Below are positions 1-64,000 of a DNA stretch of 64,000 nucleotides, piece by piece (within the stretch, counting starts at the first letter, position 1; each line of letters begins with the position of its first letter). The translations under genes were made by a program, and so were the position numbers. Origin of the DNA: Clostridia bacterium (GTDB lineage: Bacteria > Bacillota > Clostridia > Christensenellales > CAG-138). Location of the stretch: assembly GCA_017545535.1 (NCBI GenBank), contig JAFWMS010000021.1, positions 62,001-126,000 on the forward strand, written 5' to 3'. A model generated the notes under the pieces. That model was not told where the DNA came from and did no database searches. It saw only the letters and a program-made list of their open reading frames with translations.

Positions 1-1
1 T

Positions 2-466
2 TTGAAGCTGGTGGAGGACTTGAGACGCACGGTGCCGGATATCGAGCTCACCACCGATGTGATCGTCGGTTTTCCCGGGGAAACCGACAGAGATTTTGAG
101 GATACCCTGTCCCTTATGGACCAGGTGGGCTACGCCGCCGCCTTCACCTTCAAATATTCTCCTCGCAAGGGCACCCGGGCGGCGGAGGCAACGGACCAGA
201 TACCTGAGCAGGTCAAAAAAGAACGGCTGAAGCGGCTCAACGACCTGCAGGCCAGAAAGACCGCCGAAAACAACCAAAAATACCTGGGACACAGGGGAGA
301 GGTTCTGATCGAAGGCTTCGACCGACGGCAGCAAACCATCCTCTTCGGCAAGCTGGACACCTTCAAAATGGTCTATTTCCCCGGCGACGAAAAGCTGCTG
401 GGCACCTATCAAACCGTGACCGTCACGGAATGCGCGCGGAACTCCCTGTTGGGAAGAATGGAGTAA
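2..466 (+). CDS. miaB: tRNA-2-methylthio-N6-dimethylallyladenosine synthase, 3' part
   Basis: This is the C-terminal 154 residues of a radical-SAM methylthiotransferase; the 5' end lies before the window. MiaB adds the 2-methylthio group to i6A37 of tRNAs reading UNN codons. Visible are the end of the radical-SAM barrel (ELTTDVIVGFPGETDRDFEDT, YSPRKGT) and a C-terminal TRAM-like domain (GHRGEVLIEGFD onward). MutS follows after one small gene and miaA, which makes the i6A substrate, lies 5 kb downstream on the same strand. That arrangement favours MiaB over the related MtaB, though the CxxxCxxC cluster motif is outside the window. Confidence 0.9.
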   Translation: MKLVEDLRRTVPDIELTTDVIVGFPGETDRDFEDTLSLMDQVGYAAAFTFKYSPRKGTRAAEATDQIPEQVKKERLKRLNDLQARKTAENNQKYLGHRGEVLIEGFDRRQQTILFGKLDTFKMVYFPGDEKLLGTYQTVTVTECARNSLLGRME

Positions 467-470
467 GAAT

Positions 471-857
471 ATGGAAGATAAGAAAAAAGGGATGCTGGAC
501 GTGCTGGCTGCCGATGAGATCCATCGGTATATGAAGGCCAAGCGGGCCGTCAATGAGGACACGGAGCTGTCGGAGATGGTGAAGGAATACGAGGAGGGCA
601 ACAAGCGCCTGGCGAAGCTCATCGAAACCGAGGGCTTCGATGCGGATGAGGCGGTCCGCCTCAGCAACGATATGGACTATATCGGCTTCCTGCTCAGCCA
701 GAATCCTAAGATCCTGGAGCTGCAGGCCGCCAACAAAGCCATGAACGAGTACTTGGCTGCCGCCAAAGGCACCGTAACCTTCTCCTGCGGCGGAGATTGC
801 AGAAGCTGCGCCGAGGCCTGCGCCGCCAAACCGGAACAGAAAGACGGGGAAGCATGA
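471..857 (+). CDS. YlbF/YmcA-family protein with Cys-rich tail
   Basis: A 128-residue, largely helical protein matching the YlbF/YmcA (RicF/RicA) family in length and pattern (a long helical region with LSNDMDYIGFLLSQNPKI). In Bacillus, members form the Y-complex that assists RNase Y and carries Fe-S clusters. The C-terminus here has four cysteines (CGGDCRSCAEAC), which could bind such a cluster. It starts 4 nt after miaB, and its stop overlaps the mutS start (ATGA), so it is translationally coupled to both. Family assignment is by pattern only; the exact function is inferred. Confidence 0.75.
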   Translation: MEDKKKGMLDVLAADEIHRYMKAKRAVNEDTELSEMVKEYEEGNKRLAKLIETEGFDADEAVRLSNDMDYIGFLLSQNPKILELQAANKAMNEYLAAAKGTVTFSCGGDCRSCAEACAAKPEQKDGEA

Positions 858-3490
858 AGATCGTAGAGGGTATGTCGCCCATGATGCGTCACTACCTGCA
901 GATGAAGGAGCAGTATCCCGACTGCTTCCTGTTCTATCGGCTGGGTGACTTTTATGAAATGTTCTTCGAGGACGCCGTAGAGGGCAGCAAGATCATGGAG
1001 CTGACGCTGACGGGCCGGGATTGCGGTCTGAAGGAGCGGGCGCCCATGTGCGGCGTTCCCTACCACAGCGTTGACACCTACGTGCAGCGGCTCATTAGCC
1101 GGGGATACAAGGTGGCCATCTGCGAGCAGATGGAGGACCCGGCCCTGGCCAAGGGGCTGGTGGATCGGGCCGTGATACGTGTCATCACCCCCGGCACAGT
1201 CATCGAAGAAAAGCTGCTGGACGCGGGGAAAAACAACTATCTTTTGTCCGTCTACGCAGCGAGGAACGGATACGGGTACGCCTACGCGGACGTGTCCACC
1301 GGGGAGTTCAAAGCGGGGGAGATCCGAGGCCAGGCCCAGGAGAACGCCCTGATCGACGAAATCACCCGCATCGCGCCCACGGAATGCGTGGCCAACGGCC
1401 CCCTTTTCGAGCAGGATTACCTGAAAAAGCGGATACAGAGCCTTTGCTATCTGGAAAAGCAGCCGGACAGCGTGTTTCAGCTCAGCCGGGCCACGGAGGT
1501 GCTGAAAAAGCACTTCGATGTGTCCAGCCTGGACGGCTTCGGCTGCGCCGATATGCCGCTGGCCATCTCCGCCGCCGGCGGACTCATGCAATATCTGGAG
1601 GATACCCAGAAGAACGGGCTCGACCATATCCGCCGCCTGGTGGTGGTCAGCCGCTCGGAATATATGCAGCTGGACATCAACACCCGGCGCAACCTGGAGC
1701 TCACGGAGGGGATCCGGACCGGTGTGGGTGGGAAGAACACTCTGCTGTACCTGCTGGACGTCACGAAGACCGCCATGGGCCGTCGAATGCTCCACAGCTG
1801 GATCGATTGCCCTCTGCAATCCCTTCCCGCCATCGAGACGCGGCAGGATGCGGTGGAGGAGCTGTACGAGAACACGGTCTTGCGCACGAAGCTCCGGGAC
1901 CATTTGGACAAGGTCTACGATATCGAGCGCCTTTGCTCCAAGATCGCTTATGGGACGATCAATCCCAGAGATTGCCTGGCGCTGGCTCGCTCCCTGCGGC
2001 AAATCGGTCCCATGCAGGAGGTCCTTTCCGACTGTGTATCCGGGGATATCGTCTGCATCCGGCAAGAGCTGGATCGGATGGAGGACACCGTCGATCTCAT
2101 CGATCGGGCCATCGACGACGATCCTGCCGCCAACCTAAAGGAAGGCTGCGTGATTCGGGCCGGGTACAACGAGGAGGTGGACGAGCTTCGGGACATCTCC
2201 GGCAACGCGAAAAAATGGTTGGACGACGTGCTGACCCGGGAACGGGAGAGCAGCGGCATCAAAAACCTGCGCATCGGCTACAACAAGGTCTTCGGGTATT
2301 TCCTGGAGGTGACCAAATCCTATGTGGACCAGGTGCCCTATTACTATCAGCGCAAGCAGACGTTGACTAACGCCGAGCGATATATCACGCCCGAGCTGAA
2401 AGACATCGAAAACCGTATCCTTACCGCCAACGAGCGCCTCATCAAGCTGGAAGCGGAGCTGTACGATCAGGTCAAAAACACCTTGGTCCCTCAGCTGGGG
2501 CGTCTTGAAAAGAACGCGCAGCTCATTTCCCGCCTGGATGTATACGCCGCCTTTGCCCAGGTGGCGGTGACGAACCGCTACGTTCGCCCCGAGATGGGGG
2601 AGGACGGGGTCATCTCCATCCGCAACGGCCGCCATCCCATCGTGGAACGCTCCCTGCAGGATGGATTCATCCCCAACGACGTGCTGCTGGATCGGAGCGA
2701 GAATCGGCTCCTCATCATCACCGGCCCCAACATGGCCGGCAAGAGCACCTATATGCGTATGGTGGCCCTGATCACGCTTATGGCCCATATGGGCGCATTT
2801 GTCCCGGCAGAAGAGGCCCATATCAGCCTTGTGGACCGGATATTCACCCGTATCGGAGCCAGTGACGATCTTTCTTCAGGACAGAGCACCTTCATGGTGG
2901 AGATGAGCGAGGTAGCGAACATCCTGAACAACGCCACCAGGAACAGCCTTCTCATTCTGGACGAGATTGGTCGGGGGACCAGTACCTATGACGGCCTATC
3001 CATCGCCTGGGCGGTGCTGGAATACATCGCCAGCGAAGATACCTGCGGGGCGAAGGCCCTGTTCGCCACCCATTATCACGAGCTGTCGGAGCTGGAAGGG
3101 CAACTGTCCGGCGTCAAGAACTACCGTATCTCCGTCAAAGAGATAGGGGACAACATCCTGTTTTTGCGGAAGATAGTCCGTGGCAGCGCGGATAAGAGCT
3201 TCGGCGTACAGGTGGCGAGGCTTGCCGGCATCCCGGAGGAAGTGATCTCTCGGGCCGGACAGATACTGGAAGGATTGGAAAGCTCGGACATGGCGGCTAT
3301 GCATAAGAATGGTCGCATAAAAACGGTGGATGAAAGTGATTTATCCGTGGATAAGTCAGAAAAACAGGTGGATAATTCGGTGGATAAGGCTGTTTTGGCC
3401 GATTTGAAGGCGATAGATTTGGAAAACATGACGCCCATGATGGCGCTGCAAAAGCTCTATGCCTATCATAATGCCTGGAAGGAGGATTGA
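854..3490 (+). CDS. mutS: DNA mismatch repair ATPase MutS
   Basis: An 878-residue MutS that recognises mismatches and recruits MutL. The start is the ATG at 854, which overlaps the preceding stop. The mismatch-binding Phe-x-Glu motif is at F33-Y34-E35 (LGDFYEMF). The Walker A motif GPNMAGKST lies near residues 624-632, followed by the Walker B stretch LILDEIGRGTST and the conserved ATHYHEL. Length is normal for bacterial MutS1. The linker before the C-terminal helices holds repeated Val-Asp-Lys/Asn codons that create DnaA-box-like DNA (3341-3387). mutL follows directly in the same operon. Confidence 0.98.
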   Translation: MKIVEGMSPMMRHYLQMKEQYPDCFLFYRLGDFYEMFFEDAVEGSKIMELTLTGRDCGLKERAPMCGVPYHSVDTYVQRLISRGYKVAICEQMEDPALAKGLVDRAVIRVITPGTVIEEKLLDAGKNNYLLSVYAARNGYGYAYADVSTGEFKAGEIRGQAQENALIDEITRIAPTECVANGPLFEQDYLKKRIQSLCYLEKQPDSVFQLSRATEVLKKHFDVSSLDGFGCADMPLAISAAGGLMQYLEDTQKNGLDHIRRLVVVSRSEYMQLDINTRRNLELTEGIRTGVGGKNTLLYLLDVTKTAMGRRMLHSWIDCPLQSLPAIETRQDAVEELYENTVLRTKLRDHLDKVYDIERLCSKIAYGTINPRDCLALARSLRQIGPMQEVLSDCVSGDIVCIRQELDRMEDTVDLIDRAIDDDPAANLKEGCVIRAGYNEEVDELRDISGNAKKWLDDVLTRERESSGIKNLRIGYNKVFGYFLEVTKSYVDQVPYYYQRKQTLTNAERYITPELKDIENRILTANERLIKLEAELYDQVKNTLVPQLGRLEKNAQLISRLDVYAAFAQVAVTNRYVRPEMGEDGVISIRNGRHPIVERSLQDGFIPNDVLLDRSENRLLIITGPNMAGKSTYMRMVALITLMAHMGAFVPAEEAHISLVDRIFTRIGASDDLSSGQSTFMVEMSEVANILNNATRNSLLILDEIGRGTSTYDGLSIAWAVLEYIASEDTCGAKALFATHYHELSELEGQLSGVKNYRISVKEIGDNILFLRKIVRGSADKSFGVQVARLAGIPEEVISRAGQILEGLESSDMAAMHKNGRIKTVDESDLSVDKSEKQVDNSVDKAVLADLKAIDLENMTPMMALQKLYAYHNAWKED

Positions 3491-3492
3491 GG

Positions 3493-5421
3493 ATGCTGAT
3501 CAAGGTATTGCCTCCGGCACTTGCCAATCAGATCGCCGCCGGTGAGGTGGTGGAACGACCCGCTTCCGTAGTGAAGGAGCTGGTGGAGAACGCTCTGGAC
3601 GCCGGTGCCACGGCCATAACCGTGGATATCACCGACGGAGGCTTGAGCTCCATCCGGGTGACAGACAACGGCTCCGGCATAGAGCCCGAGGACTGTCCTA
3701 CGGCCTTTTTGCGCCATGCCACCAGCAAGATCAGCGTGCAGGAGGATCTGGCTGCCATCGGCACTTTGGGGTTCCGGGGTGAGGCGTTGGCATCCATCGG
3801 CGCCGTGTCTCTGGTCACCCTGACCACCCGGGTCCATGGCGGTGAATGGGGCACCAGGATCGTCTTTGACAACGGTAGCCTAGTCTCCAACGAAGCCTGC
3901 TCTTGCGTCTTCGGCACCACCGTGCAGGTGGACAACCTCTTTGCCAAGGTGCCGGCCCGTTTGAAATTCATGCGCTCCGCCCGGGCGGAAGCCGGGTATG
4001 TGGGCGACTTCATGGCGCGGGCCATCCTGGGACGGCCGGACATTGCCTTTCGGTTTTTGAGCAACGGAAAGTGCGTCTATGAGACCTATGGGGATGGTAA
4101 GCTGAAGAACGCCATCTTCTGCGTTTACGGCACCCAGATCACCGATCGGGTGCTGCCGGTCCTGCTGGACAACGGCTATGTGCGCGTTGAAGGGTTCGTA
4201 GGAAACCAGGAGATCTCCCGACCTAACCGGTCTATGGAGACCCTGTTCGTCAACGGTCGGTATATTCGCTCCGTGGGCCTGTTCTCAGCCATCCAGAAGG
4301 CGTACGACACCCGTATGATGGCAGGGCGGTATCCCTTTGCCTTGCTCAACATCACCATCGCCAAGGAGGAGGTGGATGTGAATGTCCATCCCGCCAAGAC
4401 GGAGGTCCGGTTCGTGGATCAGCCCCGGGTGGAGTATGCCGTCACGGCGGCCTGCTCCCAGGCCTTGCGTCAGCCGGTAATTCCTCAGGTCCAACTCCCT
4501 GTTCATGCGGATCGTGTTTCTGAAACGACGGCTCCATCTGAAGCGCTGGAGAAACCGAAAAACAGTTTTCCGCATACCCCATACAGTCAGATGGCGGAGA
4601 AGCCCAAGCCTCCTGCAAAACCGGTCACCAGCTTCACGGAGGCCTACAAGCGGGAAGTGGTCATACCGCCTCGGTCCGTTTTGAAGGAAAGCAGTGCGGG
4701 ATATACCTATAACTCCTTCCCAAAGAAGGCGCCCGTGGAGACCTCTGATTCGTCAACGCCCAAGGTGGAGGTCTTCGCCGTAGCCGGGAATAAGCGGCCC
4801 GTGCCGGATTCGCCGTTGAATAAGCCGGAGCAAAACGCTTTGCCCCTGGACTTTGCCGTTAACATCATCGGCTGTGCCTTCAACACCTATTGGATCGTGC
4901 AGCATGAGGATGATCTGTATCTCATCGATCAGCACGCAGCCCATGAGCGCCGCCTATATGAGGAATTCAACGCCCGAGAGGTCTCGTCGGCCTCCCAGGA
5001 GCTGCTGATCCCCCAACTGCTGACTTTGCAGCCTCGAGAGCTGGAGTTGGTGGAGGAATGGAAGAACGAGCTGGAGGAGCTGGGGTACCGGTTCGAGCGT
5101 ACCGGCGCGTTGAGCTTGAATCTGATCGCCGTACCTGTGCTGAACGGGATCACCTTCGACGGGGAAGCACTGCATCAGGCCATCAATGCCGTCGGGGAGG
5201 CGGGGAAGGGCGCGAAAAAAGCCCTTGTCCGGGAAAAGCTGATCTATGCCTCCTGCAAACATGCCGTAAAGGGCGGCGAAGCCCTGCAAAAGGAGGAGAT
5301 CGTGAGCCTGCTCAAGACCTATGTGGAGCAGGGCATCCCCCTCACTTGTCCTCATGGACGGCCCGTGGTGGCACGGCTCTCCAAGCGGGACATGGAAAAG
5401 CTGTTCAAGCGCATCGTATGA
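3493..5421 (+). CDS. mutL: DNA mismatch repair protein MutL (endonuclease type)
   Basis: A 642-residue MutL. The ATG at 3493 is chosen because GGAGG at 3481-3485 sits 7 nt upstream; the in-frame TTG at 3487 is too close. The N-terminal GHKL ATPase motifs are present (NQIAAGEVVERPASVVKE, ENALDAGA, DNGSGI, GFRGEALASI). The C-terminal endonuclease motif DQHAAHERRLYEE begins at D479 and fits DQHA(x)2E(x)4E. The SCKHAVKGGEAL and CPHGRPVV (C619) metal-site motifs follow, so this is a nicking MutL as in organisms lacking MutH. Its stop overlaps the miaA start by ATGA. Confidence 0.98.
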   Translation: MLIKVLPPALANQIAAGEVVERPASVVKELVENALDAGATAITVDITDGGLSSIRVTDNGSGIEPEDCPTAFLRHATSKISVQEDLAAIGTLGFRGEALASIGAVSLVTLTTRVHGGEWGTRIVFDNGSLVSNEACSCVFGTTVQVDNLFAKVPARLKFMRSARAEAGYVGDFMARAILGRPDIAFRFLSNGKCVYETYGDGKLKNAIFCVYGTQITDRVLPVLLDNGYVRVEGFVGNQEISRPNRSMETLFVNGRYIRSVGLFSAIQKAYDTRMMAGRYPFALLNITIAKEEVDVNVHPAKTEVRFVDQPRVEYAVTAACSQALRQPVIPQVQLPVHADRVSETTAPSEALEKPKNSFPHTPYSQMAEKPKPPAKPVTSFTEAYKREVVIPPRSVLKESSAGYTYNSFPKKAPVETSDSSTPKVEVFAVAGNKRPVPDSPLNKPEQNALPLDFAVNIIGCAFNTYWIVQHEDDLYLIDQHAAHERRLYEEFNAREVSSASQELLIPQLLTLQPRELELVEEWKNELEELGYRFERTGALSLNLIAVPVLNGITFDGEALHQAINAVGEAGKGAKKALVREKLIYASCKHAVKGGEALQKEEIVSLLKTYVEQGIPLTCPHGRPVVARLSKRDMEKLFKRIV

Positions 5422-6362
5422 GATCGCTGCTGCTCATCTGCGGCCCTACGGCCTGCCATAAAAGCGAAACGGCCCTGCGGATAGGGGGACGGTGGGGGGG
5501 AGAGATCCTCTCCATCGACTCCGTCGCCGTGTATCGAGGCATGGACATCGGCTCCGCAAAGCCCGATCGGGCGGAGCGCAAGCGGGTACCCCATCATCTC
5601 ATCGACATAGTGGAGCCGGACGATCGCTCCTTTTCCGTGGCGGCCTTTCAGAAGGCGGCGGACGAGGTGTTGGCGGACCTGGTCCGTCGAAACGTCCAGC
5701 CCATCCTGGTGGGGGGGAGCGGCCTCTATTGCGATGCGGTGCTGGAGGATATGGGGTACGCCCTGCCTTCCGATGCAGCGCTCCGAAAACAGCTGGAAGC
5801 GGAATATGACGCCGATTCGCGGCTTTTTTTCGATCAAATGGCTAAGGATGACGTCCCATCGGGCGAAAAGCTCCATCTAAACGACAAGAAGCGGGTGGTG
5901 CGGGCCCGAGAGGTGTTTTTGCTCAGTGGAAAGCCCTTTTCCTCCTTCAACCAGGCGTATTCGGCGGCCCAAAGGAACAGTCGCTATCCGGCCATCCGCG
6001 TGGGGCTCACCATGCCCCGGGAGAAGCTGTACGCGGCCATCGACGCCCGGGTGGATCGGATGATGGAGCAGGGGCTTCTAAACGAGGTAAAAGGGCTTAG
6101 GGACAAGGGATACGACAGGCGACTGCCCGCCATGCAGGCCATCGGCTATGCGCAGCTGCTCTCCTTTTTAGAAGGGGAGGTCACGTTGGACGCGGCGGTG
6201 GATGCCATCAAGCGTTCTACGCGCCAGTTTGCCAAGCGACAGCTGACCTGGTTCAGGCGAGACGAACGGATACGCTGGTTCGACTGCGCGGACTATGGGG
6301 CGGCCTATGAACAGATTGAGGAGTATGTAAGGGAGACGGTATTTCATGACGGATGTATATGA
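5418..6362 (+). CDS. miaA: tRNA dimethylallyltransferase
   Basis: A 314-residue MiaA that transfers the dimethylallyl group to A37 of tRNA, the step before MiaB. Recognisable family stretches are DSVAVYRGMDIGSAKP, PHHLIDIVEP, LVGGSGLYCDAV, LNDKKRVVRAREVF, MQAIGYAQL and the C-terminal QFAKRQLTWFRRD. The start overlaps the mutL stop. The P-loop is odd: residues 9-16 read GPTACHKS, with His14 where the family normally has the Walker A glycine (GPTAxGKT). The rest of the protein is intact, so it is probably expressed, but nucleotide binding deserves a test. Confidence 0.95.
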   Translation: MRSLLLICGPTACHKSETALRIGGRWGGEILSIDSVAVYRGMDIGSAKPDRAERKRVPHHLIDIVEPDDRSFSVAAFQKAADEVLADLVRRNVQPILVGGSGLYCDAVLEDMGYALPSDAALRKQLEAEYDADSRLFFDQMAKDDVPSGEKLHLNDKKRVVRAREVFLLSGKPFSSFNQAYSAAQRNSRYPAIRVGLTMPREKLYAAIDARVDRMMEQGLLNEVKGLRDKGYDRRLPAMQAIGYAQLLSFLEGEVTLDAAVDAIKRSTRQFAKRQLTWFRRDERIRWFDCADYGAAYEQIEEYVRETVFHDGCI

Positions 6363-7608
6363 GCTGGTCCAAGGGGCGGAGAAGCGGCTGCAGTCGGCTT
6401 TTGAGCGTCAGGAGAAGATAGCGTTTATCAACGAGCGCCGCGTGCTGGACGCCCTGCGGGCGGAGCCGGTCTCTCCCCGGCATTTCGCGCCAACGGAGGG
6501 ATATGGCTATGACGATCTGGGCCGGGACGCCCTGGACAGGGTGTTCGCCCGGGCCCTGCAGGCGGAGGACGCCCTGGTTCGTCCCCAGATCGCCAACGGG
6601 ACCCACGCCATCTTCCTGGCCCTGAGCGGCCTTTTGGAACCGGGGGACGTGGTGTTTTCCGCCTCCGGGAGGCCCTATGATACGCTGGAAACGGCGGTGG
6701 GCCTGAGTGGGCGCGAGCCCAACGCCCTGAGCCGCTTCGGCGTCGACTTTCGCATGGCTGATTTGAGGGAGACGGGGGAGGAGCCCTTCGATCTATGCGC
6801 CATTCTGCAAGGGATCGTGGACCATCCCGAGGTGAAGATGCTCTATGTGCAGCGGTCCCGAGGCTATGCCTGGCGGGAGTCCATCTCGGTGAACAAGATG
6901 GCGCCTCTGTTTCAAAAGGTGAAAGAGGTGCGCCCCGATATCATCATCGCCGTGGACAACTGCTATGGGGAGTTCACGGAGGAGCAGGAGCCCTCCGCCG
7001 TGGGGGCGGACGTGATGATGGGGTCCCTCATCAAAAACTGCGGCGGCGGCATCGCGCCAACCGGCGGCTATATCGCAGGGCGCAAGGATCTGATCGAGCG
7101 GATCAGTTACCGACTCACGGTGCCCGGCTCCGGTCGGGAGGTTGGATCCTACGCGGCATCCTATCGGCCTTTTTTCCAGGGGCTGTTCCTGGCTCCCCAT
7201 ACGGTGCTGCAATGCTTGAAGACGGCCATGCTCTTCGGCGAGGTGTTCGATGCCATGGGCTATGACGTGATGCCCGTGGGTGATCGCCCCCGGGCGGACA
7301 TCGTCCAGTCCATCCGCTTCAAGGAGCCGAAGGAGTTGATCGCCTTCTGCAAGGCGGTGCAGCATGCCTCTCCGGTGGACAGCGACGTCACCCCGGAGCC
7401 CTGGGACATGCCCGGTTATACGGATCCGGTAATCATGGCGGCGGGGACGTTCGTTCAAGGCGCCACCACAGAGTTGAGCGCCGACGGGCCCATCCGCCCA
7501 CCTTATGCCGTGTATATGCAGGGTGGACTCACCTATGAACATGGGAAACTGGCCCTCCTGGAGGTCGCTCAGGCGGTTATGGAGCAGAAGGAGGCAGGGG
7601 AGCGATGA
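6346..7608 (+). CDS. PLP-dependent methionine gamma-lyase family protein (aluminium-resistance/YnbB type)
   Basis: A 420-residue fold-type I PLP enzyme of the group often labelled 'aluminum resistance protein' or methionine gamma-lyase family, usually found next to miaA in Firmicutes. Family features are the N-terminal GYGYDDLGRDALD, QIANGTHAI, the YVQRSRGYAWR stretch, the cofactor aspartate in AVDNCYGEF, and the probable Schiff-base lysine in GSLIKNCGGGIAPTGGYIAG. The start overlaps the end of miaA by 17 nt, implying coupled translation. The real substrate of this subfamily is not settled; lyase activity on a sulfur amino acid is inference. Confidence 0.85.
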   Translation: MTDVYELVQGAEKRLQSAFERQEKIAFINERRVLDALRAEPVSPRHFAPTEGYGYDDLGRDALDRVFARALQAEDALVRPQIANGTHAIFLALSGLLEPGDVVFSASGRPYDTLETAVGLSGREPNALSRFGVDFRMADLRETGEEPFDLCAILQGIVDHPEVKMLYVQRSRGYAWRESISVNKMAPLFQKVKEVRPDIIIAVDNCYGEFTEEQEPSAVGADVMMGSLIKNCGGGIAPTGGYIAGRKDLIERISYRLTVPGSGREVGSYAASYRPFFQGLFLAPHTVLQCLKTAMLFGEVFDAMGYDVMPVGDRPRADIVQSIRFKEPKELIAFCKAVQHASPVDSDVTPEPWDMPGYTDPVIMAAGTFVQGATTELSADGPIRPPYAVYMQGGLTYEHGKLALLEVAQAVMEQKEAGER

Positions 7609-7892
7609 AGAAATGCATCCTGGGCCTGAAGGCCGTTTGTGACGATTGCGGCGCCTGTGAGGACGATCGCTGCGAGCTTGACCCAAACAAGCTGTGCGAC
7701 AATTGCTATAAATGTCTGGAGATCACCGAATCCTATCGGGAGATCCCCATCGGCCGGGTGCTGATGGACGGGAGCGACAGCGGGACGCTGTACGTGTTGG
7801 ACCCCAACGAGCAGATGGAGCCGGAGATGGACCTTACGGAAGATCAGGGGGATTCGACTGGCTCTCCGGACGATCTGGAGTGGGAGGAATAG
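7605..7892 (+). CDS. small Cys-rich protein, unknown function
   Basis: A 95-residue protein coupled by ATGA overlap to the PLP enzyme. Eight cysteines lie in the first 37 residues, at about 4, 12, 15, 18, 23, 31, 34 and 37, with two CxxCxxC patterns (CDDCGAC, CDNCYKC). The C-terminal half is acidic (DLTEDQGDSTGSPDDLEWEE). The cysteine pattern would suit a zinc or Fe-S site, but I do not recognise a named family. The last 59 nt overlap the 3' end of the convergent recombinase gene. Confidence 0.65.
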   Translation: MKKCILGLKAVCDDCGACEDDRCELDPNKLCDNCYKCLEITESYREIPIGRVLMDGSDSGTLYVLDPNEQMEPEMDLTEDQGDSTGSPDDLEWEE

Positions 7893-8937
7893 GATCATCC
7901 CGCAATTTGATATATTTGGTCGCCTGACGCCGCCGTTCCTCCTGGATGGCGGCGTAGTGCTTCCGGGTGGTGTTCACGTCCTTATGACCCAACACGTCGG
8001 CCACTAAATAGATATCGCCGCTCTCCTGATAGAGCATGGTGCCGTAGGTGCTGCGCAGCTTATGGGGCGTGATCTTCTTCAGCGGCGAGGCGATCCTGGC
8101 GTATTTCTTCACCAGATTCTCTACGGCGCGAGCGGTGATCCGCTTTCGCTGCAGGGAGAGGAAGAGGGCGTCTTCGCTGCCGGGCATGGGAGCTATGAGC
8201 TCCCGCTGTTCCAAATAGGTCAAAAGTGCGTTTCTGACCTCTGGCCCGAAGGAGAGCATCTCCTGATTGCCGCCCTTACGGGTCACGACGAAGGCGTCGG
8301 TGGAAAAGTCCACGTCGTCGATATCGATGCCCACCAGCTCGCTGATACGGATGCCGGTGCCCAAAAACAGGGTCAAAATGGCTGTATCACGGATTTTGGT
8401 GGCCTGATGAAAGGCCTTTTGCTTTTCCGTCAGCCCTTTTCCGGCTTCGGCGATGTCCAAAAGATCGGCCACCTCGTTGGCTTCCAGGCGGACGATGGCT
8501 TTTTCGTGGATTTTCGGCGTATCCACCAGGGAAGCGGGGTTGTTTTTGATAAGCTCCTGGCGGTGATAGTACTTAAAAAATGCCCGAATTGCGGACAATT
8601 TTCGCGCTTTTGCCCGCTCGTTGTTCTCCCGTTCCCGCTCGTCTTCGCCTACGTAGAGGGAGACGTGCTCCAAAAACAGCTCGATATCCAGGGCTGTGAT
8701 CCGATCCAGGTCCTCCAGCGTCAGAGAGGCAGGGGCCTTTCCCTGACAGGCTTCCACCTGTTCCGTACAGAACTTGAAAAAGTTTTTTAAATCGATGGCG
8801 TATCCGTACCGCGTCAGGATGCTGGTTTGCAATTCCATGGCGCGAAAATACAGACCGGCAAACTTAGGGAGCTCCGAAAGCACCGATCGAAGCTTCAGCG
8901 TGTAATCTTTTTTCCGTTGGAGGGGGTAGTCGCTCAT
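7834..8937 (-). CDS. XerS-like tyrosine recombinase
   Basis: A 367-residue tyrosine site-specific recombinase. Catalytic residues are visible: Arg in GTGIRISELVGI, Lys in TRKGG, HKLRSTYG (His-x-x-Arg), His in VLGHKD, and the nucleophile Tyr in TTRKHYA. The long N-terminal SAM-like domain resembles streptococcal XerS more than the roughly 300-residue XerC/XerD. The ATG at 8937 is chosen because translation upstream would need a TTG inside the inverted repeat at 8951-8992. SD signal is weak (CAGG). No phage or transposon genes surround it, so a chromosomal dimer-resolution role is plausible but inferred. Its 3' end overlaps the convergent Cys-rich gene. Confidence 0.9.
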   Translation of the reverse strand: MSDYPLQRKKDYTLKLRSVLSELPKFAGLYFRAMELQTSILTRYGYAIDLKNFFKFCTEQVEACQGKAPASLTLEDLDRITALDIELFLEHVSLYVGEDERERENNERAKARKLSAIRAFFKYYHRQELIKNNPASLVDTPKIHEKAIVRLEANEVADLLDIAEAGKGLTEKQKAFHQATKIRDTAILTLFLGTGIRISELVGIDIDDVDFSTDAFVVTRKGGNQEMLSFGPEVRNALLTYLEQRELIAPMPGSEDALFLSLQRKRITARAVENLVKKYARIASPLKKITPHKLRSTYGTMLYQESGDIYLVADVLGHKDVNTTRKHYAAIQEERRRQATKYIKLRDDPIPPTPDRPESQSNPPDLP

Positions 8938-8950
8938 AGCCTGAATTTTA

Positions 8951-8992
8951 AAACAACTATTCGTTAAAGACAAGTTTAACGAATAGTTGTTT
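8951..8992. repeat. perfect 18-bp inverted repeat with 6-bp spacer, candidate recombinase site
   Basis: The left arm AAACAACTATTCGTTAAA (8951-8968) is the exact reverse complement of the right arm TTTAACGAATAGTTGTTT (8975-8992), separated by GACAAG. It lies 14 bp upstream of the recombinase start codon and 28 bp after rnhA. Two AT-rich arms around a 6-bp centre are the layout of a tyrosine-recombinase core site such as dif. It could instead be an operator, or an AT-rich terminator for rnhA (only about four U residues follow). Confidence 0.7.
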
Positions 8993-9019
8993 ACAGAAAA
9001 GTAACAGAAACGGTGTTTT

Positions 9020-9472
9020 TCAGGCTTTTTGCCCCGAAATGATCTGCTGGGCCGCTTCCCGGGCCAGCTTGTCGCAGCGGTTGTTGAACTCGTTGTCCGC
9101 GTGACCTTTCACTTTATGAAACTGTACGCGGTGTTTCTCCAATAGCACGATCAACGCTTTCCACAGGTCCTGATTCTCCACGTTGGATTTAGACGCAGTT
9201 TTCCATCCGTTGCGCGACCAGGTCTCCAGCCACTTTTTTTCCAATGCGTTGCACAGATACGCGCTGTCTGTATACAGGTCCACCTGGCACGGTTCCTTCA
9301 ACAGCTTCAACGCTTCCAGCGCCGCCGTGATCTCCATGCGGTTGTTGGTCGTGTTCTCGGCTCCACCGGAGCTTTCTTTTTTATGCTGATTATACATCAA
9401 AACGCAGCCCCAGCCCCCTGGGCCAGGATTGCCGGAACATGCGCCGTCCGTATAGATGGTGACCTGTTTCAT
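9020..9472 (-). CDS. rnhA: ribonuclease HI
   Basis: A 150-residue RNase HI that degrades RNA in RNA-DNA hybrids. The four catalytic acidic residues are visible in [22 protein letters not shown] and NNRCDKLA, and the basic-protrusion segment ([15 protein letters not shown]) is present, as in E. coli-type RNase HI. Length is typical. The start lies 3 nt downstream of the SPOR-protein stop, so the two genes are co-transcribed. Confidence 0.97.
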
Positions 9473-9475
9473 ATA

Positions 9476-10378
9476 TTATTCAATATCCTTAATCAATATA
9501 TTATATTTTAATATGGATTCGATTTGAAAGTGCTTTACGGCAGCTCCACATTCGATCGTATTCATTGTACCACTCTTCGCCAGGAATGTCGATATAGTAT
9601 CCAATATCCAAGCAGCATATTCGTCCATTTGAGCCATGGGCGACGTCTTTTCCACGGACGCAAAGCCTTGCCGCGCTGCGGAAAGGCGCACGGCCAGCTC
9701 GTTCATGAACTGGATCGCCTGGGCGGGCGTCAGGCTCTTTTCATCATATTGCAGGGCAAAATCCGTCAAATCATACGGTACCTTTTGCACGGTCTCCATG
9801 GCGCTTTTGATCCGTTCTGCATCCGTTCTTTGGCCAGATAAGGTCACCTCCACCCCGTCAGGATGGATGGAATAAGCCGTGTTTTCGTATCCGCTGCTGC
9901 GCACCTGCTGCTGGACCTGCAGCAGACTTTCCTGATCCGCATAGGCTGCGGCAAAAACTCGGCTGAACCCCTGCTCGTCCTCATAGATGTACCCGCCGGC
10001 TCCCATGCTTTGGATGGCCAACGCCTGGGCGTGGGCTTCCTCCGGGTCCGCATAGGCTCCCATTTGCAGCAGATACCAGGAGGTCTCCGGCAGCTCAAAA
10101 ACAATCCGCTCAGGCTCAGAAGACTCCACATTTGAGGGCAATGCAGCCGGCGCCTGGGCCATAACCGCCTCGCTGGACGGTTCAGGCGTAATAAGCACTC
10201 TTCCCAACATTTTGGCAAAAGCAGGCGTGATGTATTTGTCCACCAGTCTGTCTCCCCAGTAGGACGTGCTCAACAGGAACACGGCCAACGCGCAGCACAT
10301 CAGGATCAATACCACCGAGCCCCCGGTGTAGCCCTTCCCTGTTTCCCGTCGGCGACCTTTGCCATACACCTGTGACAT
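9476..10378 (-). CDS. membrane-anchored SPOR-domain protein
   Basis: A 300-residue protein with a basic N-terminus, one membrane segment at about residues 22-42 (VVLILMCCALAVFLLSTSYW), a low-complexity linker and a SPOR-like domain around residues 100-175 (SWYLLQMGAYADPEEAHAQA... GFSRVFAAAYADQESLL). SPOR domains bind denuded septal peptidoglycan, which suggests a cell-division or wall role outside the membrane. The C-terminal third is not recognised. AGAGGAGG sits 9 nt before the ATG. It lies between rnhA and the two-component system on the same strand. Confidence 0.75.
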   Translation of the reverse strand: MSQVYGKGRRRETGKGYTGGSVVLILMCCALAVFLLSTSYWGDRLVDKYITPAFAKMLGRVLITPEPSSEAVMAQAPAALPSNVESSEPERIVFELPETSWYLLQMGAYADPEEAHAQALAIQSMGAGGYIYEDEQGFSRVFAAAYADQESLLQVQQQVRSSGYENTAYSIHPDGVEVTLSGQRTDAERIKSAMETVQKVPYDLTDFALQYDEKSLTPAQAIQFMNELAVRLSAARQGFASVEKTSPMAQMDEYAAWILDTISTFLAKSGTMNTIECGAAVKHFQIESILKYNILIKDIE

Positions 10379-10466
10379 TTAAATAACCTCCTCTGTACCC
10401 TTTGTGAAAAGAATATGCAGAGGAGGCGTCGATGCAGTACAAACGATTTGAAGGGTTTTATTCCGA

Positions 10467-12395
10467 TTATTTCTTCTTTGTGCCTCTTGCCTTGAATCGA
10501 GGCTTTTCGGGCTTTTTATCCTGCTCCAGGATCTCGAAGGGGGCATCCATGGAGCCTTCCTTGCTCTTTTCCTCCTCCGTCGGCTCGTTGGAAAGCTCCG
10601 TATACATGATGGAGACGTCGTCCACCGGTCCCAGGGCGATAGCGTTGGATACGTATTTTTTCACGGTGAAGGTGAAGCAGGTCCAATGTCCAACTTCACT
10701 TTGGACCGTGATCTGTTCCCCCAGCTTGTCCATGATCTGTTTGGCGATGGACAATCCGAGGCCCGTTCCGCCCTCCTTACGGGATTTATCCGTCTTATAG
10801 AAGCGCTCGAACACATGGACCATGTCCTCCGGAGCGATGCCGCAGCCTGAATCCCAAACGGACACGTGAATATCGTTGGCGTCCTGATGGGCGCCGATGC
10901 GGACGGTGCCGCCTTCGCCGGCATAGCGCATGGCGTTGTCGAGCAGGATCACAAGCACCTGCTCGATCCTGTCCGGATCGGAGATCACATCGGGCAGATC
11001 CTCGTCCATATCAAGATCCAATCGGATCCCCTTCTGCTTGGCGTTTTGACAATAGCTCTGGTACACGTCGTCGATGAGCTCGCCGATGTTGAAGCTGGTT
11101 TTTTCCATATACTCCGTGCCGGATTGGAGACGGGAAAGCTGGAGCATGTCCGTGATCAGCCGGGAAAGGCGCTCCACCTCATGGAGCATGATGCCGTAGT
11201 ACCGCATCTTGACGGCGTCATCCTTGATCATCCCGTCAGAAAGAGGCTCCAACAGGCCTCGAATGGCGGTCAGCGGCGTCCTGAGCTCGTGGGAGATGTT
11301 GGCCACATAATCCCGGCGCATCTTTTCCAGATTCTCAATCTCCGTCACGTCCTTGAAAAGGCCCACCACACCCGTGCAGGTGTCGTTCTCCCCCATCACC
11401 GGCACGATGGATATCCAAAGGAACTTATCCCCGGGCAAGGTGTACCGAAGGGTGTTGGGCTCACGGGTCTCCAATACGTGACGGAAGGCTTCCCAGATCT
11501 CCGTGTCGGGGATGAGATCATGGGGCGTTTTCACGTCCACGGCACCGAACATCTTCATCAGGGCCGGGTTATAGTGGGTCAGATTTCCCGTGTTGTCCAG
11601 GGCCGCCACCCCGTCGGTGAAGCTGGACAGGATATACCAAAGCTGCCGCTTTTCGCTGTCCAGCTGATAGATGGTTTGGGAGATGGTGTCGCTCATGCGG
11701 TTCATGGCGCGGGCAAAGATGCCGATCTCTCCATGGACGTTTTCGTTGGCCCGAACGCTGTAATTACCGTTGGTCAGTTCAATGGCAACCTTGGTCATTT
11801 CGCTGATGGGCTTGTTGATCTCGCGAATGCTGGCGAGGGCGATGATGAGCAGCACCGGCACGATGCAGATGCCTAAAACGCGAAGGGCGTAGTTCAGCTT
11901 CGCGAAGGCGGCGTCGATATGCTGTATCTCCCGCACAAAGATCAAGCCGCCCTCGATGGTCCCGTCGTTTTTGTAGAGCGGTTCCCCCACGGCGATGGCG
12001 TTGATATGATTGGTCAGCTGCAGGTCCCGCTTTTTGACGTGCTGGCCCTCCAGGATATCGAACTGGACGTTTTGGATGTAGGTGTTGTTGTATTCGGCGA
12101 TGTTGGTGACGGCTTCGATGCCGCCGGAGGCGTAGTAGAAATAATAGTATTTCACGTCCGCCGTGCTGCTCAAAAATCCAAGGGACTTGGAAAAGGAGTT
12201 TCGGTTGGAAAACATGTCGTCCCGAACCTCGTAGATGCCCTTGGCGGAGTTCATGACGGAATCAAGAGAATCCAGCTCCAGCCCGATATAGGTTTTTCTG
12301 CCGAAATAGGAATAAGCTCCCAAAATGGCGATGTCAGCGAGAAGCAGCACCAAAATGAACAGTGCCAGCGTCCTGCGAAACAGAAACCCCTTCAT
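10467..12395 (-). CDS. PhoR/WalK-type sensor histidine kinase
   Basis: A 642-residue membrane kinase. TM1 is at about residues 9-29, an extracytoplasmic sensor domain follows, and TM2 is near 169-189 (LGICIVPVLLIIALASI). Then come HAMP (INKPISEMTKVAIELTNGNYSV), a PAS domain, HisKA with phospho-acceptor His369 (SHELRTPL), and HATPase_c (N-box LDNAMRYAGEGG, DSGCGI, GGTGLGLSI). Domain order matches PhoR/WalK kinases. It begins 6 nt after the response regulator and is evidently its partner. A C-terminal extension of about 60 charged residues is unusual. Whether the signal is cell-wall state or phosphate cannot be told. Confidence 0.93.
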   Translation of the reverse strand: MKGFLFRRTLALFILVLLLADIAILGAYSYFGRKTYIGLELDSLDSVMNSAKGIYEVRDDMFSNRNSFSKSLGFLSSTADVKYYYFYYASGGIEAVTNIAEYNNTYIQNVQFDILEGQHVKKRDLQLTNHINAIAVGEPLYKNDGTIEGGLIFVREIQHIDAAFAKLNYALRVLGICIVPVLLIIALASIREINKPISEMTKVAIELTNGNYSVRANENVHGEIGIFARAMNRMSDTISQTIYQLDSEKRQLWYILSSFTDGVAALDNTGNLTHYNPALMKMFGAVDVKTPHDLIPDTEIWEAFRHVLETREPNTLRYTLPGDKFLWISIVPVMGENDTCTGVVGLFKDVTEIENLEKMRRDYVANISHELRTPLTAIRGLLEPLSDGMIKDDAVKMRYYGIMLHEVERLSRLITDMLQLSRLQSGTEYMEKTSFNIGELIDDVYQSYCQNAKQKGIRLDLDMDEDLPDVISDPDRIEQVLVILLDNAMRYAGEGGTVRIGAHQDANDIHVSVWDSGCGIAPEDMVHVFERFYKTDKSRKEGGTGLGLSIAKQIMDKLGEQITVQSEVGHWTCFTFTVKKYVSNAIALGPVDDVSIMYTELSNEPTEEEKSKEGSMDAPFEILEQDKKPEKPRFKARGTKKK

Positions 12396-12401
12396 TTTGG
12401 A

Positions 12402-13091
12402 TCATTCCAGCTCGAATTTGTAGCCCACGCCATAGATGGTCTTGATGCTCCAGCCAAGGCCCGTGGAGTCCAGCTTCGCCCGCAGACGCTTGATATGGGT
12501 ATCCACCGTCCGGGTCTCGCCGGCAAAATCGTATCCCCATACCTTGGAAAGCAGGGTGTCCCGGGTGAACACATGGCCAGGATTGGAGGCCAGCAGGAAC
12601 AATATCTCAATCTCCTTGGGTGTGCAGATGACAGGTTCGCCACGCAGAAGCACCGTGTAGCTGTTCAGGTCGATCATCAAACCGTTGTGCTGGATCACGT
12701 TCTTGCCGGAATCCTCCCCCGCCGCATGGTTTTCCGTACGGCGCAGGATGGCCTTGATCCGAGCCACTACTTCCCGGGGACTGAAGGGCTTGACGATATA
12801 GTCGTCGGCGCCAAGCTCCAGGCCCACGATCTTGTCGACCTCCTCCCCCTTGGCGGTGAGCATGACGATGGGGACCTGACTGGTCTTGCGGATCTCCCGG
12901 CATACATCGATACCGGATTTGCCGGGCATCATGATATCCAGCACGCACAGGGAAACGGTGCTGTCGGCCGAAGCCACGGCGGAGATGCCGTCATAGCAAT
13001 CCACGGTCTTGAATCCTTCCGCTTCCAGATATATTTTTAACGACTCGTGTACGATGGGATCATCGTCTGCGATCAAGATCTTCGTATCCAT
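12402..13091 (-). CDS. OmpR/PhoB-family response regulator
   Basis: A 229-residue regulator with an N-terminal receiver domain (acidic DDD at 9-11, phospho-acceptor Asp52 in VLDIMMPG, MLTAKG, and Lys in DDYIVKPF) and a C-terminal winged-helix domain (ELLFLLASNPGHVFTRD, RTVDTHIKRLRAKL). The ATG at 13091 is preceded by GGAGG at 8-nt spacing; in-frame codons upstream lack a ribosome-binding site. It is the first gene of the two-component operon. Confidence 0.95.
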   Translation of the reverse strand: MDTKILIADDDPIVHESLKIYLEAEGFKTVDCYDGISAVASADSTVSLCVLDIMMPGKSGIDVCREIRKTSQVPIVMLTAKGEEVDKIVGLELGADDYIVKPFSPREVVARIKAILRRTENHAAGEDSGKNVIQHNGLMIDLNSYTVLLRGEPVICTPKEIEILFLLASNPGHVFTRDTLLSKVWGYDFAGETRTVDTHIKRLRAKLDSTGLGWSIKTIYGVGYKFELE

Positions 13092-13124
13092 ACGATTTGC
13101 CTCCTGCTGTTTTATTCCGCATAT

Positions 13125-13152
13125 ATTATAACAAATCTGCAAAAAATGGAAA
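13125..13152 (-). promoter_or_regulatory. promoter of the two-component operon
   Basis: On the minus strand, TATAAT (complement of 13125-13130) is preceded after about 16 bp by TTTCCA. It lies about 35 bp upstream of the response-regulator ATG in an AT-rich stretch. The -10 is consensus; the -35 is weak. Confidence 0.5.
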
Positions 13153-13205
13153 GACATAATTCTTTTTGACGCAAACCGTTTCCATCCGCGTCACATTTAG
13201 GGCCG

Positions 13206-15905
13206 TCAATAGCCGCGCATCCGGTCGTAGGCCTCTCGCAGCACGGCGGTAGCTTCCTCCACATCGGCTATGGAGGAAACTTCGGACGCCCGGATGATCA
13301 GATCGGCAAGCTCGTCCCGCTCCTCATCGGAGAGCTCCGACGCAGAGGAAAGGAAGGCCGTAGCTTCGCTGATTAGGGCGTCCCGCTCCATCTTGGCGGA
13401 GGAAAGATTCTCGGCCAGGTTGCACACGGGCAGGCTGTTGATGAAAGCGTCCGGCGTTTTATCCGTACGCACATAGGTATCCCCGAATATCTTTTCCAGC
13501 ACGTCGTCCGAAAGGTCGAAGAACATGGAATCTGGACGGATGAGCACGTATGTCACGTCATCCACCGAATTCGGGTCGCAGGACGCGCCAGCGCGGCAGT
13601 TGCTTTCCCGGCAGATGCTCACCGTCACATGCATATCGCAGGCTTCCGTGGGCACGGAGTCATAGTCGAACCAGTCGGTGACCAGATTGAACTTCTTTCC
13701 GTTACCCTGATACTGGATGCAGCCGGCGGAGGCCAGCTTGCCGGAAACGGGGCAAACGGTGCGCTGTACCATGCCCAGCATGGTGGTGTTCTCGTCGATG
13801 ATGGGCTCGTCCACATGACCCTGCATAATCTTTTCCATGAACGCTTTCCAGAGAGCCGCCGCATAGTCGCCGCCGGTGGAGCCGGTTTTCAGCTTGTTGC
13901 TGGGGAGATCGTGGCCGATCCAGACCACGGCGGTGTAATCGCAGGTCATGCCCGCGAAGTATACGCTGGAATACTTGGAGTTGGTGCCCGTCTTCCCCGC
14001 CACCGTAAAGTCGTCCATCCGCGCCAGCTTGCCGGTGCCGCTCTTCACGGCGTCGGTCAGGATATCTACCAGCTGATAGGCGGTGCTGGTCTGTTCGTAT
14101 ACCCTGGTAGCACCTGAGCGGATCACGTCCGCGTCCAGGATCACTTTGCCGTTTTCATCCTCCACCCGTGTGAAGGAGATCGGCGCCCAATAATACCCGT
14201 TGTTGGCGATGGCAGCATAGGCGGCGCACATCTGGATAGGCGTGATGCCGGAGGTGCCCAAGGCAAGGCCGGGACCGTCCAGATTCAGCTGGCTGGAGGG
14301 GATCCCCACCCGATCCATATATTCCGCCGCCGTAGCGACGCCCACGTCTTCCATCAGTACCCGGGCAGCCACCACGTTCAGAGATTGGGCGAGGCCTGTC
14401 CGCAAGGTGACGAATCCATAGGTGCGGCTGGAGGAAAGACCGCCGCCGGGATAGCCCTTTTCCGTGCCCCATCCGGCGATGGTCCCTTCCGCATTGATGA
14501 CGATGGAAGCAGGTGACATGCCCTTATCCAGAGCCGGACCATAGACAGCCAAAGGCTTGATACAGGAGCCCACCTCCGTATAGCTTTGGGCGGCCCGGTT
14601 CAGTCCCTTTCGGATCAGCGGTTCGTCCCGACCGCCCACGATGGCCCGCAAGAAGCCGCTGGATTGGTCGATGACCACCGCGGCGGCCTGGGGCTCCACG
14701 GTCTGGATGGTGACGGTCTCGGATATCTCCTCCGTCAACATGGCGGCGTTGCCGTCCGCCAGCTCTGGATACCCGTCCCAGGTGGACAGGGTCTCCTGGA
14801 CCGTGTTCTGCACCTTTGGGTCCACGGTAGTATAGATCTTATACCCGCCCGTGCGGAGCATGTTCTCATAATAGGTCCGGTTGGCGGAGGTATCGGGGAC
14901 GCCGTCTTGGGCCATCCAATGGGTGATCACGTCGGAGATGGCATACTCCACGAAGTAGGCCATATCGTACATCTTGGCGTTCTTGCTGACCGACAAGATG
15001 GTCTCCGTTTCATCCAGTGCGGAAAGATACTGATCCCTGGTGATGTACCCGTTTTGATACATCCGTTCCAAAACCAGATTCGTCCGATTCGTCGTCCGAT
15101 AATAGGGCGTTCCTTCCCGATAGTACATGTTCTGTCGGGGGTTATAGTAATATGGGCTTTGGGTGAGACCGGCCAGCAGCGCGCATTCCCGGATGGTCAA
15201 CTCCGAAAGCTCCTTGCCGAAATAGTCCTTGGCCGCCGCCTTCACGCCGTAGTCAGAGCCGCCGAGGTAGATATCGTTTAGGTACGCCTCCAGGATCTGG
15301 TCCTTGTCCACCACCTTTTCCAGCTGGATCGCCAGATACGCCTCCTGGACCTTGCGCTTGTAGGTGCGCTGGGTCCCCAGGATCTTGTTTTTGATCAGCT
15401 GCTGAGTGATGGTGCTGCCGCCGGAGGAGTTGCTGTTGCCCAGGATCTCCAGCACGGCGGAAAAGACGCGCTTGAAATCGACGCCCTGGTGCTTATAGAA
15501 GCGAACGTCCTCGATGGACACGAAAGCATTCTTCAGGATGTCGGGAATGTCGTCGAGATCGGCCCAGTCACGATATTCCATGGAGGTGAGGTTGGTGATC
15601 TCGTTCCCGTTCATGTCGTACAGGTAACTGGTCCGATCGCTTCGAGTGAGCTGGGACACCTCCAGCATAGGCGTGGAATCCACATAGGCCTTCCCCACCC
15701 CATACACGAGACCGAGTCCGCCGAAGCCCATGACGATCAGCGCGAACAAAAGAAGTTTGAGCGCGTTGAACAACACCTCCAACAAAAACGGACGCTTCCG
15801 CTCCGCTTCGGTAAGGGGGTCGCCGACCGCGTTTTTCGACTTTCGCGTCAAAGCATGCTGGGTCAACGCCCTGCTTTTTTTACTATTTGTAATCCTATTA
15901 GCCAT
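13206..15905 (-). CDS. class A penicillin-binding protein (PBP1A family)
   Basis: An 899-residue bifunctional peptidoglycan synthase: cytoplasmic N-terminus, one TM near residues 40-75, a GT51 glycosyltransferase (FVSIEDVRFYKHQG with catalytic Glu about 132, GGSTITQQLIKN about 162), then a transpeptidase. The transpeptidase has nucleophile Ser447 (SCIK, where most PBPs have S[ST]FK), SLN, and KTGT from Lys638. The start at 15905 is chosen because GGAGG lies 5-6 nt upstream; the ATG four codons earlier overlaps that SD. The tail is Glu/Ser-rich and helical. It is transcribed alone from the promoter at 15922-15949. Confidence 0.95.
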   Translation of the reverse strand: MANRITNSKKSRALTQHALTRKSKNAVGDPLTEAERKRPFLLEVLFNALKLLLFALIVMGFGGLGLVYGVGKAYVDSTPMLEVSQLTRSDRTSYLYDMNGNEITNLTSMEYRDWADLDDIPDILKNAFVSIEDVRFYKHQGVDFKRVFSAVLEILGNSNSSGGSTITQQLIKNKILGTQRTYKRKVQEAYLAIQLEKVVDKDQILEAYLNDIYLGGSDYGVKAAAKDYFGKELSELTIRECALLAGLTQSPYYYNPRQNMYYREGTPYYRTTNRTNLVLERMYQNGYITRDQYLSALDETETILSVSKNAKMYDMAYFVEYAISDVITHWMAQDGVPDTSANRTYYENMLRTGGYKIYTTVDPKVQNTVQETLSTWDGYPELADGNAAMLTEEISETVTIQTVEPQAAAVVIDQSSGFLRAIVGGRDEPLIRKGLNRAAQSYTEVGSCIKPLAVYGPALDKGMSPASIVINAEGTIAGWGTEKGYPGGGLSSSRTYGFVTLRTGLAQSLNVVAARVLMEDVGVATAAEYMDRVGIPSSQLNLDGPGLALGTSGITPIQMCAAYAAIANNGYYWAPISFTRVEDENGKVILDADVIRSGATRVYEQTSTAYQLVDILTDAVKSGTGKLARMDDFTVAGKTGTNSKYSSVYFAGMTCDYTAVVWIGHDLPSNKLKTGSTGGDYAAALWKAFMEKIMQGHVDEPIIDENTTMLGMVQRTVCPVSGKLASAGCIQYQGNGKKFNLVTDWFDYDSVPTEACDMHVTVSICRESNCRAGASCDPNSVDDVTYVLIRPDSMFFDLSDDVLEKIFGDTYVRTDKTPDAFINSLPVCNLAENLSSAKMERDALISEATAFLSSASELSDEERDELADLIIRASEVSSIADVEEATAVLREAYDRMRGY

Positions 15906-15921
15906 CGAATCCTCCATGATG

Positions 15922-15949
15922 ATTATAGCATATCGTCGGTCATCTGCAA
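15922..15949 (-). promoter_or_regulatory. promoter of the PBP1A gene
   Basis: On the minus strand, TTGCAG (complement of 15944-15949) and TATAAT (complement of 15922-15927) are spaced 16 bp apart, just upstream of the PBP1A ribosome-binding site. A TG one base before the -10 gives an extended -10. Confidence 0.65.
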
Positions 15950-16056
15950 AGGATAACGCGGATTGTTCAAAATTCTATTACAATGAATTCCCATAAAAAA
16001 TCCAAAATACCCCTTTACAAATCGAAACACAGCGGTTATAATACACATCGTTGCGA

Positions 16057-16132
16057 GGGGCATTAGCGCAGTTGGTAGCGCGCCACAATGGCATTGTGGA
16101 GGCCAGGAGTTCGACTCTCCTATGCTCCACCA
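16057..16132 (+). tRNA. tRNA-Ala (GGC)
   Basis: A 76-nt cloverleaf with encoded CCA. The acceptor GGGGCAT pairs with ATGCTCC and includes the G3-U70 pair diagnostic for alanyl-tRNA synthetase. The anticodon stem CCACA/TGTGG encloses loop ATGGCAT, giving anticodon GGC. T-arm: AGGAGTTCGACTCTCCT. Confidence 0.97.
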
Positions 16133-16170
16133 CAAACAAAACACCGCTATCCGGCGGTGTTTTTGTTTGT
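16132..16170 (+). terminator. palindromic terminator after tRNA-Ala
   Basis: Arms ACAAACAAAACACCG and CGGTGTTTTTGTTTGT form a long hairpin followed by a U-rich arm. It is nearly identical to the hairpin after the tmRNA gene (31089-31128). Confidence 0.8.
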
Positions 16171-16182
16171 ATGGAAAATGAT

Positions 16183-16264
16183 GGGGAGTCGAACTGGACA
16201 TGGTTGTGAATTGAGTGCCCCTTCGCGAATCCGAAAACGAGTGTTCGGCTCTCGTATGCTTCCA
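16183..16264 (+). repeat. degenerate tRNA-3'-end-associated element (copy D)
   Basis: It begins with GGGGAGTCGAACTGG, an inverted copy of the tRNA-Ala T-arm. It contains TTGTGAAT (compare TAGTGAAT and TGGTGAAT in copies B and A) and ends with GTTCGGCTCTCGTATGCT, a diverged copy of the tRNA-Ala 3' end. The internal stems of the better copies are lost. It lies directly beyond the tRNA terminator. Confidence 0.6.
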
Positions 16265-16282
16265 TTTCTCGATCCGTTGCGA

Positions 16283-16288
16283 TATAAT
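16283..16288 (+). promoter_or_regulatory. -10 box for the GNAT-like gene
   Basis: TATAAT with a weak TTCCAT 17 bp upstream (16260-16265). A start site near 16295 leaves room for the SD at 16303-16307 but not for the ATG at 16301, which supports the TTG start at 16316. Confidence 0.5.
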
Positions 16289-16315
16289 GCATCAAAAAGA
16301 ATGGGAGATGAGTCC

Positions 16316-16984
16316 TTGGAAACATACCGCAATCCATTCCACGCTAACCACCTGTATCTTCGATTGACGGAGGAGGAGGCAGACTCCCTCTCCCCCGCCT
16401 GCTTCGCAGAGCTGTCCGAAAAACATGGCCTACCCTTGCAGGTTATGGCCTTTTCCGATGCCAAGCGGATCACCTCCCTGCTTCAGCGCTCCGGTTTCGA
16501 GCTGAAACGCAGATGCTATGAGGTTCAAGTCAGCTCATCCGATCTGCTTGTACATGTATCCAAGGGCATCCCACCGCTCTCATTTACGAATAAGGACTCC
16601 TCCGCCTACTTTGCCTGCGCAGAGCTGCTGTATCACTACTACCGGGATACCCATGCTGCTATTAACCCCTTGACCGCGTCCCTGTCGGAGTTCATGGAAG
16701 CTCTTCCGGCAGAAGTTTTCTATGATGGCTTATCCGATCGACCGACCTCTGCCTCCTTTATCGAAGGGAACGAGATCGCCTACCTATGCTCCTTTGATCC
16801 AGCTGGATTCCCCGCCTTCGCCCGGTCTTTGCTCGCCGATCTATTCGACCGTTACGATCAAATAACCTTCGAAGCGGACGACACCGATTGGGCGGCCACA
16901 GCGGTCAGGGACATGTTTTTGACAAAGAACGACCGCAGCTTCGACACCTATGTGTACTTGAACCAGCCTTGCAGGGTATGGTAA
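16316..16984 (+). CDS. hypothetical protein, possibly GNAT-like
   Basis: A 222-residue soluble protein from the TTG at 16316, chosen because GGGAG at 16303-16307 is 8 nt upstream and the promoter -10 is at 16283. An alternative ATG at 16301 would put the SD inside the gene. The C-terminal pattern (ITFEADDTDWAATAVRDMF) and the N-terminal two-halves layout resemble diverged GNAT acetyltransferases, but no clear acetyl-CoA loop is seen. I do not assign a substrate. It lies between tRNA-Ala and a flavodoxin gene. Confidence 0.65.
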   Translation: METYRNPFHANHLYLRLTEEEADSLSPACFAELSEKHGLPLQVMAFSDAKRITSLLQRSGFELKRRCYEVQVSSSDLLVHVSKGIPPLSFTNKDSSAYFACAELLYHYYRDTHAAINPLTASLSEFMEALPAEVFYDGLSDRPTSASFIEGNEIAYLCSFDPAGFPAFARSLLADLFDRYDQITFEADDTDWAATAVRDMFLTKNDRSFDTYVYLNQPCRVW

Positions 16985-17016
16985 ACTATAAAAAAACAAA
17001 TGTGGAGCGTGATGAT

Positions 17017-17502
17017 ATGAAAGCTGCCGTCGTCTATTATTCCCAGTCTGGCAATACAAAGTTCGTCGCCGAGAGAATGGCCCAGATACTTGAGGCGGAT
17101 CTAATCCCCCTGACCCCGAAAAAAGAGTACCCTGATTCCGGGTTCAAAAAGTTCCTTTGGGGCGGCAAAAGCGCCATGATGGGCGAAAAACCCGCCCTGG
17201 AGCCCTATGCCTTTCACGCGCAACAATATGATACGGTCGTTTTAGGCACCCCTGTCTGGGCCGGGACCATCGCGCCGCCCCTGCGCAGCTTTATCGCGGA
17301 GAACAAAAAGGTCCTGCAAGGCAAGGCTGTGGCTCTCTTTGCCTGCTGCAGCGGCGGCCCGGGCAAGGTGATGGAAAAGGCGAAGAAAGTTCTGGGGCTC
17401 GACACACTCCTTGCGGAGCTCATCCTCATCGACCCCAAGGACAAGCCCACGCCTGAGAAAGAAGCGCACATCGCCGCCTTTTGCCATAAATTGAAGGATT
17501 AA
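17017..17502 (+). CDS. flavodoxin family protein
   Basis: A 161-residue flavodoxin-like protein. The FMN phosphate loop YYSQSGNTKFVAE is at residues 7-19, followed by LGTPVWAGTIAPPLRSF for the isoalloxazine site and FACCSGGPGKVMEK. The ATG at 17017 follows GGAG about 10 nt upstream. Proteins of this type carry electrons or reduce quinones and aromatic compounds; the partner is unknown. A hairpin terminator follows. Confidence 0.85.
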   Translation: MKAAVVYYSQSGNTKFVAERMAQILEADLIPLTPKKEYPDSGFKKFLWGGKSAMMGEKPALEPYAFHAQQYDTVVLGTPVWAGTIAPPLRSFIAENKKVLQGKAVALFACCSGGPGKVMEKAKKVLGLDTLLAELILIDPKDKPTPEKEAHIAAFCHKLKD

Positions 17503-17517
17503 CAAACGAGTAAAAGA

Positions 17518-17545
17518 AAGCAGGGGGTCCTCTCCCCTGCTTTTT
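17518..17545 (+). terminator. rho-independent terminator after the flavodoxin gene
   Basis: AGCAGGGG/CCCCTGCT stem with a 7-nt loop and a run of five T. It lies between the convergent flavodoxin and mtnN genes. Confidence 0.85.
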
Positions 17546-17560
17546 CGCATATGTCAGGTT

Positions 17561-18268
17561 TCAGGCGTCTTCCAGGAATTTGAGCAGCATGGTGGCGGAA
17601 AGATGGGCGGCGTGGCGCTCGAAGGCGGCATAGGATTCCGATGCGGAGCCGTCCGCCAGATCTGAGATGGCCCGGACCACCAGGAAGGGCACGTAGGCCG
17701 CCTGAGCCACCTGGGCGATGGCTCCGCCCTCCATCTCGCAGGCCAGGGCGCCATAGGTCTCAAAGAGACGTTTCTTGGTCTCCTGATCGGCCACGAAGGT
17801 GTCGCCGGTGCAGATGCGCCCCCGATGGATGGCGCTTTCCCCCGCTATGGCTCGGGCAACGGCTTCAAACCGATCCAAAAGGTCCTGGTCGGCGGGGAAC
17901 AGCGTAGGCTTGTCCTTGGGCCCATCCAGTGTCAGGCAGCCGTCCACGCAGCCCAGGGCAGCCATACGAAAGTCGTGCTGGACCAGGTCCGTGCTCAGCA
18001 CCATGTCCCCCAGCTTCAGCTCCGGCCCAACGCCTCCGGCCACGCCGGTGTTGATGAGATAGTCCGGCTTGGATCGGTCGATGAGGATCTGAGCGCAGCG
18101 GGCGGCGTTCACCTTGCCGATGCCGCACTTGGCGAGGATCACATCATGGCTGCCGATCCGCCCCTGATAGAAGGTGAGCCCGTACAGCGGATTGGTCCGA
18201 CAGTAGTCCATCTGTCCCCGGATCATCTGTATCTCCGAATCCATGGCGCCGATGATGCCGTAAGTCAT
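17561..18268 (-). CDS. mtnN: 5'-methylthioadenosine/S-adenosylhomocysteine nucleosidase
   Basis: A 235-residue MTA/SAH nucleosidase that removes adenine from SAM by-products in methyl recycling and autoinducer-2 precursor formation. Family motifs are GIIGAMDSEI at the start, KCGIGKVNAA, NTGVAGGV, the TGDTFVA stretch, CEMEGGAIAQVA (substrate Met/Glu) and VVRAISDLADG with catalytic Asp. The ATG at 18268 is preceded by GAGG at 9 nt; the GTG further upstream overlaps that SD. The adenine released could feed the adenine deaminase encoded nearby. Confidence 0.95.
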   Translation of the reverse strand: MTYGIIGAMDSEIQMIRGQMDYCRTNPLYGLTFYQGRIGSHDVILAKCGIGKVNAARCAQILIDRSKPDYLINTGVAGGVGPELKLGDMVLSTDLVQHDFRMAALGCVDGCLTLDGPKDKPTLFPADQDLLDRFEAVARAIAGESAIHRGRICTGDTFVADQETKKRLFETYGALACEMEGGAIAQVAQAAYVPFLVVRAISDLADGSASESYAAFERHAAHLSATMLLKFLEDA

Positions 18269-18328
18269 TGCTCCGAACCTCACTTTTAGATTATTATGCC
18301 TATAGTATACCAGCCGTTGCCCGTCTTT

Positions 18329-18769
18329 TCAATACCCGCTCCAGGGATCGATACGGGTTCTGTTTATGACTTTGACGATGAGCCCTTCGGGAGTGATAAG
18401 ATATTCCGCCTGAAGCCAGCTCAGCTCCTCGCGAGCCTCTCCATGCAGTTGTCATACTCGCTCGATGGGCATGGCTTTCTCGGTAACCTTCATGTCAGCG
18501 TCGATGCGGACGATCAGCCTCCCGTCAGCTCCGGCCAGCTCCCGGCATAGATGCTCCGGGATATCGTATATCGCCCGATAGTCCGGTCCCTGCACCTCCA
18601 AACGAATCTGTACCGGTTCCCGTGCGGCGTCGGTGACTTCGGGCGTGACCTTGGCCATGTCGACCATCTCCGCCTGGTTCTTTTGCCGCAATGCTCCCAC
18701 CTCGTGCGTAGGCAGACAGCCGCATAAAAGAATAAGAGCGCACAGAAATAAATAGAATGGACGCTTCAT
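18329..18769 (-). pseudogene. small lipoprotein interrupted by an in-frame TGA
   Basis: The first open part (18452-18769, 105 residues) has a lipoprotein signal (LFLCALILLCGC) and reads to a TGA at 18452-18454. The same frame then stays open for 40 more codons to the TGA at 18329, encoding a protein-like tail (EELSWLQAEYLITPEGLIVK). So the original product was probably about 146 residues. TGA followed by C is a leaky context, but a nonsense mutation or a base error (TGG to TGA) is simpler. I see no selenocysteine-insertion hairpin. No family is recognised. GGGAGG lies 11 nt upstream of the ATG, and TATACT is near 18810. Confidence 0.65.
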
Positions 18770-18914
18770 GGGTAATTATACCTCCCTGTCGGTCGTATGA
18801 GAGCAGTATACGCTCCAAATTCGTCCAAAACGTCACAAAAGGATTATGAAGATGCGGCCAAAACGTAAAATCTTGGATCGGAGTTGAAAAAGTGAAGAAT
18901 ATGGGTTGACGAAA

Positions 18915-18940
18915 GGGATGCGGAATTAGGATTCGATTCG
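18915..18940 (-). repeat. second copy of the tRNA-Gln 3' end (copy A')
   Basis: On the minus strand, AATCGAATCCTAATTCCGCA closely matches the tRNA-Gln 3' end (TTCGAATCCTAGTTCCGCA). It lies just past copy A and looks like the remnant of another tandem unit. Confidence 0.6.
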
Positions 18941-18963
18941 CGCTATGGGCTTGTATGAAGCCG

Positions 18964-19061
18964 GGGGACGGAACTTGGATTCGCCTTCGCCTCACGGCTC
19001 GGTCGGGGTTCGGCTCTGAACGTCCACTGGACGTTCATTCACCACCGAACCCTTCGAATCC
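18964..19061 (-). repeat. tRNA-3'-end-associated structured element (copy A)
   Basis: Read on the minus strand: outer stem GGATTCG/CGAATCC (inverted copy of the tRNA-Gln T-arm), second stem GGGTTCGG/CCGAACCC, joint TGGTGAAT, hairpin GAACGTCC-AGT-GGACGTTC, joint AGAG, and a small hairpin GCC-GTGA-GGC. It ends with a copy of the tRNA-Gln 3' end (CGAATCCAAGTTCCG). Same architecture as copies B and C, with different stem sequences. It fills most of the 344-nt gene-free stretch 18770-19113. Confidence 0.75.
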
Positions 19062-19076
19062 TTCTTCCTTTGGAGT

Positions 19077-19114
19077 AACAAAAATGAGGCACGCGATTGT
19101 GCCTCATTTTTGTT
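19077..19114 (-). terminator. palindromic terminator after tRNA-Gln
   Basis: Perfect 16-nt arms AACAAAAATGAGGCAC and GTGCCTCATTTTTGTT around GCGATT, immediately downstream of tRNA-Gln on the minus strand. Confidence 0.85.
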
Positions 19115-19187
19115 GGCTGCGGAACTAGGATTCGAACCTAGACAATACGAGTCAGAGTCGTAGGTGCTGCCATTACACAATTCCGCA
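19114..19187 (-). tRNA. tRNA-Gln (CTG)
   Basis: A 74-nt cloverleaf with encoded CCA. The acceptor TGCGGAA pairs with TTCCGCA. The anticodon stem TACGA/TCGTA encloses loop CTCTGAC, giving anticodon CTG. The U1-A72 pair is typical of tRNA-Gln. T-arm: CTAGGTTCGAATCCTAG. Confidence 0.95.
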
Positions 19188-19381
19188 ACAGCTTTTTCGA
19201 GAAATCCCGAGATGCCGTCCGTCTGAGTGATAACACCCGCCTCTCGGCAGGTGGTCTAGCTGTGATGAGCCTCAGCCTTCCCGTCGTGGCGGGCCTGACA
19301 TCCTCTCGATCAACGCGCCTTTCCGTATTCACTCTGTGGGTTTATCACTAAAAACGTAACGCACACCGCAGGATTTTCGTA
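19188..19381 (-). other. structured intergenic stretch between tRNA-Val and tRNA-Gln
   Basis: 194 nt with no credible reading frame but strong foldback potential on the minus strand: CACCTGCC-GAGA-GGCGGGTG (GNRA-type loop), CCCG-CCACGA-CGGG, and a long-range AGTGATAA/TTATCACT helix that could compete with the first hairpin. I could not match it to a named RNA family. Confidence 0.4.
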
Positions 19382-19458
19382 TGGTGGGATTAATTGGAAT
19401 CGAACCAATGACCTCCACGATGTCAACGTGGCGCTCTAACCAGCTGAGCTATAACCCC
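19382..19458 (-). tRNA. tRNA-Val (GAC)
   Basis: A 77-nt cloverleaf with encoded CCA. The acceptor GGGGTTA pairs with TAATCCC. The anticodon stem CCACG/CGTGG encloses loop TTGACAT, giving anticodon GAC. Confidence 0.95.
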
Positions 19459-19518
19459 TTGACAGGAATTTATTATACACAATAGAGCGAAAAATGCAAG
19501 CACTTTTTTTCAATTCCG

Positions 19519-20085
19519 TCAAAATTCCATGGAAAGAGCATCTTTTCGGCCATGGGATACGGCCGGATATATCCAGGCGCACAGCTGATACAGCAGCAGG
19601 GACAGAGCTCCCACGCTCAACCCCTCCCGGGATCCCAGACGCACCACACAGAAGGAGAACAGCACGTACTCCCGCAAGCAAAAAAACAACTCGAAACATA
19701 GGCTGCCAAGGCAGATGGAAAGCAGCGTTTCAGCTTTCCCGCGGCACAGCAGAGAGGCGGGAATGGGCAGCAGCATCCCGCACAAGAGCATCACGCCCGG
19801 CAGCAGCGGCCAGGCATCCACCGCCCTCCAGCAGAGCATTCCTCCGAAGAAAGCGGCTGCCAGTACCTCAGGCCACGCTTCTTTATCCATGGACAGCAGA
19901 AACGGCACCGGCAGCAGCAGGGCCGCCGGGTAGAGCGACAAATACGTCCCCCCTGCCTCCACCTCCGACAGGGCAAGGGACATCAAGGAGAACAGGACCA
20001 TCCTTCTATGAACCTTTGATCCAGGTCCATCCATGGCCCAGGAAAGCAAGGCCAGGGAGAGCAGGCAAGGTTGATATAGATACAA
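19519..20085 (-). CDS. predicted integral membrane protein
   Basis: A very hydrophobic 188-residue protein with about six predicted membrane helices (for example LLLPVPFLL, LLPGVMLLCGMLLPIPASLLC, VLFSFCVVRL). No family is recognised. The best start in the hydrophobic frame is a TTG at 20085, about 13 nt after AAAGGA. The ATG nearby is in another frame, so the start is uncertain. It lies 57 nt downstream of the guanine deaminase gene and may be the last gene of that operon, but nothing in the sequence shows it is a purine transporter. Confidence 0.6.
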   Translation of the reverse strand: MYLYQPCLLSLALLSWAMDGPGSKVHRRMVLFSLMSLALSEVEAGGTYLSLYPAALLLPVPFLLSMDKEAWPEVLAAAFFGGMLCWRAVDAWPLLPGVMLLCGMLLPIPASLLCRGKAETLLSICLGSLCFELFFCLREYVLFSFCVVRLGSREGLSVGALSLLLYQLCAWIYPAVSHGRKDALSMEF

Positions 20086-20141
20086 AAAAGCATCACATCC
20101 TTTTTTCTAAGGATGGACGCTTTTGTCTTCATTCATGCGCT

Positions 20142-21398
20142 TTAGCGGCGGCGGATCCCCTCGCTGTACACGGCAGTGATGTGTCGATCGTCCAGCCGAT
20201 ACGCCGCCCGCAGCAGCCGATCCCGCAAGGTGAGACTGGGCAGCTTTGGCAGGCCTGTATCGTCCAAAACGATGGCATGGAGCAACTCCCCTTCCGGGAA
20301 GCCCAGCTTTAAGCCGAAGAAGGTCTGCCCGGCGCTGGTGGCCATATAGTAGGCCTGCTCGATGGAAATGGCCTGGTCGTAGTCCCACGTCATACTGCCC
20401 CGATCCTTGGCGGCGGAGATGGAGTTGGCCATGGTCCTGAGCATGGACAGGGTGGTCCCGCCGGACACGTCCGAGCCCAAGCATATGGCCTGCCCTTCCC
20501 GCAGCATGTCCGCCACGGGACTGATGCCGCTCATGAGGGAGTTGTTGGAGCTGGCGCAGTGGACGGGCCAAACGCCTTTTCGGCTCATGGCCGCCCGTTC
20601 CCTGGCGTCGCTGTGGACGCAGTGAGCCATCAGGGTTCTGCTGTCGAACAGGCCGTATTTATCGTAGACCTCCCAATACTGACCGCAGTCGGGGAACAGC
20701 TTCGCTACCAGAGCGATCTCCCCCAAATTCTCCGACAGATGGGATTGTACGGGCAAGTCTCGCTCCGCTTTCAGCTTCCCCAAAAAGGTCAACAGTTCGT
20801 CGCTGCAGGAGGGAGCGAACCGGGGCGTCAAAATGGGCTTCACCTTGGTGAATCCCTTGCATCCCTCCAACCAGCGGAGGGTCTCCTTTTGGCTCTCCTC
20901 CGTGGTCTCCCGCAGGTAATCCGGCGCGTCCCGGTCCATGTTCACTTTGCCCACATAGCCGGTGATCCCCGCCTTCTCCAGCTCCTCCATAAGGATCAGC
21001 GTTCCGTCCGTATGCCGAGAGGAGAACATGCAGACCCGGGTGGTGCCGTTTTGAATGAGGTCATGGGCGAGGGTCCGATACTTTTCCCGGGCATAAACAG
21101 GGTCCGCGTACCGGGCCTCCGTGGGAAAGGCATAGGCTTCCAGCCATTCGAGCAAAGGCCGATCCATGCCCGTGCCCATATACTCGTATTGGGGCCCGTG
21201 CAGGTGCATATCGGAAAAGCTTTGGAGGATGAGGGCGTCTCCGAAATCCGTGACCTGTGCCTCTGCCATCGTTTCGGGCAAGGTGAGATAGATGCCCGCC
21301 ACCCGGCCGTCCTCCAAAACGAGATAGCTGTGGGGATGGACGCCCAGGGTGTCCAGGGACAACGCTTCCAGGATGTTGCCCTTGATGGCCGTCAACAT
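20142..21398 (-). CDS. guaD: guanine deaminase (amidohydrolase)
   Basis: A 418-residue amidohydrolase of the guanine deaminase type, converting guanine to xanthine and ammonia. Metal and substrate motifs are in order: HLHGPQY (HxH), PRFAPSCSDELL, QSHLSEN, AHCVH and GSDVSGG. The last gene product of the hydantoinase-MocA-GuaD operon; its start overlaps the end of the MocA-like gene by 7 nt. Xanthine would feed the XdhABC enzyme encoded 4 kb away. A related SsnA-type amidohydrolase is possible but less likely given HLHGPQY. Confidence 0.88.
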   Translation of the reverse strand: MLTAIKGNILEALSLDTLGVHPHSYLVLEDGRVAGIYLTLPETMAEAQVTDFGDALILQSFSDMHLHGPQYEYMGTGMDRPLLEWLEAYAFPTEARYADPVYAREKYRTLAHDLIQNGTTRVCMFSSRHTDGTLILMEELEKAGITGYVGKVNMDRDAPDYLRETTEESQKETLRWLEGCKGFTKVKPILTPRFAPSCSDELLTFLGKLKAERDLPVQSHLSENLGEIALVAKLFPDCGQYWEVYDKYGLFDSRTLMAHCVHSDARERAAMSRKGVWPVHCASSNNSLMSGISPVADMLREGQAICLGSDVSGGTTLSMLRTMANSISAAKDRGSMTWDYDQAISIEQAYYMATSAGQTFFGLKLGFPEGELLHAIVLDDTGLPKLPSLTLRDRLLRAAYRLDDRHITAVYSEGIRRR

Positions 21399-21970
21399 GG
21401 TCCCATATCCTCCTTTCGGTCGATGTCCTTTAGCTCCCTTGCCGGAACTTGCACGGTCCGGAGCAGATCCCTGTGGGCGGCGATCACCTGACGGCCGCCC
21501 CTGTCCCCCGAAATCTGTGTCAGTTCCTGGAACAGACTGGCGGGAAAGATGACCGGGTTCCCCCGCTTCCCCTCCGCCTCCAATGCCAAGATGCAGCCCG
21601 GCTCTCTTCCGAAGGCGTCTATAAGCTTTTCCACCGTAGCAACGCTCAAGTTCGGCTGATCGGCTACGGCGTACAGTATCCCATCATATTCTCCCGTGGT
21701 CAGGATATATTCCGTACCCAGCCGCACGCTGGAGCTCATGCCTCGCTCGGGGGCCGGATTGATGACCACACCGAAGCCCCGTTCCTTTGCCGCGTCCATC
21801 AGATACCCTTTGTCTTTGCTGGTGATCAGCACCCGCAGCGCAAAGTTGTCCAGGTGCAGCGTATTTAGAGCATGGACGCCCATGGGCTGCCCTGACACGG
21901 GCAGCATGAGTTTATCCATGCCGAAGCGGCTGCCGCTGCCCGCCGCCGTCACCAAACAAGCCAGCCTCAT
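21392..21970 (-). CDS. MocA-like nucleotidyltransferase (molybdenum cofactor maturation)
   Basis: A 192-residue NTP-transferase fold protein: LVTAAGSGSRFGMDKLMLPV (nucleotide-binding loop), NPAPERGMSSSVRLG, AVADQPNLS (metal Asp) and GKRGNPVIFP. This is the MocA/YgfJ pattern; such proteins make the cytidine-dinucleotide form of the molybdenum cofactor used by xanthine-oxidase-family hydroxylases. It overlaps the hydantoinase stop by 4 nt and guaD by 7 nt, and xdhABC lies just beyond, so the context fits. Confidence 0.85.
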   Translation of the reverse strand: MRLACLVTAAGSGSRFGMDKLMLPVSGQPMGVHALNTLHLDNFALRVLITSKDKGYLMDAAKERGFGVVINPAPERGMSSSVRLGTEYILTTGEYDGILYAVADQPNLSVATVEKLIDAFGREPGCILALEAEGKRGNPVIFPASLFQELTQISGDRGGRQVIAAHRDLLRTVQVPARELKDIDRKEDMGPC

Positions 21971-23337
21971 TTCCGATACCGGCCGCAGCGGTCCCGGCGC
22001 ACGTATTCGCCCCGTCCGGCAGCGATCAGCTTGCCCTTGGCCACCACCAATTCCCCGTTCAAGATCACGTCTCGGGCCATGCCCGCCGCCTCATATCCCT
22101 CGTAGGGGGAGTTGTCACAGGCGTGCAGGTTGGTGGCCATGTGGATGGTGTGGGGCGCGTCGGGATCGAAGATGACGATATCCGCGTCGCTTCCCGCCTG
22201 CAGCACGCCCTTGCGGGGATACATGCCGAAGAGCTTTGCTGCCCGTGTGGACAAAAGCTGCCCCATAGCGACCATGTCGATAAAGCCGCCCTTCACGGCC
22301 CGGGTATAGACGATCTCCGCTCGGTTCTGGACCCCGGCGCCGCCGTTGGGCGTTTTGGAGAAGTCGTCCTTCCCTGCCGACTTCTGCGCCATGGTAAAGG
22401 AGCAGTGGTCCGTGCCGATCCAGTCGATCTCCCCCGTGCCCATAGCTTCCAGCAAGGCTTCCTGATCAAGCTTTGACCGAAGCGGCGGAGACATGACGTA
22501 CTTGGCGCCATCCGGCTCGTCATACATGCTCTCTTCCAGCACGAGATACTGGGGACAACTTTCCAGATACACCTCCTGCCCCCGCTCCCTGGCCCGGCGG
22601 GCGATGGCCAAACCCTCCCTGGTGGACAGATGAACCACCCAGGCAGGGCCCTTTGCAAGATAGGCCGCGTCCATGAGCCGACCCACACCGTCCGCCTCCA
22701 CCACGTTGGGACGGGAAACGGCGTGATATCGAGAAGAGGTCTTCCCCGCCGCCTTCAGTTCCCGGACCCGGGCTTTGATGATATCGTCGTTCTCACAGTG
22801 GATGCCGATGATGCAGTCCTCCTTGGCAAGGCGCTGTATGGCCTCGTAGATCTGTCCGTCGCTCACCCGCATGTTGTCGTATACCATGTACATCTTGAAG
22901 GAGGTGACGCCGTTTTCAATCATTTTGGGGATCTCTGCGATCCTGTCCGCATTCCATTCGGAAACGGCCATATGAAAGCCGTAATGACAGCTGCTCCCCT
23001 CCGCCTTCTTGGACCATTTATGAAAGGCGTCCATCATGGTCATGCCCCGCTCCTGGGTAGCGAAGTCCAGCACCGTAGTGGTGCCGCCCACGACGGCGGC
23101 CTTTGTGCCGGAGATGAAATCATCCGCCGTGACGGTGCTGCCCACCTCCAGATCGAAATGGGTATGGGTATCGATGAACCCGGGGAACACGAAACAGCCG
23201 GAGCCGTCGATCACCTGGTCCGCCGGAGCATCGATATTCCCGCCTGCCTGGACGATCCTTTGCCCCTCCGTGAGCAGGTCTCCCTTTTCCACTCGATCCT
23301 CAAAAACCAAGGAAGCGTTTTTTATCAGAATCCGCAT
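21967..23337 (-). CDS. dihydropyrimidinase / D-hydantoinase
   Basis: A 456-residue amidohydrolase with metal ligands in DTHTHFDLEVG (HxH), HCENDD, the VVHLST motif and GTDHCSF; the lysine segment SFKMYMVYDN fits the carboxylated Lys region. The start at 23337 is chosen because AGGAGG is 8 nt upstream; the in-frame ATG two codons earlier is too close. It opens cyclic ureides such as dihydropyrimidines or hydantoins. In this purine-catabolic setting it resembles HyuA-type enzymes of anaerobic purine clusters, but the substrate is inferred. Confidence 0.9.
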   Translation of the reverse strand: MRILIKNASLVFEDRVEKGDLLTEGQRIVQAGGNIDAPADQVIDGSGCFVFPGFIDTHTHFDLEVGSTVTADDFISGTKAAVVGGTTTVLDFATQERGMTMMDAFHKWSKKAEGSSCHYGFHMAVSEWNADRIAEIPKMIENGVTSFKMYMVYDNMRVSDGQIYEAIQRLAKEDCIIGIHCENDDIIKARVRELKAAGKTSSRYHAVSRPNVVEADGVGRLMDAAYLAKGPAWVVHLSTREGLAIARRARERGQEVYLESCPQYLVLEESMYDEPDGAKYVMSPPLRSKLDQEALLEAMGTGEIDWIGTDHCSFTMAQKSAGKDDFSKTPNGGAGVQNRAEIVYTRAVKGGFIDMVAMGQLLSTRAAKLFGMYPRKGVLQAGSDADIVIFDPDAPHTIHMATNLHACDNSPYEGYEAAGMARDVILNGELVVAKGKLIAAGRGEYVRRDRCGRYRK

Positions 23338-23362
23338 ATCCATGCCCTCCTGTTGCATGTTC

Positions 23363-23371
23363 ATTATATCA
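23363..23371 (-). promoter_or_regulatory. extended -10 promoter of the hydantoinase operon
   Basis: On the minus strand, TGATATAAT gives an extended -10 (TGnTATAAT) about 25 bp upstream of the start codon. No good -35 is visible. It faces the adeC promoter in the 132-bp divergent spacer. Confidence 0.6.
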
Positions 23372-23419
23372 TATTCGCGGAAAAAGCGTACATCTTTCAA
23401 AAAAAATAATTTGTCCATC

Positions 23420-23448
23420 TTCCAAGATTTTGTTTTTTATGCTATACT
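23420..23448 (+). promoter_or_regulatory. promoter of the adeC-xdhABC operon
   Basis: TTCCAA (23420-23425), 17-bp spacer, TATACT (23443-23448), 21 bp before the adeC start with GGGAGG between. Confidence 0.55.
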
Positions 23449-23469
23449 GTCAAATGGGAGGATAGAAAG

Positions 23470-25161
23470 ATGGATAATTACAGATTACGCAATGCAATCC
23501 TGAACGCCGCCTCACGCAACGCCGCCCTGGTCATCAAAAACGCCAACATAGTCAACGTGTTCACTGGGACCATCGAGCAAGGGGACGTCGCCATCCGCGA
23601 TGGGATCATCCTCGGCATCGGCAACTACTCCGGCCGGGAGGAAATCGACGCAAAAGGGGCCTATCTGTGCCCCGGTCTCATCGATGGTCACGTGCATATC
23701 GAATCTTCCATGGCCCATCCCTCCCGCTTTGCCGACTGTGTGCTGCAGCAGGGCACCACAACGGTGATTGCCGACCCCCACGAGATCGCCAACGCCTGCG
23801 GCACGGACGGCATCCAATACATGCTGGATCAAACGGAATGGCTCCCCCTCTCCGTGTTCTTTATGATCCCCTCCTGCGTCCCCTGCACCAGCTTTGAGAC
23901 CAGCGGCGCCAAGCTGGTTGCCACCGATATGGAGCCGTTCCTTTCTCATAAACGGGTCATCGGTCTGGGCGAGGTCATGGACTACGTTTCGGTGGTCTCA
24001 GGAGACGGCGAGATGCTGGATAAGCTGAAGCTCTTCGAGCGCCGCCCCATCGACGGCCATGCGCCCCTCCTCTCCGGCGATGATCTGAACGCCTATTGCA
24101 TCGCAGGGCCCCGCACCGATCACGAATGTTCCACATACGACGAGATCTTCGAAAAGATGCGTAAGGGCATGCGCATCCATATCCGCGTTGGCTCCGCCTG
24201 CCGGGGCATGGAAGAGTTGGTGCGCAAGGTCGCGGACAATAAGCTCCCCACCCGCCGGATGCTCTTCTGCACCGATGACAAGCACCTGGAGGACATAGAG
24301 CGAGAGGGCCATATCAATTACATTTTGCGCCTGGCCGTGGCCAACGGCATCTCCCCCATCGAGGCCGTCCAGATGGCCACCATCAACGCTGCTGAGACCT
24401 ATGGCTTACAGCGGTACGGTGCCATCGCTCCCGGCTATCGAGCGGACATGGTCCTCTTCGACAATCTCACCGACTTCAACCCCATCATGGTCTTTTCCAA
24501 TGGGATCCAGTTCAAGCCCCATGCCGACACACTCCTCAAGCGGGATCCCCGCATCTATAACAGCGTTCACCTCGCCCCTCGAAAACCCGGCATTTTGGAC
24601 TTGGCCGTCCATGAAAACATGCCTGTGATCAACCTGGTTCCGGGTGAACTGCTCACAAATCTTACCTTTGAGAATGTCCCTGAGGAGGATGGAAAATTTG
24701 TTCCCACACCGGAACTGCTCAAAGCGGCTGTCTTCGAGCGGCACATGTCCTCCGGCCGGGTGGGCGTTGGCATCCTCAAAGGCATGCGCCTCGCCAACGG
24801 AGCTATCGCCTCCACGGTGGGTCATGACTCCCATAATCTGATCGTCGTTGGTGACAACGATAGGGATATGCTCGCGGCGGTGGACGCCCTGGAAGCATCC
24901 TCCGGCGGCTTCGTGGTGGTGAGCCAGGGCAAGGTCCTGGCCCAGCTCCCGCTGCCCATTGCTGGGCTTATGAGCGATCTACCCCTTCATGAGATCATCG
25001 AGCGGCAGAAGCAGCTGCTCGCCGCTTTCCGCTCCATCGGACGGTATGCTGACGGCGATCCCTTCGTTACCCTTTCCTTCATCGCCCTGCCGGTGATCCC
25101 TTGCGTACGCATCACGGATATGGGCGTGTTCGACGTGACCGAGATGCAATTCGTTCAATAA
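23470..25161 (+). CDS. ade: adenine deaminase
   Basis: A 563-residue amidohydrolase of the bacterial adenine deaminase type, converting adenine to hypoxanthine and ammonia. Motifs: PGLIDGHVHIESS, ADPHEIANACG, GLGEVMD, DGHAPLLSG, CTDDKHLEDI, and the C-terminal GHDSHNLIVVGDN and GGFVVVSQGK typical of the family. First gene of the operon; xdhA follows after 12 nt. It is slightly shorter than the Bacillus enzyme (about 580). Confidence 0.95.
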   Translation: MDNYRLRNAILNAASRNAALVIKNANIVNVFTGTIEQGDVAIRDGIILGIGNYSGREEIDAKGAYLCPGLIDGHVHIESSMAHPSRFADCVLQQGTTTVIADPHEIANACGTDGIQYMLDQTEWLPLSVFFMIPSCVPCTSFETSGAKLVATDMEPFLSHKRVIGLGEVMDYVSVVSGDGEMLDKLKLFERRPIDGHAPLLSGDDLNAYCIAGPRTDHECSTYDEIFEKMRKGMRIHIRVGSACRGMEELVRKVADNKLPTRRMLFCTDDKHLEDIEREGHINYILRLAVANGISPIEAVQMATINAAETYGLQRYGAIAPGYRADMVLFDNLTDFNPIMVFSNGIQFKPHADTLLKRDPRIYNSVHLAPRKPGILDLAVHENMPVINLVPGELLTNLTFENVPEEDGKFVPTPELLKAAVFERHMSSGRVGVGILKGMRLANGAIASTVGHDSHNLIVVGDNDRDMLAAVDALEASSGGFVVVSQGKVLAQLPLPIAGLMSDLPLHEIIERQKQLLAAFRSIGRYADGDPFVTLSFIALPVIPCVRITDMGVFDVTEMQFVQ

Positions 25162-25173
25162 AGGAGGACATCC

Positions 25174-27483
25174 ATGATCGTAGGAAAAAGTGTGCCCCGC
25201 GTTGACGCGTTCGATAAGGTGACCGGGCGTGCAAAATACACGGACGATCTATGCGATCGAAGCGCTCTGCTCATCCGGGTGGTGCGCTCCACCATCGCCC
25301 ATGGGTTCGTGAAATCCGTGGACATCTCCGAAGCCATGAAGGTGCCGGGGGTCGTGCGGATCTTCACCTGCTTTGACGTGCCCGATATCCCCTTCCCTAC
25401 GGCCGGACACCCCTGGTCCGTGGAGGAGGCCCATCAGGATGTGGCGGATCGACTGCTGCTCAACCGGCACGTTCGCTACTATGGCGACGACGTGGCGGCG
25501 GTGGTGGCTGAAAACGAGGTGGCCTGCGCCCAGGCGGCACGGCTGGTGAAGGTGGAGTATGAGGAGCTGCCCTTCGTCCTTGACCCCATAGAGGCCATGC
25601 AGGAGGGTCAGCCCCAGATCCAGGAAGCCTTCCCCCGCAATATCCTGAAGCACACCTCTCTCCGCATAGGCAACTATGAGGAAGCCCGCCAGGAGCCGGG
25701 CCTCGTCTGCATCGACAAGTGGTACACCACCCCCACGGTCCAGCACTGCCACATTGAAAACTTTATCTGCTACGCCTATGAGGAGACCGGCAAGACCGTC
25801 ATCGTCTCCTCCACCCAGATCCCCCACATCGTGCGCCGCACGGTGGGCCAGGCTTTGGGCGTGCCCTGGGGTTCCGTCCGTATCATCAAGCCCTATATCG
25901 GCGGCGGCTTCGGCAACAAGCAGGACACCCTCTACGAGCCCCTCTGCGGCTGGATCTGCAGGGAGCTGGGCGGCCGGCTGGTGAAGATCGACATCCCCCG
26001 GGAGGATACCTTCATCAGCAACCGGGTCCGCCATGCCATCAAATTCCATATCATCTCCTACGTGCGGCCCGACGGTACCTATGTGGCGAGGAAGCTGGAG
26101 ATGTTCTCCGACCAGGGCGCCTACGCCTCCCACGGCCATTCCATCGCTGCCAAGGGCATGGGTTGCTTCCCTCAAATGTATCCCTGTCCCAACCTCGAAT
26201 GCGACGCCTATACGGTCTACACCAACAAATCCGTGTCCGGCGCCATGCGCGGCTACGGCATCCCCCAGGCCATGTTCGCCTATGAAAGCCATACCGACGA
26301 CGTGTGCAAGGCCCTGGGCCTTGATCCGGTGGAGTATCGACGCAAGCACATCATGCCCGTAGGGTTCAAGGATGGATTCTCCAAGAACGAAAACTACTTC
26401 GACACCTTCAACCAGTGCATGGACAAGGCCATCGCCTACATGGACTACTGGAAGAAGCGGGAAGCCTTCAAGGACCAGAGCGGCCCCATCCGCAGGGGCA
26501 TCGGTCTTTCCTGCTTCTGGTATAATACGGGCGTTTGGCCCATCTCCCTGGAGCATTCCTCCTGCCGCATGGTCCTGAACCAGGACGGCACCATCCAGCT
26601 GCAGGTGGGCGAAACAGAGATCGGTCAGGGCGCGGACACGGCCTACGCTCAGATGGCGGCAGAGGTCATCGGTCTGCGGGATTATACGGACGTGCACGTG
26701 GTTTCCAATCAGGACACGGATGTGACTCCCTTCGGCCTCGGGGCGTACGCCTCTCGTCAGACCTACATGTGCGGCTTCTCAATCACGCAAACGGGCCAGA
26801 TCCTGAAGAAGAAGATCCTGGAATACGCCAACGAGCTCACCCGGGTGCCTGTATTCGATCTGGATATCGAGGAGGGCAACATCATCCGCGTCACGGACGG
26901 CCGGGTGCTGATGCCCCTGTCTGATTTGGCGACGGAGGCCTTCTACAGCCTGACCCACAGCGTCCATATCACGGCGGAGTCCACCTATCAGATCAAATCC
27001 AACGCATATTCCTTCGGCTGCTGCGTCGCCGAAGTGGAGGTGGACGTGCCCCTGTGCCGGGCCCAGGTGAAGAAGATCATCAACGTTCACGACTGCGGTC
27101 GGCTCATCAACCCGGCTTTGGCGGAAGCCCAGGTGGAGGGCGGCATGAGCATGGGCATCGGCTACGCCCTTTCCGAGCAGCTTCTGTACGACCCCAAGAC
27201 CGGTCGGGGCCTCAACAACAACCTCCTCGATTACAAGCTCTCCACCACGCTGGATCACCCCCATTTGGAGGCCCAGTTCGTGGAGAACCCCGAGCCCACC
27301 AATCCCTTCGGCACCAAGGCCCTTGGCGAGCCCCCGGCCACGCCCGTGGCGCCGGCCATCCGTAACGCCATTTTGAACGCAACCGGCGTGGAGGTGGATG
27401 ATCTGCCCATGAACCCCAAGGTGCTGTTCAAGCGCTTCAGCGAGGAAGGCCTCATTCACGATCTCTGGAGAGAGGAGAAATAA
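25174..27483 (+). CDS. xdhA: xanthine dehydrogenase, molybdenum-binding subunit
   Basis: A 769-residue molybdopterin subunit of the xanthine-oxidase family. It has the N-terminal a/b-hammerhead (RAKYTDDL) and cofactor-domain motifs IGGGFGNKQD, SGAMRGYGIPQ, GETEIGQGADT, and the catalytic glutamate region KALGEPPATP. AAAGGAGG precedes the ATG. With the FAD and Fe-S subunits downstream it forms a three-subunit hydroxylase oxidising hypoxanthine/xanthine. Deaminases on both sides support purine as substrate; electron acceptor and selenium dependence cannot be read here. Confidence 0.94.
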   Translation: MIVGKSVPRVDAFDKVTGRAKYTDDLCDRSALLIRVVRSTIAHGFVKSVDISEAMKVPGVVRIFTCFDVPDIPFPTAGHPWSVEEAHQDVADRLLLNRHVRYYGDDVAAVVAENEVACAQAARLVKVEYEELPFVLDPIEAMQEGQPQIQEAFPRNILKHTSLRIGNYEEARQEPGLVCIDKWYTTPTVQHCHIENFICYAYEETGKTVIVSSTQIPHIVRRTVGQALGVPWGSVRIIKPYIGGGFGNKQDTLYEPLCGWICRELGGRLVKIDIPREDTFISNRVRHAIKFHIISYVRPDGTYVARKLEMFSDQGAYASHGHSIAAKGMGCFPQMYPCPNLECDAYTVYTNKSVSGAMRGYGIPQAMFAYESHTDDVCKALGLDPVEYRRKHIMPVGFKDGFSKNENYFDTFNQCMDKAIAYMDYWKKREAFKDQSGPIRRGIGLSCFWYNTGVWPISLEHSSCRMVLNQDGTIQLQVGETEIGQGADTAYAQMAAEVIGLRDYTDVHVVSNQDTDVTPFGLGAYASRQTYMCGFSITQTGQILKKKILEYANELTRVPVFDLDIEEGNIIRVTDGRVLMPLSDLATEAFYSLTHSVHITAESTYQIKSNAYSFGCCVAEVEVDVPLCRAQVKKIINVHDCGRLINPALAEAQVEGGMSMGIGYALSEQLLYDPKTGRGLNNNLLDYKLSTTLDHPHLEAQFVENPEPTNPFGTKALGEPPATPVAPAIRNAILNATGVEVDDLPMNPKVLFKRFSEEGLIHDLWREEK

Positions 27484-27486
27484 GCC

Positions 27487-28371
27487 ATGTACGATATGAA
27501 AGAACTATATGAAGCCTTCTCAGTACAGGAGGCCATCGAGCTCCGTCTGGCCCACCCCGAGGCACAGATCATCGCCGGTGGGTCCGACGTGTTGGTCCAG
27601 ATGCGGGAGGGCAAGCGGGCCGGCAAGGAGCTGATCTCCATCTACCTGATCGACGAGCTCAGGGGCGTGTCCCTGGACGAGGACGGCGCCATTCGCATCG
27701 GGTCTTTGACCAGCTTCTCCCACATCACGAAGGACCCCATTATCCAGAAATACATCAATGTGCTGGGCGAAGCCGTGGACCTGGTGGGCGGGCCCCAGAT
27801 CCGGAACATCGGCACCATCGGCGGGAACACCTGCAACGGTGTGACCAGCGCGGACTCCGCCTCCACCCTTCACGCCTGGGAGGCCATCATCGAGCTCACG
27901 GGACCCAACGGAAAGCGGCTGGTGCCCATCCGTGACTTCTATATCAAGGCCAGCTCCGTGGACATCCGGGAGGGTGAGATCCAAACCGCCATCCTTATCC
28001 CCAAGGCAAGCTATGAGAACACCTTCGGCTCCTATTATAAATACGCCATGCGCAACGCCATGGACATCGCCACCACGGGCTGCTCCGTGAACGTGCGGCT
28101 GTCCCCCGACAAGCAAACCTTCGACCGGGTGCGCATCGCCTATGGCGTGGCGGGGCCGGTGCCCATGCGGGCGCCCTCGGCGGAGGCGCTCATCCAGGGC
28201 AAGCCCCTCACCATGAAGAACGTGGAAGCTTTCTCTTTAGAGGTCTTACAGGATATCAATCCCCGGGATTCCTGGCGGGCGCCCAAGGCCTTCCGGCAGC
28301 ATATCGCCGTGGAGATGGCCAAGCGGTGTCTCATGGAAGCCACCAAGCGCTGTGGAGGTGAAATCAAATGA
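27487..28371 (+). CDS. xdhB: xanthine dehydrogenase, FAD-binding subunit
   Basis: A 294-residue FAD-binding PCMH-type subunit: IIAGGSDVLVQMREGK, GSLTSFSHI, QIRNIGTIGGNTCNG and AGPVPMRAP. It starts 3 nt after xdhA and overlaps xdhC by ATGA. It passes electrons from the Fe-S subunit to the acceptor. Confidence 0.94.
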   Translation: MYDMKELYEAFSVQEAIELRLAHPEAQIIAGGSDVLVQMREGKRAGKELISIYLIDELRGVSLDEDGAIRIGSLTSFSHITKDPIIQKYINVLGEAVDLVGGPQIRNIGTIGGNTCNGVTSADSASTLHAWEAIIELTGPNGKRLVPIRDFYIKASSVDIREGEIQTAILIPKASYENTFGSYYKYAMRNAMDIATTGCSVNVRLSPDKQTFDRVRIAYGVAGPVPMRAPSAEALIQGKPLTMKNVEAFSLEVLQDINPRDSWRAPKAFRQHIAVEMAKRCLMEATKRCGGEIK

Positions 28372-28856
28372 AGGATCAGTATCGGCTCATCGAATTCAAT
28401 CTGAACGGCAAGGACGTGGCCTGCATGGTGGATTGCCGGGCTTCCCTCACCGATATGCTCCGCAACGACTTCCGGCTCACCTCCGTGAAGAAGGGATGCG
28501 AGGTGGGCGAATGCGGCGCCTGCAACGTGATCATCGACGGAGAATGCTACAACTCCTGCATCTATCTGGCCGTATGGGTCCGGGGCAAGCATGTGCGAAC
28601 GCTGGAAAGCCTGATGGGCCCCAACGGGGAGCTCTCCGATATCCAGCAGGCGTTCATCGACGAGACCGCCGTCCAATGTGGTTTCTGCACGCCCGGGTTC
28701 ATCATGTCCGCCGTAGAGATCTTGGAATCCGGCAAGCTCTATACCCGGGACGAGCTCAGGAAGCTCCTCTCGGGGCATCTGTGCCGCTGCACCGGGTATG
28801 AGAACATCCTCAACGCCGTGGAAAAGACCATGAAAAAGCGGCTGGGGATTGTATAG
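28368..28856 (+). CDS. xdhC: xanthine dehydrogenase, [2Fe-2S] subunit
   Basis: A 162-residue subunit with two [2Fe-2S] clusters: the plant-ferredoxin site CEVGECGACNVIIDGEC and the helical site QCGFCTPGF...CRCTGYENI. Last gene of the adeC-xdhABC operon. A strong hairpin terminator follows at 28917-28957. Confidence 0.94.
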   Translation: MKDQYRLIEFNLNGKDVACMVDCRASLTDMLRNDFRLTSVKKGCEVGECGACNVIIDGECYNSCIYLAVWVRGKHVRTLESLMGPNGELSDIQQAFIDETAVQCGFCTPGFIMSAVEILESGKLYTRDELRKLLSGHLCRCTGYENILNAVEKTMKKRLGIV

Positions 28857-28879
28857 TATTTTTATATGATTTGCGACTT

Positions 28880-28902
28880 TTTTCTTTTCGGTGAAAAGAA
28901 AA
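28880..28902. repeat. AT-rich palindrome
   Basis: TTTTCTTTTC/GAAAAGAAAA arms around GGT, just after the xdhC stop; first of three consecutive hairpins in the xdhC/ADP-ribosylglycohydrolase intergenic region. Confidence 0.5.
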
Positions 28903-28916
28903 CGCCGCCCAAAAAG

Positions 28917-28959
28917 AAAAGCTTAAGAAGGGATTTTTGTCCGTTTCTTAAGCTTTTTT
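28917..28959 (+). terminator. terminator of the adeC-xdhABC operon
   Basis: 13-nt arms AAAAGCTTAAGAA and TTCTTAAGCTTTT with a 15-nt loop, followed by T residues. Confidence 0.8.
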
Positions 28960-28979
28960 ATATCAGTAAAGTTCTTTTG

Positions 28980-29007
28980 GACACCTTTTCTTTCAAGAAA
29001 AGGTGTC
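28980..29007. repeat. 13-bp perfect inverted repeat, probable bidirectional hairpin
   Basis: GACACCTTTTCTT and AAGAAAAGGTGTC separated by TC, 20 bp beyond the 3' end of the convergent ADP-ribosylglycohydrolase gene. Probably terminates that gene, though no long U-run follows. Confidence 0.5.
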
Positions 29008-29026
29008 AACTATTTATCATTTCATC

Positions 29027-29998
29027 TTATTCCTGAGGAATGGTGGACAGACGCACGGCGTAAGCCCGGATTACGTTGCAGAGCTCCACCCCGTCCCGCC
29101 ACTCCACGGGGATGGCCCCCGCCCCCAGCAGCATGCCCATGATGTTCCCGCAAATGGAGCCGGTGGAATCGGAATCCCCGTCGTGATTCACAGCGAGGCG
29201 CACGGCCTGTGGGAAGTTATTGGGGAAACTAAGCGCGCTGTAGACGGCGATGGACAGCGCTTCCTCTCCTACCCAGCCGCCGCCTAACTCCTTGACCGTA
29301 GGCGCGCAGGGACGCCCCTCCTCCGCCAAAGCGGCGGCCTTCTCTAAGCCAGCCAGTGTGCTCTCCGCGCCCTCAATCTCCTCAAGCTCCGCCATGACGT
29401 CCGTCACCGCGTCTGGCAGGGACTGGCCGTAATACAGCCGCTGCAGAAGCATGGCCAAGGCGCCCGCGGAGATGTACCCGCCTGGATGGCCATGGGTGAT
29501 AGCTGCCACGCGGCAGCCTAAGCTGAAAGCATCCGGGAAAACGGCGCAGGGAGCCACCCGCATGACGCCGCCGCAGCCCCGGCTGTTGTTGATCGGCTTG
29601 GCCAGGGTGCCCATCTTCCCGCCGCTGAGGCTGGAAAGACAGGTGGATCCCGGCGCGCGGGAGGCGTAGAGCGGCTTTTCGTTGAGCAGCCCGCCCTCAT
29701 ACTTGGCGCCGGGCATCTTAGCGAGGGACTGGGTATAGTACCAGCGCAGATAGGAGCGATAGACGCATTTGACCGGCGATCGCTTCGTCTTATAGGCGTT
29801 CAAAAGCCCTTCCGCCGTAAATAGGGTCATCTGCGTATCGTCGGAGATAAGGTTGCTGTTGGAGATATCGCGCACGCCGGCGCCGCCGAAGTATCGCGCG
29901 ATCTCGGCATAGCGCATGAACTCCACGGGATACCCCATGGCATCCCCGATGGCGCCGCCCAAAAGGCACCCGATCATCCGACTTTTCCGGCCAGGCAT
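29027..29998 (-). CDS. ADP-ribosylglycohydrolase family protein
   Basis: A 323-residue DraG-like hydrolase. Metal-binding motifs are GDAMGYPVEF, SDDTQMTLFT and HDGDSDSTGSICGNIMG. Such enzymes remove ADP-ribose from proteins, nucleic acids or small molecules; the target is unknown. The ATG at 29998 has AAGGAG 8 nt upstream; in-frame codons further up lack an SD. It stands alone between the purine cluster and the GNAT gene. Confidence 0.9.
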   Translation of the reverse strand: MPGRKSRMIGCLLGGAIGDAMGYPVEFMRYAEIARYFGGAGVRDISNSNLISDDTQMTLFTAEGLLNAYKTKRSPVKCVYRSYLRWYYTQSLAKMPGAKYEGGLLNEKPLYASRAPGSTCLSSLSGGKMGTLAKPINNSRGCGGVMRVAPCAVFPDAFSLGCRVAAITHGHPGGYISAGALAMLLQRLYYGQSLPDAVTDVMAELEEIEGAESTLAGLEKAAALAEEGRPCAPTVKELGGGWVGEEALSIAVYSALSFPNNFPQAVRLAVNHDGDSDSTGSICGNIMGMLLGAGAIPVEWRDGVELCNVIRAYAVRLSTIPQE

Positions 29999-30091
29999 GG
30001 ACGCAACTCCTTCCGTATCTATTGTTTTATACCATATCACATGTTCATACTTTGTTCAATATATTTTTGAGATTTTTGGATACAAAAATGG

Positions 30092-30131
30092 AAGATATGG
30101 TGATCGATTCCTTGATCCGTCACCATATCTT
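30092..30131 (-). terminator. hairpin terminator after the GNAT gene
   Basis: 12-nt perfect arms AAGATATGGTGA and TCACCATATCTT with a 16-nt loop; on the minus strand a T5 run follows three bases later. Confidence 0.65.
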
Positions 30132-30158
30132 GGGTCAAATCGGTAATATATGGAATGT

Positions 30159-30782
30159 TCAGCTCTTTCTCAGAACGTGCCAAACGACTCCGCCGCCGAA
30201 GCCGCAGCCTTCATACAGGTCGCGGGGAGAAGACGGATCGTCTTCCTTTCCAGAGACGGTCACAAAACTGGCTTTACCCACCATTCGAAACAGCAGCTCG
30301 TTGACGATGATCCTTCCCCATCCTCGACGACGATGCGCCGGGGAGACCTGGATCCATTCCAATATCCCCTCCCCCATGTCCCTGTCCAGCTCCGCAATGC
30401 CGGAGGCCACGATCTCTCCAGTACTGTTGTCCACGATGGCCAGCCAAAGGTCGGGCGAATAGGTGGGATGCAAGCGATAGGCAGTTAGCTCCGCCTCAGT
30501 TACTCTTTCCTCCTCATAGCAGGAAGCGATATGCTCGGACAGCGTCCTTTCATCAGGGCATGCAAAGCGGTATCCCTCGGGCAGGCTCGGCGCCTCGATC
30601 CCCTGCATACGGTGGATAAGCTTGAAATAGGGGGTGTCAATATAGCCCGCGTGATCCTCTTGCAGGCGCGGGTCGTCCTCCCGTAGGATCAGCAGGTCAT
30701 CGGGGATAAATATGCTGTTTGTCTTCCAGAACGGCAGGGACGAGGCCCCGCATGGATCGTGAAGGTAGTGAGCTTTTTCCAT
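30159..30782 (-). CDS. GNAT-family N-acetyltransferase
   Basis: A 207-residue acetyltransferase. The N-terminal YLHDPCGASSLPFWK is typical of a Firmicute GNAT group. The acetyl-CoA site is seen in EWIQVSPAHRRRGWGRIIVNELL (the RRxGxG loop as RRRGWG), and LYEGCGF closes the fold. The substrate is unknown. The ATG at 30782 lies about where transcription should begin from the promoter at 30789-30817, so the mRNA may be leaderless. It lies immediately downstream of the tandem tmRNA-associated repeats. Confidence 0.85.
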   Translation of the reverse strand: MEKAHYLHDPCGASSLPFWKTNSIFIPDDLLILREDDPRLQEDHAGYIDTPYFKLIHRMQGIEAPSLPEGYRFACPDERTLSEHIASCYEEERVTEAELTAYRLHPTYSPDLWLAIVDNSTGEIVASGIAELDRDMGEGILEWIQVSPAHRRRGWGRIIVNELLFRMVGKASFVTVSGKEDDPSSPRDLYEGCGFGGGVVWHVLRKS

Positions 30783-30788
30783 AAATAA

Positions 30789-30817
30789 AGTATAGCACAG
30801 CAAAGATATGAGCACAA
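30789..30817 (-). promoter_or_regulatory. promoter of the GNAT gene (leaderless type)
   Basis: On the minus strand TTGTGC (complement of 30812-30817), 17 bp, TATACT (complement of 30789-30794). The -10 ends 6 bp before the ATG, leaving no room for an SD. The -35 lies 4 bp past repeat copy B. Confidence 0.7.
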
Positions 30818-30821
30818 CCAT

Positions 30822-30924
30822 GTGGAGGTGGGGAGAGTCGAACACTCGCCTGCGGGCTCGCTCAGGTCACAGCTCTGAGGCCCCACTGGGGCCTCATTCA
30901 CTACTGTGACCAGTTCGACTCTCC
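30822..30924 (-). repeat. tRNA-3'-end-associated structured element (copy B)
   Basis: Minus strand: outer 12-bp stem GGAGAGTCGAAC/GTTCGACTCTCC, second stem GGTCACAG/CTGTGACC, joint TAGTGAAT, hairpin GAGGCCCC-AGT-GGGGCCTC, joint AGAG, then a small GCC/GGC hairpin. It ends with a 22-nt exact copy of the tmRNA 3' end (30822-30843 equals 31130-31151). Distal unit of a tandem pair; with copy C it fills the 345-nt gene-free stretch 30783-31127. Confidence 0.8.
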
Positions 30925-30935
30925 GCCTCAAAAAA

Positions 30936-30973
30936 CCAAAAGAAAACCACCCATATGGGTGGTTTTCTTTTGG
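30936..30973. terminator. 38-bp perfect palindrome between element copies
   Basis: The half-sites CCAAAAGAAAACCACCCAT (30936-30954) and its exact complement (30955-30973) abut without a loop. It occupies the place that the terminator has behind the tmRNA gene, and probably served as the terminator of the neighbouring unit. Confidence 0.7.
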
Positions 30974-31077
30974 TGGAGGTGGGGAGAGTCTCTTCTCGGC
31001 CTCGACGGCCTCGGTCAGGGCGCGGGAAAACAGTCCACTGGACTGTTTTCTGACACGCGCCCAGTTCGACTCTCCCC
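30971..31077 (-). repeat. tRNA-3'-end-associated structured element (copy C)
   Basis: Minus strand: outer stem GGGGAGAGTC/GACTCTCCCC, second stem GGGCGCG/CGCGCCC, hairpin AAAACAGTCC-AGT-GGACTGTTTT, small hairpin GGCC-GTCGA-GGCC. It ends with a 20-nt exact copy of the tmRNA 3' end (30971-30990 equals 31128-31147). Proximal unit of the tandem pair behind ssrA. Confidence 0.8.
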
Positions 31078-31088
31078 TTACCCATTGT

Positions 31089-31128
31089 ACAAACAAAAAC
31101 ACCGCACATAGGCGGTGCTTTTGTTTGT
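31089..31128 (-). terminator. palindromic terminator after the tmRNA gene
   Basis: Arms ACAAACAAAAACACCGC and GCGGTGCTTTTGTTTGT around a 6-nt loop, ending at the tmRNA CCA. Very similar to the tRNA-Ala terminator. Confidence 0.8.
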
Positions 31129-31485
31129 GGTGGAGGTGGGGAGAGTCGAACTCCCGTCCGAGAACATGATGACCCAACTTTCTACGAGCGTAGCCGTCGT
31201 ACAAGTATTCCCCTTGCGGCGCTCCCAACGGCGGGATCGCCGGTCCGGTAGCTTCATAAAGTCCGGTCCGGGGCAAAGCTTACCCGGGTTCGTTCCCTAT
31301 CCTAAATGACGCCCGTGTCTGAGACGATAGGTCTTCTCAGGCGGACGCTGTCACGCGCTTAGGCAGCGACAGGAAGTGCGTTGTAGTTGTCTGTTATGTT
31401 TAAACAGGTCCCGCTTTTAACGAAGCTCGGGGCTTCGGCTCGCTTATCCGGCCCTCACTATCCCCGTCGAAACCATTTCACCCCC
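31128..31485 (-). ncRNA. ssrA: transfer-messenger RNA
   Basis: A 358-nt tmRNA for ribosome rescue. The acceptor GGGGGTG (5') pairs with CACCTCC, with the G3-U70 alanine identity pair and encoded CCA. The 5' domain has the characteristic ATGGTTTCGACGGGG, and the T-arm is GGGAGTTCGACTCTCCC. The tag frame ends in TAA and reads approximately DNYNALPVAA after the tRNA-borne alanine, possibly with one extra Thr codon first. smpB, whose protein partners it, is 10 bp upstream. Two partial copies of its 3' end follow as repeats C and B. Confidence 0.96.
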
Positions 31486-31495
31486 ATGGGATAGG

Positions 31496-31966
31496 TTACC
31501 GCACTTTGTAATCCTTCATGCGCCGGTCCATCTCCCGATCGGCATCCTTCTCGGCGATATCGTGGCGCTTGTCATACAGCTTCTTGCCCTTGGCCAAAGC
31601 CAGCTCCACCTTCACCTTCCCGTCCTTGAAGTAGACGGACAGAGGGATCAGGCTGTAACCATCGGCCTGCTGTTTGCCGTAGAGCTTGGTGATCTCCCGC
31701 TTATGGGCCAGGAGCTTTCTTGTCCGGAAGGGATCGTGGTTGAAGATGTTGCCCTGCTCATAGGGGCTGATGTGCATGCCCTGGAGCAGCAGCTCTCCCT
31801 TTTTAACAAGGGCATAGCTGTCCTTCAGGTTCAGCGCGCCCTTGCGGATAGACTTCACCTCGGTACCCGTCAGCGCGATGCCGCACTCCAGGGTATCTTC
31901 GATGAAATAGTCATGGCGGGCCTTCCGATTGACGGCGGCCACTTTTATCCCCTTATGGACGGGCAT
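31496..31966 (-). CDS. smpB: SsrA-binding protein SmpB
   Basis: A 156-residue SmpB that delivers tmRNA to stalled ribosomes. Family features are [42 protein letters not shown], the [10 protein letters not shown] segment and the basic C-terminal tail ([17 protein letters not shown]). Length is standard. It is directly upstream of ssrA, the usual pairing. Confidence 0.97.
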
Positions 31967-32039
31967 CTTTTTCCTTTCACTCTTCCAAATAAAAAGCGGT
32001 ACAACGAAGGATCGCTGTACCGCTCTTCATACAGCTTCT

Positions 32040-32270
32040 TTAACCGAGGCACATGAGCACCAGCGCCAGCACAGCGATGATACAGGCACAAACGAGGGTG
32101 ATCCTCTTGAGCTGAAGATCCTTCTTGGCCTCCCGACCCTTCACGCCGAAGGACTCGGTATCGCTGCCATAGGCAGCGCCCAGACCGGCAGACTTGCTCT
32201 TCTGCATCAACACGGCCACGATCAACACGACCGCCACAAGAACGAGCAGGACTTGAATCGCGATTCTCAT
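32040..32270 (-). CDS. secG: preprotein translocase subunit SecG
   Basis: A 76-residue membrane protein with two TM helices (about residues 3-22 and 55-74) and the loop LMQKSKSAGLGAAYGSDTESF typical of SecG. GGGAGG is 7 nt before the ATG at 32270. It supports SecYEG-dependent export. The position between glycolytic genes and smpB is common in Firmicutes. Confidence 0.93.
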   Translation of the reverse strand: MRIAIQVLLVLVAVVLIVAVLMQKSKSAGLGAAYGSDTESFGVKGREAKKDLQLKRITLVCACIIAVLALVLMCLG

Positions 32271-32360
32271 ATTACTTCCTCCCAAAATGACTGCGTGTGC
32301 TATTATACCACCATGTTTCCAGGTTTGCAAGGGTGATATTTAGCTGTTTTTCGACAAGTT

Positions 32361-33905
32361 TCAGCCCTCGAACAGGGTGGAACCGGTCATTTCGACAGGC
32401 TTGGGCAGCCCCAGCATGTCGAGCAGCGTGGGCGAAAGGTCACAGAGCCGACCGCCGCTCCGGAGCGTCACGTCCTTCCCTGCCCCGTCCACGTACACGC
32501 AGGGCACGGGGTTGGTGGTGTGGGCGGTGAAGGGGGCGTTCTCGGCGTAGTCCCACATGTATTCGCAGTTGCCGTGGTCGGCGGTGATGAGGCAGCGGCC
32601 GCCGCTCTTGAGGATGGCGGTGACCACCTTATCGAGGCACTCGTCCACGGCATGGACGGCCTTGACCGCCGCCTCCATGACGCCCGTATGCCCCACCATG
32701 TCGGGGTTGGCGAAGTTCAGGATCATCACGTCGTACTTGCCGCTCTCGATCCGCTTCACCACTTCCTCCGCCACAAGGTATGCGCTCATCTCCGGCTGCA
32801 TGTCGTAGGTAGGCACCTTGGGCGAGGGGATCAGACACCGATCCTCCAATGGATTGGGGGCCTCCACCCCGCCGTTGAAGAAGAAGGTCACGTGAGCGTA
32901 CTTCTCCGTCTCCGCGATCCTCAGCTGGGTCTTTCCGTTTTTGGCCAGATACTCGCCCAGAGTGTTTTTCAGAGTCTGAGGCTTGAAGGCCACGGTGAGC
33001 TTGTCCTCGAAGGTCTTGTCGTACTGGGTCATGGACACATAGGTCAAGGGGAAGAACCCGTACCGGCGCTCGAACCCGTCGAAGTCCTCGAAGATATAGG
33101 CCCGGCTCAGCTCCCGAGCCCTATCGGGCCGGAAGTTGAAAAAGATGACGCTGTCGTTGGCCTTTACCGTGGCCACGGGCTTACCGTTCTCCACGATGAC
33201 CGTTGGCTTCACGAACTCATCCGCGTCGCCCCGATCGTAGCTCATCTGCATGGCGTCGTGGCCCGTAGGGGCTGTGAAGCCCTCGCCGTAGGTCAGGGCG
33301 GCGTAGGCCTTCTCCACCCGCTCGAAGCGGTTGTCCCTGTCCATGGCGTAGTAGCGGCCGGAAACCGTGGCGATCTTGCCTACGCCGATCTCTTCAAGCT
33401 TCGCCTCCAGATCTTCCACATACCCCTTGCCGCTCTTGGGCGGAGTATCCCGGCCGTCCATGAAGCAATGGATATAGACCTTGGTGAGACCGTTGCGCTT
33501 GGCCAGCTCCACCAGGGCGTAGAGATGCTCCAGGTGGCTGTGGACGCCGCCGTCGGAGCAAAGGCCGAAGAGATGCAGGGAAGAATCGTGCGCCTTGCAG
33601 TTTTCTACCGCCTTCAAAAATGCGGGATTCTCAAAGAAATCCCCGTCCTCGATGGCCTTAGTGATCCGGGTGAGCTCCTGATAGACGATGCGGCCGGCGC
33701 CGATGTTCAGGTGCCCCACCTCGCTGTTGCCCATCTGGCCGTTGGGCAGACCCACGTCCATGCCGCTGGCACCCAAAAGGGTGTGGGGACAGGTGTTCCA
33801 CAGCTTCATGAAATGGACCGCGCCGTCGGTCAGGATAGCGTTATATTCCTTCTCCTCCCGATAGCCGAAGCCGTCGAGGATGATCAATGCGGTAATGGGC
33901 TTCAT
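32361..33905 (-). CDS. gpmI: 2,3-bisphosphoglycerate-independent phosphoglycerate mutase
   Basis: A 514-residue alkaline-phosphatase-superfamily mutase of glycolysis. It has LIILDGFGYREE (metal Asp), the phospho-Ser region MGNSEVGHLNIGAG, HCFMDGRDTPP, SGRYYAMDRDNRFER, NFRPDRARE, NFANPDMVGHTG and ITADHGNCEYM. The stop/start with the upstream pgk-tpiA fusion share one base (TGATG), so translation is coupled. Confidence 0.97.
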   Translation of the reverse strand: MKPITALIILDGFGYREEKEYNAILTDGAVHFMKLWNTCPHTLLGASGMDVGLPNGQMGNSEVGHLNIGAGRIVYQELTRITKAIEDGDFFENPAFLKAVENCKAHDSSLHLFGLCSDGGVHSHLEHLYALVELAKRNGLTKVYIHCFMDGRDTPPKSGKGYVEDLEAKLEEIGVGKIATVSGRYYAMDRDNRFERVEKAYAALTYGEGFTAPTGHDAMQMSYDRGDADEFVKPTVIVENGKPVATVKANDSVIFFNFRPDRARELSRAYIFEDFDGFERRYGFFPLTYVSMTQYDKTFEDKLTVAFKPQTLKNTLGEYLAKNGKTQLRIAETEKYAHVTFFFNGGVEAPNPLEDRCLIPSPKVPTYDMQPEMSAYLVAEEVVKRIESGKYDVMILNFANPDMVGHTGVMEAAVKAVHAVDECLDKVVTAILKSGGRCLITADHGNCEYMWDYAENAPFTAHTTNPVPCVYVDGAGKDVTLRSGGRLCDLSPTLLDMLGLPKPVEMTGSTLFEG

Positions 33906-35839
33906 CAGTAGTTCACCACGCCGGCAAAGTCCACGGCTTTCAAGGATGCGCCGCCGATGAGCCCGCCGTCGATCTCGGGCATGCTCATGAGCTCGGTGGC
34001 GTTGGAGGGCTTCATGGAGCCGCCATACTGGATGCGCACCTTCTGGGCCACCTCCTCGCCATAAATGCCCGCGATGGTCTTACGGACCACGGCGATGGTG
34101 GCGTTGGCGTCCGCCGCGGTGGCGGTCTTGCCGGTGCCGATGGCCCAGATGGGCTCATAGGCGATGACCACCTTCACCGCGTCCTCGGCGGGGATGCCCG
34201 CAAAGGCAGCCGCGGTCTGGCCGCTGACGAAGGATTCGGTGACGCCCGCTTCCCGCTGCTCCAGGGTCTCGCCCACGCAGATGATGGGCACGATGCCATT
34301 GGCGAGAGCCGCCTTGGCCCGCTTGTTCACGCCCTCGTCGGTCTCACCGAAGTAGGCGCGCCGCTCGCTGTGGCCGATGATGGCGTACTCCACGCCGAAG
34401 GCCTTCAGCATGCTGGGAGAGATCTCACCGGTGAAAGCGCCGCTCTCGGCCCAATGAATGTTCTGGCAGCCCAGATGGATGTTGGTGCCCTCGATGAGCT
34501 TATGCACCGGGCAAAGGTCCACGAAGGGCGGGCAAACGACCACGTCGCACTTGGCGTCCTTCACCAGGGGGATGAGCTCAGAGACCAGGGCCTTTGCCTC
34601 CTCGGGGGTCTTGTTCATCTTCCAGTTGCCGGCGATGATGGGCTTGCGGGCGATCTTATCGTTCAGAACCGCCACGCCGGGCAGGACCTTCCCCTCCAGG
34701 AACTCCAGGGAAGCGCCGCCGCCGGTGGAGATATGGGTCATCTTCTTGGCATAGCCCAGCTTCTTTACGGCGGAAGCGGAGTCGCCGCCGCCGATGATGG
34801 TGGTGCCTTCACACTGGGCGCAGGCCTCCGCCACGGCAGAGGTGCCCTTGGCGAAGTTGGGGAACTCGAACACGCCCATGGGGCCGTTCCAGATGACGGT
34901 CTTGGCGGCCTTGATAACCTCGGCGTACTTTGCACGGGTCTCTTCGCCGATGTCCATGCCCATCCAGCCGGCGGGGATGGCGTTGGCGGGAACGGTCTTA
35001 TATTCGGCGTCCGCGTTGAACTCGGTGGCCACCACCGTGTCCACGGGAAGCATAAGATTCACGCCCCGGGCCTTGGCATCCGCCATCAGTTCCTTGGCAA
35101 GGTCGATGCTGTTCTCGTCCAGCAGGGAGTTGCCGATCTCATAGCCCATGGCCTTGTAGAAGGTGTAGGCCATGCCGCCGCCGATGAGGAGCGTGTCGCA
35201 CTTCTCCAGTAGGTTCTTGATGACGCCGATCTTGTCGGAGACCTTGGCGCCGCCCAGGATGGCCACGAAGGGACGCTGGGGGTTGTTGAGGGCCTCGCCC
35301 ATGATGCCCAGCTCCTTGCCGATGAGGAACCCGGCCACAGCGGGCAGATAAGCAGCCACGCCGGCGGTGGAGGCGTGGGCCCGATGCACGGTGCCGAAGG
35401 CGTCGGACACGAAGATGTCCGCGAGATCTGCCAGCTTCTTGGAGAATTCGGGGTCGTTGGCCTCTTCTTCCTTCTGGAAACGAGTGTTCTCCAGCAGGAC
35501 GATCTCCCCGTCCTTCATGTCAGCCACGCACTTTTTGGCGCTCTCGCCCACGGTATCGGAGGCGAACTGGACCCGAACCTGGGGCAGCAGCTCCTGGAGA
35601 CGGGCAGCCACGGGCGCCAGGGTGTACTTCATATCCACCTTGCCCTTGGGACGGCCCAGATGGGAGCAAAGGATCACCTTCGCCTGATGGTCCAGCAGAT
35701 ACTGGATAGTGGGCATGGCGGCCACGATCCGCTTGTCGTCCGCTACCTTCATATCTTCGGTGAGGGGCACATTAAAATCGACCCGGCACAAAACGCGTTT
35801 CCCGGCGACCTGGATGTCTTCAACTGTTTTCTTTGCCAT
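33905..35839 (-). CDS. pgk-tpiA: phosphoglycerate kinase-triosephosphate isomerase fusion
   Basis: One uninterrupted 644-residue frame. Residues 1 to about 394 are a complete phosphoglycerate kinase ([42 protein letters not shown]). Residues about 396-644 are a complete triosephosphate isomerase (AGNWKMN with catalytic Lys, IIGHSERR with His, [13 protein letters not shown] with Glu, IQYGGSMKP). A short linker joins them with no stop. Fused PGK-TIM is known from Thermotoga, so this is a natural form. AGGAGG precedes the ATG. It is followed by gpmI in a glycolytic operon. Confidence 0.97.
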
Positions 35840-35891
35840 AATATTTTCCTCCTGTTTTGATCCTGTATAAATAAGCGAGCGATGACCCGCA

Positions 35892-36749
35892 TTATTCCCT
35901 GTCGTCCAATGGATGTCCGTCCATGGCGGTGATCTTGTCGATCAGTTCATCGGTATCGATGATCTCTTCCTCCCCTTCTACGAGGTCGGAAACACGGACC
36001 ACGTCCCCCTCCTCCGGGGAAAAGTCGGGGATGGGCTTTCCATCCGGTTCAGGATACTGTTCCTGTTCCGATTCCGCCGTTTCCTCACCTTCCGGCACCT
36101 GCTCCGGAAAGCTGGTCCTGTCCGGCATATCCTCGTGAGGCAGATACCGTTTTTGGATGGTGTAGATGTTGTGCATGAGCTGAGCCGGATCCCCTTCCGG
36201 ATCGGGCAGCGGCTCCTCCTCCCGGGAAATCAGGGTTTCATCCAGCTTGGGCACTTCGGAAAAAAGATCCGGCAGAGCGCTGTTGAGACGAACGTAGAAC
36301 TCGGATACTTTCTTCACGTTCTCCTCCGCCTGTCTGGCCTGCTCCTTCATGGATTCGTTGAACTGAGTCAACAGCTGCACGTACGCGTTGACGGCGGCAT
36401 CCGTTTCCTTGATCTTCTTTTCACTGGTTTTTTCCGCATCCTTGATGATGTCCCGAGCGTTCTCATAGGCGCTCTGGATCATGCCCTCCCCCTTCCTTTG
36501 AAAGGCGAAATACTCCTGCTGCGCGGAGTCGTAGATCTCGTCGGATTCCTTTTGCGCGTCGGAGATGATGCGGGAGGCGGTTTCGGCCGCATCGGTGATG
36601 GCCCGGGAGATGGCGTGCTCCTTCTCCTTGTAGGATGCCAGCTCCTCTTTCAAGCTGTCCAACTCCTGCTGTTGGGCGCTCAGCTTTTCATTCAGCTCCG
36701 CGATGGTCCGCTTCTGTTCCTCAATCAGCCGTTTCTTTGCAAAAATCAT
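35892..36749 (-). CDS. DivIVA-like coiled-coil protein
   Basis: A 285-residue protein: a coiled coil over residues 5-50 ([18 protein letters not shown]), a second helical region to about 160 with ATP-synthase-b/DivIVA-like Ala/Lys/Glu pattern, and a long acidic, disordered C-terminal half ([28 protein letters not shown]). No signal peptide or TM is seen. DivIVA-like proteins mark curved membranes and organise division, but the N-terminal membrane-binding motif is not clear, so the role is inferred. It starts 6 nt after the ruvB stop. Confidence 0.6.
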
Positions 36750-36755
36750 GTTTGC

Positions 36756-37796
36756 TCAAACCTCCAATTTCATCTGCTGGGGCGCGGCGGCTCCCTCGGG
36801 TATGGGGTAATCTAAATGGGCGTACGCTTCCGGCAACACGATCCGGCCCCGATTGGTGCGGGCCAGGAATCCAAGCTTCAGCAAATACGGTTCGTACACA
36901 TCCTCGATGGTACCGGCGTCCTCCCCGGTGTAGGCGGCGATGGTGTCGAGACCCACCGGACCGCCCTTGAAGATGGTGATCATGGCGACAAGCATCCTCC
37001 GATCCACGGCGTCGAGGCCCAGCTCATCGATGGCCAGCATGTCAAGGCCCCGCTGAGCGGTCATAAGGTCCACGCAGCCGCTGCCCTTCACCTGGGCGTA
37101 ATCCCGGACCCGGCGCAGGAGCCTGTTGGCGATACGGGGCGTGCCCCGAGAGCGGGACGCGATCTCAAGAGCCCCTTCCTCGTCGATGTCGATGTTCAAG
37201 ATCTGGGCGCTGCGGACGATGATCTCCTTGAGCTGCTCCGGAGAATAGAGCTGCAGCTGCTCCTTGATGCCGAACCGATCCCGCAAGGGGGAACTGAGCA
37301 TGCCCAGACGGGTGGTGGCCCCGATCAGGGTGAACTTGGGCAGATCCAGCCGGATGCTCCTGGCCCCAGGGCCCTTGCCGATGACGATATCCAGGGCGTA
37401 ATCCTCCATAGCCGGATAGAGGACCTCCTCCACCGCCGGGTTGAGGCGATGGATCTCATCGATAAAGAGCACGTCGCCAGGGGCGAGGTTGGTGAGGATA
37501 GCGGCCAGATCACCCGCATGGCTGATGGCGGGACCGCTGGTCACCCGAAGGTTCACACCCATCTCGTTGGCGATGATGCCGGCCAGGGTGGTTTTGCCCA
37601 GGCCCGGCGGGCCGTAGAGCAGGGCGTGGTCCAGGGATTCGCCCCGGGACTTGGCGGCGGCGATATAGATGGAGATATGCTCCTTGGCCTGATCCTGACC
37701 GATATACTCGTTCAAAAATTTAGGCCGGAGGCTGTATTCGTTTTTCAGGTCCTCCTCCCGCATGGAGGAGGTGATGATCCGATCGTCCTCTTTCAT
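36756..37796 (-). CDS. ruvB: Holliday junction branch migration helicase RuvB
   Basis: A 346-residue AAA+ motor. Walker [12 protein letters not shown], Walker [10 protein letters not shown], sensor 1 GATTRLG, Arg-finger region LRDRFG, and the C-terminal winged helix ([16 protein letters not shown]). With RuvA it drives branch migration for RuvC. Order ruvC-ruvA-ruvB on the minus strand, 7-nt gap from ruvA. Confidence 0.98.
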
Positions 37797-37803
37797 GGGT
37801 CCC

Positions 37804-38400
37804 TCACTGTCTGGCCAGCATGCGCAGGGCCTTGGTGATCATCTCTTCCACGTTCTTCGCTTCCTCCACGGCGGACACGGCCCGGGATGCGGTCAAGCCG
37901 TCGTACCCCAGGGCCACCAGGGCCTGCACGGCCTCCGCCCGGATGTTTTCAGGCACGTGGGTCTGAACGGGCTGCCCCGCCTTTCCAGACGGGACAGGCG
38001 CGTCTTTCACCTGCTCCTTCAGCTCCAAAATGACCCGTTGGGCCATCTTCCGCCCCATGCCCTGAACGGGATCGAAGGCGGCGGGCGTGTCCGTGATGAC
38101 GGCGGAGATCACGTCGGCAGGCTCCATGACAGAGAGCACGCTGACGGCCAGCTTGGGCCCCACCCGAGTGATGCCGATGAGCTTGCGAAACATCTCCCGC
38201 TCCTCCACGGTGTAAAAGCCATAGAGGGCCTGGATGCCTTCCGCCAGATGCAGGTGGGTAAAGAGCCTGGCTTCCTCGCCCAGGATTAGCTTTTCCAGGG
38301 TCTTTTTCCCCGCGATCAGCTCGTATCCTACGCCCGCAGCTTCCAAAACGACCCGATCGGCCTGAATGTCCGCGACGATCCCTCGAATATAGGCGTACAT
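37804..38400 (-). CDS. ruvA: Holliday junction DNA-binding protein RuvA
   Basis: A 198-residue RuvA with an N-terminal OB fold ([28 protein letters not shown]), HhH motifs ([38 protein letters not shown]) and a C-terminal RuvB-binding domain ([20 protein letters not shown]). The ATG at 38400 begins the conserved OB fold; sequence further upstream is not RuvA-like. Confidence 0.97.
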
Positions 38401-38413
38401 CTCTTTCCTCCTG

Positions 38414-38911
38414 TCAATGGATGCGGAACTGCTCCGCGGCCGCGGCGGACATGGAGCTGTGGCACAGGGCCGCTGCCAGAGCGTCCGCGGCGTCATCAGG
38501 CTTGGGCACGGTCTTCAGGTTCAGCAGAAGCTTGACCATGTGCTGGACCTGGGTCTTGTCCGCATGGCCGTTGGCTGTCACCGCCAGCTTGATCTCCATG
38601 GGCGTGTATTCGTACAGGGGCAAGCCCTTTTTTTGGGCGGCCAGGATAGCCACGCCCCTGCCGGCGCTCACGGAGATGGCGGTGGTGATGTTGTGATAGA
38701 AGAACAGCTCCTCGAAAACGGCGCAGTCCGGATGATACATCTCCACCAGCTGGGAAACCCCGTCGAACAGCCGCTCCAGCCGTTCGGGGAACGGCTCGCC
38801 GGATTTTGTCTCCACCACCCCATAGTCCACGGCAGATAGGGAATGTCCGTCCGTATCGATCACGCCGTACCCAAGCAGCGCATATCCGGGGTCGATCCCT
38901 AAAATCCGCAT
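38414..38911 (-). CDS. ruvC: Holliday junction resolvase RuvC
   Basis: A 165-residue RuvC endonuclease. Catalytic acids are seen in RILGIDPGYALLGYG, FEELFFYHN and the C-terminal KPDDAADALAAALCH. The start at 38911 has AAGGA 8 nt upstream and begins exactly at the family start; the ATG three codons earlier overlaps the SD. First gene of ruvCAB. Confidence 0.97.
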   Translation of the reverse strand: MRILGIDPGYALLGYGVIDTDGHSLSAVDYGVVETKSGEPFPERLERLFDGVSQLVEMYHPDCAVFEELFFYHNITTAISVSAGRGVAILAAQKKGLPLYEYTPMEIKLAVTANGHADKTQVQHMVKLLLNLKTVPKPDDAADALAAALCHSSMSAAAAEQFRIH

Positions 38912-38983
38912 ATAGACCATCCTTTCATATTCCGTCATAGTATATCATGTTCAGCAGCATCAAACAAGATATAATTCTACGGA

Positions 38984-39349
38984 TCACATACCGAAGCGGG
39001 CCTCAAGATATTCAATTATGGTATACGCCGGTGCGATGAGGAGGAAACGATACAGGGCATAGGAAAAGCTGGGGCGGGACAGCCAAAGAGAAAGCAGACT
39101 ACTCCCTCCCTTCGCCCGATTTCGATCGGAAAACACCTGAAGGACATACCGCAAGGCGGCCAAGAGCACGGCGCCCAAGATGCAAAGCAGCGCTCGACTG
39201 GCATAGGGGAAGCGAAGCAGCATCCGCCGAAGGAGCAGCATGCCCAAGCCCCCACAGAGAGCGGAGGAAAAGCGGCTCTCCCCCAGCCAAAAGATCTCTG
39301 AAAGCACGGTTAGGATCGCACCGACACAAAAAAGGATGAGTCTGTCCAT
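38984..39349 (-). CDS. small predicted membrane protein
   Basis: A 121-residue hydrophobic protein with probably four membrane helices (LILFCVGAILTVLSEIFWL, FSSALCGGLGMLLL, ALLCILGAVLLAALRYVLQV, ALYRFLLIAPAYTII). The start at 39349 is a compromise; another ATG lies six codons upstream without a usable SD. No family is recognised. It is 72 nt upstream of ruvC. Confidence 0.5.
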   Translation of the reverse strand: MDRLILFCVGAILTVLSEIFWLGESRFSSALCGGLGMLLLRRMLLRFPYASRALLCILGAVLLAALRYVLQVFSDRNRAKGGSSLLSLWLSRPSFSYALYRFLLIAPAYTIIEYLEARFGM

Positions 39350-39386
39350 ATCCCCATCCTGCCCCATTTCCCTGCTTTTCTTGCAG

Positions 39387-39412
39387 CAAAAACCCCGGAT
39401 CGCGTCCGGGGC
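39387..39412 (-). terminator. terminator after the lamin-tail lipoprotein gene
   Basis: Minus strand GCCCCGGA-CGCGA-TCCGGGG followed by TTTTTG, 16 nt past the stop of the upstream gene. Confidence 0.85.
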
Positions 39413-39427
39413 TTCGTCGGCGTTTTT

Positions 39428-40939
39428 TTATTTTCCGGTGGACATGGGATGCCCGTTCTCCTCAAGGGGCGTAGGGTGGCTGTAGAAGACGATGTTCCCC
39501 CAATCGTCCCGGCCGATGGAAACATTTTTCTCCGTCTCCGGAATGGGCAGGGTGTCGAAGCAGCGGCCGACGCTGTCATAGAGTACCAGTGTCTCTCCCG
39601 CGCCCAGGGAGAAGGAGGCATGCAGTTCCCCTTCTGTCCGGTCCTTGCCCGACAAAAACACCAGCAAAAAATCACCGGGCGCCACCGCCACATCGGGCAG
39701 CGGCCACTTGGTCATCTTTTCCGGGTTGTCGCTCAGATACCAGCCGCTCAGGGAAATGGGTTCCGAGCCGGCGTTCATCAGCTCCACAAAATCGGAATGG
39801 TCCCCATCCTCGTCCAGGATGCTTCTTTCATTTCGATAAAGGGCTTCATGAATGTGGAGCCCATGGAAGGGATCGACCATGGCCGTGGGCGAAAGATCCT
39901 GCAGGATGTCCTCGTCCCTGGGGGCCGCTCCGGGCGTGGGCCTAAGGCAGTATCCCCAGCTTCCACCGGTGCGCTTGGCCCAGGCGACGTCGGCGCTCAA
40001 GGCAGGAAAGGCCACGTGATCCAGGGTATAGCCGTTGGCGTCGAAGAGATACAGCTCTTCTCCCCGGGAGGAAAGGCCCTGGTCGATGCGCACATGCCCC
40101 TCCGCCGAGCAGGCCTTGCGGCCGCAGCACACGATGAGATAGGCACCGGGTGCAAGCTCTACCTCCGGGAAATTCTGCTTTTCCGCTTCCGTCATGTCGT
40201 CCGTCAGGGTGAATCCGGTCAGCGGAACGGGAACGTCGTTGGGATTGTATAGCTCCACCCATTCCGTGCAGCCCTCGCAGCCAACCGCCGATAAGGACGT
40301 CTTGTTCTTTGAAACGATCTCGGTGATCAGGATGTCCGGCGAACGGGGGGGCGCTTCTTCCACCTCCTCCTGCTTCATCAGCTGGGAGGAAAGGGGCGGC
40401 TCAGCCGTGATGCTTCCGGTGTTGACCTCGCCCGGCGTAGGCAGATCGCAGTAGCCATAGGTGCCGTCCGCCCGCCGCGCGTAGGAAACGTCTCGGATCA
40501 GGGGCGGGACGGTCAGGGAGAACCCCTCCTCCATGTGGGCGTTTAGGATGGTCAGCGTCTCCCCGGTCTTTTTCAGAGAGAAGGCGACGCAGTTGGCGCC
40601 ATCCTTCTTGTTGGCGTAAAGGAGATAGTATTCCCCGGGGGAAAGGACCACGTCCGGCAGCTGAGTTGCCTTCTGAGGCGCCTCCACGTTGTCCGTGATG
40701 TAGTAGTTTCTCAAATGGACACTGCTGTCAGACCCGTTGTACAGTTCGATCCAATCCGGGCTCCCGTATACCTCGTCCAGGAGACTGAGCTGGTTGCTGG
40801 TCACCACCTCGTTGATGCAAAGAGCGTCTGCAGGCGGGGTATACAACAACTCCTCCGCCTTTTCGCAGGCGGTACAGACCGCCAGGACGCACAGCAGAAG
40901 CCATAGACCACGGATTCGGTTGTTAATCTTTTTCATCAT
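39428..40939 (-). CDS. lipoprotein with three lamin-tail domains
   Basis: A 503-residue surface lipoprotein: N-terminal signal LWLLLCVLAVCTAC with a lipobox cysteine, then three lamin-tail (LTD-like) domains. Repeat signatures are CINEVVTSNQ...DWIELYN, ITEIVSKNK...EWVELYN and IHEALYRNE...DFVELMN, each followed by LxxYYxTDN/LxDxxxxxxxWxLP and LxPGxYxLV motifs. LTDs are Ig-like folds often found on secreted nucleases; no nuclease domain is attached, so adhesive or structural use is more likely. No clear SD is seen. ruvC-side genes follow after a terminator. Confidence 0.85.
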   Translation of the reverse strand: MMKKINNRIRGLWLLLCVLAVCTACEKAEELLYTPPADALCINEVVTSNQLSLLDEVYGSPDWIELYNGSDSSVHLRNYYITDNVEAPQKATQLPDVVLSPGEYYLLYANKKDGANCVAFSLKKTGETLTILNAHMEEGFSLTVPPLIRDVSYARRADGTYGYCDLPTPGEVNTGSITAEPPLSSQLMKQEEVEEAPPRSPDILITEIVSKNKTSLSAVGCEGCTEWVELYNPNDVPVPLTGFTLTDDMTEAEKQNFPEVELAPGAYLIVCCGRKACSAEGHVRIDQGLSSRGEELYLFDANGYTLDHVAFPALSADVAWAKRTGGSWGYCLRPTPGAAPRDEDILQDLSPTAMVDPFHGLHIHEALYRNERSILDEDGDHSDFVELMNAGSEPISLSGWYLSDNPEKMTKWPLPDVAVAPGDFLLVFLSGKDRTEGELHASFSLGAGETLVLYDSVGRCFDTLPIPETEKNVSIGRDDWGNIVFYSHPTPLEENGHPMSTGK

Positions 40940-41010
40940 AGACAAGTCATCTTACACGCTTTTTTGGTATCCTTCCCGAAACAGGAGCCGTCCATTCGAC
41001 AGATCCCTTC

Positions 41011-41054
41011 GAAAAAGGAACGCCTTTCTACGGTGATTCTATCACAGGCGTTCC
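41011..41054 (-). terminator. terminator after the DUF2877 gene
   Basis: 8-nt arms GGAACGCC (41017-41024) and GGCGTTCC (41047-41054); on the minus strand the stem is followed by TTTTT. Confidence 0.7.
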
Positions 41055-41083
41055 CGTTTCACAAGAAAAAGAATCTGAAAGCC

Positions 41084-41974
41084 TCAGGACAGGGCGTTTT
41101 TCAAATACAGATCGTGGAGGGCGATGCTGATGCCCACCAGGAAATTCACTCCGTTGGGGCCCTTGGCCATCCGATTTCCCCAGGCGGTGATGGAGGTATA
41201 GGGGATGTCGGAAAACAGGCTCCGCAGCAGCTGGAAGCAATCCTCCGCCACCAGCCCTTCCCCCGCCTGCAGGAGGGCGATCGCCCCGCTTTCGTTGGTG
41301 TTGGCGGCGCCGCCGGCGCCAGCCGCCCGAGTCATGCCCAAGACGGTCTCCCGACCGCGGCCCAGGGCGTAGGATAGGCAGGAGAAGCAGGCCATATATC
41401 CGCACAGCAGCGCGTCGGAAGCGGGCACGATGCCGCTGCCGAAGCCGGAACAGTTGGCGGCGGCCTGCTGGATATGCCCTTCGTCCTGCTCGAAGAAGGC
41501 GGTGGAAAGCTTCCGAATGGGTTCCCTAAGCTTTTGCAGCTCCGGAGCGCTGTCCGGATCGATCACCAGCATAGAGAGGTCCTCGTTGGCGGAGCAGCGC
41601 TCGATGATCCGGTGGATGTACCGGGCGCGAATGGACAGATCCACCGGCAAAAACAGGTTCACCATGCATTCGATGGACAAGTCCACGTCCTCGGCCAGCG
41701 TCACGTCCACATAGAAATCCACGTCGGGAACGGCGATGCCCTTCTTGTCCATGAGCACGTCCATGCCCGTCTCAAATCCCATGGCGGTGAAGGGTTGGAC
41801 CCCGCTGATCCGGCAGGAGAAGGGCTGCAGCGCCCCCGCGTTCAGCACGCTGACGGTGCCGAAGGATGCTTCCACATCCAACCGCTCCCCCGTGATCGCC
41901 GTGATGCGGCCGGAGTATTCCCCCACCCTCAGATAGGAATGGAACCGCTTGCAGATTCGTTCGGCTGTTTCCAT
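41084..41974 (-). CDS. DUF2877 (AllH-like) protein
   Basis: A 296-residue protein resembling the DUF2877 family in length and in the central Gly-rich stretch (SGFGSGIVPASDALLCGYMACF) and late AAGAGGAANTNESGAIAL. In E. coli, AllH of this family belongs to the AllFGH oxamate carbamoyltransferase that works with carbamate kinase in allantoin use. A carbamate kinase gene lies 1.6 kb away, divergent. The family's usual GLTPxGDD signature is altered here (IVPASDA), so activity is uncertain. AllF/AllG homologues are not in the window. Confidence 0.6.
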   Translation of the reverse strand: METAERICKRFHSYLRVGEYSGRITAITGERLDVEASFGTVSVLNAGALQPFSCRISGVQPFTAMGFETGMDVLMDKKGIAVPDVDFYVDVTLAEDVDLSIECMVNLFLPVDLSIRARYIHRIIERCSANEDLSMLVIDPDSAPELQKLREPIRKLSTAFFEQDEGHIQQAAANCSGFGSGIVPASDALLCGYMACFSCLSYALGRGRETVLGMTRAAGAGGAANTNESGAIALLQAGEGLVAEDCFQLLRSLFSDIPYTSITAWGNRMAKGPNGVNFLVGISIALHDLYLKNALS

Positions 41975-42083
41975 GGTTCGCCTTGTGACCTCGTCTTTTT
42001 GAAGTATGGATACATGGGTTAGTTTAGGGCAGTAAAAAAACGCTGTAAAGCGCTTTTTGATGAATTCACGTTTTGTTTACCGA

Positions 42084-42620
42084 TCAGGAGGGATTGAAGG
42101 GGGCGGTCTGTTCGATCCGAAAGGTCAACTGCTGGATGTTCACTTCGGACAGTATCTCCGCGTAGATCCGGTTCGCCCCCACGGCCAAGGTCAGTCCCCC
42201 CTCCGCCGTATGGAGCTGCCCGAAGCCCACCAGCTTCTCGTCCCCGTCGTAGAAACATACCCGAGCCTCCCCGCTCAGGGTCCCGTCAAAGGAATTGGTG
42301 CAGATGCCGTCCAGATAGGAGTATCCGTCCTCCTCATAGATCCTAAGGTCCGAAAAGGCGAGATAATAGGTGAAATAGTGGGTCTCCTTATCCAAGATGG
42401 GGATGCCCCTTCGATCCGTGTGAAAATCCTCCCCCTGCACCGGCTCAAATGTCACGGTGATCGGCTCCCGGGTGGGCGACAGGGTGTGAAAGGCGGTGGC
42501 CGTGGGCGCCTGGGTCTCCGGCGTAGAATAGGAAAGCCAGGCGTCCTGCCGCACGCAGCCGTACCCCAGAAGCAGCAGAAGGAGCGAAGCTATACAGAAT
42601 ATGAGGATGTTTCTTCTCAT
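42084..42620 (-). CDS. predicted lipoprotein, unknown function
   Basis: A 178-residue protein with a lipoprotein signal (ILIFCIASLLLLLLGYGC), a Thr/Pro-rich linker and a beta-rich domain (HYFTYYLAFSDLRIYEEDGYSYLDG...GEARVCFYDGDEKLVGF), reminiscent of small Ig-like or FxLYD-type domains. No family is assigned. The start is the second of two nearby ATGs; neither has a good SD. The stop of lgt is 13 nt upstream, so the two may be co-transcribed. Confidence 0.6.
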   Translation of the reverse strand: MRRNILIFCIASLLLLLLGYGCVRQDAWLSYSTPETQAPTATAFHTLSPTREPITVTFEPVQGEDFHTDRRGIPILDKETHYFTYYLAFSDLRIYEEDGYSYLDGICTNSFDGTLSGEARVCFYDGDEKLVGFGQLHTAEGGLTLAVGANRIYAEILSEVNIQQLTFRIEQTAPFNPS

Positions 42621-42633
42621 CGTTCGCATCGTC

Positions 42634-43485
42634 TTATTGGAGCCCTTGATCCTCTTTCGGCGTCATCTCATGGGGCTCTTCCGATCCCTGGGGCTCCTCC
42701 GGCATGCTTTCAGCAGGCTCTGTCGGGGTCGAAGGATCCGTCCGCTTCCCCTTCGCCACCAGGCATACCAGGCATAGGACAGCGATGACCAGCTCCCAGA
42801 TCTGGTCGAAGGCGATGGGGCCGACCATAGCCTTGTCCACGCGGATGGCGTCAATGATAAATCTGCCCAGACAGAACAGCAGCGCCATGAGGGGGAAGCG
42901 AGCCCCCACCCGCCGGATCTTCCGGCGAAACAGCGCGTAGTAGAGCACGATCAACGCCGCGCACAGCAAAAACTCATAGAAGAACGCGGCGTAATGGATG
43001 GCCAGATCGTCCCCGATGGTGGCCAGGGGGAACCACTTGAGCGCCGATTTTTCCACCAGGGGCCCATAATGGGACCGGTTGAAAAAGTCTCCCCAGACGG
43101 CGATGCCCAGCCCCGCGAAGACGCCGGGCGCGGCGATATCCGCCATCTCTCCCAGGGAGACCTTGCGCAGCCCCAGATACACGAGGATGGCCGCCGCCGC
43201 GAAGATGAGCCCTCCGAAGAAGGACAGTCCGGGCCGGGTCAGATCGAAGAAATCCTTCCAGGCGACCTCATGGCAAAGGCAGGCGAACAGCCGCGCCCCC
43301 AGGGCCCCGAAGGGCATGCCCAGGATGCACAGATCCAGGGCGATATCCTTGGGCACGGAGCGCCCCTTTGAGCGCAGGTCCGTGACGAACATGGCGACGG
43401 CGATGCCGACGGCCAGCAAGATGGCATACCAGTAGACGTGGAATTTGCCGATGGAAAATGCAATTTCAAAATCAGGGCTCCTCAT
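42634..43485 (-). CDS. divergent prolipoprotein diacylglyceryl transferase-like protein
   Basis: A 283-residue polytopic protein aligning with Lgt along its length: FHVYWYAILLAVGIAVAM, GLSFFGGLIFA, GLGIAVWGDFFNRSHYG, GRFIIDAIRVDKAM. Lgt attaches diacylglycerol to lipoprotein cysteines. Several signature residues differ: the Arg and Asn of the GRxGNFxN motif read Val and Asp (AVWGDFFN), and the His of the HGGLIG motif reads Phe. It may be a paralogue with changed function. The C-terminal tail is Pro/Glu-rich. Upstream of a lipoprotein gene. Confidence 0.8.
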   Translation of the reverse strand: MRSPDFEIAFSIGKFHVYWYAILLAVGIAVAMFVTDLRSKGRSVPKDIALDLCILGMPFGALGARLFACLCHEVAWKDFFDLTRPGLSFFGGLIFAAAAILVYLGLRKVSLGEMADIAAPGVFAGLGIAVWGDFFNRSHYGPLVEKSALKWFPLATIGDDLAIHYAAFFYEFLLCAALIVLYYALFRRKIRRVGARFPLMALLFCLGRFIIDAIRVDKAMVGPIAFDQIWELVIAVLCLVCLVAKGKRTDPSTPTEPAESMPEEPQGSEEPHEMTPKEDQGLQ

Positions 43486-43551
43486 AACAGCCTCCCTTTC
43501 ACGTTCAAGGGTATCATACCATATATTCTGCAGGGTATCAACCTTTCAAAG

Positions 43552-43580
43552 TTGACACTCTTCCCTTCCTGTTCTATAAT
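43552..43580 (+). promoter_or_regulatory. consensus sigma-A promoter of the carbamate kinase gene
   Basis: TTGACA (43552-43557), 17 bp, TATAAT (43575-43580): a perfect match. The sequence AATCAAATC occurs twice (43579-43587 and 43594-43602) between the -10 and the ribosome-binding site AAAGGA. Confidence 0.85.
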
Positions 43581-43623
43581 CAAATCGGGTAGAATCAAAT
43601 CTTGTAAAGTGGAAAGGAATGCT

Positions 43624-44565
43624 ATGAAAAGAATCGTGATCGCCCTGGGCGGAAACGCCCTCCAGGAAGCTGGCAAGCCGGCCACCGCCGAGTCCCAGCT
43701 GGAAGTGGTTGAAAAGACCTCGGCCTACATCGCTGACATCATCGAAGCCGGATACGACGTGGTCATCGCCCACGGCAACGGGCCCCAGGTGGGCCGGATC
43801 GTGCTGCAAAACGAATCGGCTTCCAACGTGACCCCCGCCATGCCCTTCGACGTGTGCGGCGCCATGAGCCAGGGGTACATCGGCTATCATATCCAGCAGG
43901 GCCTTTCCAAGATACTCCGGCAGCGGGGCATACAAAAGCAGGTGGTCACCCTGGTGACCCAGGTGGTGGTAGACAGGGGCGATCCCAAGTTCCAGAACCC
44001 CAGCAAGCCCATCGGCCCCTTCTACACGAAGGAGGAGGCGGACAGGATCGCCGCGGAGAAAGGCTACACCATGAAGGAGGACGCCGGCCGCGGCTATCGC
44101 CGGGTGGTGGCTTCCCCCCTCCCTGTTGAGATAGTGGAGCTGGACGCCGTGAAGGCCCTGGAAAAAGCCGGTTTCGTGGTGATCACCGTGGGCGGCGGCG
44201 GCATCCCGGTGGTCAAGAACGACGACGGGACCCTCTCCGGCACGGCAGCCGTCATCGACAAGGATCTGGCCAGTGAAAAACTGGCGGAGGATCTGGATGC
44301 CGACGCGCTGGTCATCCTCACTGCGGTGGAGAACGTGTCCATCAACTACAAGAAGCCCGATCAGAAGGACCTTTCCGCCCTGTCCGTGGAGGATGCGAAG
44401 CGGTATATCGCGGAAGGCCAGTTCGCCCCCGGGTCCATGCTCCCCAAGGTGGAGGCGGCCATGAAGTTCGCTTCGAGCAAGCCGGAGCGCAAGTGCATCA
44501 TCACCTCCCTGGAAAAGGCGGTGGATGCCCTGAACGGGGTGGCAGGCACCACTGTTTCCCTCTAA
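43624..44565 (+). CDS. arcC: carbamate kinase
   Basis: A 313-residue carbamate kinase, making ATP from carbamoyl phosphate. Motifs: IVIALGGNALQ, IAHGNGPQVG, QGYIGYHIQQ, VTQVVVDRGDPKF, NPSKPIGPFY, YRRVVASPLP, VITVGGGGIPV and AVIDKDLASEKLA. The ATG at 43624 follows AAAGGA by 5 nt. It stands alone behind a consensus promoter; no arginine deiminase or ornithine transcarbamylase genes are near. In this genome it may serve purine or oxamate breakdown (inference). Confidence 0.97.
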   Translation: MKRIVIALGGNALQEAGKPATAESQLEVVEKTSAYIADIIEAGYDVVIAHGNGPQVGRIVLQNESASNVTPAMPFDVCGAMSQGYIGYHIQQGLSKILRQRGIQKQVVTLVTQVVVDRGDPKFQNPSKPIGPFYTKEEADRIAAEKGYTMKEDAGRGYRRVVASPLPVEIVELDAVKALEKAGFVVITVGGGGIPVVKNDDGTLSGTAAVIDKDLASEKLAEDLDADALVILTAVENVSINYKKPDQKDLSALSVEDAKRYIAEGQFAPGSMLPKVEAAMKFASSKPERKCIITSLEKAVDALNGVAGTTVSL

Positions 44566-44572
44566 ACCCGAC

Positions 44573-44608
44573 TTATCCCAGTTATCCACTCTTTCCACAG
44601 TATCCACA
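44573..44608 (+). promoter_or_regulatory. cluster of four DnaA-box-like 9-mers
   Basis: TTATCCCAG, TTATCCACT, TTTCCACAG and GTATCCACA lie head-to-tail in 36 bp between arcC and the aminotransferase. Each differs from TTATCCACA at one or two positions. Confidence 0.45.
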
Positions 44609-44636
44609 ATCATCATTTTTGAGCAAGGAGGCACCC

Positions 44637-45911
44637 ATGAAACCCTACGCATCCCTCACAAAGGACGAGCAGCGCGCGGAACTCAAGGCGCTGCAGGAGA
44701 AGTATGCCGAGATCAAGGCCAAGGGCCTGAGCCTGAACATGGCCCGCGGCAAGCCCTCTTCGGAGCAGCTGGACATCGTCAGCGATATGCTGACCGTCCT
44801 TTCCAAGGCCGATGATTGCTACGACGGCAAGCTGGACGTGCGCAACTACGGTGAGCTGCTGGGCATCCCCAGCGCCCGGGCCCTGTTCGCCGACATTTTG
44901 GACACCGTGCCCGAGAAGGTCATCGTGGGCGGCAGCGCCTCGCTGCAGCTCATGTTCGATCTCATCAGCAAGGCCTATACCCACGGCCTGCTCCACTCTC
45001 CCGCCCCCTGGGCCAAGCTCGACAAGGTCAAGTTCCTCTGTCCGGTCCCCGGCTATGACCGCCACTTTACCGTGAGCGCCTCCTTCGGCATGGAGCTCAT
45101 CCCGGTCCCCATGACCGAGTTCGGCCCCGATATGGACTTTGTGGAGAACGCCGTGAAGGATCCCGACGTAAAGGGTATCTGGTGCGTGCCCAAGTACTCC
45201 AACCCCGACGGCATCATCTATTCCGCCGAGACCATCGACCGCTTCATCCACTTGAAGCCCGCCGCCCCCGACTTCGCCGTCATGTGGGACAACGCCTACT
45301 GCATCCATGAGGTCATCGGCGACTACGTGCCCTTCCCCGACATCCTGTCCCTGGCCGCCGCCGCAGGCACGGAGGACATGTTCTACGAGTTCGCTTCCAC
45401 CAGCAAGGTCACCTTCCCCGGTGCGGGCATCTCCTGCATGGCTTCCAGCGTGGCCAACATTGAGCACGTTAAGAAGATCCTCAACGCCCAGATCATCAGC
45501 TTTGACAAGGTGAACCAGCTGCGGCACGTGAAGTTCCTGAAGAACAAGGAGAACACTTTGGCCCTCATGAAGAAGCACGCTTCCGTGCTTGGGCCCAAGT
45601 TCACCGCCGTGCTGGACGCCCTGGACAAGGAGATCGCGCCCCTCGACATCGCCACCTGGCGTCGGCCCAAGGGCGGCTACTTCGTCAGCTTCTACGCCAT
45701 GCCCGGCACCGCCAAGCGGGTGTTTACCCTGGCCAAGGAAGCAGGCCTCGTCATGACCAACGTGGGCGCCACCTATCCCTACGGCAAGGACCCCGATGAC
45801 AGCAACCTGCGCATCGCCCCCTCCTATCCGCCTTTGGACGACCTGAAGAAGGCCATGGAGATCTTCTGCGTGTGCGTGAAGATCGCTGCTCTGGAGAAGC
45901 TGCTGGGCTGA
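44637..45911 (+). CDS. PLP-dependent aminotransferase (MocR-like aspartate aminotransferase type)
   Basis: A 424-residue fold-type I aminotransferase. Substrate-arginine and cofactor regions: LNMARGKPSSEQLD, VGGSASLQLMFD, WCVPKYSNPDGIIYS, VMWDNAYCIHE (PLP Asp/Tyr) and FASTSKVTFPGAGISC (Schiff-base Lys). The pattern is that of the long 'aminotransferase MocR-like' group, which includes mycobacterial aspartate aminotransferase. AAGGAGG precedes the ATG by 6 nt. A hairpin terminator follows. The DnaA-box-like cluster lies in its leader. Confidence 0.9.
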   Translation: MKPYASLTKDEQRAELKALQEKYAEIKAKGLSLNMARGKPSSEQLDIVSDMLTVLSKADDCYDGKLDVRNYGELLGIPSARALFADILDTVPEKVIVGGSASLQLMFDLISKAYTHGLLHSPAPWAKLDKVKFLCPVPGYDRHFTVSASFGMELIPVPMTEFGPDMDFVENAVKDPDVKGIWCVPKYSNPDGIIYSAETIDRFIHLKPAAPDFAVMWDNAYCIHEVIGDYVPFPDILSLAAAAGTEDMFYEFASTSKVTFPGAGISCMASSVANIEHVKKILNAQIISFDKVNQLRHVKFLKNKENTLALMKKHASVLGPKFTAVLDALDKEIAPLDIATWRRPKGGYFVSFYAMPGTAKRVFTLAKEAGLVMTNVGATYPYGKDPDDSNLRIAPSYPPLDDLKKAMEIFCVCVKIAALEKLLG

Positions 45912-45927
45912 TCCACAAGAAAAACAA

Positions 45928-45957
45928 AGGAGCTGCTTCAAAGGCGGCTCCTTTTCT
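45928..45957 (+). terminator. terminator after the aminotransferase gene
   Basis: AGGAGC/GCTCCT stem (extended by AA/TT) followed by TTTTCT. Confidence 0.75.
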
Positions 45958-45962
45958 AATGC

Positions 45963-45992
45963 AAAAAAGCAAGCCCGAAAGCTTGCTTTTTT
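45963..45992 (-). terminator. palindromic terminator after tRNA-Leu
   Basis: 12-nt arms AAAAAAGCAAGC and GCTTGCTTTTTT around CCGAAA, directly 3' of tRNA-Leu; can also serve the convergent aminotransferase gene. Confidence 0.85.
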
Positions 45993-45994
45993 GT

Positions 45995-46078
45995 TGGTGC
46001 GGTGGACGAGACTTGAACTCGTACGCGCGAAGCACACGCACCTCAAACGTGCCTGTCTGCCAATTCCAGCACCACCGC
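45995..46078 (-). tRNA. tRNA-Leu (GAG)
   Basis: 84 nt with a long variable arm and encoded CCA. The acceptor GCGGTGG pairs with CCACCGC. The anticodon stem CACGT/GCGTG with loop TTGAGGT gives anticodon GAG. T-arm: ACGAGTTCAAGTCTCGT. No structured repeat follows this tRNA. Confidence 0.92.
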
Positions 46079-46151
46079 GTGCTTTTGCATTATAGCGGAG
46101 GCGACCCGGTTTGTCAATGCTTCGCGTAAAAAACTTTTTTCAGCGCATACT

Positions 46152-47360
46152 ATGCCCATGAAATATGCGACGATCTATCTTTTGCTTATTTTTCTTGCGA
46201 TCTGCGGGTGTTCTCGCCGGGAAAGCGCAGTGGAGACCAGCATCCGTTCCGCGGCCGAGGGGATGTCCGCGTCGGACGTCCAGTCCAGCATGGCTGGCCG
46301 CTCTGTCAACCTGCTCGTGGGCGGAGACGAGCTTCGTTTTACCCTGGCCGATCTGGGCGTAGACGGGGACGCCGACGAATGGCAGATGGACCAGGAGGCC
46401 TTTGCTGCCTTTTGTGAGCAGCTGAACGCCAAATACGGGAAACCGGCGAAGGATGCCCAGATGACCTTCTCCGAGGACCCGGCGGAGCCTCTGACGATCC
46501 TTGCGGAGGAAGACGGCGTGGCCATCGACGCAAAAGCGCTCCAGGCGAGCATCGCCGCATCCACGGACGGCGAGGACATCCCCGTCCATCTTCAGCCGGT
46601 CAAGGCGGACGTGACGGCCCAGTCGCTGAAGGAAAGATATTCCCTCCTCTCCACCTACACCACCTCCTTCAAGGGCTCCACCCTGGGCCGTAAGAACCGA
46701 GTGAGCAACATGGCCCTGGCGGTGTCCCGGATCAACGGCGTCGTGGTGGAGCCCGGGGAGGAATTCAGCATGAACGAGACCATATTGGACAGGACCAAGG
46801 AGAACGGCTATTCTCTCGCCCCAGCCATTCGCAACGGCACCTATGAAAAGGAGTACGGCGGCGGCGTCTGCCAAGTCTCCTCCACCCTGTTCAACGCCGT
46901 GATGATGGCGGACCTCCCCGTGACGGAGCGGCACCACCACAGCTGGCCCATGACCTACGTGCCCATCGGCCGGGACGCCACCATCTCCACAGGCTATAAG
47001 GATTTCAAGTTCGTCAACGCCACGGCGGAGGAGCTCATCATATTCGCTCACCTGGATCAAAAGGCCAAGACCGTCACCGTCCGGCTCTACGGGACCCATA
47101 GCCCCGACTTCGACCACATCGAGATCGAATCCAAGCGCACCGGCTCCCTGCCTGCCAAGGGGACGAAGCTCAAGTTGGACGAGAGCCTTCCCGCCGGCTC
47201 CCGGGTGGAGGAGCGCAAGGAGCGGCGGGGCCGTACCTCCGTCACCTATAAGAAGTATTACGACGCCGAGGGTACACTGATCCGGCAGGAAACGGCCTAC
47301 GAGGACACCTACCCTTCCATCGAGGGGCTGATATACGTATCCGCGGACATATACCGGTAG
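46152..47360 (+). CDS. VanW-family lipoprotein
   Basis: A 402-residue exported protein with an N-terminal lipoprotein-type signal (YLLLIFLAICGC), a peptidoglycan-binding-like region (residues about 40-150) and a VanW domain (STYTTSFKGSTLGRKNRVSNM, VEPGEEFSMNE, YGGGVCQVSSTLFNAV, HHHSWPMTYVPIGRDAT). A G5-like beta domain follows near 320-380 (GSRVEERKERRGRTSVTY). VanW proteins occur in glycopeptide-resistance loci and widely in Gram-positives; the activity is unknown. No resistance genes are nearby. No obvious SD precedes the ATG. Confidence 0.88.
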   Translation: MPMKYATIYLLLIFLAICGCSRRESAVETSIRSAAEGMSASDVQSSMAGRSVNLLVGGDELRFTLADLGVDGDADEWQMDQEAFAAFCEQLNAKYGKPAKDAQMTFSEDPAEPLTILAEEDGVAIDAKALQASIAASTDGEDIPVHLQPVKADVTAQSLKERYSLLSTYTTSFKGSTLGRKNRVSNMALAVSRINGVVVEPGEEFSMNETILDRTKENGYSLAPAIRNGTYEKEYGGGVCQVSSTLFNAVMMADLPVTERHHHSWPMTYVPIGRDATISTGYKDFKFVNATAEELIIFAHLDQKAKTVTVRLYGTHSPDFDHIEIESKRTGSLPAKGTKLKLDESLPAGSRVEERKERRGRTSVTYKKYYDAEGTLIRQETAYEDTYPSIEGLIYVSADIYR

Positions 47361-47366
47361 GCTCAT

Positions 47367-47395
47367 TTGACGACGTGGGGATTCGGTAGTATACT
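47367..47395 (+). promoter_or_regulatory. promoter of the YqeB-like gene
   Basis: TTGACG (47367-47372), 17 bp, TATACT (47390-47395), followed by AGGAG and the ATG at 47421. Confidence 0.7.
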
Positions 47396-47420
47396 CTGAA
47401 AAAAACAGGAGTGTGTCCCT

Positions 47421-48206
47421 ATGATCCTGATCCGCGGAGCGGGCGATATAGCCAGCGGCATCGCCCTGCGCCTGTACCGTTGTGGCTTCACGTTGGCCAT
47501 GACGGACCTGAGCAAGCCCACCTCCATCCGCCGCACGGTCTGCTTTTCGGAAGCGATCCTTCACGGGACCTGTTTCGTGGAAGGGGTCACGGCGGAGCGT
47601 GCCGCCTCCCTGGAGGATGCTGAGGCCATTTGGCAGCGGGGGCATATCCCCGTTTTCCCGGACGATGCAGGCACGGTCCTCTCCCTGCACAGGCCCAACG
47701 CCGTGATCGACGGTCGATTGGCCAAGGTGAATCTCGGCACGGCCATCACCGACGCGCCCATCGTCATCGCCGTTGGCCCGGGCTTTACGGCGGGCGTGGA
47801 CTGCCACGCTGTGGTGGAGACCCAGCGGGGCCACTACCTGGGCCGGGTCATCTATGAGGGCGCTGCGGCAGCCAACACCGGCGTCCCCGGCAACATTGGC
47901 GGCTACACCGTGGAGCGGATCATCCGCGCCCCCAAGGTGGGAGTGTTCCATCCAGTCTGCGCCATCGGGGATCAGGTGCAGGCCAGGGAAACCGTGGCCT
48001 ATGTGGACGAGGAGCCGGTCACCTGCGAGATTGGCGGCACCCTCCGAGGCATCCTCCCCGAAGGGACTCAGGTTTATGCAGGCATGAAGAGCGGCGACGT
48101 GGACCCCCGCTGTCAGCCGGAGCATTGCCTTTGTGCCTCGGACAAGGCTCTCGCCGTGGGCGGCGGTGTCCTGGAAGCCCTGCTGCATTTTGGATATAGA
48201 GAATAA
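47421..48206 (+). CDS. yqeB: YqeB/EF2563-type selenium-dependent molybdenum hydroxylase accessory protein
   Basis: A 261-residue protein with an N-terminal Rossmann-like start (ILIRGAGDIASGIALRLYRCGF) and the family stretches NAVIDGRLAKVNLGT, VAVGPGFTAG-type (IAVGPGFTAGVDCHAVVET), NTGVPGNIGGYT and PEGTQVYAGMKSGDVDPR. In genomes that mature selenium-containing molybdenum hydroxylases this family co-occurs with the hydroxylase genes. It suggests that the XdhABC enzyme encoded 19 kb away may carry labile selenium, an inference from family context. It has its own promoter and terminator. Confidence 0.87.
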   Translation: MILIRGAGDIASGIALRLYRCGFTLAMTDLSKPTSIRRTVCFSEAILHGTCFVEGVTAERAASLEDAEAIWQRGHIPVFPDDAGTVLSLHRPNAVIDGRLAKVNLGTAITDAPIVIAVGPGFTAGVDCHAVVETQRGHYLGRVIYEGAAAANTGVPGNIGGYTVERIIRAPKVGVFHPVCAIGDQVQARETVAYVDEEPVTCEIGGTLRGILPEGTQVYAGMKSGDVDPRCQPEHCLCASDKALAVGGGVLEALLHFGYRE

Positions 48207-48213
48207 AACAAAA

Positions 48214-48241
48214 GGGCCGCTTGACACGGCCCTCGCTTTTT
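48214..48241 (+). terminator. terminator after yqeB
   Basis: GGGCCG/CGGCCC stem with loop CTTGACA and a T5 run, between convergent yqeB and mntP. Confidence 0.85.
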
Positions 48242-48254
48242 GTCCAAATTCAGT

Positions 48255-48821
48255 TCAGAACGGCAGGTAGCCCATGTGCTCCAGGAAGATCTTGAGGCCC
48301 AGGAGGATCAGGATGACGCCGCCGGTGAGCTCCGCCTTGCTCTTGTATTTGGTGCCGAAGATGCTGCCGATCTTCACGCCCAAGGCGGACAGGAGGAAGG
48401 TGACCACGCCGATGAAGCTGACGGCGGGCAGGATCCGCACCTCCAGAAAAGCGAAGGTGACGCCCACGGCCAGGGCGTCGATGCTGGTGGCCACCGCCAT
48501 GACCAGCATGGTTTTGAAGCCCAGGGAGGGATCCGCATGCTCCGGGTCCTTGTCTCGGGATTCCCGGACCATGTTAACGCCGATGAGGGCCAGCAATATC
48601 ATGGCGATCCAATGGTCCACCGCGGCGATGTATTCGGCGAAACTGCTGCCCAAAAGATACCCCACGAGGGGCATCAACGCCTGGAAGCCGCCGAACCAGA
48701 GGCCCACGATCAGGGCATGTTTCATATTGATCTTCCCGATGGCCAATCCCTTGCAGACGGCCACGGCAAAGGCGTCCATGGAGAGGCCTACCGCCAGAAT
48801 GAACAGTTCAAGTATGGTCAT
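48255..48821 (-). CDS. mntP: manganese efflux pump MntP
   Basis: A 188-residue protein with six predicted TM helices in two homologous halves. The acidic motifs [14 protein letters not shown] (TM1) and [14 protein letters not shown] (TM4) carry the conserved Asp residues of MntP. AGGAG lies about 10 nt upstream of the ATG. It exports Mn(II). I looked for a manganese riboswitch in the 5' region and could not match one; a strong hairpin at 48875-48920 lies upstream. Confidence 0.94.
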
Positions 48822-48874
48822 GTATCGTTTCTCCTACTCTTTGAGCACGGGATATTCTACTAAATTCTCCCCTG

Positions 48875-48920
48875 AAAAGCAATAGCCTGCGGGAGAAATC
48901 CGTGATATAGGATTGCTTTT
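48875..48920. repeat. hairpin between mntP and the DUF4097 gene
   Basis: Arms AAAAGCAAT and ATTGCTTTT enclose an imperfect inner stem. The right arm contains the -35 box of the DUF4097 promoter. It could act as an attenuator for mntP, or as a terminator. Confidence 0.5.
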
Positions 48921-48941
48921 TTACCGAATTGATCGTATACT
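48913..48941 (+). promoter_or_regulatory. promoter of the DUF4097 gene
   Basis: TTGCTT (48913-48918), 17 bp, TATACT (48936-48941), about 55 bp before the start codon. Confidence 0.6.
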
Positions 48942-48996
48942 GATAAAAATGGGTTTTTATAGGAATGCCCACCCTGTGTGAACGGAGAAACGAATC

Positions 48997-50001
48997 ATGA
49001 GCAAAACCGGATGGATCATTCTGGGCGTGTGCCTGGGCCTGGTGTTCTGCCTGTGCATGGGCCTTCTTCTGGCGGGACGCCTGGCCAACTCTCTCTTTCG
49101 TGAAAAAGAGGACGATTCGGCGATCACCGATCTCATCAAGGATTTCAAGGATCTTAAGAATGCGTATTCGGCGGACGGCGTGTACACCCTTAAGCCGGAT
49201 GAGCTCAAGGAGCTGGAGGTGGATTGGATCTCCGGGTCCGTGACCATCGTTCTGACGGACGGAGATGCCCTGGAGATCCGGGAGACAGCCAAATCCGCCA
49301 TAAGTGAGAAGGACGCCCTGCGCTACGGCGTGAAGGAGGGCAAGCTCCGCATCCAGGCCTGCAAAAAGGGCCACACCGGCAAGCTCCCCAAGAAAGAATT
49401 GGTCCTGACTCTCCCCCGCTCCCTGGCCGATACTTTGAAGGAGCTGGAGATCGATACGGTCTCTGCCTCCGTCTCAGCAGGCGAGTTCCAACTGGAGGAA
49501 CTGGATATAAACACCGTCTCCGGCAAGGTGCAGATAGAGAACATTGCAGCAAACAAAGGCGAGATAGACAGCGTTTCCGGAGACGTTACACTCCGCGGCT
49601 GTACCTTTGATTCCCTGCGCATGGACAGTGTTTCCGCCTTGTTGAGCATGACGGGGACCGCTGAGAAGGTCAAGGCCTCCTCCGTTTCCGGTTCCGTTCA
49701 GCTGTGGCTGGATGACAGCAGAGAGCTGCGTATCAGCACCATGTCCGGACATATAGCGCTGACGCTTTACAAGATACCCAAGGCGGTGCAGGTAGACACC
49801 ACCTCGGCTTTGACCACGATCTATCTGCCGGCGGACGCTTCCTGCACCATAAAACTGGACTCCATGTCGGGCAAACTATTGCAGAACATGCAGGAGGTAG
49901 GTTCTAAACAGCTTATTCTCGGCGACGGCGAAGCGCACATCGATATTGATTCCATGAGCGGCGACGTATGGATACAGCCGACACCGGCAAAGACGCGATG
50001 A
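48997..50001 (+). CDS. membrane-anchored DUF4097-type beta-repeat protein
   Basis: A 334-residue protein with one N-terminal TM (about residues 6-28, IILGVCLGLVFCLCMGLLLAG). An external region contains at least seven short repeats of the type xLxxxSxSGxVxL (WISGSVTIVL, NTVSGKVQIENI, DSVSGDVTLRG, SSVSGSVQLWL, STMSGHIALTL, DSMSGKLLQNM, DSMSGDVWIQP), giving the right-handed beta-solenoid of DUF4097/DUF4098 proteins. In Firmicutes, such proteins are often envelope-stress linked; no partner is visible. It is transcribed alone. Confidence 0.85.
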   Translation: MSKTGWIILGVCLGLVFCLCMGLLLAGRLANSLFREKEDDSAITDLIKDFKDLKNAYSADGVYTLKPDELKELEVDWISGSVTIVLTDGDALEIRETAKSAISEKDALRYGVKEGKLRIQACKKGHTGKLPKKELVLTLPRSLADTLKELEIDTVSASVSAGEFQLEELDINTVSGKVQIENIAANKGEIDSVSGDVTLRGCTFDSLRMDSVSALLSMTGTAEKVKASSVSGSVQLWLDDSRELRISTMSGHIALTLYKIPKAVQVDTTSALTTIYLPADASCTIKLDSMSGKLLQNMQEVGSKQLILGDGEAHIDIDSMSGDVWIQPTPAKTR

Positions 50002-50027
50002 AATAATCCGGATCGCATCTTTCCTGT

Positions 50028-50056
50028 TTGACGCATCTGCTATTATTTGATACTAT
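50028..50056 (+). promoter_or_regulatory. promoter of the DegV-family gene
   Basis: TTGACG (50028-50033), 17 bp, TACTAT (50051-50056), then AAGGAGG before the ATG. Confidence 0.65.
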
Positions 50057-50085
50057 GGTTTTCAGCAACTAAGGAGGAACTTCCC

Positions 50086-50943
50086 ATGGCAAGACCAGTC
50101 AAGATCACCTCGGACACTCCCTGCGATATCGGTCCCATGCTCCAGGAGCGGTACGGCGTAGACCTCGTGCCGCTGCACGTGACCATGAACGACCGGGAGT
50201 ATCTGGACGGCGTCAACATCACCAACGACATGATCTACGAGAATTGGGAGAAAACAGGCTCCCTTCCCAAGACCAGCGCGGTAAGCGTGGGCGAATACGA
50301 GGAATTCTTCAAAAGCTTCACCGACCAGGGGTACGACGTGATCCACATCTCCCTGGGCTCCGGCCTGTCCGTGACCCACCAAAATGCCGTCATGGCCGCC
50401 GAGGAGGTCCCCGGCGTGTACGTGATCGACTCCCGAAGCCTCTCTACCGGCATCGGCCTGCTGGTCTGCGAAGCCGGCGAACGGGCCAAAAAGGGCATGG
50501 ACGCCCAAACCATCCAGGCGGAGGTGGAGGCCCTCACCCTGAAGAACTCCGCCAGCTTCATCCTGGACACCCTGGACTTTTTACACGCCGGCGGCCGCTG
50601 CTCCTCCCTGGCTCACATGGGGGCGAACCTCATGAGCATCAAGCCCAGCATCAAGGTGCTGAACGAGCAGAACGGCAACATGACCGTGGGCAAGAAGTAT
50701 TTCGGGAAGCTCAAGAAGTGCATCATCGCCTACATCCACGACCAGCTGGCCGACCGGACGGACATCGTTCGGGATCGGATCTTCATCACCCACTCCGGCT
50801 TCCCCCAGGAGGACATCCTGTGGATGAAGGCGGAGGTCGAAAAGTACGGCCCATGGGGCGAGATCATCGTCACCACCGCCGGGTGCACCATCTCCTCTCA
50901 CTGCGGGCCGGGCTGCATGGGCGTGCTGTTTCTGACGAAATAA
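50086..50943 (+). CDS. DegV-family fatty-acid-binding protein
   Basis: A 285-residue DegV/FakB-like protein: ITSDTPCDIGPML (N-terminal Ser/Asp site), VPLHVTMNDREYLDG, KTSAVSVGEYEEFF, SLGSGLSVTHQNA, VIDSRSLSTGIGLLV, LDFLHAGGRCSS and the C-terminal TTAGCTISSHCGPGCMGV. FakB proteins present fatty acids to the kinase FakA. The ATG at 50086 follows AAGGAGG by 8 nt. FakA is not in the window. A terminator follows. Confidence 0.93.
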   Translation: MARPVKITSDTPCDIGPMLQERYGVDLVPLHVTMNDREYLDGVNITNDMIYENWEKTGSLPKTSAVSVGEYEEFFKSFTDQGYDVIHISLGSGLSVTHQNAVMAAEEVPGVYVIDSRSLSTGIGLLVCEAGERAKKGMDAQTIQAEVEALTLKNSASFILDTLDFLHAGGRCSSLAHMGANLMSIKPSIKVLNEQNGNMTVGKKYFGKLKKCIIAYIHDQLADRTDIVRDRIFITHSGFPQEDILWMKAEVEKYGPWGEIIVTTAGCTISSHCGPGCMGVLFLTK

Positions 50944-50973
50944 TAAATCTTTTACAAAACATCCACCTTTTCG

Positions 50974-50996
50974 CCCTCCCATTGGGAGGGTTTTCT
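50974..50996 (+). terminator. terminator after the DegV gene
   Basis: CCCTCCC-ATT-GGGAGGG followed by TTTTCT. Confidence 0.85.
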
Positions 50997-50998
50997 AT

Positions 50999-51027
50999 TT
51001 CCAAACCGGGGATGGACATGGTATAAT
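50999..51027 (+). promoter_or_regulatory. promoter of the large membrane-protein operon
   Basis: TTCCAA (50999-51004), 17 bp, TATAAT (51022-51027), 24 bp before the ATG, with GGAGG between. Confidence 0.65.
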
Positions 51028-51051
51028 CAATCGACCGTATATGGAGGACCT

Positions 51052-53400
51052 ATGATCGTTTCCATCCTGTATCTGCTCTTCTATGCCCTTTCCGGCATAC
51101 AGATAGGCAGATATCTGTTCAAATCCGAATCCTTCCCCCGCCGGCTGTGGCTGGGGCTGGCGTTGGGTCTGCTGGGGTGCATCTGGCTGCCCAGCCTGTT
51201 TTCCTTTGTCCTTGGATTCGGCGTCCTGAGCCACATTTTCGGCGTCCTGTGCATGGCGCTTCTCGCTCTTTTCTGCTTGCTTCAAAAGAAAAAAGCCCCT
51301 ATGGCGAAGGCAAGGGATTGGAGATCGCTGCTTCCCCTGCTGTGGCTGCTGCCCCTGTTTTTGGTGGGAGCGTACCTCTTTTCCACCCACATCCTCTACC
51401 CCGGATCGGACGGGTACTACGTGGGGCAGACCACCTACGGTGACCTTGCCATGCACCTGGGGTTCATCACCAGCATCGCCGAGCAAGGCACCTTCCCGCC
51501 GGATTACAGCATCTTCCCCGGCCATCGGGTGAACTATCCCTTCTTGTGCGAGGTACCCAGCTCCTCCCTCTTCCTCTTCGGCGCCAAGCTTCGCTGGGCC
51601 TATCTGCTGCCTGCCCTCTACGCCTACGCTTTGGTGCTCCTGGGCGTATACTTTGCCTTCCAAGCCTGGCTCAAGCGAACGGATCGGACCCGGTTCGCCA
51701 CATACCTCTTCTTTATCGGCGGCGGCTTCGGATTCATCTATTTCTTCGATCGCTTGGGCGGCGCGTCCACCGTGGGGGCTCTCATCGGGGAAAGCAGCTA
51801 CGGCACCAACCTCTCCTACCTGCTCAACGACTTCTATGTGACCCCCACCAACCTGCCCAGGATCGGCCTACGGTGGGTCAACCCCATCGTGGACATGCTG
51901 ATCCCCCAGCGGGCCACCCTCTTTGGCTGGGCGTTCCTGTTCCCCTGCCTCTACCTGCTGCTCCGCTTCACCTTTGAACGGCGGCGGGACGCCCTGCTGC
52001 CGCTGACGCTGATAGCCGGCAGTCTCCCCCTCATCCACACCCATTCCTTCCTGGCCCTGGGCATCGTGAGCGCCTTCTACTGCATACAGGACCTGATACA
52101 GGAATTCGACAAAAAGCGGCTTTTGCAGTGGGGAATTTACGGCGTGACGGCGGTGATCCTGGCCGCGCCCCAGCTCTTCGGCTTCGCCTTCCAGCAGGCT
52201 TCAGAAAGCAGCATGGTCCGCCTCCATTTCAACTGGGCCAACGAGGTGGACTCCTTCCTGTGGTTCTATATCAAGAACCTGGGCTGGCTGTTTTTGCTGC
52301 TGCCCTTCGCGCTGCTGCTGCTCTCCCGGCGGGACCGGCGGATTGCCGGTGGGTTCCTCTTCCTCTGGCTCATCTCCGAGGTTGTGGTCTTTCAGCCCAA
52401 CATCTACGACAACAACAAGCTCCTGTTCGTCTGGTTCTTCTGCCTGTGCGCCCTGACGGCCAAGCTTTTGGGCATGCTCGTGCATCGTCTTTCCTGTCGG
52501 CTGTCCCTGCAGCCGGAGGAGCGAGCCGCCGCCCTGTCCCGCTTGGGCATGATCACGGCAGGGCTGGGGCTGCTCTTCTATTTGACCGCCTTTTTCGACC
52601 TTCAAAACGGACAGGTGCGCTTGCCCGCCTCCGGGATGTTGACGGAGCTCTTCCTCCTGTCGTTCCTGGCGTTCGTCCACGTTCGCCTGCTGATGCTGCG
52701 GCTACCCGCCCAAAGCGCCGTCTATCCCGCGGTGTCCGCGGCCCTTTCTATCACCCTGTTTGCCTACCTTGCCGCCCGTCTCATCCGGGAAAGCGACAGC
52801 CGCTTTCTGCAGCTCTCCCTGCCCTTCGCGCTGCTGTTGCTCTTTGCGGGCGTCTGCCTGGTGCTGCTGCCCCTGCCCCTCGCCCATGGCGCAGCAGGCA
52901 AGGTCCATCCACAGCGGGGTGTCTATTTGAGCGAGGTGCTGCTCACCTTCCTGTTGGGATGCTCCCTGTTCCTCGCCGGGCCCATGACCATCCTCAGGGA
53001 ATGGCGAAGCTCCTACATGCTCTTCTCCACCGCCGACATCCAGGCGGCGGACTTTATCCGGGACAACACGGAGGCCCACGGCGTGTTCCTCACGGACTAC
53101 AGCTGGCACCTGAACCCGGTCTCCGTGCTCACGGGCCGCAGCATCGTCTGCGGGCCTGATCTGTACCTCTACTATCACGGCATCGACACCGGTGAGCGAA
53201 AGGCGGATATCGAAGCCATGTTCACCGAACCCGAGCGACACGAAGCCCTGTTCCAAAGCTACGGCGTCCGCTATGTGTACGTGGGCCATACCGAGCGGAC
53301 CAACTTTGACGTGGATACGGACTATTTCCGTCAGCATGCCAGGCTGATCTACGACAGCGACGGCATACTGGTATACGACTTGGAGGCTGACCCTGCATGA
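51052..53400 (+). CDS. polytopic membrane protein, GT-C-glycosyltransferase-like
   Basis: A 782-residue protein with at least twelve predicted TM helices and a soluble C-terminal domain (about residues 660-782). The first external loop holds an acidic motif (YYVGQTTYGDLAMHLGFI, Asp-Leu-x-x-His), and HRVNYPFLCEVPSSSL follows. This layout is that of GT-C lipid-linked-sugar transferases such as PMT/ArnT relatives, but the exact family is not certain. The end domain has DYSWHLNPVSVLTGR and YVYVGHTER. It is coupled by ATGA to the next gene. A role in cell-surface glycan assembly is inferred. Confidence 0.7.
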   Translation: MIVSILYLLFYALSGIQIGRYLFKSESFPRRLWLGLALGLLGCIWLPSLFSFVLGFGVLSHIFGVLCMALLALFCLLQKKKAPMAKARDWRSLLPLLWLLPLFLVGAYLFSTHILYPGSDGYYVGQTTYGDLAMHLGFITSIAEQGTFPPDYSIFPGHRVNYPFLCEVPSSSLFLFGAKLRWAYLLPALYAYALVLLGVYFAFQAWLKRTDRTRFATYLFFIGGGFGFIYFFDRLGGASTVGALIGESSYGTNLSYLLNDFYVTPTNLPRIGLRWVNPIVDMLIPQRATLFGWAFLFPCLYLLLRFTFERRRDALLPLTLIAGSLPLIHTHSFLALGIVSAFYCIQDLIQEFDKKRLLQWGIYGVTAVILAAPQLFGFAFQQASESSMVRLHFNWANEVDSFLWFYIKNLGWLFLLLPFALLLLSRRDRRIAGGFLFLWLISEVVVFQPNIYDNNKLLFVWFFCLCALTAKLLGMLVHRLSCRLSLQPEERAAALSRLGMITAGLGLLFYLTAFFDLQNGQVRLPASGMLTELFLLSFLAFVHVRLLMLRLPAQSAVYPAVSAALSITLFAYLAARLIRESDSRFLQLSLPFALLLLFAGVCLVLLPLPLAHGAAGKVHPQRGVYLSEVLLTFLLGCSLFLAGPMTILREWRSSYMLFSTADIQAADFIRDNTEAHGVFLTDYSWHLNPVSVLTGRSIVCGPDLYLYYHGIDTGERKADIEAMFTEPERHEALFQSYGVRYVYVGHTERTNFDVDTDYFRQHARLIYDSDGILVYDLEADPA

Positions 53401-54746
53401 AGAGGATGACTGCCGCTAAATGGATCGGGCTGATTTTGCTGCTATTGGCGCTGCTGGCCGGAGCCCTGCTGCTGCATCCGTTTATCCGTTTTTCCCTGGA
53501 TCTGCGACTGGAACGGTTCGACGACGCCCAAGCGGTCTATCGATCCCATATCGCAGACGCCCCGGGCCTGAAGGCGAAAGCCTGGGAAAGTCTGGACGGA
53601 TATGCTCACCGGACCCTTTCCGCGTATTATGAAAGGACCCTGCCCTTCGACGAGGCTTTATCCACTTTGAACGCCCTTTTTGCCATAGAGCCGGAGCAGA
53701 CGACCGTCTCAAACTGTATGCGCGACCTCACCGCCATGGAGACCGCCCGCAATGACCTGGCCCAGGCGGATGCTTTTACGGCCCGGCAGGACTACGCTCA
53801 GGCCATCCCCCTCTACCGGCAGGCCCTGATCGCGGAGGACGGCGCCCAAAGCCGGCTTTCCCAGGCTGAGTTTGCCTTCAAGGCCAGCCAGATCGACGAA
53901 GCCGTGAAGGCTATGGCGGAGGAACGCTTCGAGGATGCGGAAGCGCTATTGACGGAGGCCACCGCCTTGCTCGGCCCGGACGAGGAGATCGAGGCCGCCT
54001 TAGCGGACGTGTACACCCTGGCCCGCAGCAAGGCCGAATCGGATCGGGAGCGGGAGGCGCGCCGCCTCATGGACGCGGGCGACGTCAAAGGCGCCTTCGA
54101 ATATGTGGCCGCCTGCCGGATCGCGGAACCGGACGACTATCCCCTTTCCTATCTGGAGCAGAGCCTGCGGCATGAATATGAGGAAAACGTTTGCGCCAGC
54201 GCCCTGGCCCTGCAGGCAAACGGGGACCCGGAGGCCGCCTGCGAACAGCTGCAGCAGGGATTGCTGCTGGTGGATTCTCAGCGCATGAGCGACCTGCTGC
54301 GACAGATCCGCGCCTCCATCCCCTATCTGCTGGGGAAAATGGCCGCCGAGCAGGACGTTTCCAGCGACGGGCGCCTGTTCCGTGACGAGACTTTGGAGGA
54401 CAACCAGGGCAACCGGTATGAGCACAGCCTTGCCGCAGCCATGGGTACCGTCAGCATAAATTTGAGCGGTCGATTTGCCCTCTTTACCGGGACCGTGGCC
54501 TTCCCCGCCGGGGAGAGCTCGGACGTGTATCGATCCTCCGCCACGCTGCAGATCCTGGGGGACGGGCGGCTTCTGGCCGAATTCAAGCACATGGATGCGT
54601 CCTCCCTGCCCATCCCCTTCTCCATCGGCGTGGAGGGCATACAAAAAATCGCCCTCGTTTGGACATGCGAGGGCGCCAACGGGCAACGGGACTGGGGCCG
54701 GTTCGCCACCGTGTTCGATGGCCGCTTCCTGCCCCCTACCCCATAG
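53397..54746 (+). CDS. single-pass protein with TPR-like helices and a C-terminal beta domain
   Basis: A 449-residue protein: TM at about residues 9-30, then helical TPR-like repeats (FDEALSTLNALFAIEPEQ, YAQAIPLYRQALIAEDG, FEDAEALLTEATALLGPDEE, NGDPEAACEQLQQGLLLVD) to about residue 320. A C-terminal domain of about 120 residues resembles an NPCBM-type jelly roll (FTGTVAFPAGESSDVYRSSATLQILGDGRLL). It starts inside the stop of the GT-C-like gene, so the two products probably work together at the cell surface. The family is not recognised with certainty. Confidence 0.65.
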   Translation: MKRMTAAKWIGLILLLLALLAGALLLHPFIRFSLDLRLERFDDAQAVYRSHIADAPGLKAKAWESLDGYAHRTLSAYYERTLPFDEALSTLNALFAIEPEQTTVSNCMRDLTAMETARNDLAQADAFTARQDYAQAIPLYRQALIAEDGAQSRLSQAEFAFKASQIDEAVKAMAEERFEDAEALLTEATALLGPDEEIEAALADVYTLARSKAESDREREARRLMDAGDVKGAFEYVAACRIAEPDDYPLSYLEQSLRHEYEENVCASALALQANGDPEAACEQLQQGLLLVDSQRMSDLLRQIRASIPYLLGKMAAEQDVSSDGRLFRDETLEDNQGNRYEHSLAAAMGTVSINLSGRFALFTGTVAFPAGESSDVYRSSATLQILGDGRLLAEFKHMDASSLPIPFSIGVEGIQKIALVWTCEGANGQRDWGRFATVFDGRFLPPTP

Positions 54747-54747
54747 A

Positions 54748-55467
54748 TCACGATATCAGATCCAAAAGGGAATCGATCCTTCGGCACGAATCCGGCAAGC
54801 TGGCCGGTGGGTCGGGGGATTGTTTTGTATGGATATATCGGCTCCTTAATCCTGCACCAGCGGCCCCCTGGATGTCCGCGACGGCGTCGTTGCCGACCAT
54901 CAAACACGCCGCCGGGTCCAGCCCATACGTGGAGAGCAGATAAGAAAACATGGCACGTGCGGGCTTCTTTTGCCCCACCTGTGAGGAGAGGACGATCCCG
55001 TCAAAGCGGGGCGTCAGCCCCAGCAATCTAAGCTCCGGCTCCGTGAAAGCGGCCTGGGCGTTGGACAGCAGGTAAACCCCTTTTCCCCGGCTGCGAAGCT
55101 CCGTCAGCACCTCCATGGCGCCGGGATAGAGCCGAAGATGCTCCAGGGACAGAGCCCGAAAGGACACGGCCGTGTCCCGTAGGGTCCGCTCCGCTGGAAA
55201 GACGCCCTTCGCCTCATATAAAGCCTGGAAAACGCGCAGGATATCCGGATCGATCTCCTCACGAGAGACCTGGGGCTGACCTTTGGCGAGGGAATCGATC
55301 TCCCCCTGAACGGCCATATGATAGGCCCGCCGTATCTCCGTCATCGAATAGGACGCTCCCTGCAGGCCATACAGCAAGGCCAAGCGCTTCCACAGGGAGG
55401 GCTTGGCTTCGTTGGTCCGTATGTCGACCAAAGTCCCATATAGATCGAAAAGATAGGCTTGAATCAT
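54748..55467 (-). CDS. HAD-superfamily hydrolase
   Basis: A 239-residue HAD phosphatase. Motif I is YLFDLYGTLVDIRT, motif II LLSNAQ, motif III Lys in SSQVGQKKPARAMF, and motif IV VGNDAVADIQGA. The helical cap lies between motifs I and II. The substrate is unknown. It starts inside the stop of the 738-residue membrane-protein gene (ATGA) and converges on the TPR-like gene with a 1-nt gap. Confidence 0.9.
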   Translation of the reverse strand: MIQAYLFDLYGTLVDIRTNEAKPSLWKRLALLYGLQGASYSMTEIRRAYHMAVQGEIDSLAKGQPQVSREEIDPDILRVFQALYEAKGVFPAERTLRDTAVSFRALSLEHLRLYPGAMEVLTELRSRGKGVYLLSNAQAAFTEPELRLLGLTPRFDGIVLSSQVGQKKPARAMFSYLLSTYGLDPAACLMVGNDAVADIQGAAGAGLRSRYIHTKQSPDPPASLPDSCRRIDSLLDLIS

Positions 55468-57680
55468 AAGGAGGAAACGTGGACGATCTCCCGCCGACGC
55501 CGGGGGACGACCCGGGGCAGGGGCTTCGTTTCGATCACCCGGGGCTGCACGGGCCGGCCCGCGCTTTCCTCCGGTTCCGAGGCGGAAACGGTCTCGGCAG
55601 CTGCCACGGCAGGTGCTTCCGCCGTCGTCTCAACAGGCGCTTCAGCGGGCGCTTCGGCCGGTGCTTCTTTGGGAGCCTCCCGCAGCACGATGGTCTCGGC
55701 GGGGACCTCCTCCGTTCCATCATGGGGCAGGGAGAAGGTGGCCGTGTCGTCATTGGTGATCATCACCGGCCGCACGCGGGCCTTTTTGATGGTCACGGCG
55801 GTGATCTCCCCAGTCTTGCGCCGGGAACGGGTCTCGGTATCGGTGGAGATCCGGGGGTTCCTTGCCTGGGTATCCGATGGGACGGACGCAGGCTTCACCG
55901 GCGCAGCGGACGCAGGGGGCACGGCAATCTCCTCCACGGGGGAGAAGCGGTCCGTACGCTCCATGTACCGGAGCTTCGTGGGCTGCTGATATCCAAACTG
56001 GGTCCCCTCTTTCTCCTCTGAACGAGCGAGGACAGGCCTGGCGGTCGTCTTTTTCGGGCCGAAGGGCCGCACAACGAGCTCCCGGGGCAGCCAGCGGCGA
56101 ATGTTGGTCTCCGCCACGTGGAAGATGACGGACAGCAGCAAAAACACCAGCGTCAGGCCAAAAGCGATCAGGGCGGCGTAGCGAATGAACCGGGTGTAGC
56201 GGTCCGTATCGTAAACGGTCCCCGTGGTGTCCACGGTCTTGCCGGGCCGGATGGCCGGCGGATTGGTGGCCTTCGGCGCCGTCAGCGGCGAAAGATCCAG
56301 TGTGATGGGTGCGGTGGAATACTGGGTCTGGGACGGGTCCAGGGCGGTCATGACGAAGGTGAGGGAACGGGTCCCCGCCGGGACGATGAACTCCTTTTCA
56401 AAGGTGGTGACACCCATGTTCAGGGCGGGATATTCGTTGACGATGCTCTTGAAATACTCCGCTTCCGTGACGACGGCACCGGTGATGGGCACCGCGGAAT
56501 CGTTGTGGATCTCGAACAGGAGTTTTAGAAGGTTGGAGCCGTCCTCCTTTTGGGTGGAACTGGTCAGCGACACGGCCAATGTCAGCCGCACCTGCTCCGA
56601 ATCCACATAGGGCAGGATCTCATAGGCGGACAAGCTCTTGACGGAGATATATCCCCCCACGCAGTCCGTGCCCGTGGCCTCAAAGGAGATATAGCGGGGC
56701 TTCCCGGAGGATACGGCGGAAGGCACGGTATGGGAGACGGTCCGGCCGGCGCCAGCCTCCAGGGTGATGTCGTCCGCGATGAGGGTTCCGATCTCGTCCA
56801 TAAGGCGGATATCCGTCATGGGATGGGAGCCCGCGTTGGTCAGCGTGATGCGGAACAGGGTCCCTTCTGACGTGGCGGGATACTTTTCGATCTCCATCTG
56901 CAGCTCCACCCGAACGTATTCCACGGTGATGGTGTCCGGAGCGGCGGACCTGGATTCCACGCCCCGCACGGTATACTGGGCGGAGGGCGAAAGGTTGAGA
57001 TCTTTGCTCCCCATGGGGAAAACGGCCTGGACTCGCATCTGCTCCCCGGCCAAAAGGGTGTTCTTCTCCAGCATGATGGTCGGCTGAGGGAGCCCTGCGT
57101 CCTGGAGGGTGATGTTGGTCATGTCGAACTTGGTGTCGTTGGTCAGGGTATAGGTCACCTGGACCTGGTCCCCCTCCCGGGCCAGCAGCACGTCCGGCTC
57201 GAAGCTGATGGTCATGACCGGCTCTAAAAACCGTTCGACCTTGATCGTGGCCGTCAGAACATGATCGTTGATAAAGGCGGTGAGATGCTCCACGTCCTCC
57301 GGGGCGTAGGAGACCGTGCGCCAGGTGAGCTGGAAGGCCAGATCCCGATCGAATTCGTCCTCCTCGACGCGCACGTTCTCCAGTGTGAATTCCAACACGT
57401 CGTTGGCGTTGATGGTGAGCTCCTCGGCGATGAGCTTGGGCTCTTCCAGCAGATCCCCCTCCAGCGTCAGCAATTCAAGATCGTAGGGGACGTCCAGGGT
57501 GTTCTTCAGGGTGAACCGGAAAAAGGTCATCTCCCCCGCCTCGCTGAGCAGGCAGTCCGGGTCCGCTTCCACCACCATGGTCAAGGGTTCCTCTCCCTCG
57601 GCATGGGCAGGAAGGGCCATGATTAGCACCATGGCGACAAGCAGCAGGATATGCAGTTGAAGGCCTTTACGCTTTCTCAT
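55464..57680 (-). CDS. large membrane-anchored protein with tandem Ig-like repeats
   Basis: A 738-residue protein: signal peptide (LHILLLVAMVLIMALPAHA), about four CARDB/Ig-like external domains each with a 'TxxLTNxTxxxMTNIxL' rhythm (FTLKNTLDVPYDLELL, YTLTNDTKFDMTNITL, ITLTNAGSHPMTDIRL, FEIHNDSAVPITGAVV), one TM near 500-522 (YAALIAFGLTLVFLLLSVIF), and a 215-residue basic/acidic cytoplasmic tail with Ala-Pro-Glu repeats (EAPKEAPAEAPAEAPVET). The ATG at 57680 has AAGGA 5 nt upstream and overlaps the yigZ end. Function unknown; coupling cell-surface and interior is a guess. Confidence 0.75.
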   Translation of the reverse strand: MRKRKGLQLHILLLVAMVLIMALPAHAEGEEPLTMVVEADPDCLLSEAGEMTFFRFTLKNTLDVPYDLELLTLEGDLLEEPKLIAEELTINANDVLEFTLENVRVEEDEFDRDLAFQLTWRTVSYAPEDVEHLTAFINDHVLTATIKVERFLEPVMTISFEPDVLLAREGDQVQVTYTLTNDTKFDMTNITLQDAGLPQPTIMLEKNTLLAGEQMRVQAVFPMGSKDLNLSPSAQYTVRGVESRSAAPDTITVEYVRVELQMEIEKYPATSEGTLFRITLTNAGSHPMTDIRLMDEIGTLIADDITLEAGAGRTVSHTVPSAVSSGKPRYISFEATGTDCVGGYISVKSLSAYEILPYVDSEQVRLTLAVSLTSSTQKEDGSNLLKLLFEIHNDSAVPITGAVVTEAEYFKSIVNEYPALNMGVTTFEKEFIVPAGTRSLTFVMTALDPSQTQYSTAPITLDLSPLTAPKATNPPAIRPGKTVDTTGTVYDTDRYTRFIRYAALIAFGLTLVFLLLSVIFHVAETNIRRWLPRELVVRPFGPKKTTARPVLARSEEKEGTQFGYQQPTKLRYMERTDRFSPVEEIAVPPASAAPVKPASVPSDTQARNPRISTDTETRSRRKTGEITAVTIKKARVRPVMITNDDTATFSLPHDGTEEVPAETIVLREAPKEAPAEAPAEAPVETTAEAPAVAAAETVSASEPEESAGRPVQPRVIETKPLPRVVPRRRREIVHVSSL

Positions 57681-58314
57681 TCTCATCCTTGGGCCGATAC
57701 TCTCTTCCCGCGACGGTCCCGTTCAGGGTGCCGGCGCTCTGATCGAACACGTCCCGCAAAAAGGCGTCGGTCCGGGCAGCCTCCACCGCCGCGACGCAGC
57801 GGATGACGCCTTCATATTCCGGAGCCAGGTCCGCCTCATGCTTGCGGGACACCTGTTGGAACAGGGACCACTGGGGATAGGGCACCTCAAAGCGGACCAG
57901 ATCGCAGGGGACCATGCGCACCACGCCCGCCGCCTGAATGGCCTCGGAACAGGTGCGGCCGTAGGCCCGGACCAATCCCCCGGTGCCCAGCAATATCCCG
58001 CCGAAATAGCGGGTCACCACGCATAAAACGTCGGTCACCCCCGCTCCCCTGAGGGCGTCCATCATGGGCATACCCGCGGTGCCCCCCGGCTCCCCGTCGT
58101 CGGAAAAGCGGGCGATCTCCCCCTTTTGGCCGATGGAATAGGCGTAGCAGTTGTGGGTGGCGTCCCAATACCGCTTGCGGATGGCGGAAAGCGTATCCAG
58201 CGCCTCCGCTTCGGAGGGAACGGGGATGCATTGGCCGATGAACCGGGACCGGTTGACGACGATCTCTATGGCGGCCGGGGCCTTTACGGTGCGGTAGCTT
58301 GCTGATTCTGCCAT
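57667..58314 (-). CDS. YigZ/IMPACT-family protein
   Basis: A 215-residue member of the UPF0029/IMPACT family: VNRSRFIGQCIPV, RKRYWDATHNCYAYSIG, RFSDDGEPGGTAGMPMM, VVTRYFGGILLGTGGLVRAYG, then the C-terminal DUF1949-type ferredoxin-like domain. Bacterial homologues have been linked to translation or RNA binding without a settled role. Its 3' end overlaps the next gene by 14 nt. Confidence 0.93.
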   Translation of the reverse strand: MAESASYRTVKAPAAIEIVVNRSRFIGQCIPVPSEAEALDTLSAIRKRYWDATHNCYAYSIGQKGEIARFSDDGEPGGTAGMPMMDALRGAGVTDVLCVVTRYFGGILLGTGGLVRAYGRTCSEAIQAAGVVRMVPCDLVRFEVPYPQWSLFQQVSRKHEADLAPEYEGVIRCVAAVEAARTDAFLRDVFDQSAGTLNGTVAGREYRPKDENEKA

Positions 58315-58402
58315 GCCCTTTTACGAAATACGGCCCCTTTCCCCATCATTTGAGTGTATAGTAGCAAATTTGCCGGGCAAAAGCAAGGTCAGCCTCGATT
58401 TG

Positions 58403-59245
58403 TTACAAATTGTCCACGGCTTCCTCCCGCAGAAGGGCGATCTCCCGGGCGTATCCGGACAGGTCCTCCTGGGGCGTTTCCAGGATCATGGGGAGCGCGC
58501 GCAGGGCCGGATGGTCCACCAGCCGCAAAAACGCGTCCAGGCCGATGCAGCCCTGGCCGATGGGCGCGTGGCGGTCCTTATGGCTGCCCAACGGAAAGAG
58601 GGAATCGTTCACGTGAAGGGCCTTCAGCCGACCGAAGCCGATGATCCGGTCAAACCGCTCCAGCACCCCCTCCAGATTGTTCACCACGTCGTATCCGGCG
58701 GCGAAGACGTGGCAGGTGTCCAGACACACCCCCATCCTTTCCCCCAGCTCCACCTGCCGGAGAATATCGCGGACCTGCTCGAAGGTGGCGCCGATCTCGC
58801 TCCCCTGCCCCGCCATGGTCTCGATAAGGACCGTGGTCCCCATATCCGGCCAGAGCAGCGCATTGAGCAGGGACGACGTCCTCTCGATGCCCGCCTCCGG
58901 CCCCTGGCCCACATGGCTGCCGGGATGGAAATTGTAGAAGTTGCCTGGGAAGGCCTCCATGCGCTTTAGATCGTCCTCCATGACCATGGCGGCGAACTCC
59001 CGTACTCGTTGATCGGCGGCGCAGGGATTCAGCGTGTACGGGGCGTGGGCCACGATGGGCAGCATGTCCCTCTCCCGCAGCAGGTTCATGAGGGCTGCTG
59101 CGTCGTTCAGGTCCAGCTCCTTAGCCTTGCTGCCCCGAGGGTTCCGCAGAAAGAACTGAAAGGTGTTGGCCCGGATGGACAGGGCGTCCTGCCCCATGCG
59201 AAATAACCCCTTGGAGGGGGACAGATGGCAGCCGATGCGGATCAT
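58403..59245 (-). CDS. nfo: endonuclease IV (AP endonuclease)
   Basis: A 280-residue TIM-barrel AP endonuclease that cuts at abasic sites. Metal ligands are visible in GCHLSPSKG, VAHAPYTLN, FHPGSHVGQG, LIETMAGQG, CLDTCHVFAAGYD, LHVNDSLFPLGSHKDRHAPIGQG, and LETP near the end. Length is typical. A GC-rich hairpin separates it from the acetoacetate-CoA ligase gene upstream. Confidence 0.96.
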   Translation of the reverse strand: MIRIGCHLSPSKGLFRMGQDALSIRANTFQFFLRNPRGSKAKELDLNDAAALMNLLRERDMLPIVAHAPYTLNPCAADQRVREFAAMVMEDDLKRMEAFPGNFYNFHPGSHVGQGPEAGIERTSSLLNALLWPDMGTTVLIETMAGQGSEIGATFEQVRDILRQVELGERMGVCLDTCHVFAAGYDVVNNLEGVLERFDRIIGFGRLKALHVNDSLFPLGSHKDRHAPIGQGCIGLDAFLRLVDHPALRALPMILETPQEDLSGYAREIALLREEAVDNL

Positions 59246-59259
59246 GAAAGGCTCCTTTC

Positions 59260-59290
59260 AAAAGGGGCCGCAGCCCGGAGGCGGCGGCCC
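59260..59290 (-). terminator. terminator after the acetoacetate-CoA ligase gene
   Basis: Minus strand GGGCCGC/GCGGCCC stem followed by CTTTT, 10 nt past the ligase stop and before the nfo start. Confidence 0.7.
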
Positions 59291-59300
59291 TTGTCTCAGT

Positions 59301-61262
59301 TTATTTTTGCAGCTCGGGGAGAAGGGATTCAAAGTAGTCCAATGACTCGGGATTCCCCAGCGCCTCCCGGTTGGTGATCTTTCGCCCGTTCACCATGTTC
59401 GTCACGGCGGACTCCACCTTCTTCCCGTTGAAGGTCTTGGGCAGGTCCGGCACGGCGTAGATCAGGGCCGGCACGTGACGGGGGGACGCCTTGGTCCTGA
59501 GCTCCTTCTTGATCCGCTTCTTCAGCTCCTCAGTGAGCTCCGCCCCGGGGGACAGCTGGACGAAGAGCAAGATCCGCTGATCGTCGTGATACATCTGGCC
59601 GATGGCCAGGCTGTCCTGGATCTCAGGGAGTTTCTCCACGATGTTGTAGATCTCCGCGGTGCCGATGCGCACACCGGAGGGCTTGAGCACGGAATCGGAC
59701 CGGCCGAAGTAGGTCACGCCGCCGGTCTCGCTGTTGAACTGAACGTAGTCCCCGTGGTGCCAAATGCCGGGATAGACCCTGAAATAGGCGTTCATGTACC
59801 GCTCGCCGTCGGGATCGTTGGCAAAGTAGATGGGCATGCTGGGCTCCGGGATCTCACAGACCAGCTCTCCCTGGGTGTCCCGGACGGGCTTGCCGTTCTC
59901 GTCGTAGCACTCGATCCGCATGCCCAGGCCCGGAGCCTGCAGCTCGCCCACGTACACGGGGCTCAGCAGGTTCCCGATGCAGAAGCAGCCGTTGATGTCC
60001 GTGCCGCCGGCGATGGAATTGAAGTGCAGATCCTTCTTGATCTCCCGATAGACGAAGCGGAACCCCTCCTCGCTGAGGGCGGAGCCGGTCTGAGAGATCA
60101 TGCGCAGCTTCGAAAGGTCCGCATGCTCCTTGGGATTGAACCCGGCGGCCATGAGGGCGTGGATGTAGCTGGCGGAGAGGCCGAAGACGGTGACCCCCTC
60201 CTCCTCCAGCACCTTCCAGATGGCGTCCAGATCGGGATAGGACGGGTTCCCGTCGTAAAGGACGATGGAGCTGCCGGCCCCCAGGGTGGCAGCCTGCCAG
60301 TTCCACATCATCCAGCTGCATGTGGTGATGTACAGCATCCGATCCGAGGGCTTCATGTCGTGGTGCAGCACCAGCTCCTTGAGCTGGTTGATGAGCAGCC
60401 CGCCCACGGACTGGACCATGCACTTGGGTTTGCCCGTGGTGCCGGAGGAGAACATGACCACGGTGGGGTCATTGAATTCCCGCTGGGCATAGACGAAGGG
60501 CTCGGGCGTCTCCTTGGCAAGGAAATCCTCATAGAGCACGGCGTCGGGCAGGTCGGCGATAGCTGCCTTCTCCCCGGCGTAATGGACCACGACCATCTTC
60601 TTGAGCTCGGTCATGCGGGCGGCCACCTGAGCGGCGTTTTGGAGGGTGTCGAAGGCTTTGCCCTTATAGTAATAGCCGTCGGTGGTGAACAGGACCTTGG
60701 GCGATACCTGGCCCAGCCGATCGAAGGCGGCCCCGGGGCCGATATCCGTGGCGCAGGAACACCAAACGCCGCCCACCGCCGCCGTGGCCAGCATGGCGAT
60801 GACGGTCTCCGGCAGGTTCGGGAGGTACGCGGACACCGCGTCCCCCTCCTCCACGCCCAATTCGCGCAGGGCCGTGGCCAGGCGGAAGGTTTGCTCCCGC
60901 ACGTCCTTCCAGCTCAGCACCCGGCGGGAGGTGTCCTCCCCCCGGAAGATCAAACATGGCTCGTCGTTAGGCTCGTGCCGAAGCAGGTTCTCGGCGTAAT
61001 TGAGCTTGCAGCCCGGGAACCATCTGGCTCCGGGGAACTTGTGGATATCGTCCACGGTCTTTTCATAGCCCGTGGAATGGACGATGTCCAGATACCGGAA
61101 CAGGATGTCCCAAAAGGCTTCCGGCTCGTCCACGGAGAAGCGGTAGAGCTCCCGGTAATTCCGGTAGTCCCTGCCCATCTCCCGGTTGACCAGCTCCATA
61201 AAGGCATACATGTTGGATGCTTTCTTGACTTCCTCGCTGGGGGTCCACAACAGCTCGCGCAT
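59301..61262 (-). CDS. acetoacetate-CoA ligase
   Basis: A 653-residue adenylate-forming ligase matching acetoacetyl-CoA synthetase (about 650 residues, start LLWTPSEEVKKASNMYAFM, PGARWFPGCKLNYAEN). The core motif is FSSGTTGKPKCMVQS, with ITTCSWMMWNW, GGTDINGCF, YFGRSDSVLKPSGVRIGTAEIY and the C-terminal catalytic Lys in FNGKKVE. The ATG at 61262 follows AAAAGGAG by 6 nt. It would activate acetoacetate for lipid or butyrate metabolism. Confidence 0.93.
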   Translation of the reverse strand: MRELLWTPSEEVKKASNMYAFMELVNREMGRDYRNYRELYRFSVDEPEAFWDILFRYLDIVHSTGYEKTVDDIHKFPGARWFPGCKLNYAENLLRHEPNDEPCLIFRGEDTSRRVLSWKDVREQTFRLATALRELGVEEGDAVSAYLPNLPETVIAMLATAAVGGVWCSCATDIGPGAAFDRLGQVSPKVLFTTDGYYYKGKAFDTLQNAAQVAARMTELKKMVVVHYAGEKAAIADLPDAVLYEDFLAKETPEPFVYAQREFNDPTVVMFSSGTTGKPKCMVQSVGGLLINQLKELVLHHDMKPSDRMLYITTCSWMMWNWQAATLGAGSSIVLYDGNPSYPDLDAIWKVLEEEGVTVFGLSASYIHALMAAGFNPKEHADLSKLRMISQTGSALSEEGFRFVYREIKKDLHFNSIAGGTDINGCFCIGNLLSPVYVGELQAPGLGMRIECYDENGKPVRDTQGELVCEIPEPSMPIYFANDPDGERYMNAYFRVYPGIWHHGDYVQFNSETGGVTYFGRSDSVLKPSGVRIGTAEIYNIVEKLPEIQDSLAIGQMYHDDQRILLFVQLSPGAELTEELKKRIKKELRTKASPRHVPALIYAVPDLPKTFNGKKVESAVTNMVNGRKITNREALGNPESLDYFESLLPELQK

Positions 61263-61400
61263 AGGTTTCTCCTTTTCCAAAATTTCTTCGTTTATATCAT
61301 ATCGCAAACCGACTCCCGCTGTCAATGAAACGGGGCGTTATATACGGTTTTCCCTCAAAATGCCCCCTATAAGAGGGGATCTTTTTTTCTCTCCACAAAA

Positions 61401-61427
61401 ACAGGGCTTCCCCCTGGGAAGCCCTGT
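61401..61427 (-). terminator. terminator downstream of the DUF362-ferredoxin gene
   Basis: 12-nt arms ACAGGGCTTCCC/GGGAAGCCCTGT; on the minus strand TTTTTG follows. It is flanked by CTCTC/GAGAG pairs that extend the fold. Confidence 0.8.
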
Positions 61428-61443
61428 AGAGAGAGAAAAATCA

Positions 61444-61497
61444 TTGTCCTTGTCTTTGTATTTGTCTTTTCTTTGTATTTGTCTTTGTCTTTGTCTT
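61444..61497. repeat. TTTGTC hexanucleotide microsatellite
   Basis: About nine imperfect units of TTTGTC/TTTGTA (TTGTCC, TTGTCT, TTGTAT, TTGTCT...) in an otherwise gene-free 293-nt stretch (61263-61555). Past it, GCTATTTTNGCC occurs twice (61499-61510, 61529-61540). Confidence 0.8.
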
Positions 61498-61555
61498 AGC
61501 TATTTTCGCCATAGGCAAAATGGCGTTTGCTATTTTTGCCTATCTGTCTTCCCCG

Positions 61556-62728
61556 TTACCGGATTCTTTCCAGGAGCTTGCTCACGATCGTGCGGCGGAC
61601 CTTCATGGCGCCGATGGGACAGAACTCCTGGCAGCAGAAACAGCGGATGCATTTTTTGTAATCGATGGAGGGCTTCTTCTCCACCATGGTGATGGCCTTG
61701 GCTGGACAGACCTTGGCGCACTCGCCGCAGCCGATGCAGTCCTCCCCTTTCACCTGGGGCCGTGGCTGAACGGCGGCTTTCATGATACCGGCCCAAAGCT
61801 TGCCGACGATGCCGGAGTACTTGTCGGTGAACAGTATGCCGCGCTTGACGCCTATGGTCTCGAAGTCCGGGCAGATGAACCTCTCCCAGCCTTCTGTGAC
61901 GGACAGCTCCTCCACCGCGGCAGGGATAAGCCCCCGCTCGAAGGCGGCCATCAGGGTGGGCACATCGTCCCGCTTCATGTGGATAAGGGCTGCCAGGACC
62001 AAGTCCAGCTGATGAGGGGATTTTGAGGCCGCCAGAAGGCCCATTTTTCGGGGTTTGCCCATGGAGGGGCCGTTGCCTTCCATGGCCATGACGCCGTCGC
62101 AAATGGTCAATATGGGCTTGAAATAGGCGTTGATGTCCACCAGCATCCGGGAGAAGTCCGTGGGGTTGGGATAGCGATAATGATACTCCGGTTTATCCGT
62201 GCCGGGGATGGCGCCGAACATGTTCTTACAACCGCCGGTGAGGCCCATCATGCCGTGGGTCTTCAGCTTGCAGAAGTCGATGATGTAGTCGCAGTCGTCC
62301 AGATACGCCGTATAGGTAAAGTGCTTCATCACCCGGGCCTCGGGGAAATCCACTTCCCTGATCTGGGTATTCTGGTTGAGGGTCGCCCCCGCCTTCTCGC
62401 AGTCTGTAAGACCGGTTGCGGCATACACCCGCTTCAGATAAGGAAGCGAGAAGGGACCGCCGGGACTGTCGCCAATAACGACTTCAGCCCCCCGTTCGGT
62501 GAGCAGCTCCGTCAGGACCGACAGCAGCACCGGATGGGTAGTGGCGGCTTTCTCCGGCTTCAGAAAGGTGATCAGATTCGCTTTGACGACCACGCGATCA
62601 CCTGGCTTAATGAAATCGAGTCCGCCCAGGGGCGCCAAAACTTCCCGCAGGGCGGCCTTGGCTGTTTCGGGTTCATAGGCGTCGCAGGGGACGACGGACA
62701 CATCAAGAGGACGATTTTCTGTTTCCAT
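61556..62728 (-). CDS. DUF362 domain protein with C-terminal 2[4Fe-4S] ferredoxin
   Basis: A 390-residue protein: a DUF362 domain (residues about 30-260; DRVVVKANLITFLKP, GDSPGGPF, DFCKLKTHGMMGLTGGCKNMFG, DGVMAMEGNGPS) and two ferredoxin-type cluster motifs near residues 317-365 (CIGCGECAKVCPAKAI, CIRCFCCQEFCPIGAM). The family occurs in anaerobes as probable redox or iron-sulfur enzymes of unknown reaction. It starts 16 nt after the mgtE stop; a terminator lies about 130 nt downstream. Confidence 0.9.
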   Translation of the reverse strand: METENRPLDVSVVPCDAYEPETAKAALREVLAPLGGLDFIKPGDRVVVKANLITFLKPEKAATTHPVLLSVLTELLTERGAEVVIGDSPGGPFSLPYLKRVYAATGLTDCEKAGATLNQNTQIREVDFPEARVMKHFTYTAYLDDCDYIIDFCKLKTHGMMGLTGGCKNMFGAIPGTDKPEYHYRYPNPTDFSRMLVDINAYFKPILTICDGVMAMEGNGPSMGKPRKMGLLAASKSPHQLDLVLAALIHMKRDDVPTLMAAFERGLIPAAVEELSVTEGWERFICPDFETIGVKRGILFTDKYSGIVGKLWAGIMKAAVQPRPQVKGEDCIGCGECAKVCPAKAITMVEKKPSIDYKKCIRCFCCQEFCPIGAMKVRRTIVSKLLERIR

Positions 62729-62744
62729 AGAGCAAATGGTTCCT

Positions 62745-64000
62745 TTACAGGCCGATGATGGCCTTGGCGATGCTGAAGAAGGTCAGCAAAGACAAGGCGT
62801 CCACCACCGTGGTGATGAAGGGGCTGGCCATGACCGCCGGGTCAAAGCCCAGCTTCTTGGCCAGCATGGGCAGCGTGCAGCCGATGAACTTGGCGATGGT
62901 GACTGTGACCGTCAATGTAAGCGACACGGAAAGGCTCACCAGCATCCCCACCTTGTCGAGGAACATGAGCTTCAAAAAGCTGATGGCGGCCAGGCTGATC
63001 CCGCAGAGGACCGCCACCCGGACTTCCTTCCAGATGACGGTAAAGATGTCCTTGAATTGGATCTCGTTCAGGGAAAGACCGCGGATGATGGTGACGGAAG
63101 CCTGGCTGCCGGAGTTGCCGCCCGTGTCCATGAGCATGGGGATGTAGGCGGTCAAGACCAGCTGGGCGGCCAGCGCCTCCTCAAAGCTGCTGATGATGAG
63201 GCCGGTGAAGGTGGCCGAGACCATGAGGAGCATGAGCCAGGGGATACGGTGGATGTAGATCTCCCATGCGCTGGTCTTCAAATAGGGCTTGTCGGACGGC
63301 GTGATAGCGGCCATTTTTTCGATATCCTCGGTGGCCTCCTCCTCCATGACGTCGATAGCGTCGTCGACGGTGACGATACCCACGAGGCGGTCCTCCTTGT
63401 CCACCACGGGCATGGCGGTCAAGTCGTACTTTTTGAACTTCTGCGCCACGGTCTCCTGGTCGTCCATGGTGTTGACGCTGACCACGTTGGTGTCCATGAT
63501 GTCGGACACCTTCTCGTCGTCCTGCGCCAAAATCAACGAGCGGATGGAGATGATGCCCTCCAGCTTTCGGCCGGGGCCGGTGACGAAGCAGTCGTTGATG
63601 GTCTCCTTGTCAAGACCCGTGCGGCGGATGGTCTTGATGGCGTCCTCCACCGTGTAGCCCATGCCCAGCTCCACGAACTCGGTGGTCATGATGCTGCCGG
63701 CGCTGTCCTCGGGGTACTTCAGAAGCTCGTTGATGAGCTTTCGGGTCTCCGGGTCGGCCTGGTACAGGATACGCTTCACCACGTTGGCGGGCATCTCCTC
63801 CACCAGGTCCACGGCGTCGTCGATGTACAGCTCGTCGATGACCTCTTTAAGCTCCGTATCGGAGAAGCGGGTGATTAAGAGCTGCTGCTGATCCGGGTCC
63901 ATCTCCACGAAGGTGTCCGCAGCCAGCTCCTTAGGGAGCAGCCGAAACAGCAGGGGCAGGATATCCGGCTCCAGCTCGGCGAAGATAGCCGCGATATCCG
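62745..64000 (-). CDS. mgtE: magnesium transporter MgtE, N-terminus outside window
   Basis: The frame is open to the window edge on the minus strand, so the first residues are missing. Visible are the MgtE N domain (IFAELEPDILPLLFRLLP, YIDDAVDLVEEMPANVV, YPEDSAGSIMTTEFV), two CBS domains (residues with VSDIMDTNVVSVNTMD, MPVVDKEDRLVGIVTVDDAID) and five TM helices (IPWLMLLMVSATFTG, PMLMDTGGNSGSQAS, MASPFITTVVDALSLLTFF). It imports Mg2+ and is gated by Mg2+ binding to the N and CBS domains. Confidence 0.96.
   Translation of the reverse strand, partial: DIAAIFAELEPDILPLLFRLLPKELAADTFVEMDPDQQQLLITRFSDTELKEVIDELYIDDAVDLVEEMPANVVKRILYQADPETRKLINELLKYPEDSAGSIMTTEFVELGMGYTVEDAIKTIRRTGLDKETINDCFVTGPGRKLEGIISIRSLILAQDDEKVSDIMDTNVVSVNTMDDQETVAQKFKKYDLTAMPVVDKEDRLVGIVTVDDAIDVMEEEATEDIEKMAAITPSDKPYLKTSAWEIYIHRIPWLMLLMVSATFTGLIISSFEEALAAQLVLTAYIPMLMDTGGNSGSQASVTIIRGLSLNEIQFKDIFTVIWKEVRVAVLCGISLAAISFLKLMFLDKVGMLVSLSVSLTLTVTVTIAKFIGCTLPMLAKKLGFDPAVMASPFITTVVDALSLLTFFSIAKAIIGL

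Follow-up and report, generated by a model that had tools for sequence, protein, structure and literature searches.

Small structured units with a shared core turn over at the 3' ends of tRNA and tmRNA genes in a genus of Clostridia

The 3' ends of tRNA genes are classic insertion sites of mobile DNA, and the known elements that use them are large and bear an integrase. Islands and prophages at tRNA and tmRNA 3' ends occupy the same site as the units described here and likewise restore it through a carried copy, but they are kilobases long, encode an integrase and contain no inverted copy of the target, whereas the present units measure ~150 bp and carry no integrase. Integron cassettes are similar in other respects, as they are small units in arrays that change their order and gain members beside a fixed site, and their folded palindromic site (attC) is kept by structure rather than by sequence. 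Unlike integron cassettes, the present units dock at any tRNA end, have arms that match the host tRNA and bring a terminator as their payload. The core boxes of attC read RYYYAAC (inverse) and GTTRRRY (direct) (PMC3053210), whereas the unit arms end in GAAC and begin with GTTC (GTTCRA instead of GTTRRRY, the fourth base being tRNA C56), and the units of type C, described below, lack the right-hand GTT box. The GTAG- and CGTC-tagged palindromes of REP/RAYT systems (PMC3733652) are also small and interspersed, and GTAG does precede the inner hairpin in many copies of the present family, but the T is replaced in about one third of the copies and the units target tRNA ends. GTAG REPs are reported to occur mainly in gamma-proteobacteria. 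The BOX elements of pneumococcus (PMC3049150) are similarly modular, non-coding and folded, with a variable number of modules and unclear mobility, but by our own reading they are neither targeted to tRNA ends nor equipped with arms copied from a target. Overall, the array described here behaves somewhat like an integron but fails one or more of the tested defining features of integrons, REP/RAYT systems, MITEs, retroelements and Rfam families.

The window analyzed here comprises 64,000 nucleotides from a Clostridia bacterium and includes a tmRNA gene (ssrA; 31128-31485, minus strand) whose 3' end, GTTCGACTCTCCCCACCTCCACCA, recurs in two downstream units located on the same strand, unit C (31077-30971) and unit B (30924-30822). 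Proceeding away from the gene, the order is a terminator-like palindrome, unit C, a perfect palindrome and unit B. The first palindrome (31089-31128) begins directly after the CCA end and opens cassette C, which continues with a left arm formed by the inverted tmRNA T-arm (31064-31077), a core of a variant type with the inner joint TGTCA/C (30996-31062) and a closing direct copy of the tmRNA 3' end that includes the CCA (30971-30990). The second palindrome (30935-30974) crosses the CCA/TGG and serves as the terminator of cassette B; the preliminary description had put it at 38 bp, but it is perfect over 40 bp (20+20). It is followed by a left arm of the same inverted type (30913-30924), a core of the main type (AGTGAATGA ... 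TCAGAGC; 30846-30911) and another closing copy (30822-30843), with all of these features lying on the minus strand. The claims that exact tmRNA 3'-end copies close both units and that inverted T-arms begin them were both borne out, as the closing copies are exact over 20 nt in C and 22 nt in B, while the inverted arms extend over 14 nt and 12 nt, respectively. Reading frames across the tmRNA array are incidental and the ~150-bp units carry no integrase gene. Two additional tails are present in the window. Copy A lies behind tRNA-Gln(CTG) (19114-19187, minus strand) and, as had been reported, it is real and of the same layout: a terminator-like palindrome flush with the tRNA-Gln CCA (19078-19113), a core (18987-19052) and two decayed copies of the tRNA-Gln end (18918-18986), all on the minus strand. 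A fourth, decayed unit was missing from the copies named earlier and is located behind tRNA-Ala(GGC) (16057-16132, plus strand), where a terminator, an inverted arm, a truncated core and a degenerate tRNA-end copy occupy 16133-16266 of the plus strand. The single fold previously assigned to A, B and C stands as far as the layout is concerned; the AGTGAA/GA joint does not extend to C, since its inner joint is TGTCA/C. The same window also encodes a 6S RNA between tRNA-Val and tRNA-Gln (19200-19377, minus strand) and a 379-aa XerS-like tyrosine recombinase (7834-8973, minus strand), whose best score is to XerS, below the curated cut-off. Likely orthologues of this recombinase are found in most genomes of the genus, and no link was seen between it and the units.

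All three copies fold stably, with z-scores of -6.3, -7.1 and -6.5, and none of 200 shuffles was as stable. A covariance model of 66 positions was built from ten genomic copies; 93% of the cells in its alignment are paired, 13 of the 21 pairs exhibit changes on both sides, and none of 500 shuffles of these ten copies did as well on any of five measures. A DNA search with unit B located ~11 places at E<0.04 in the 2.5-Mb genome, most of them behind tRNA genes, while the model yielded 16 matches at E<1e-3, of which 14 are directly behind a tRNA or tmRNA gene of the same strand, compared to a chance expectation of ~0.01 by our own estimate (44 genes, 100-nt windows, one strand). Thus, the check by covariance model came out in favor of the earlier proposal. 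Within the genus, copies were present in 12 of 12 genomes at 6 to 22 per genome. Copies in other families are scattered, and in the order 16 of 297 genomes, from four families, contain them. Copies elsewhere in the order are again often located behind tRNAs (the tmRNA in another genus and tRNA-Trp, -Tyr or -Ala in others), and almost all of the matches listed from a pattern scan of GTDB genomes belong to rumen and gut Clostridia. The core sequence, including its unpaired motifs, is conserved across bacterial families. An Rfam search at both gathering and permissive thresholds returned only chance-level scores, in agreement with the earlier statement that no named family fits. The units had no match in the phage and plasmid records searched, and no description of such tails was found in the literature searched, which left out most subscription papers. 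The cassettes seem to match no described element family, a view that we regard as provisional.

Across the family, the order of parts is the CCA, a terminator palindrome that is usually flush with it, a short spacer, the inverted 3' end of the host tRNA, the core and the direct 3' end of the host tRNA. Contrary to the earlier delimitation, the terminator palindrome is part of what is exchanged, and the arms match the host tRNA, leaving the core alone as the family signature. For 100 units with sufficient upstream sequence, the distance to a same-strand tRNA 3' end is 34-88 nt in 60 cases and at most 700 nt in 88, although some of these loci were fetched because of their matches, so the unbiased figure for tRNA ends is the 14 of 16 given above. 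The direct arm and its own tRNA share 15.5 of 18 positions, compared to 9.3 for other tRNAs, and its own tRNA is strictly the best match in 75 of 87 cases; the tRNA 3' end is thus restored as it is by tRNA-targeting integrative elements, and because every unit carries a direct copy, the tRNA remains intact however many units are added. Decay has gone further in the inverted arm (10.8 of 14 positions with its own tRNA versus 8.9 with others; own strictly best in 34 of 87). In 6 of 41 tails, most clearly those of tRNA-Val and tRNA-Leu in relative G003, the palindrome continues through the CCA into the tRNA in exact register, which gives the inverted arm the appearance of a tRNA-end copy made by folding back. 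The junctions between the core and the tRNA-end copy vary by a few nucleotides.

Comparison of close relatives, which had been suggested as a check on the idea of an inserting element, revealed turnover and reordering of units at tRNA and tmRNA ends; it should be noted that the relatives are draft assemblies and that the present genome is in 43 contigs. Between sister species, the tRNA genes are identical in the median, and the tails have median identities of 70-84%. Behind the tmRNA, the present genome (G000) has C followed by B, while G005 has B followed by C, and unit B is identical over 169 nt between the two even though the flank is only ~94% identical. The changes specific to the tRNA-end copy of C stay with C, which places the B/C exchange point within the shared CTCCCCACCTCCACCA, and ordinary recombination between repeats could use this point. 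Following C, the G005 array continues with a stretch containing a 47-codon reading frame, a third B-like unit and the shared flank. This 47-codon stretch (L263, contig G005:C1; ~500-650 nt behind the tmRNA) is possibly a cargo or a remnant of an old flank. Two relatives, G008 and G010, have no unit within 420 nt behind the tmRNA. The units behind tRNA-Ser(gct) are permuted between G007 and G011, while G000 and G005 each have a single unit there. At both tRNA-Ala(cgc) and tRNA-Glu(ctc), one species has an extra tRNA-proximal unit ahead of the first unit of its relatives, which would represent gains, with loss elsewhere as the alternative. At tRNA-Ser(gga), the terminator and flank are common to G000 and G007 but the core type differs, and a core with the stem GATCGCGG occurs behind the tmRNA, tRNA-Ala(ggc) and tRNA-Trp in different species, each time with arms that fit the respective tRNA.

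The preliminary description had assigned the element to tRNA ends, which is correct for 14 of the 16 matches but not exclusively so, as unrelated palindromic repeats also contain the core. In other Clostridia, such repeats were found both with and without it (L125, on the same contig; L109/L147; L078/L110), and these empty/filled pairs exhibit no visible target-site duplication, the insert replacing 1-3 nt. The insert brings different flanks in this setting: a GCGAAGC-like box precedes the core in 44 of 65 copies outside of tRNA ends and in 0 of 34 copies at tRNA ends. The host repeats constitute a second, abundant palindromic family of gut Clostridia, of the CCTTCCCCTTGAGGGGAAGGTGTCAGCC...GATGAGG type (L078, L110, L109/L147, L125, L187, L191). 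A third core context, also away from tRNAs, has a GGGTTCGGC-TTT-GCCGAAC hairpin before the core and GACGAGCGTCGA after it (L072:1917, L086:1069, L111:1494, L114:3451 and L131:5871). Cores also occur on phage-like IMG/VR contigs (L191:347-412 and 2037-2102; L187:4984-5047 and 8638-8701), where they lie in the repeat context among structural genes for portal, major head, tail fibre and endolysin proteins. Phages are a possible vehicle for the spread of the core.

Stems that serve an RNA are expected to contain G-U pairs on the transcribed strand far more often than A-C mismatches. Among 114 distinct copies, and with the T-G column of the joint excluded, the core stems contain 22 G-T versus 24 A-C mismatches, while control tRNA stems from the same loci contain 100 versus 9 (Fisher p 6.5e-9, which is indicative only, as the relatedness of the copies is ignored). 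The covarying stems of the preliminary description are thus confirmed as covariation but not as the signature of an RNA, because the covariation is strand-symmetric and points to folded DNA instead. Equal maintenance of pairing on both strands is as expected of folded DNA or of palindromes corrected arm-from-arm. The AGTGAA/GA joint had also been considered as a k-turn, an idea abandoned after this test pointed to DNA.

We propose that tRNA and tmRNA 3' ends serve as docking sites for the units, which would be non-autonomous DNA-hairpin cassettes, a reading to which we give about an even chance. The units turn over, arise next to the tRNA before older ones and are arranged differently in sister species, and their cores are exchanged within constant flanks, with core pairing conserved strand-symmetrically. 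As the inverted arm looks like a fold-back copy, one strand of a unit could fold as a dumbbell, with the terminator hairpin at one end, the core opposite and a duplex of tRNA ends between them. The arms would arise when the host tRNA end is copied in a fold-back manner at both palindromes, the units would move by recombination between tRNA-end copies, and the core may be recognized as folded DNA by a recombination or replication enzyme acting in trans. Several observations run against this reading: the apparent B/C exchange point falls within tRNA-end repeats that ordinary recombination could use, many inverted arms are decayed and the in-register palindrome through the CCA is limited to the 6 of 41 tails, and profile searches of the 12 genomes link no enzyme to the units. 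The more specific proposal that a dedicated enzyme moves folded single-stranded dumbbell cassettes into tRNA 3' ends, copying the host-tRNA end, is one that we hold only tentatively.

Template switching together with recombination is the strongest rival, albeit a rather unlikely one in our estimation. It dispenses with a dedicated enzyme: template switching and slippage during replication would have their hot spots at tRNA ends and terminator palindromes, and ordinary recombination between tRNA-end copies would yield and homogenize tandem tails. The B/C exchange point within a shared tRNA-end repeat, the core junctions that vary by a few nucleotides, the strand-symmetric and near-perfect pairing expected from palindrome correction, and the failure of the enzyme searches in 12 genomes to find a partner gene are all consistent with this explanation. 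It is harder to reconcile with unpaired core motifs kept across bacterial families and with cores in unrelated repeats that have clean empty versions, both of which call for a specific recognizer or donor. We consider improbable an integron-like system in which the T-loop of tRNA genes is the primary site and a tyrosine recombinase attaches folded hairpins to it. Cassette-style reordering, insertion next to the tRNA and a hairpin (inverted arm, core, direct arm) bounded by inverse and direct GTTC boxes all agree with such a system, and generic tyrosine recombinases are present in all 12 genomes of the genus; however, none of the 12 genomes has an integron integrase (TIGR02249) over the cut-off, the T-loop box GTTCRA violates the GTTRRRY rule and the markers put the B/C exchange outside of the GTT box. 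A strict integron crossover at G^TTCGA is contradicted for B/C by the markers in the tRNA-end copy of C. Several other candidates were rejected as well. The RAYT/Y1 transposase (PF01797) was detected in 2 of 12 genomes, excluding the present one, so mobilization of the REP/RAYT kind lacks its transposase in 10 of the 12 genomes even though all 12 carry units. Reverse transcriptase (PF00078) was found in 2 of 12 genomes, including the present one, where nothing connects it to the units, and the other 10 carry units without it, which argues against group II introns and retroelements. MITEs were set aside because the empty/filled pairs show no target-site duplication.

Even less probable is a functional structured RNA made by read-through behind tRNAs, for example for termination or 3' processing. 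The stable fold, strong covariation and constant orientation to the tRNA would suit such an RNA, but G-U is not above A-C in the core stems, unlike in the tRNA stems of the same loci, the units lie beyond a terminator and are absent behind the tmRNA in two relatives, and the core also resides in unrelated repeats. It is highly improbable that the units are scars of ordinary tRNA-targeting islands or phages that integrated and were later lost: repeated tRNA-end copies are indeed the usual footprint of an attachment site, but scars would have no conserved core, inverted arms or terminator at fixed spacing, and would not permute as units. Of the original proposal of a small non-coding element that regenerates tRNA-like 3' ends, we retain the element itself, given its tRNA-adjacent copies and turnover, but we read its covariation as a mark of folded DNA and do not retain its exclusivity to tRNA ends. 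The strand-symmetry test also serves as a warning that covarying stems in a repeat family can be a sign of folded DNA and not of RNA. Cassettes only 150 bp long that restore the 3' end of a tRNA, supply a terminator, fit their host tRNA and are reordered in an integron-like manner would be a new way of building on essential genes, and if a dedicated enzyme does move them, tRNA genes would be general docking platforms of an integron-like system that operates without an integron integrase.
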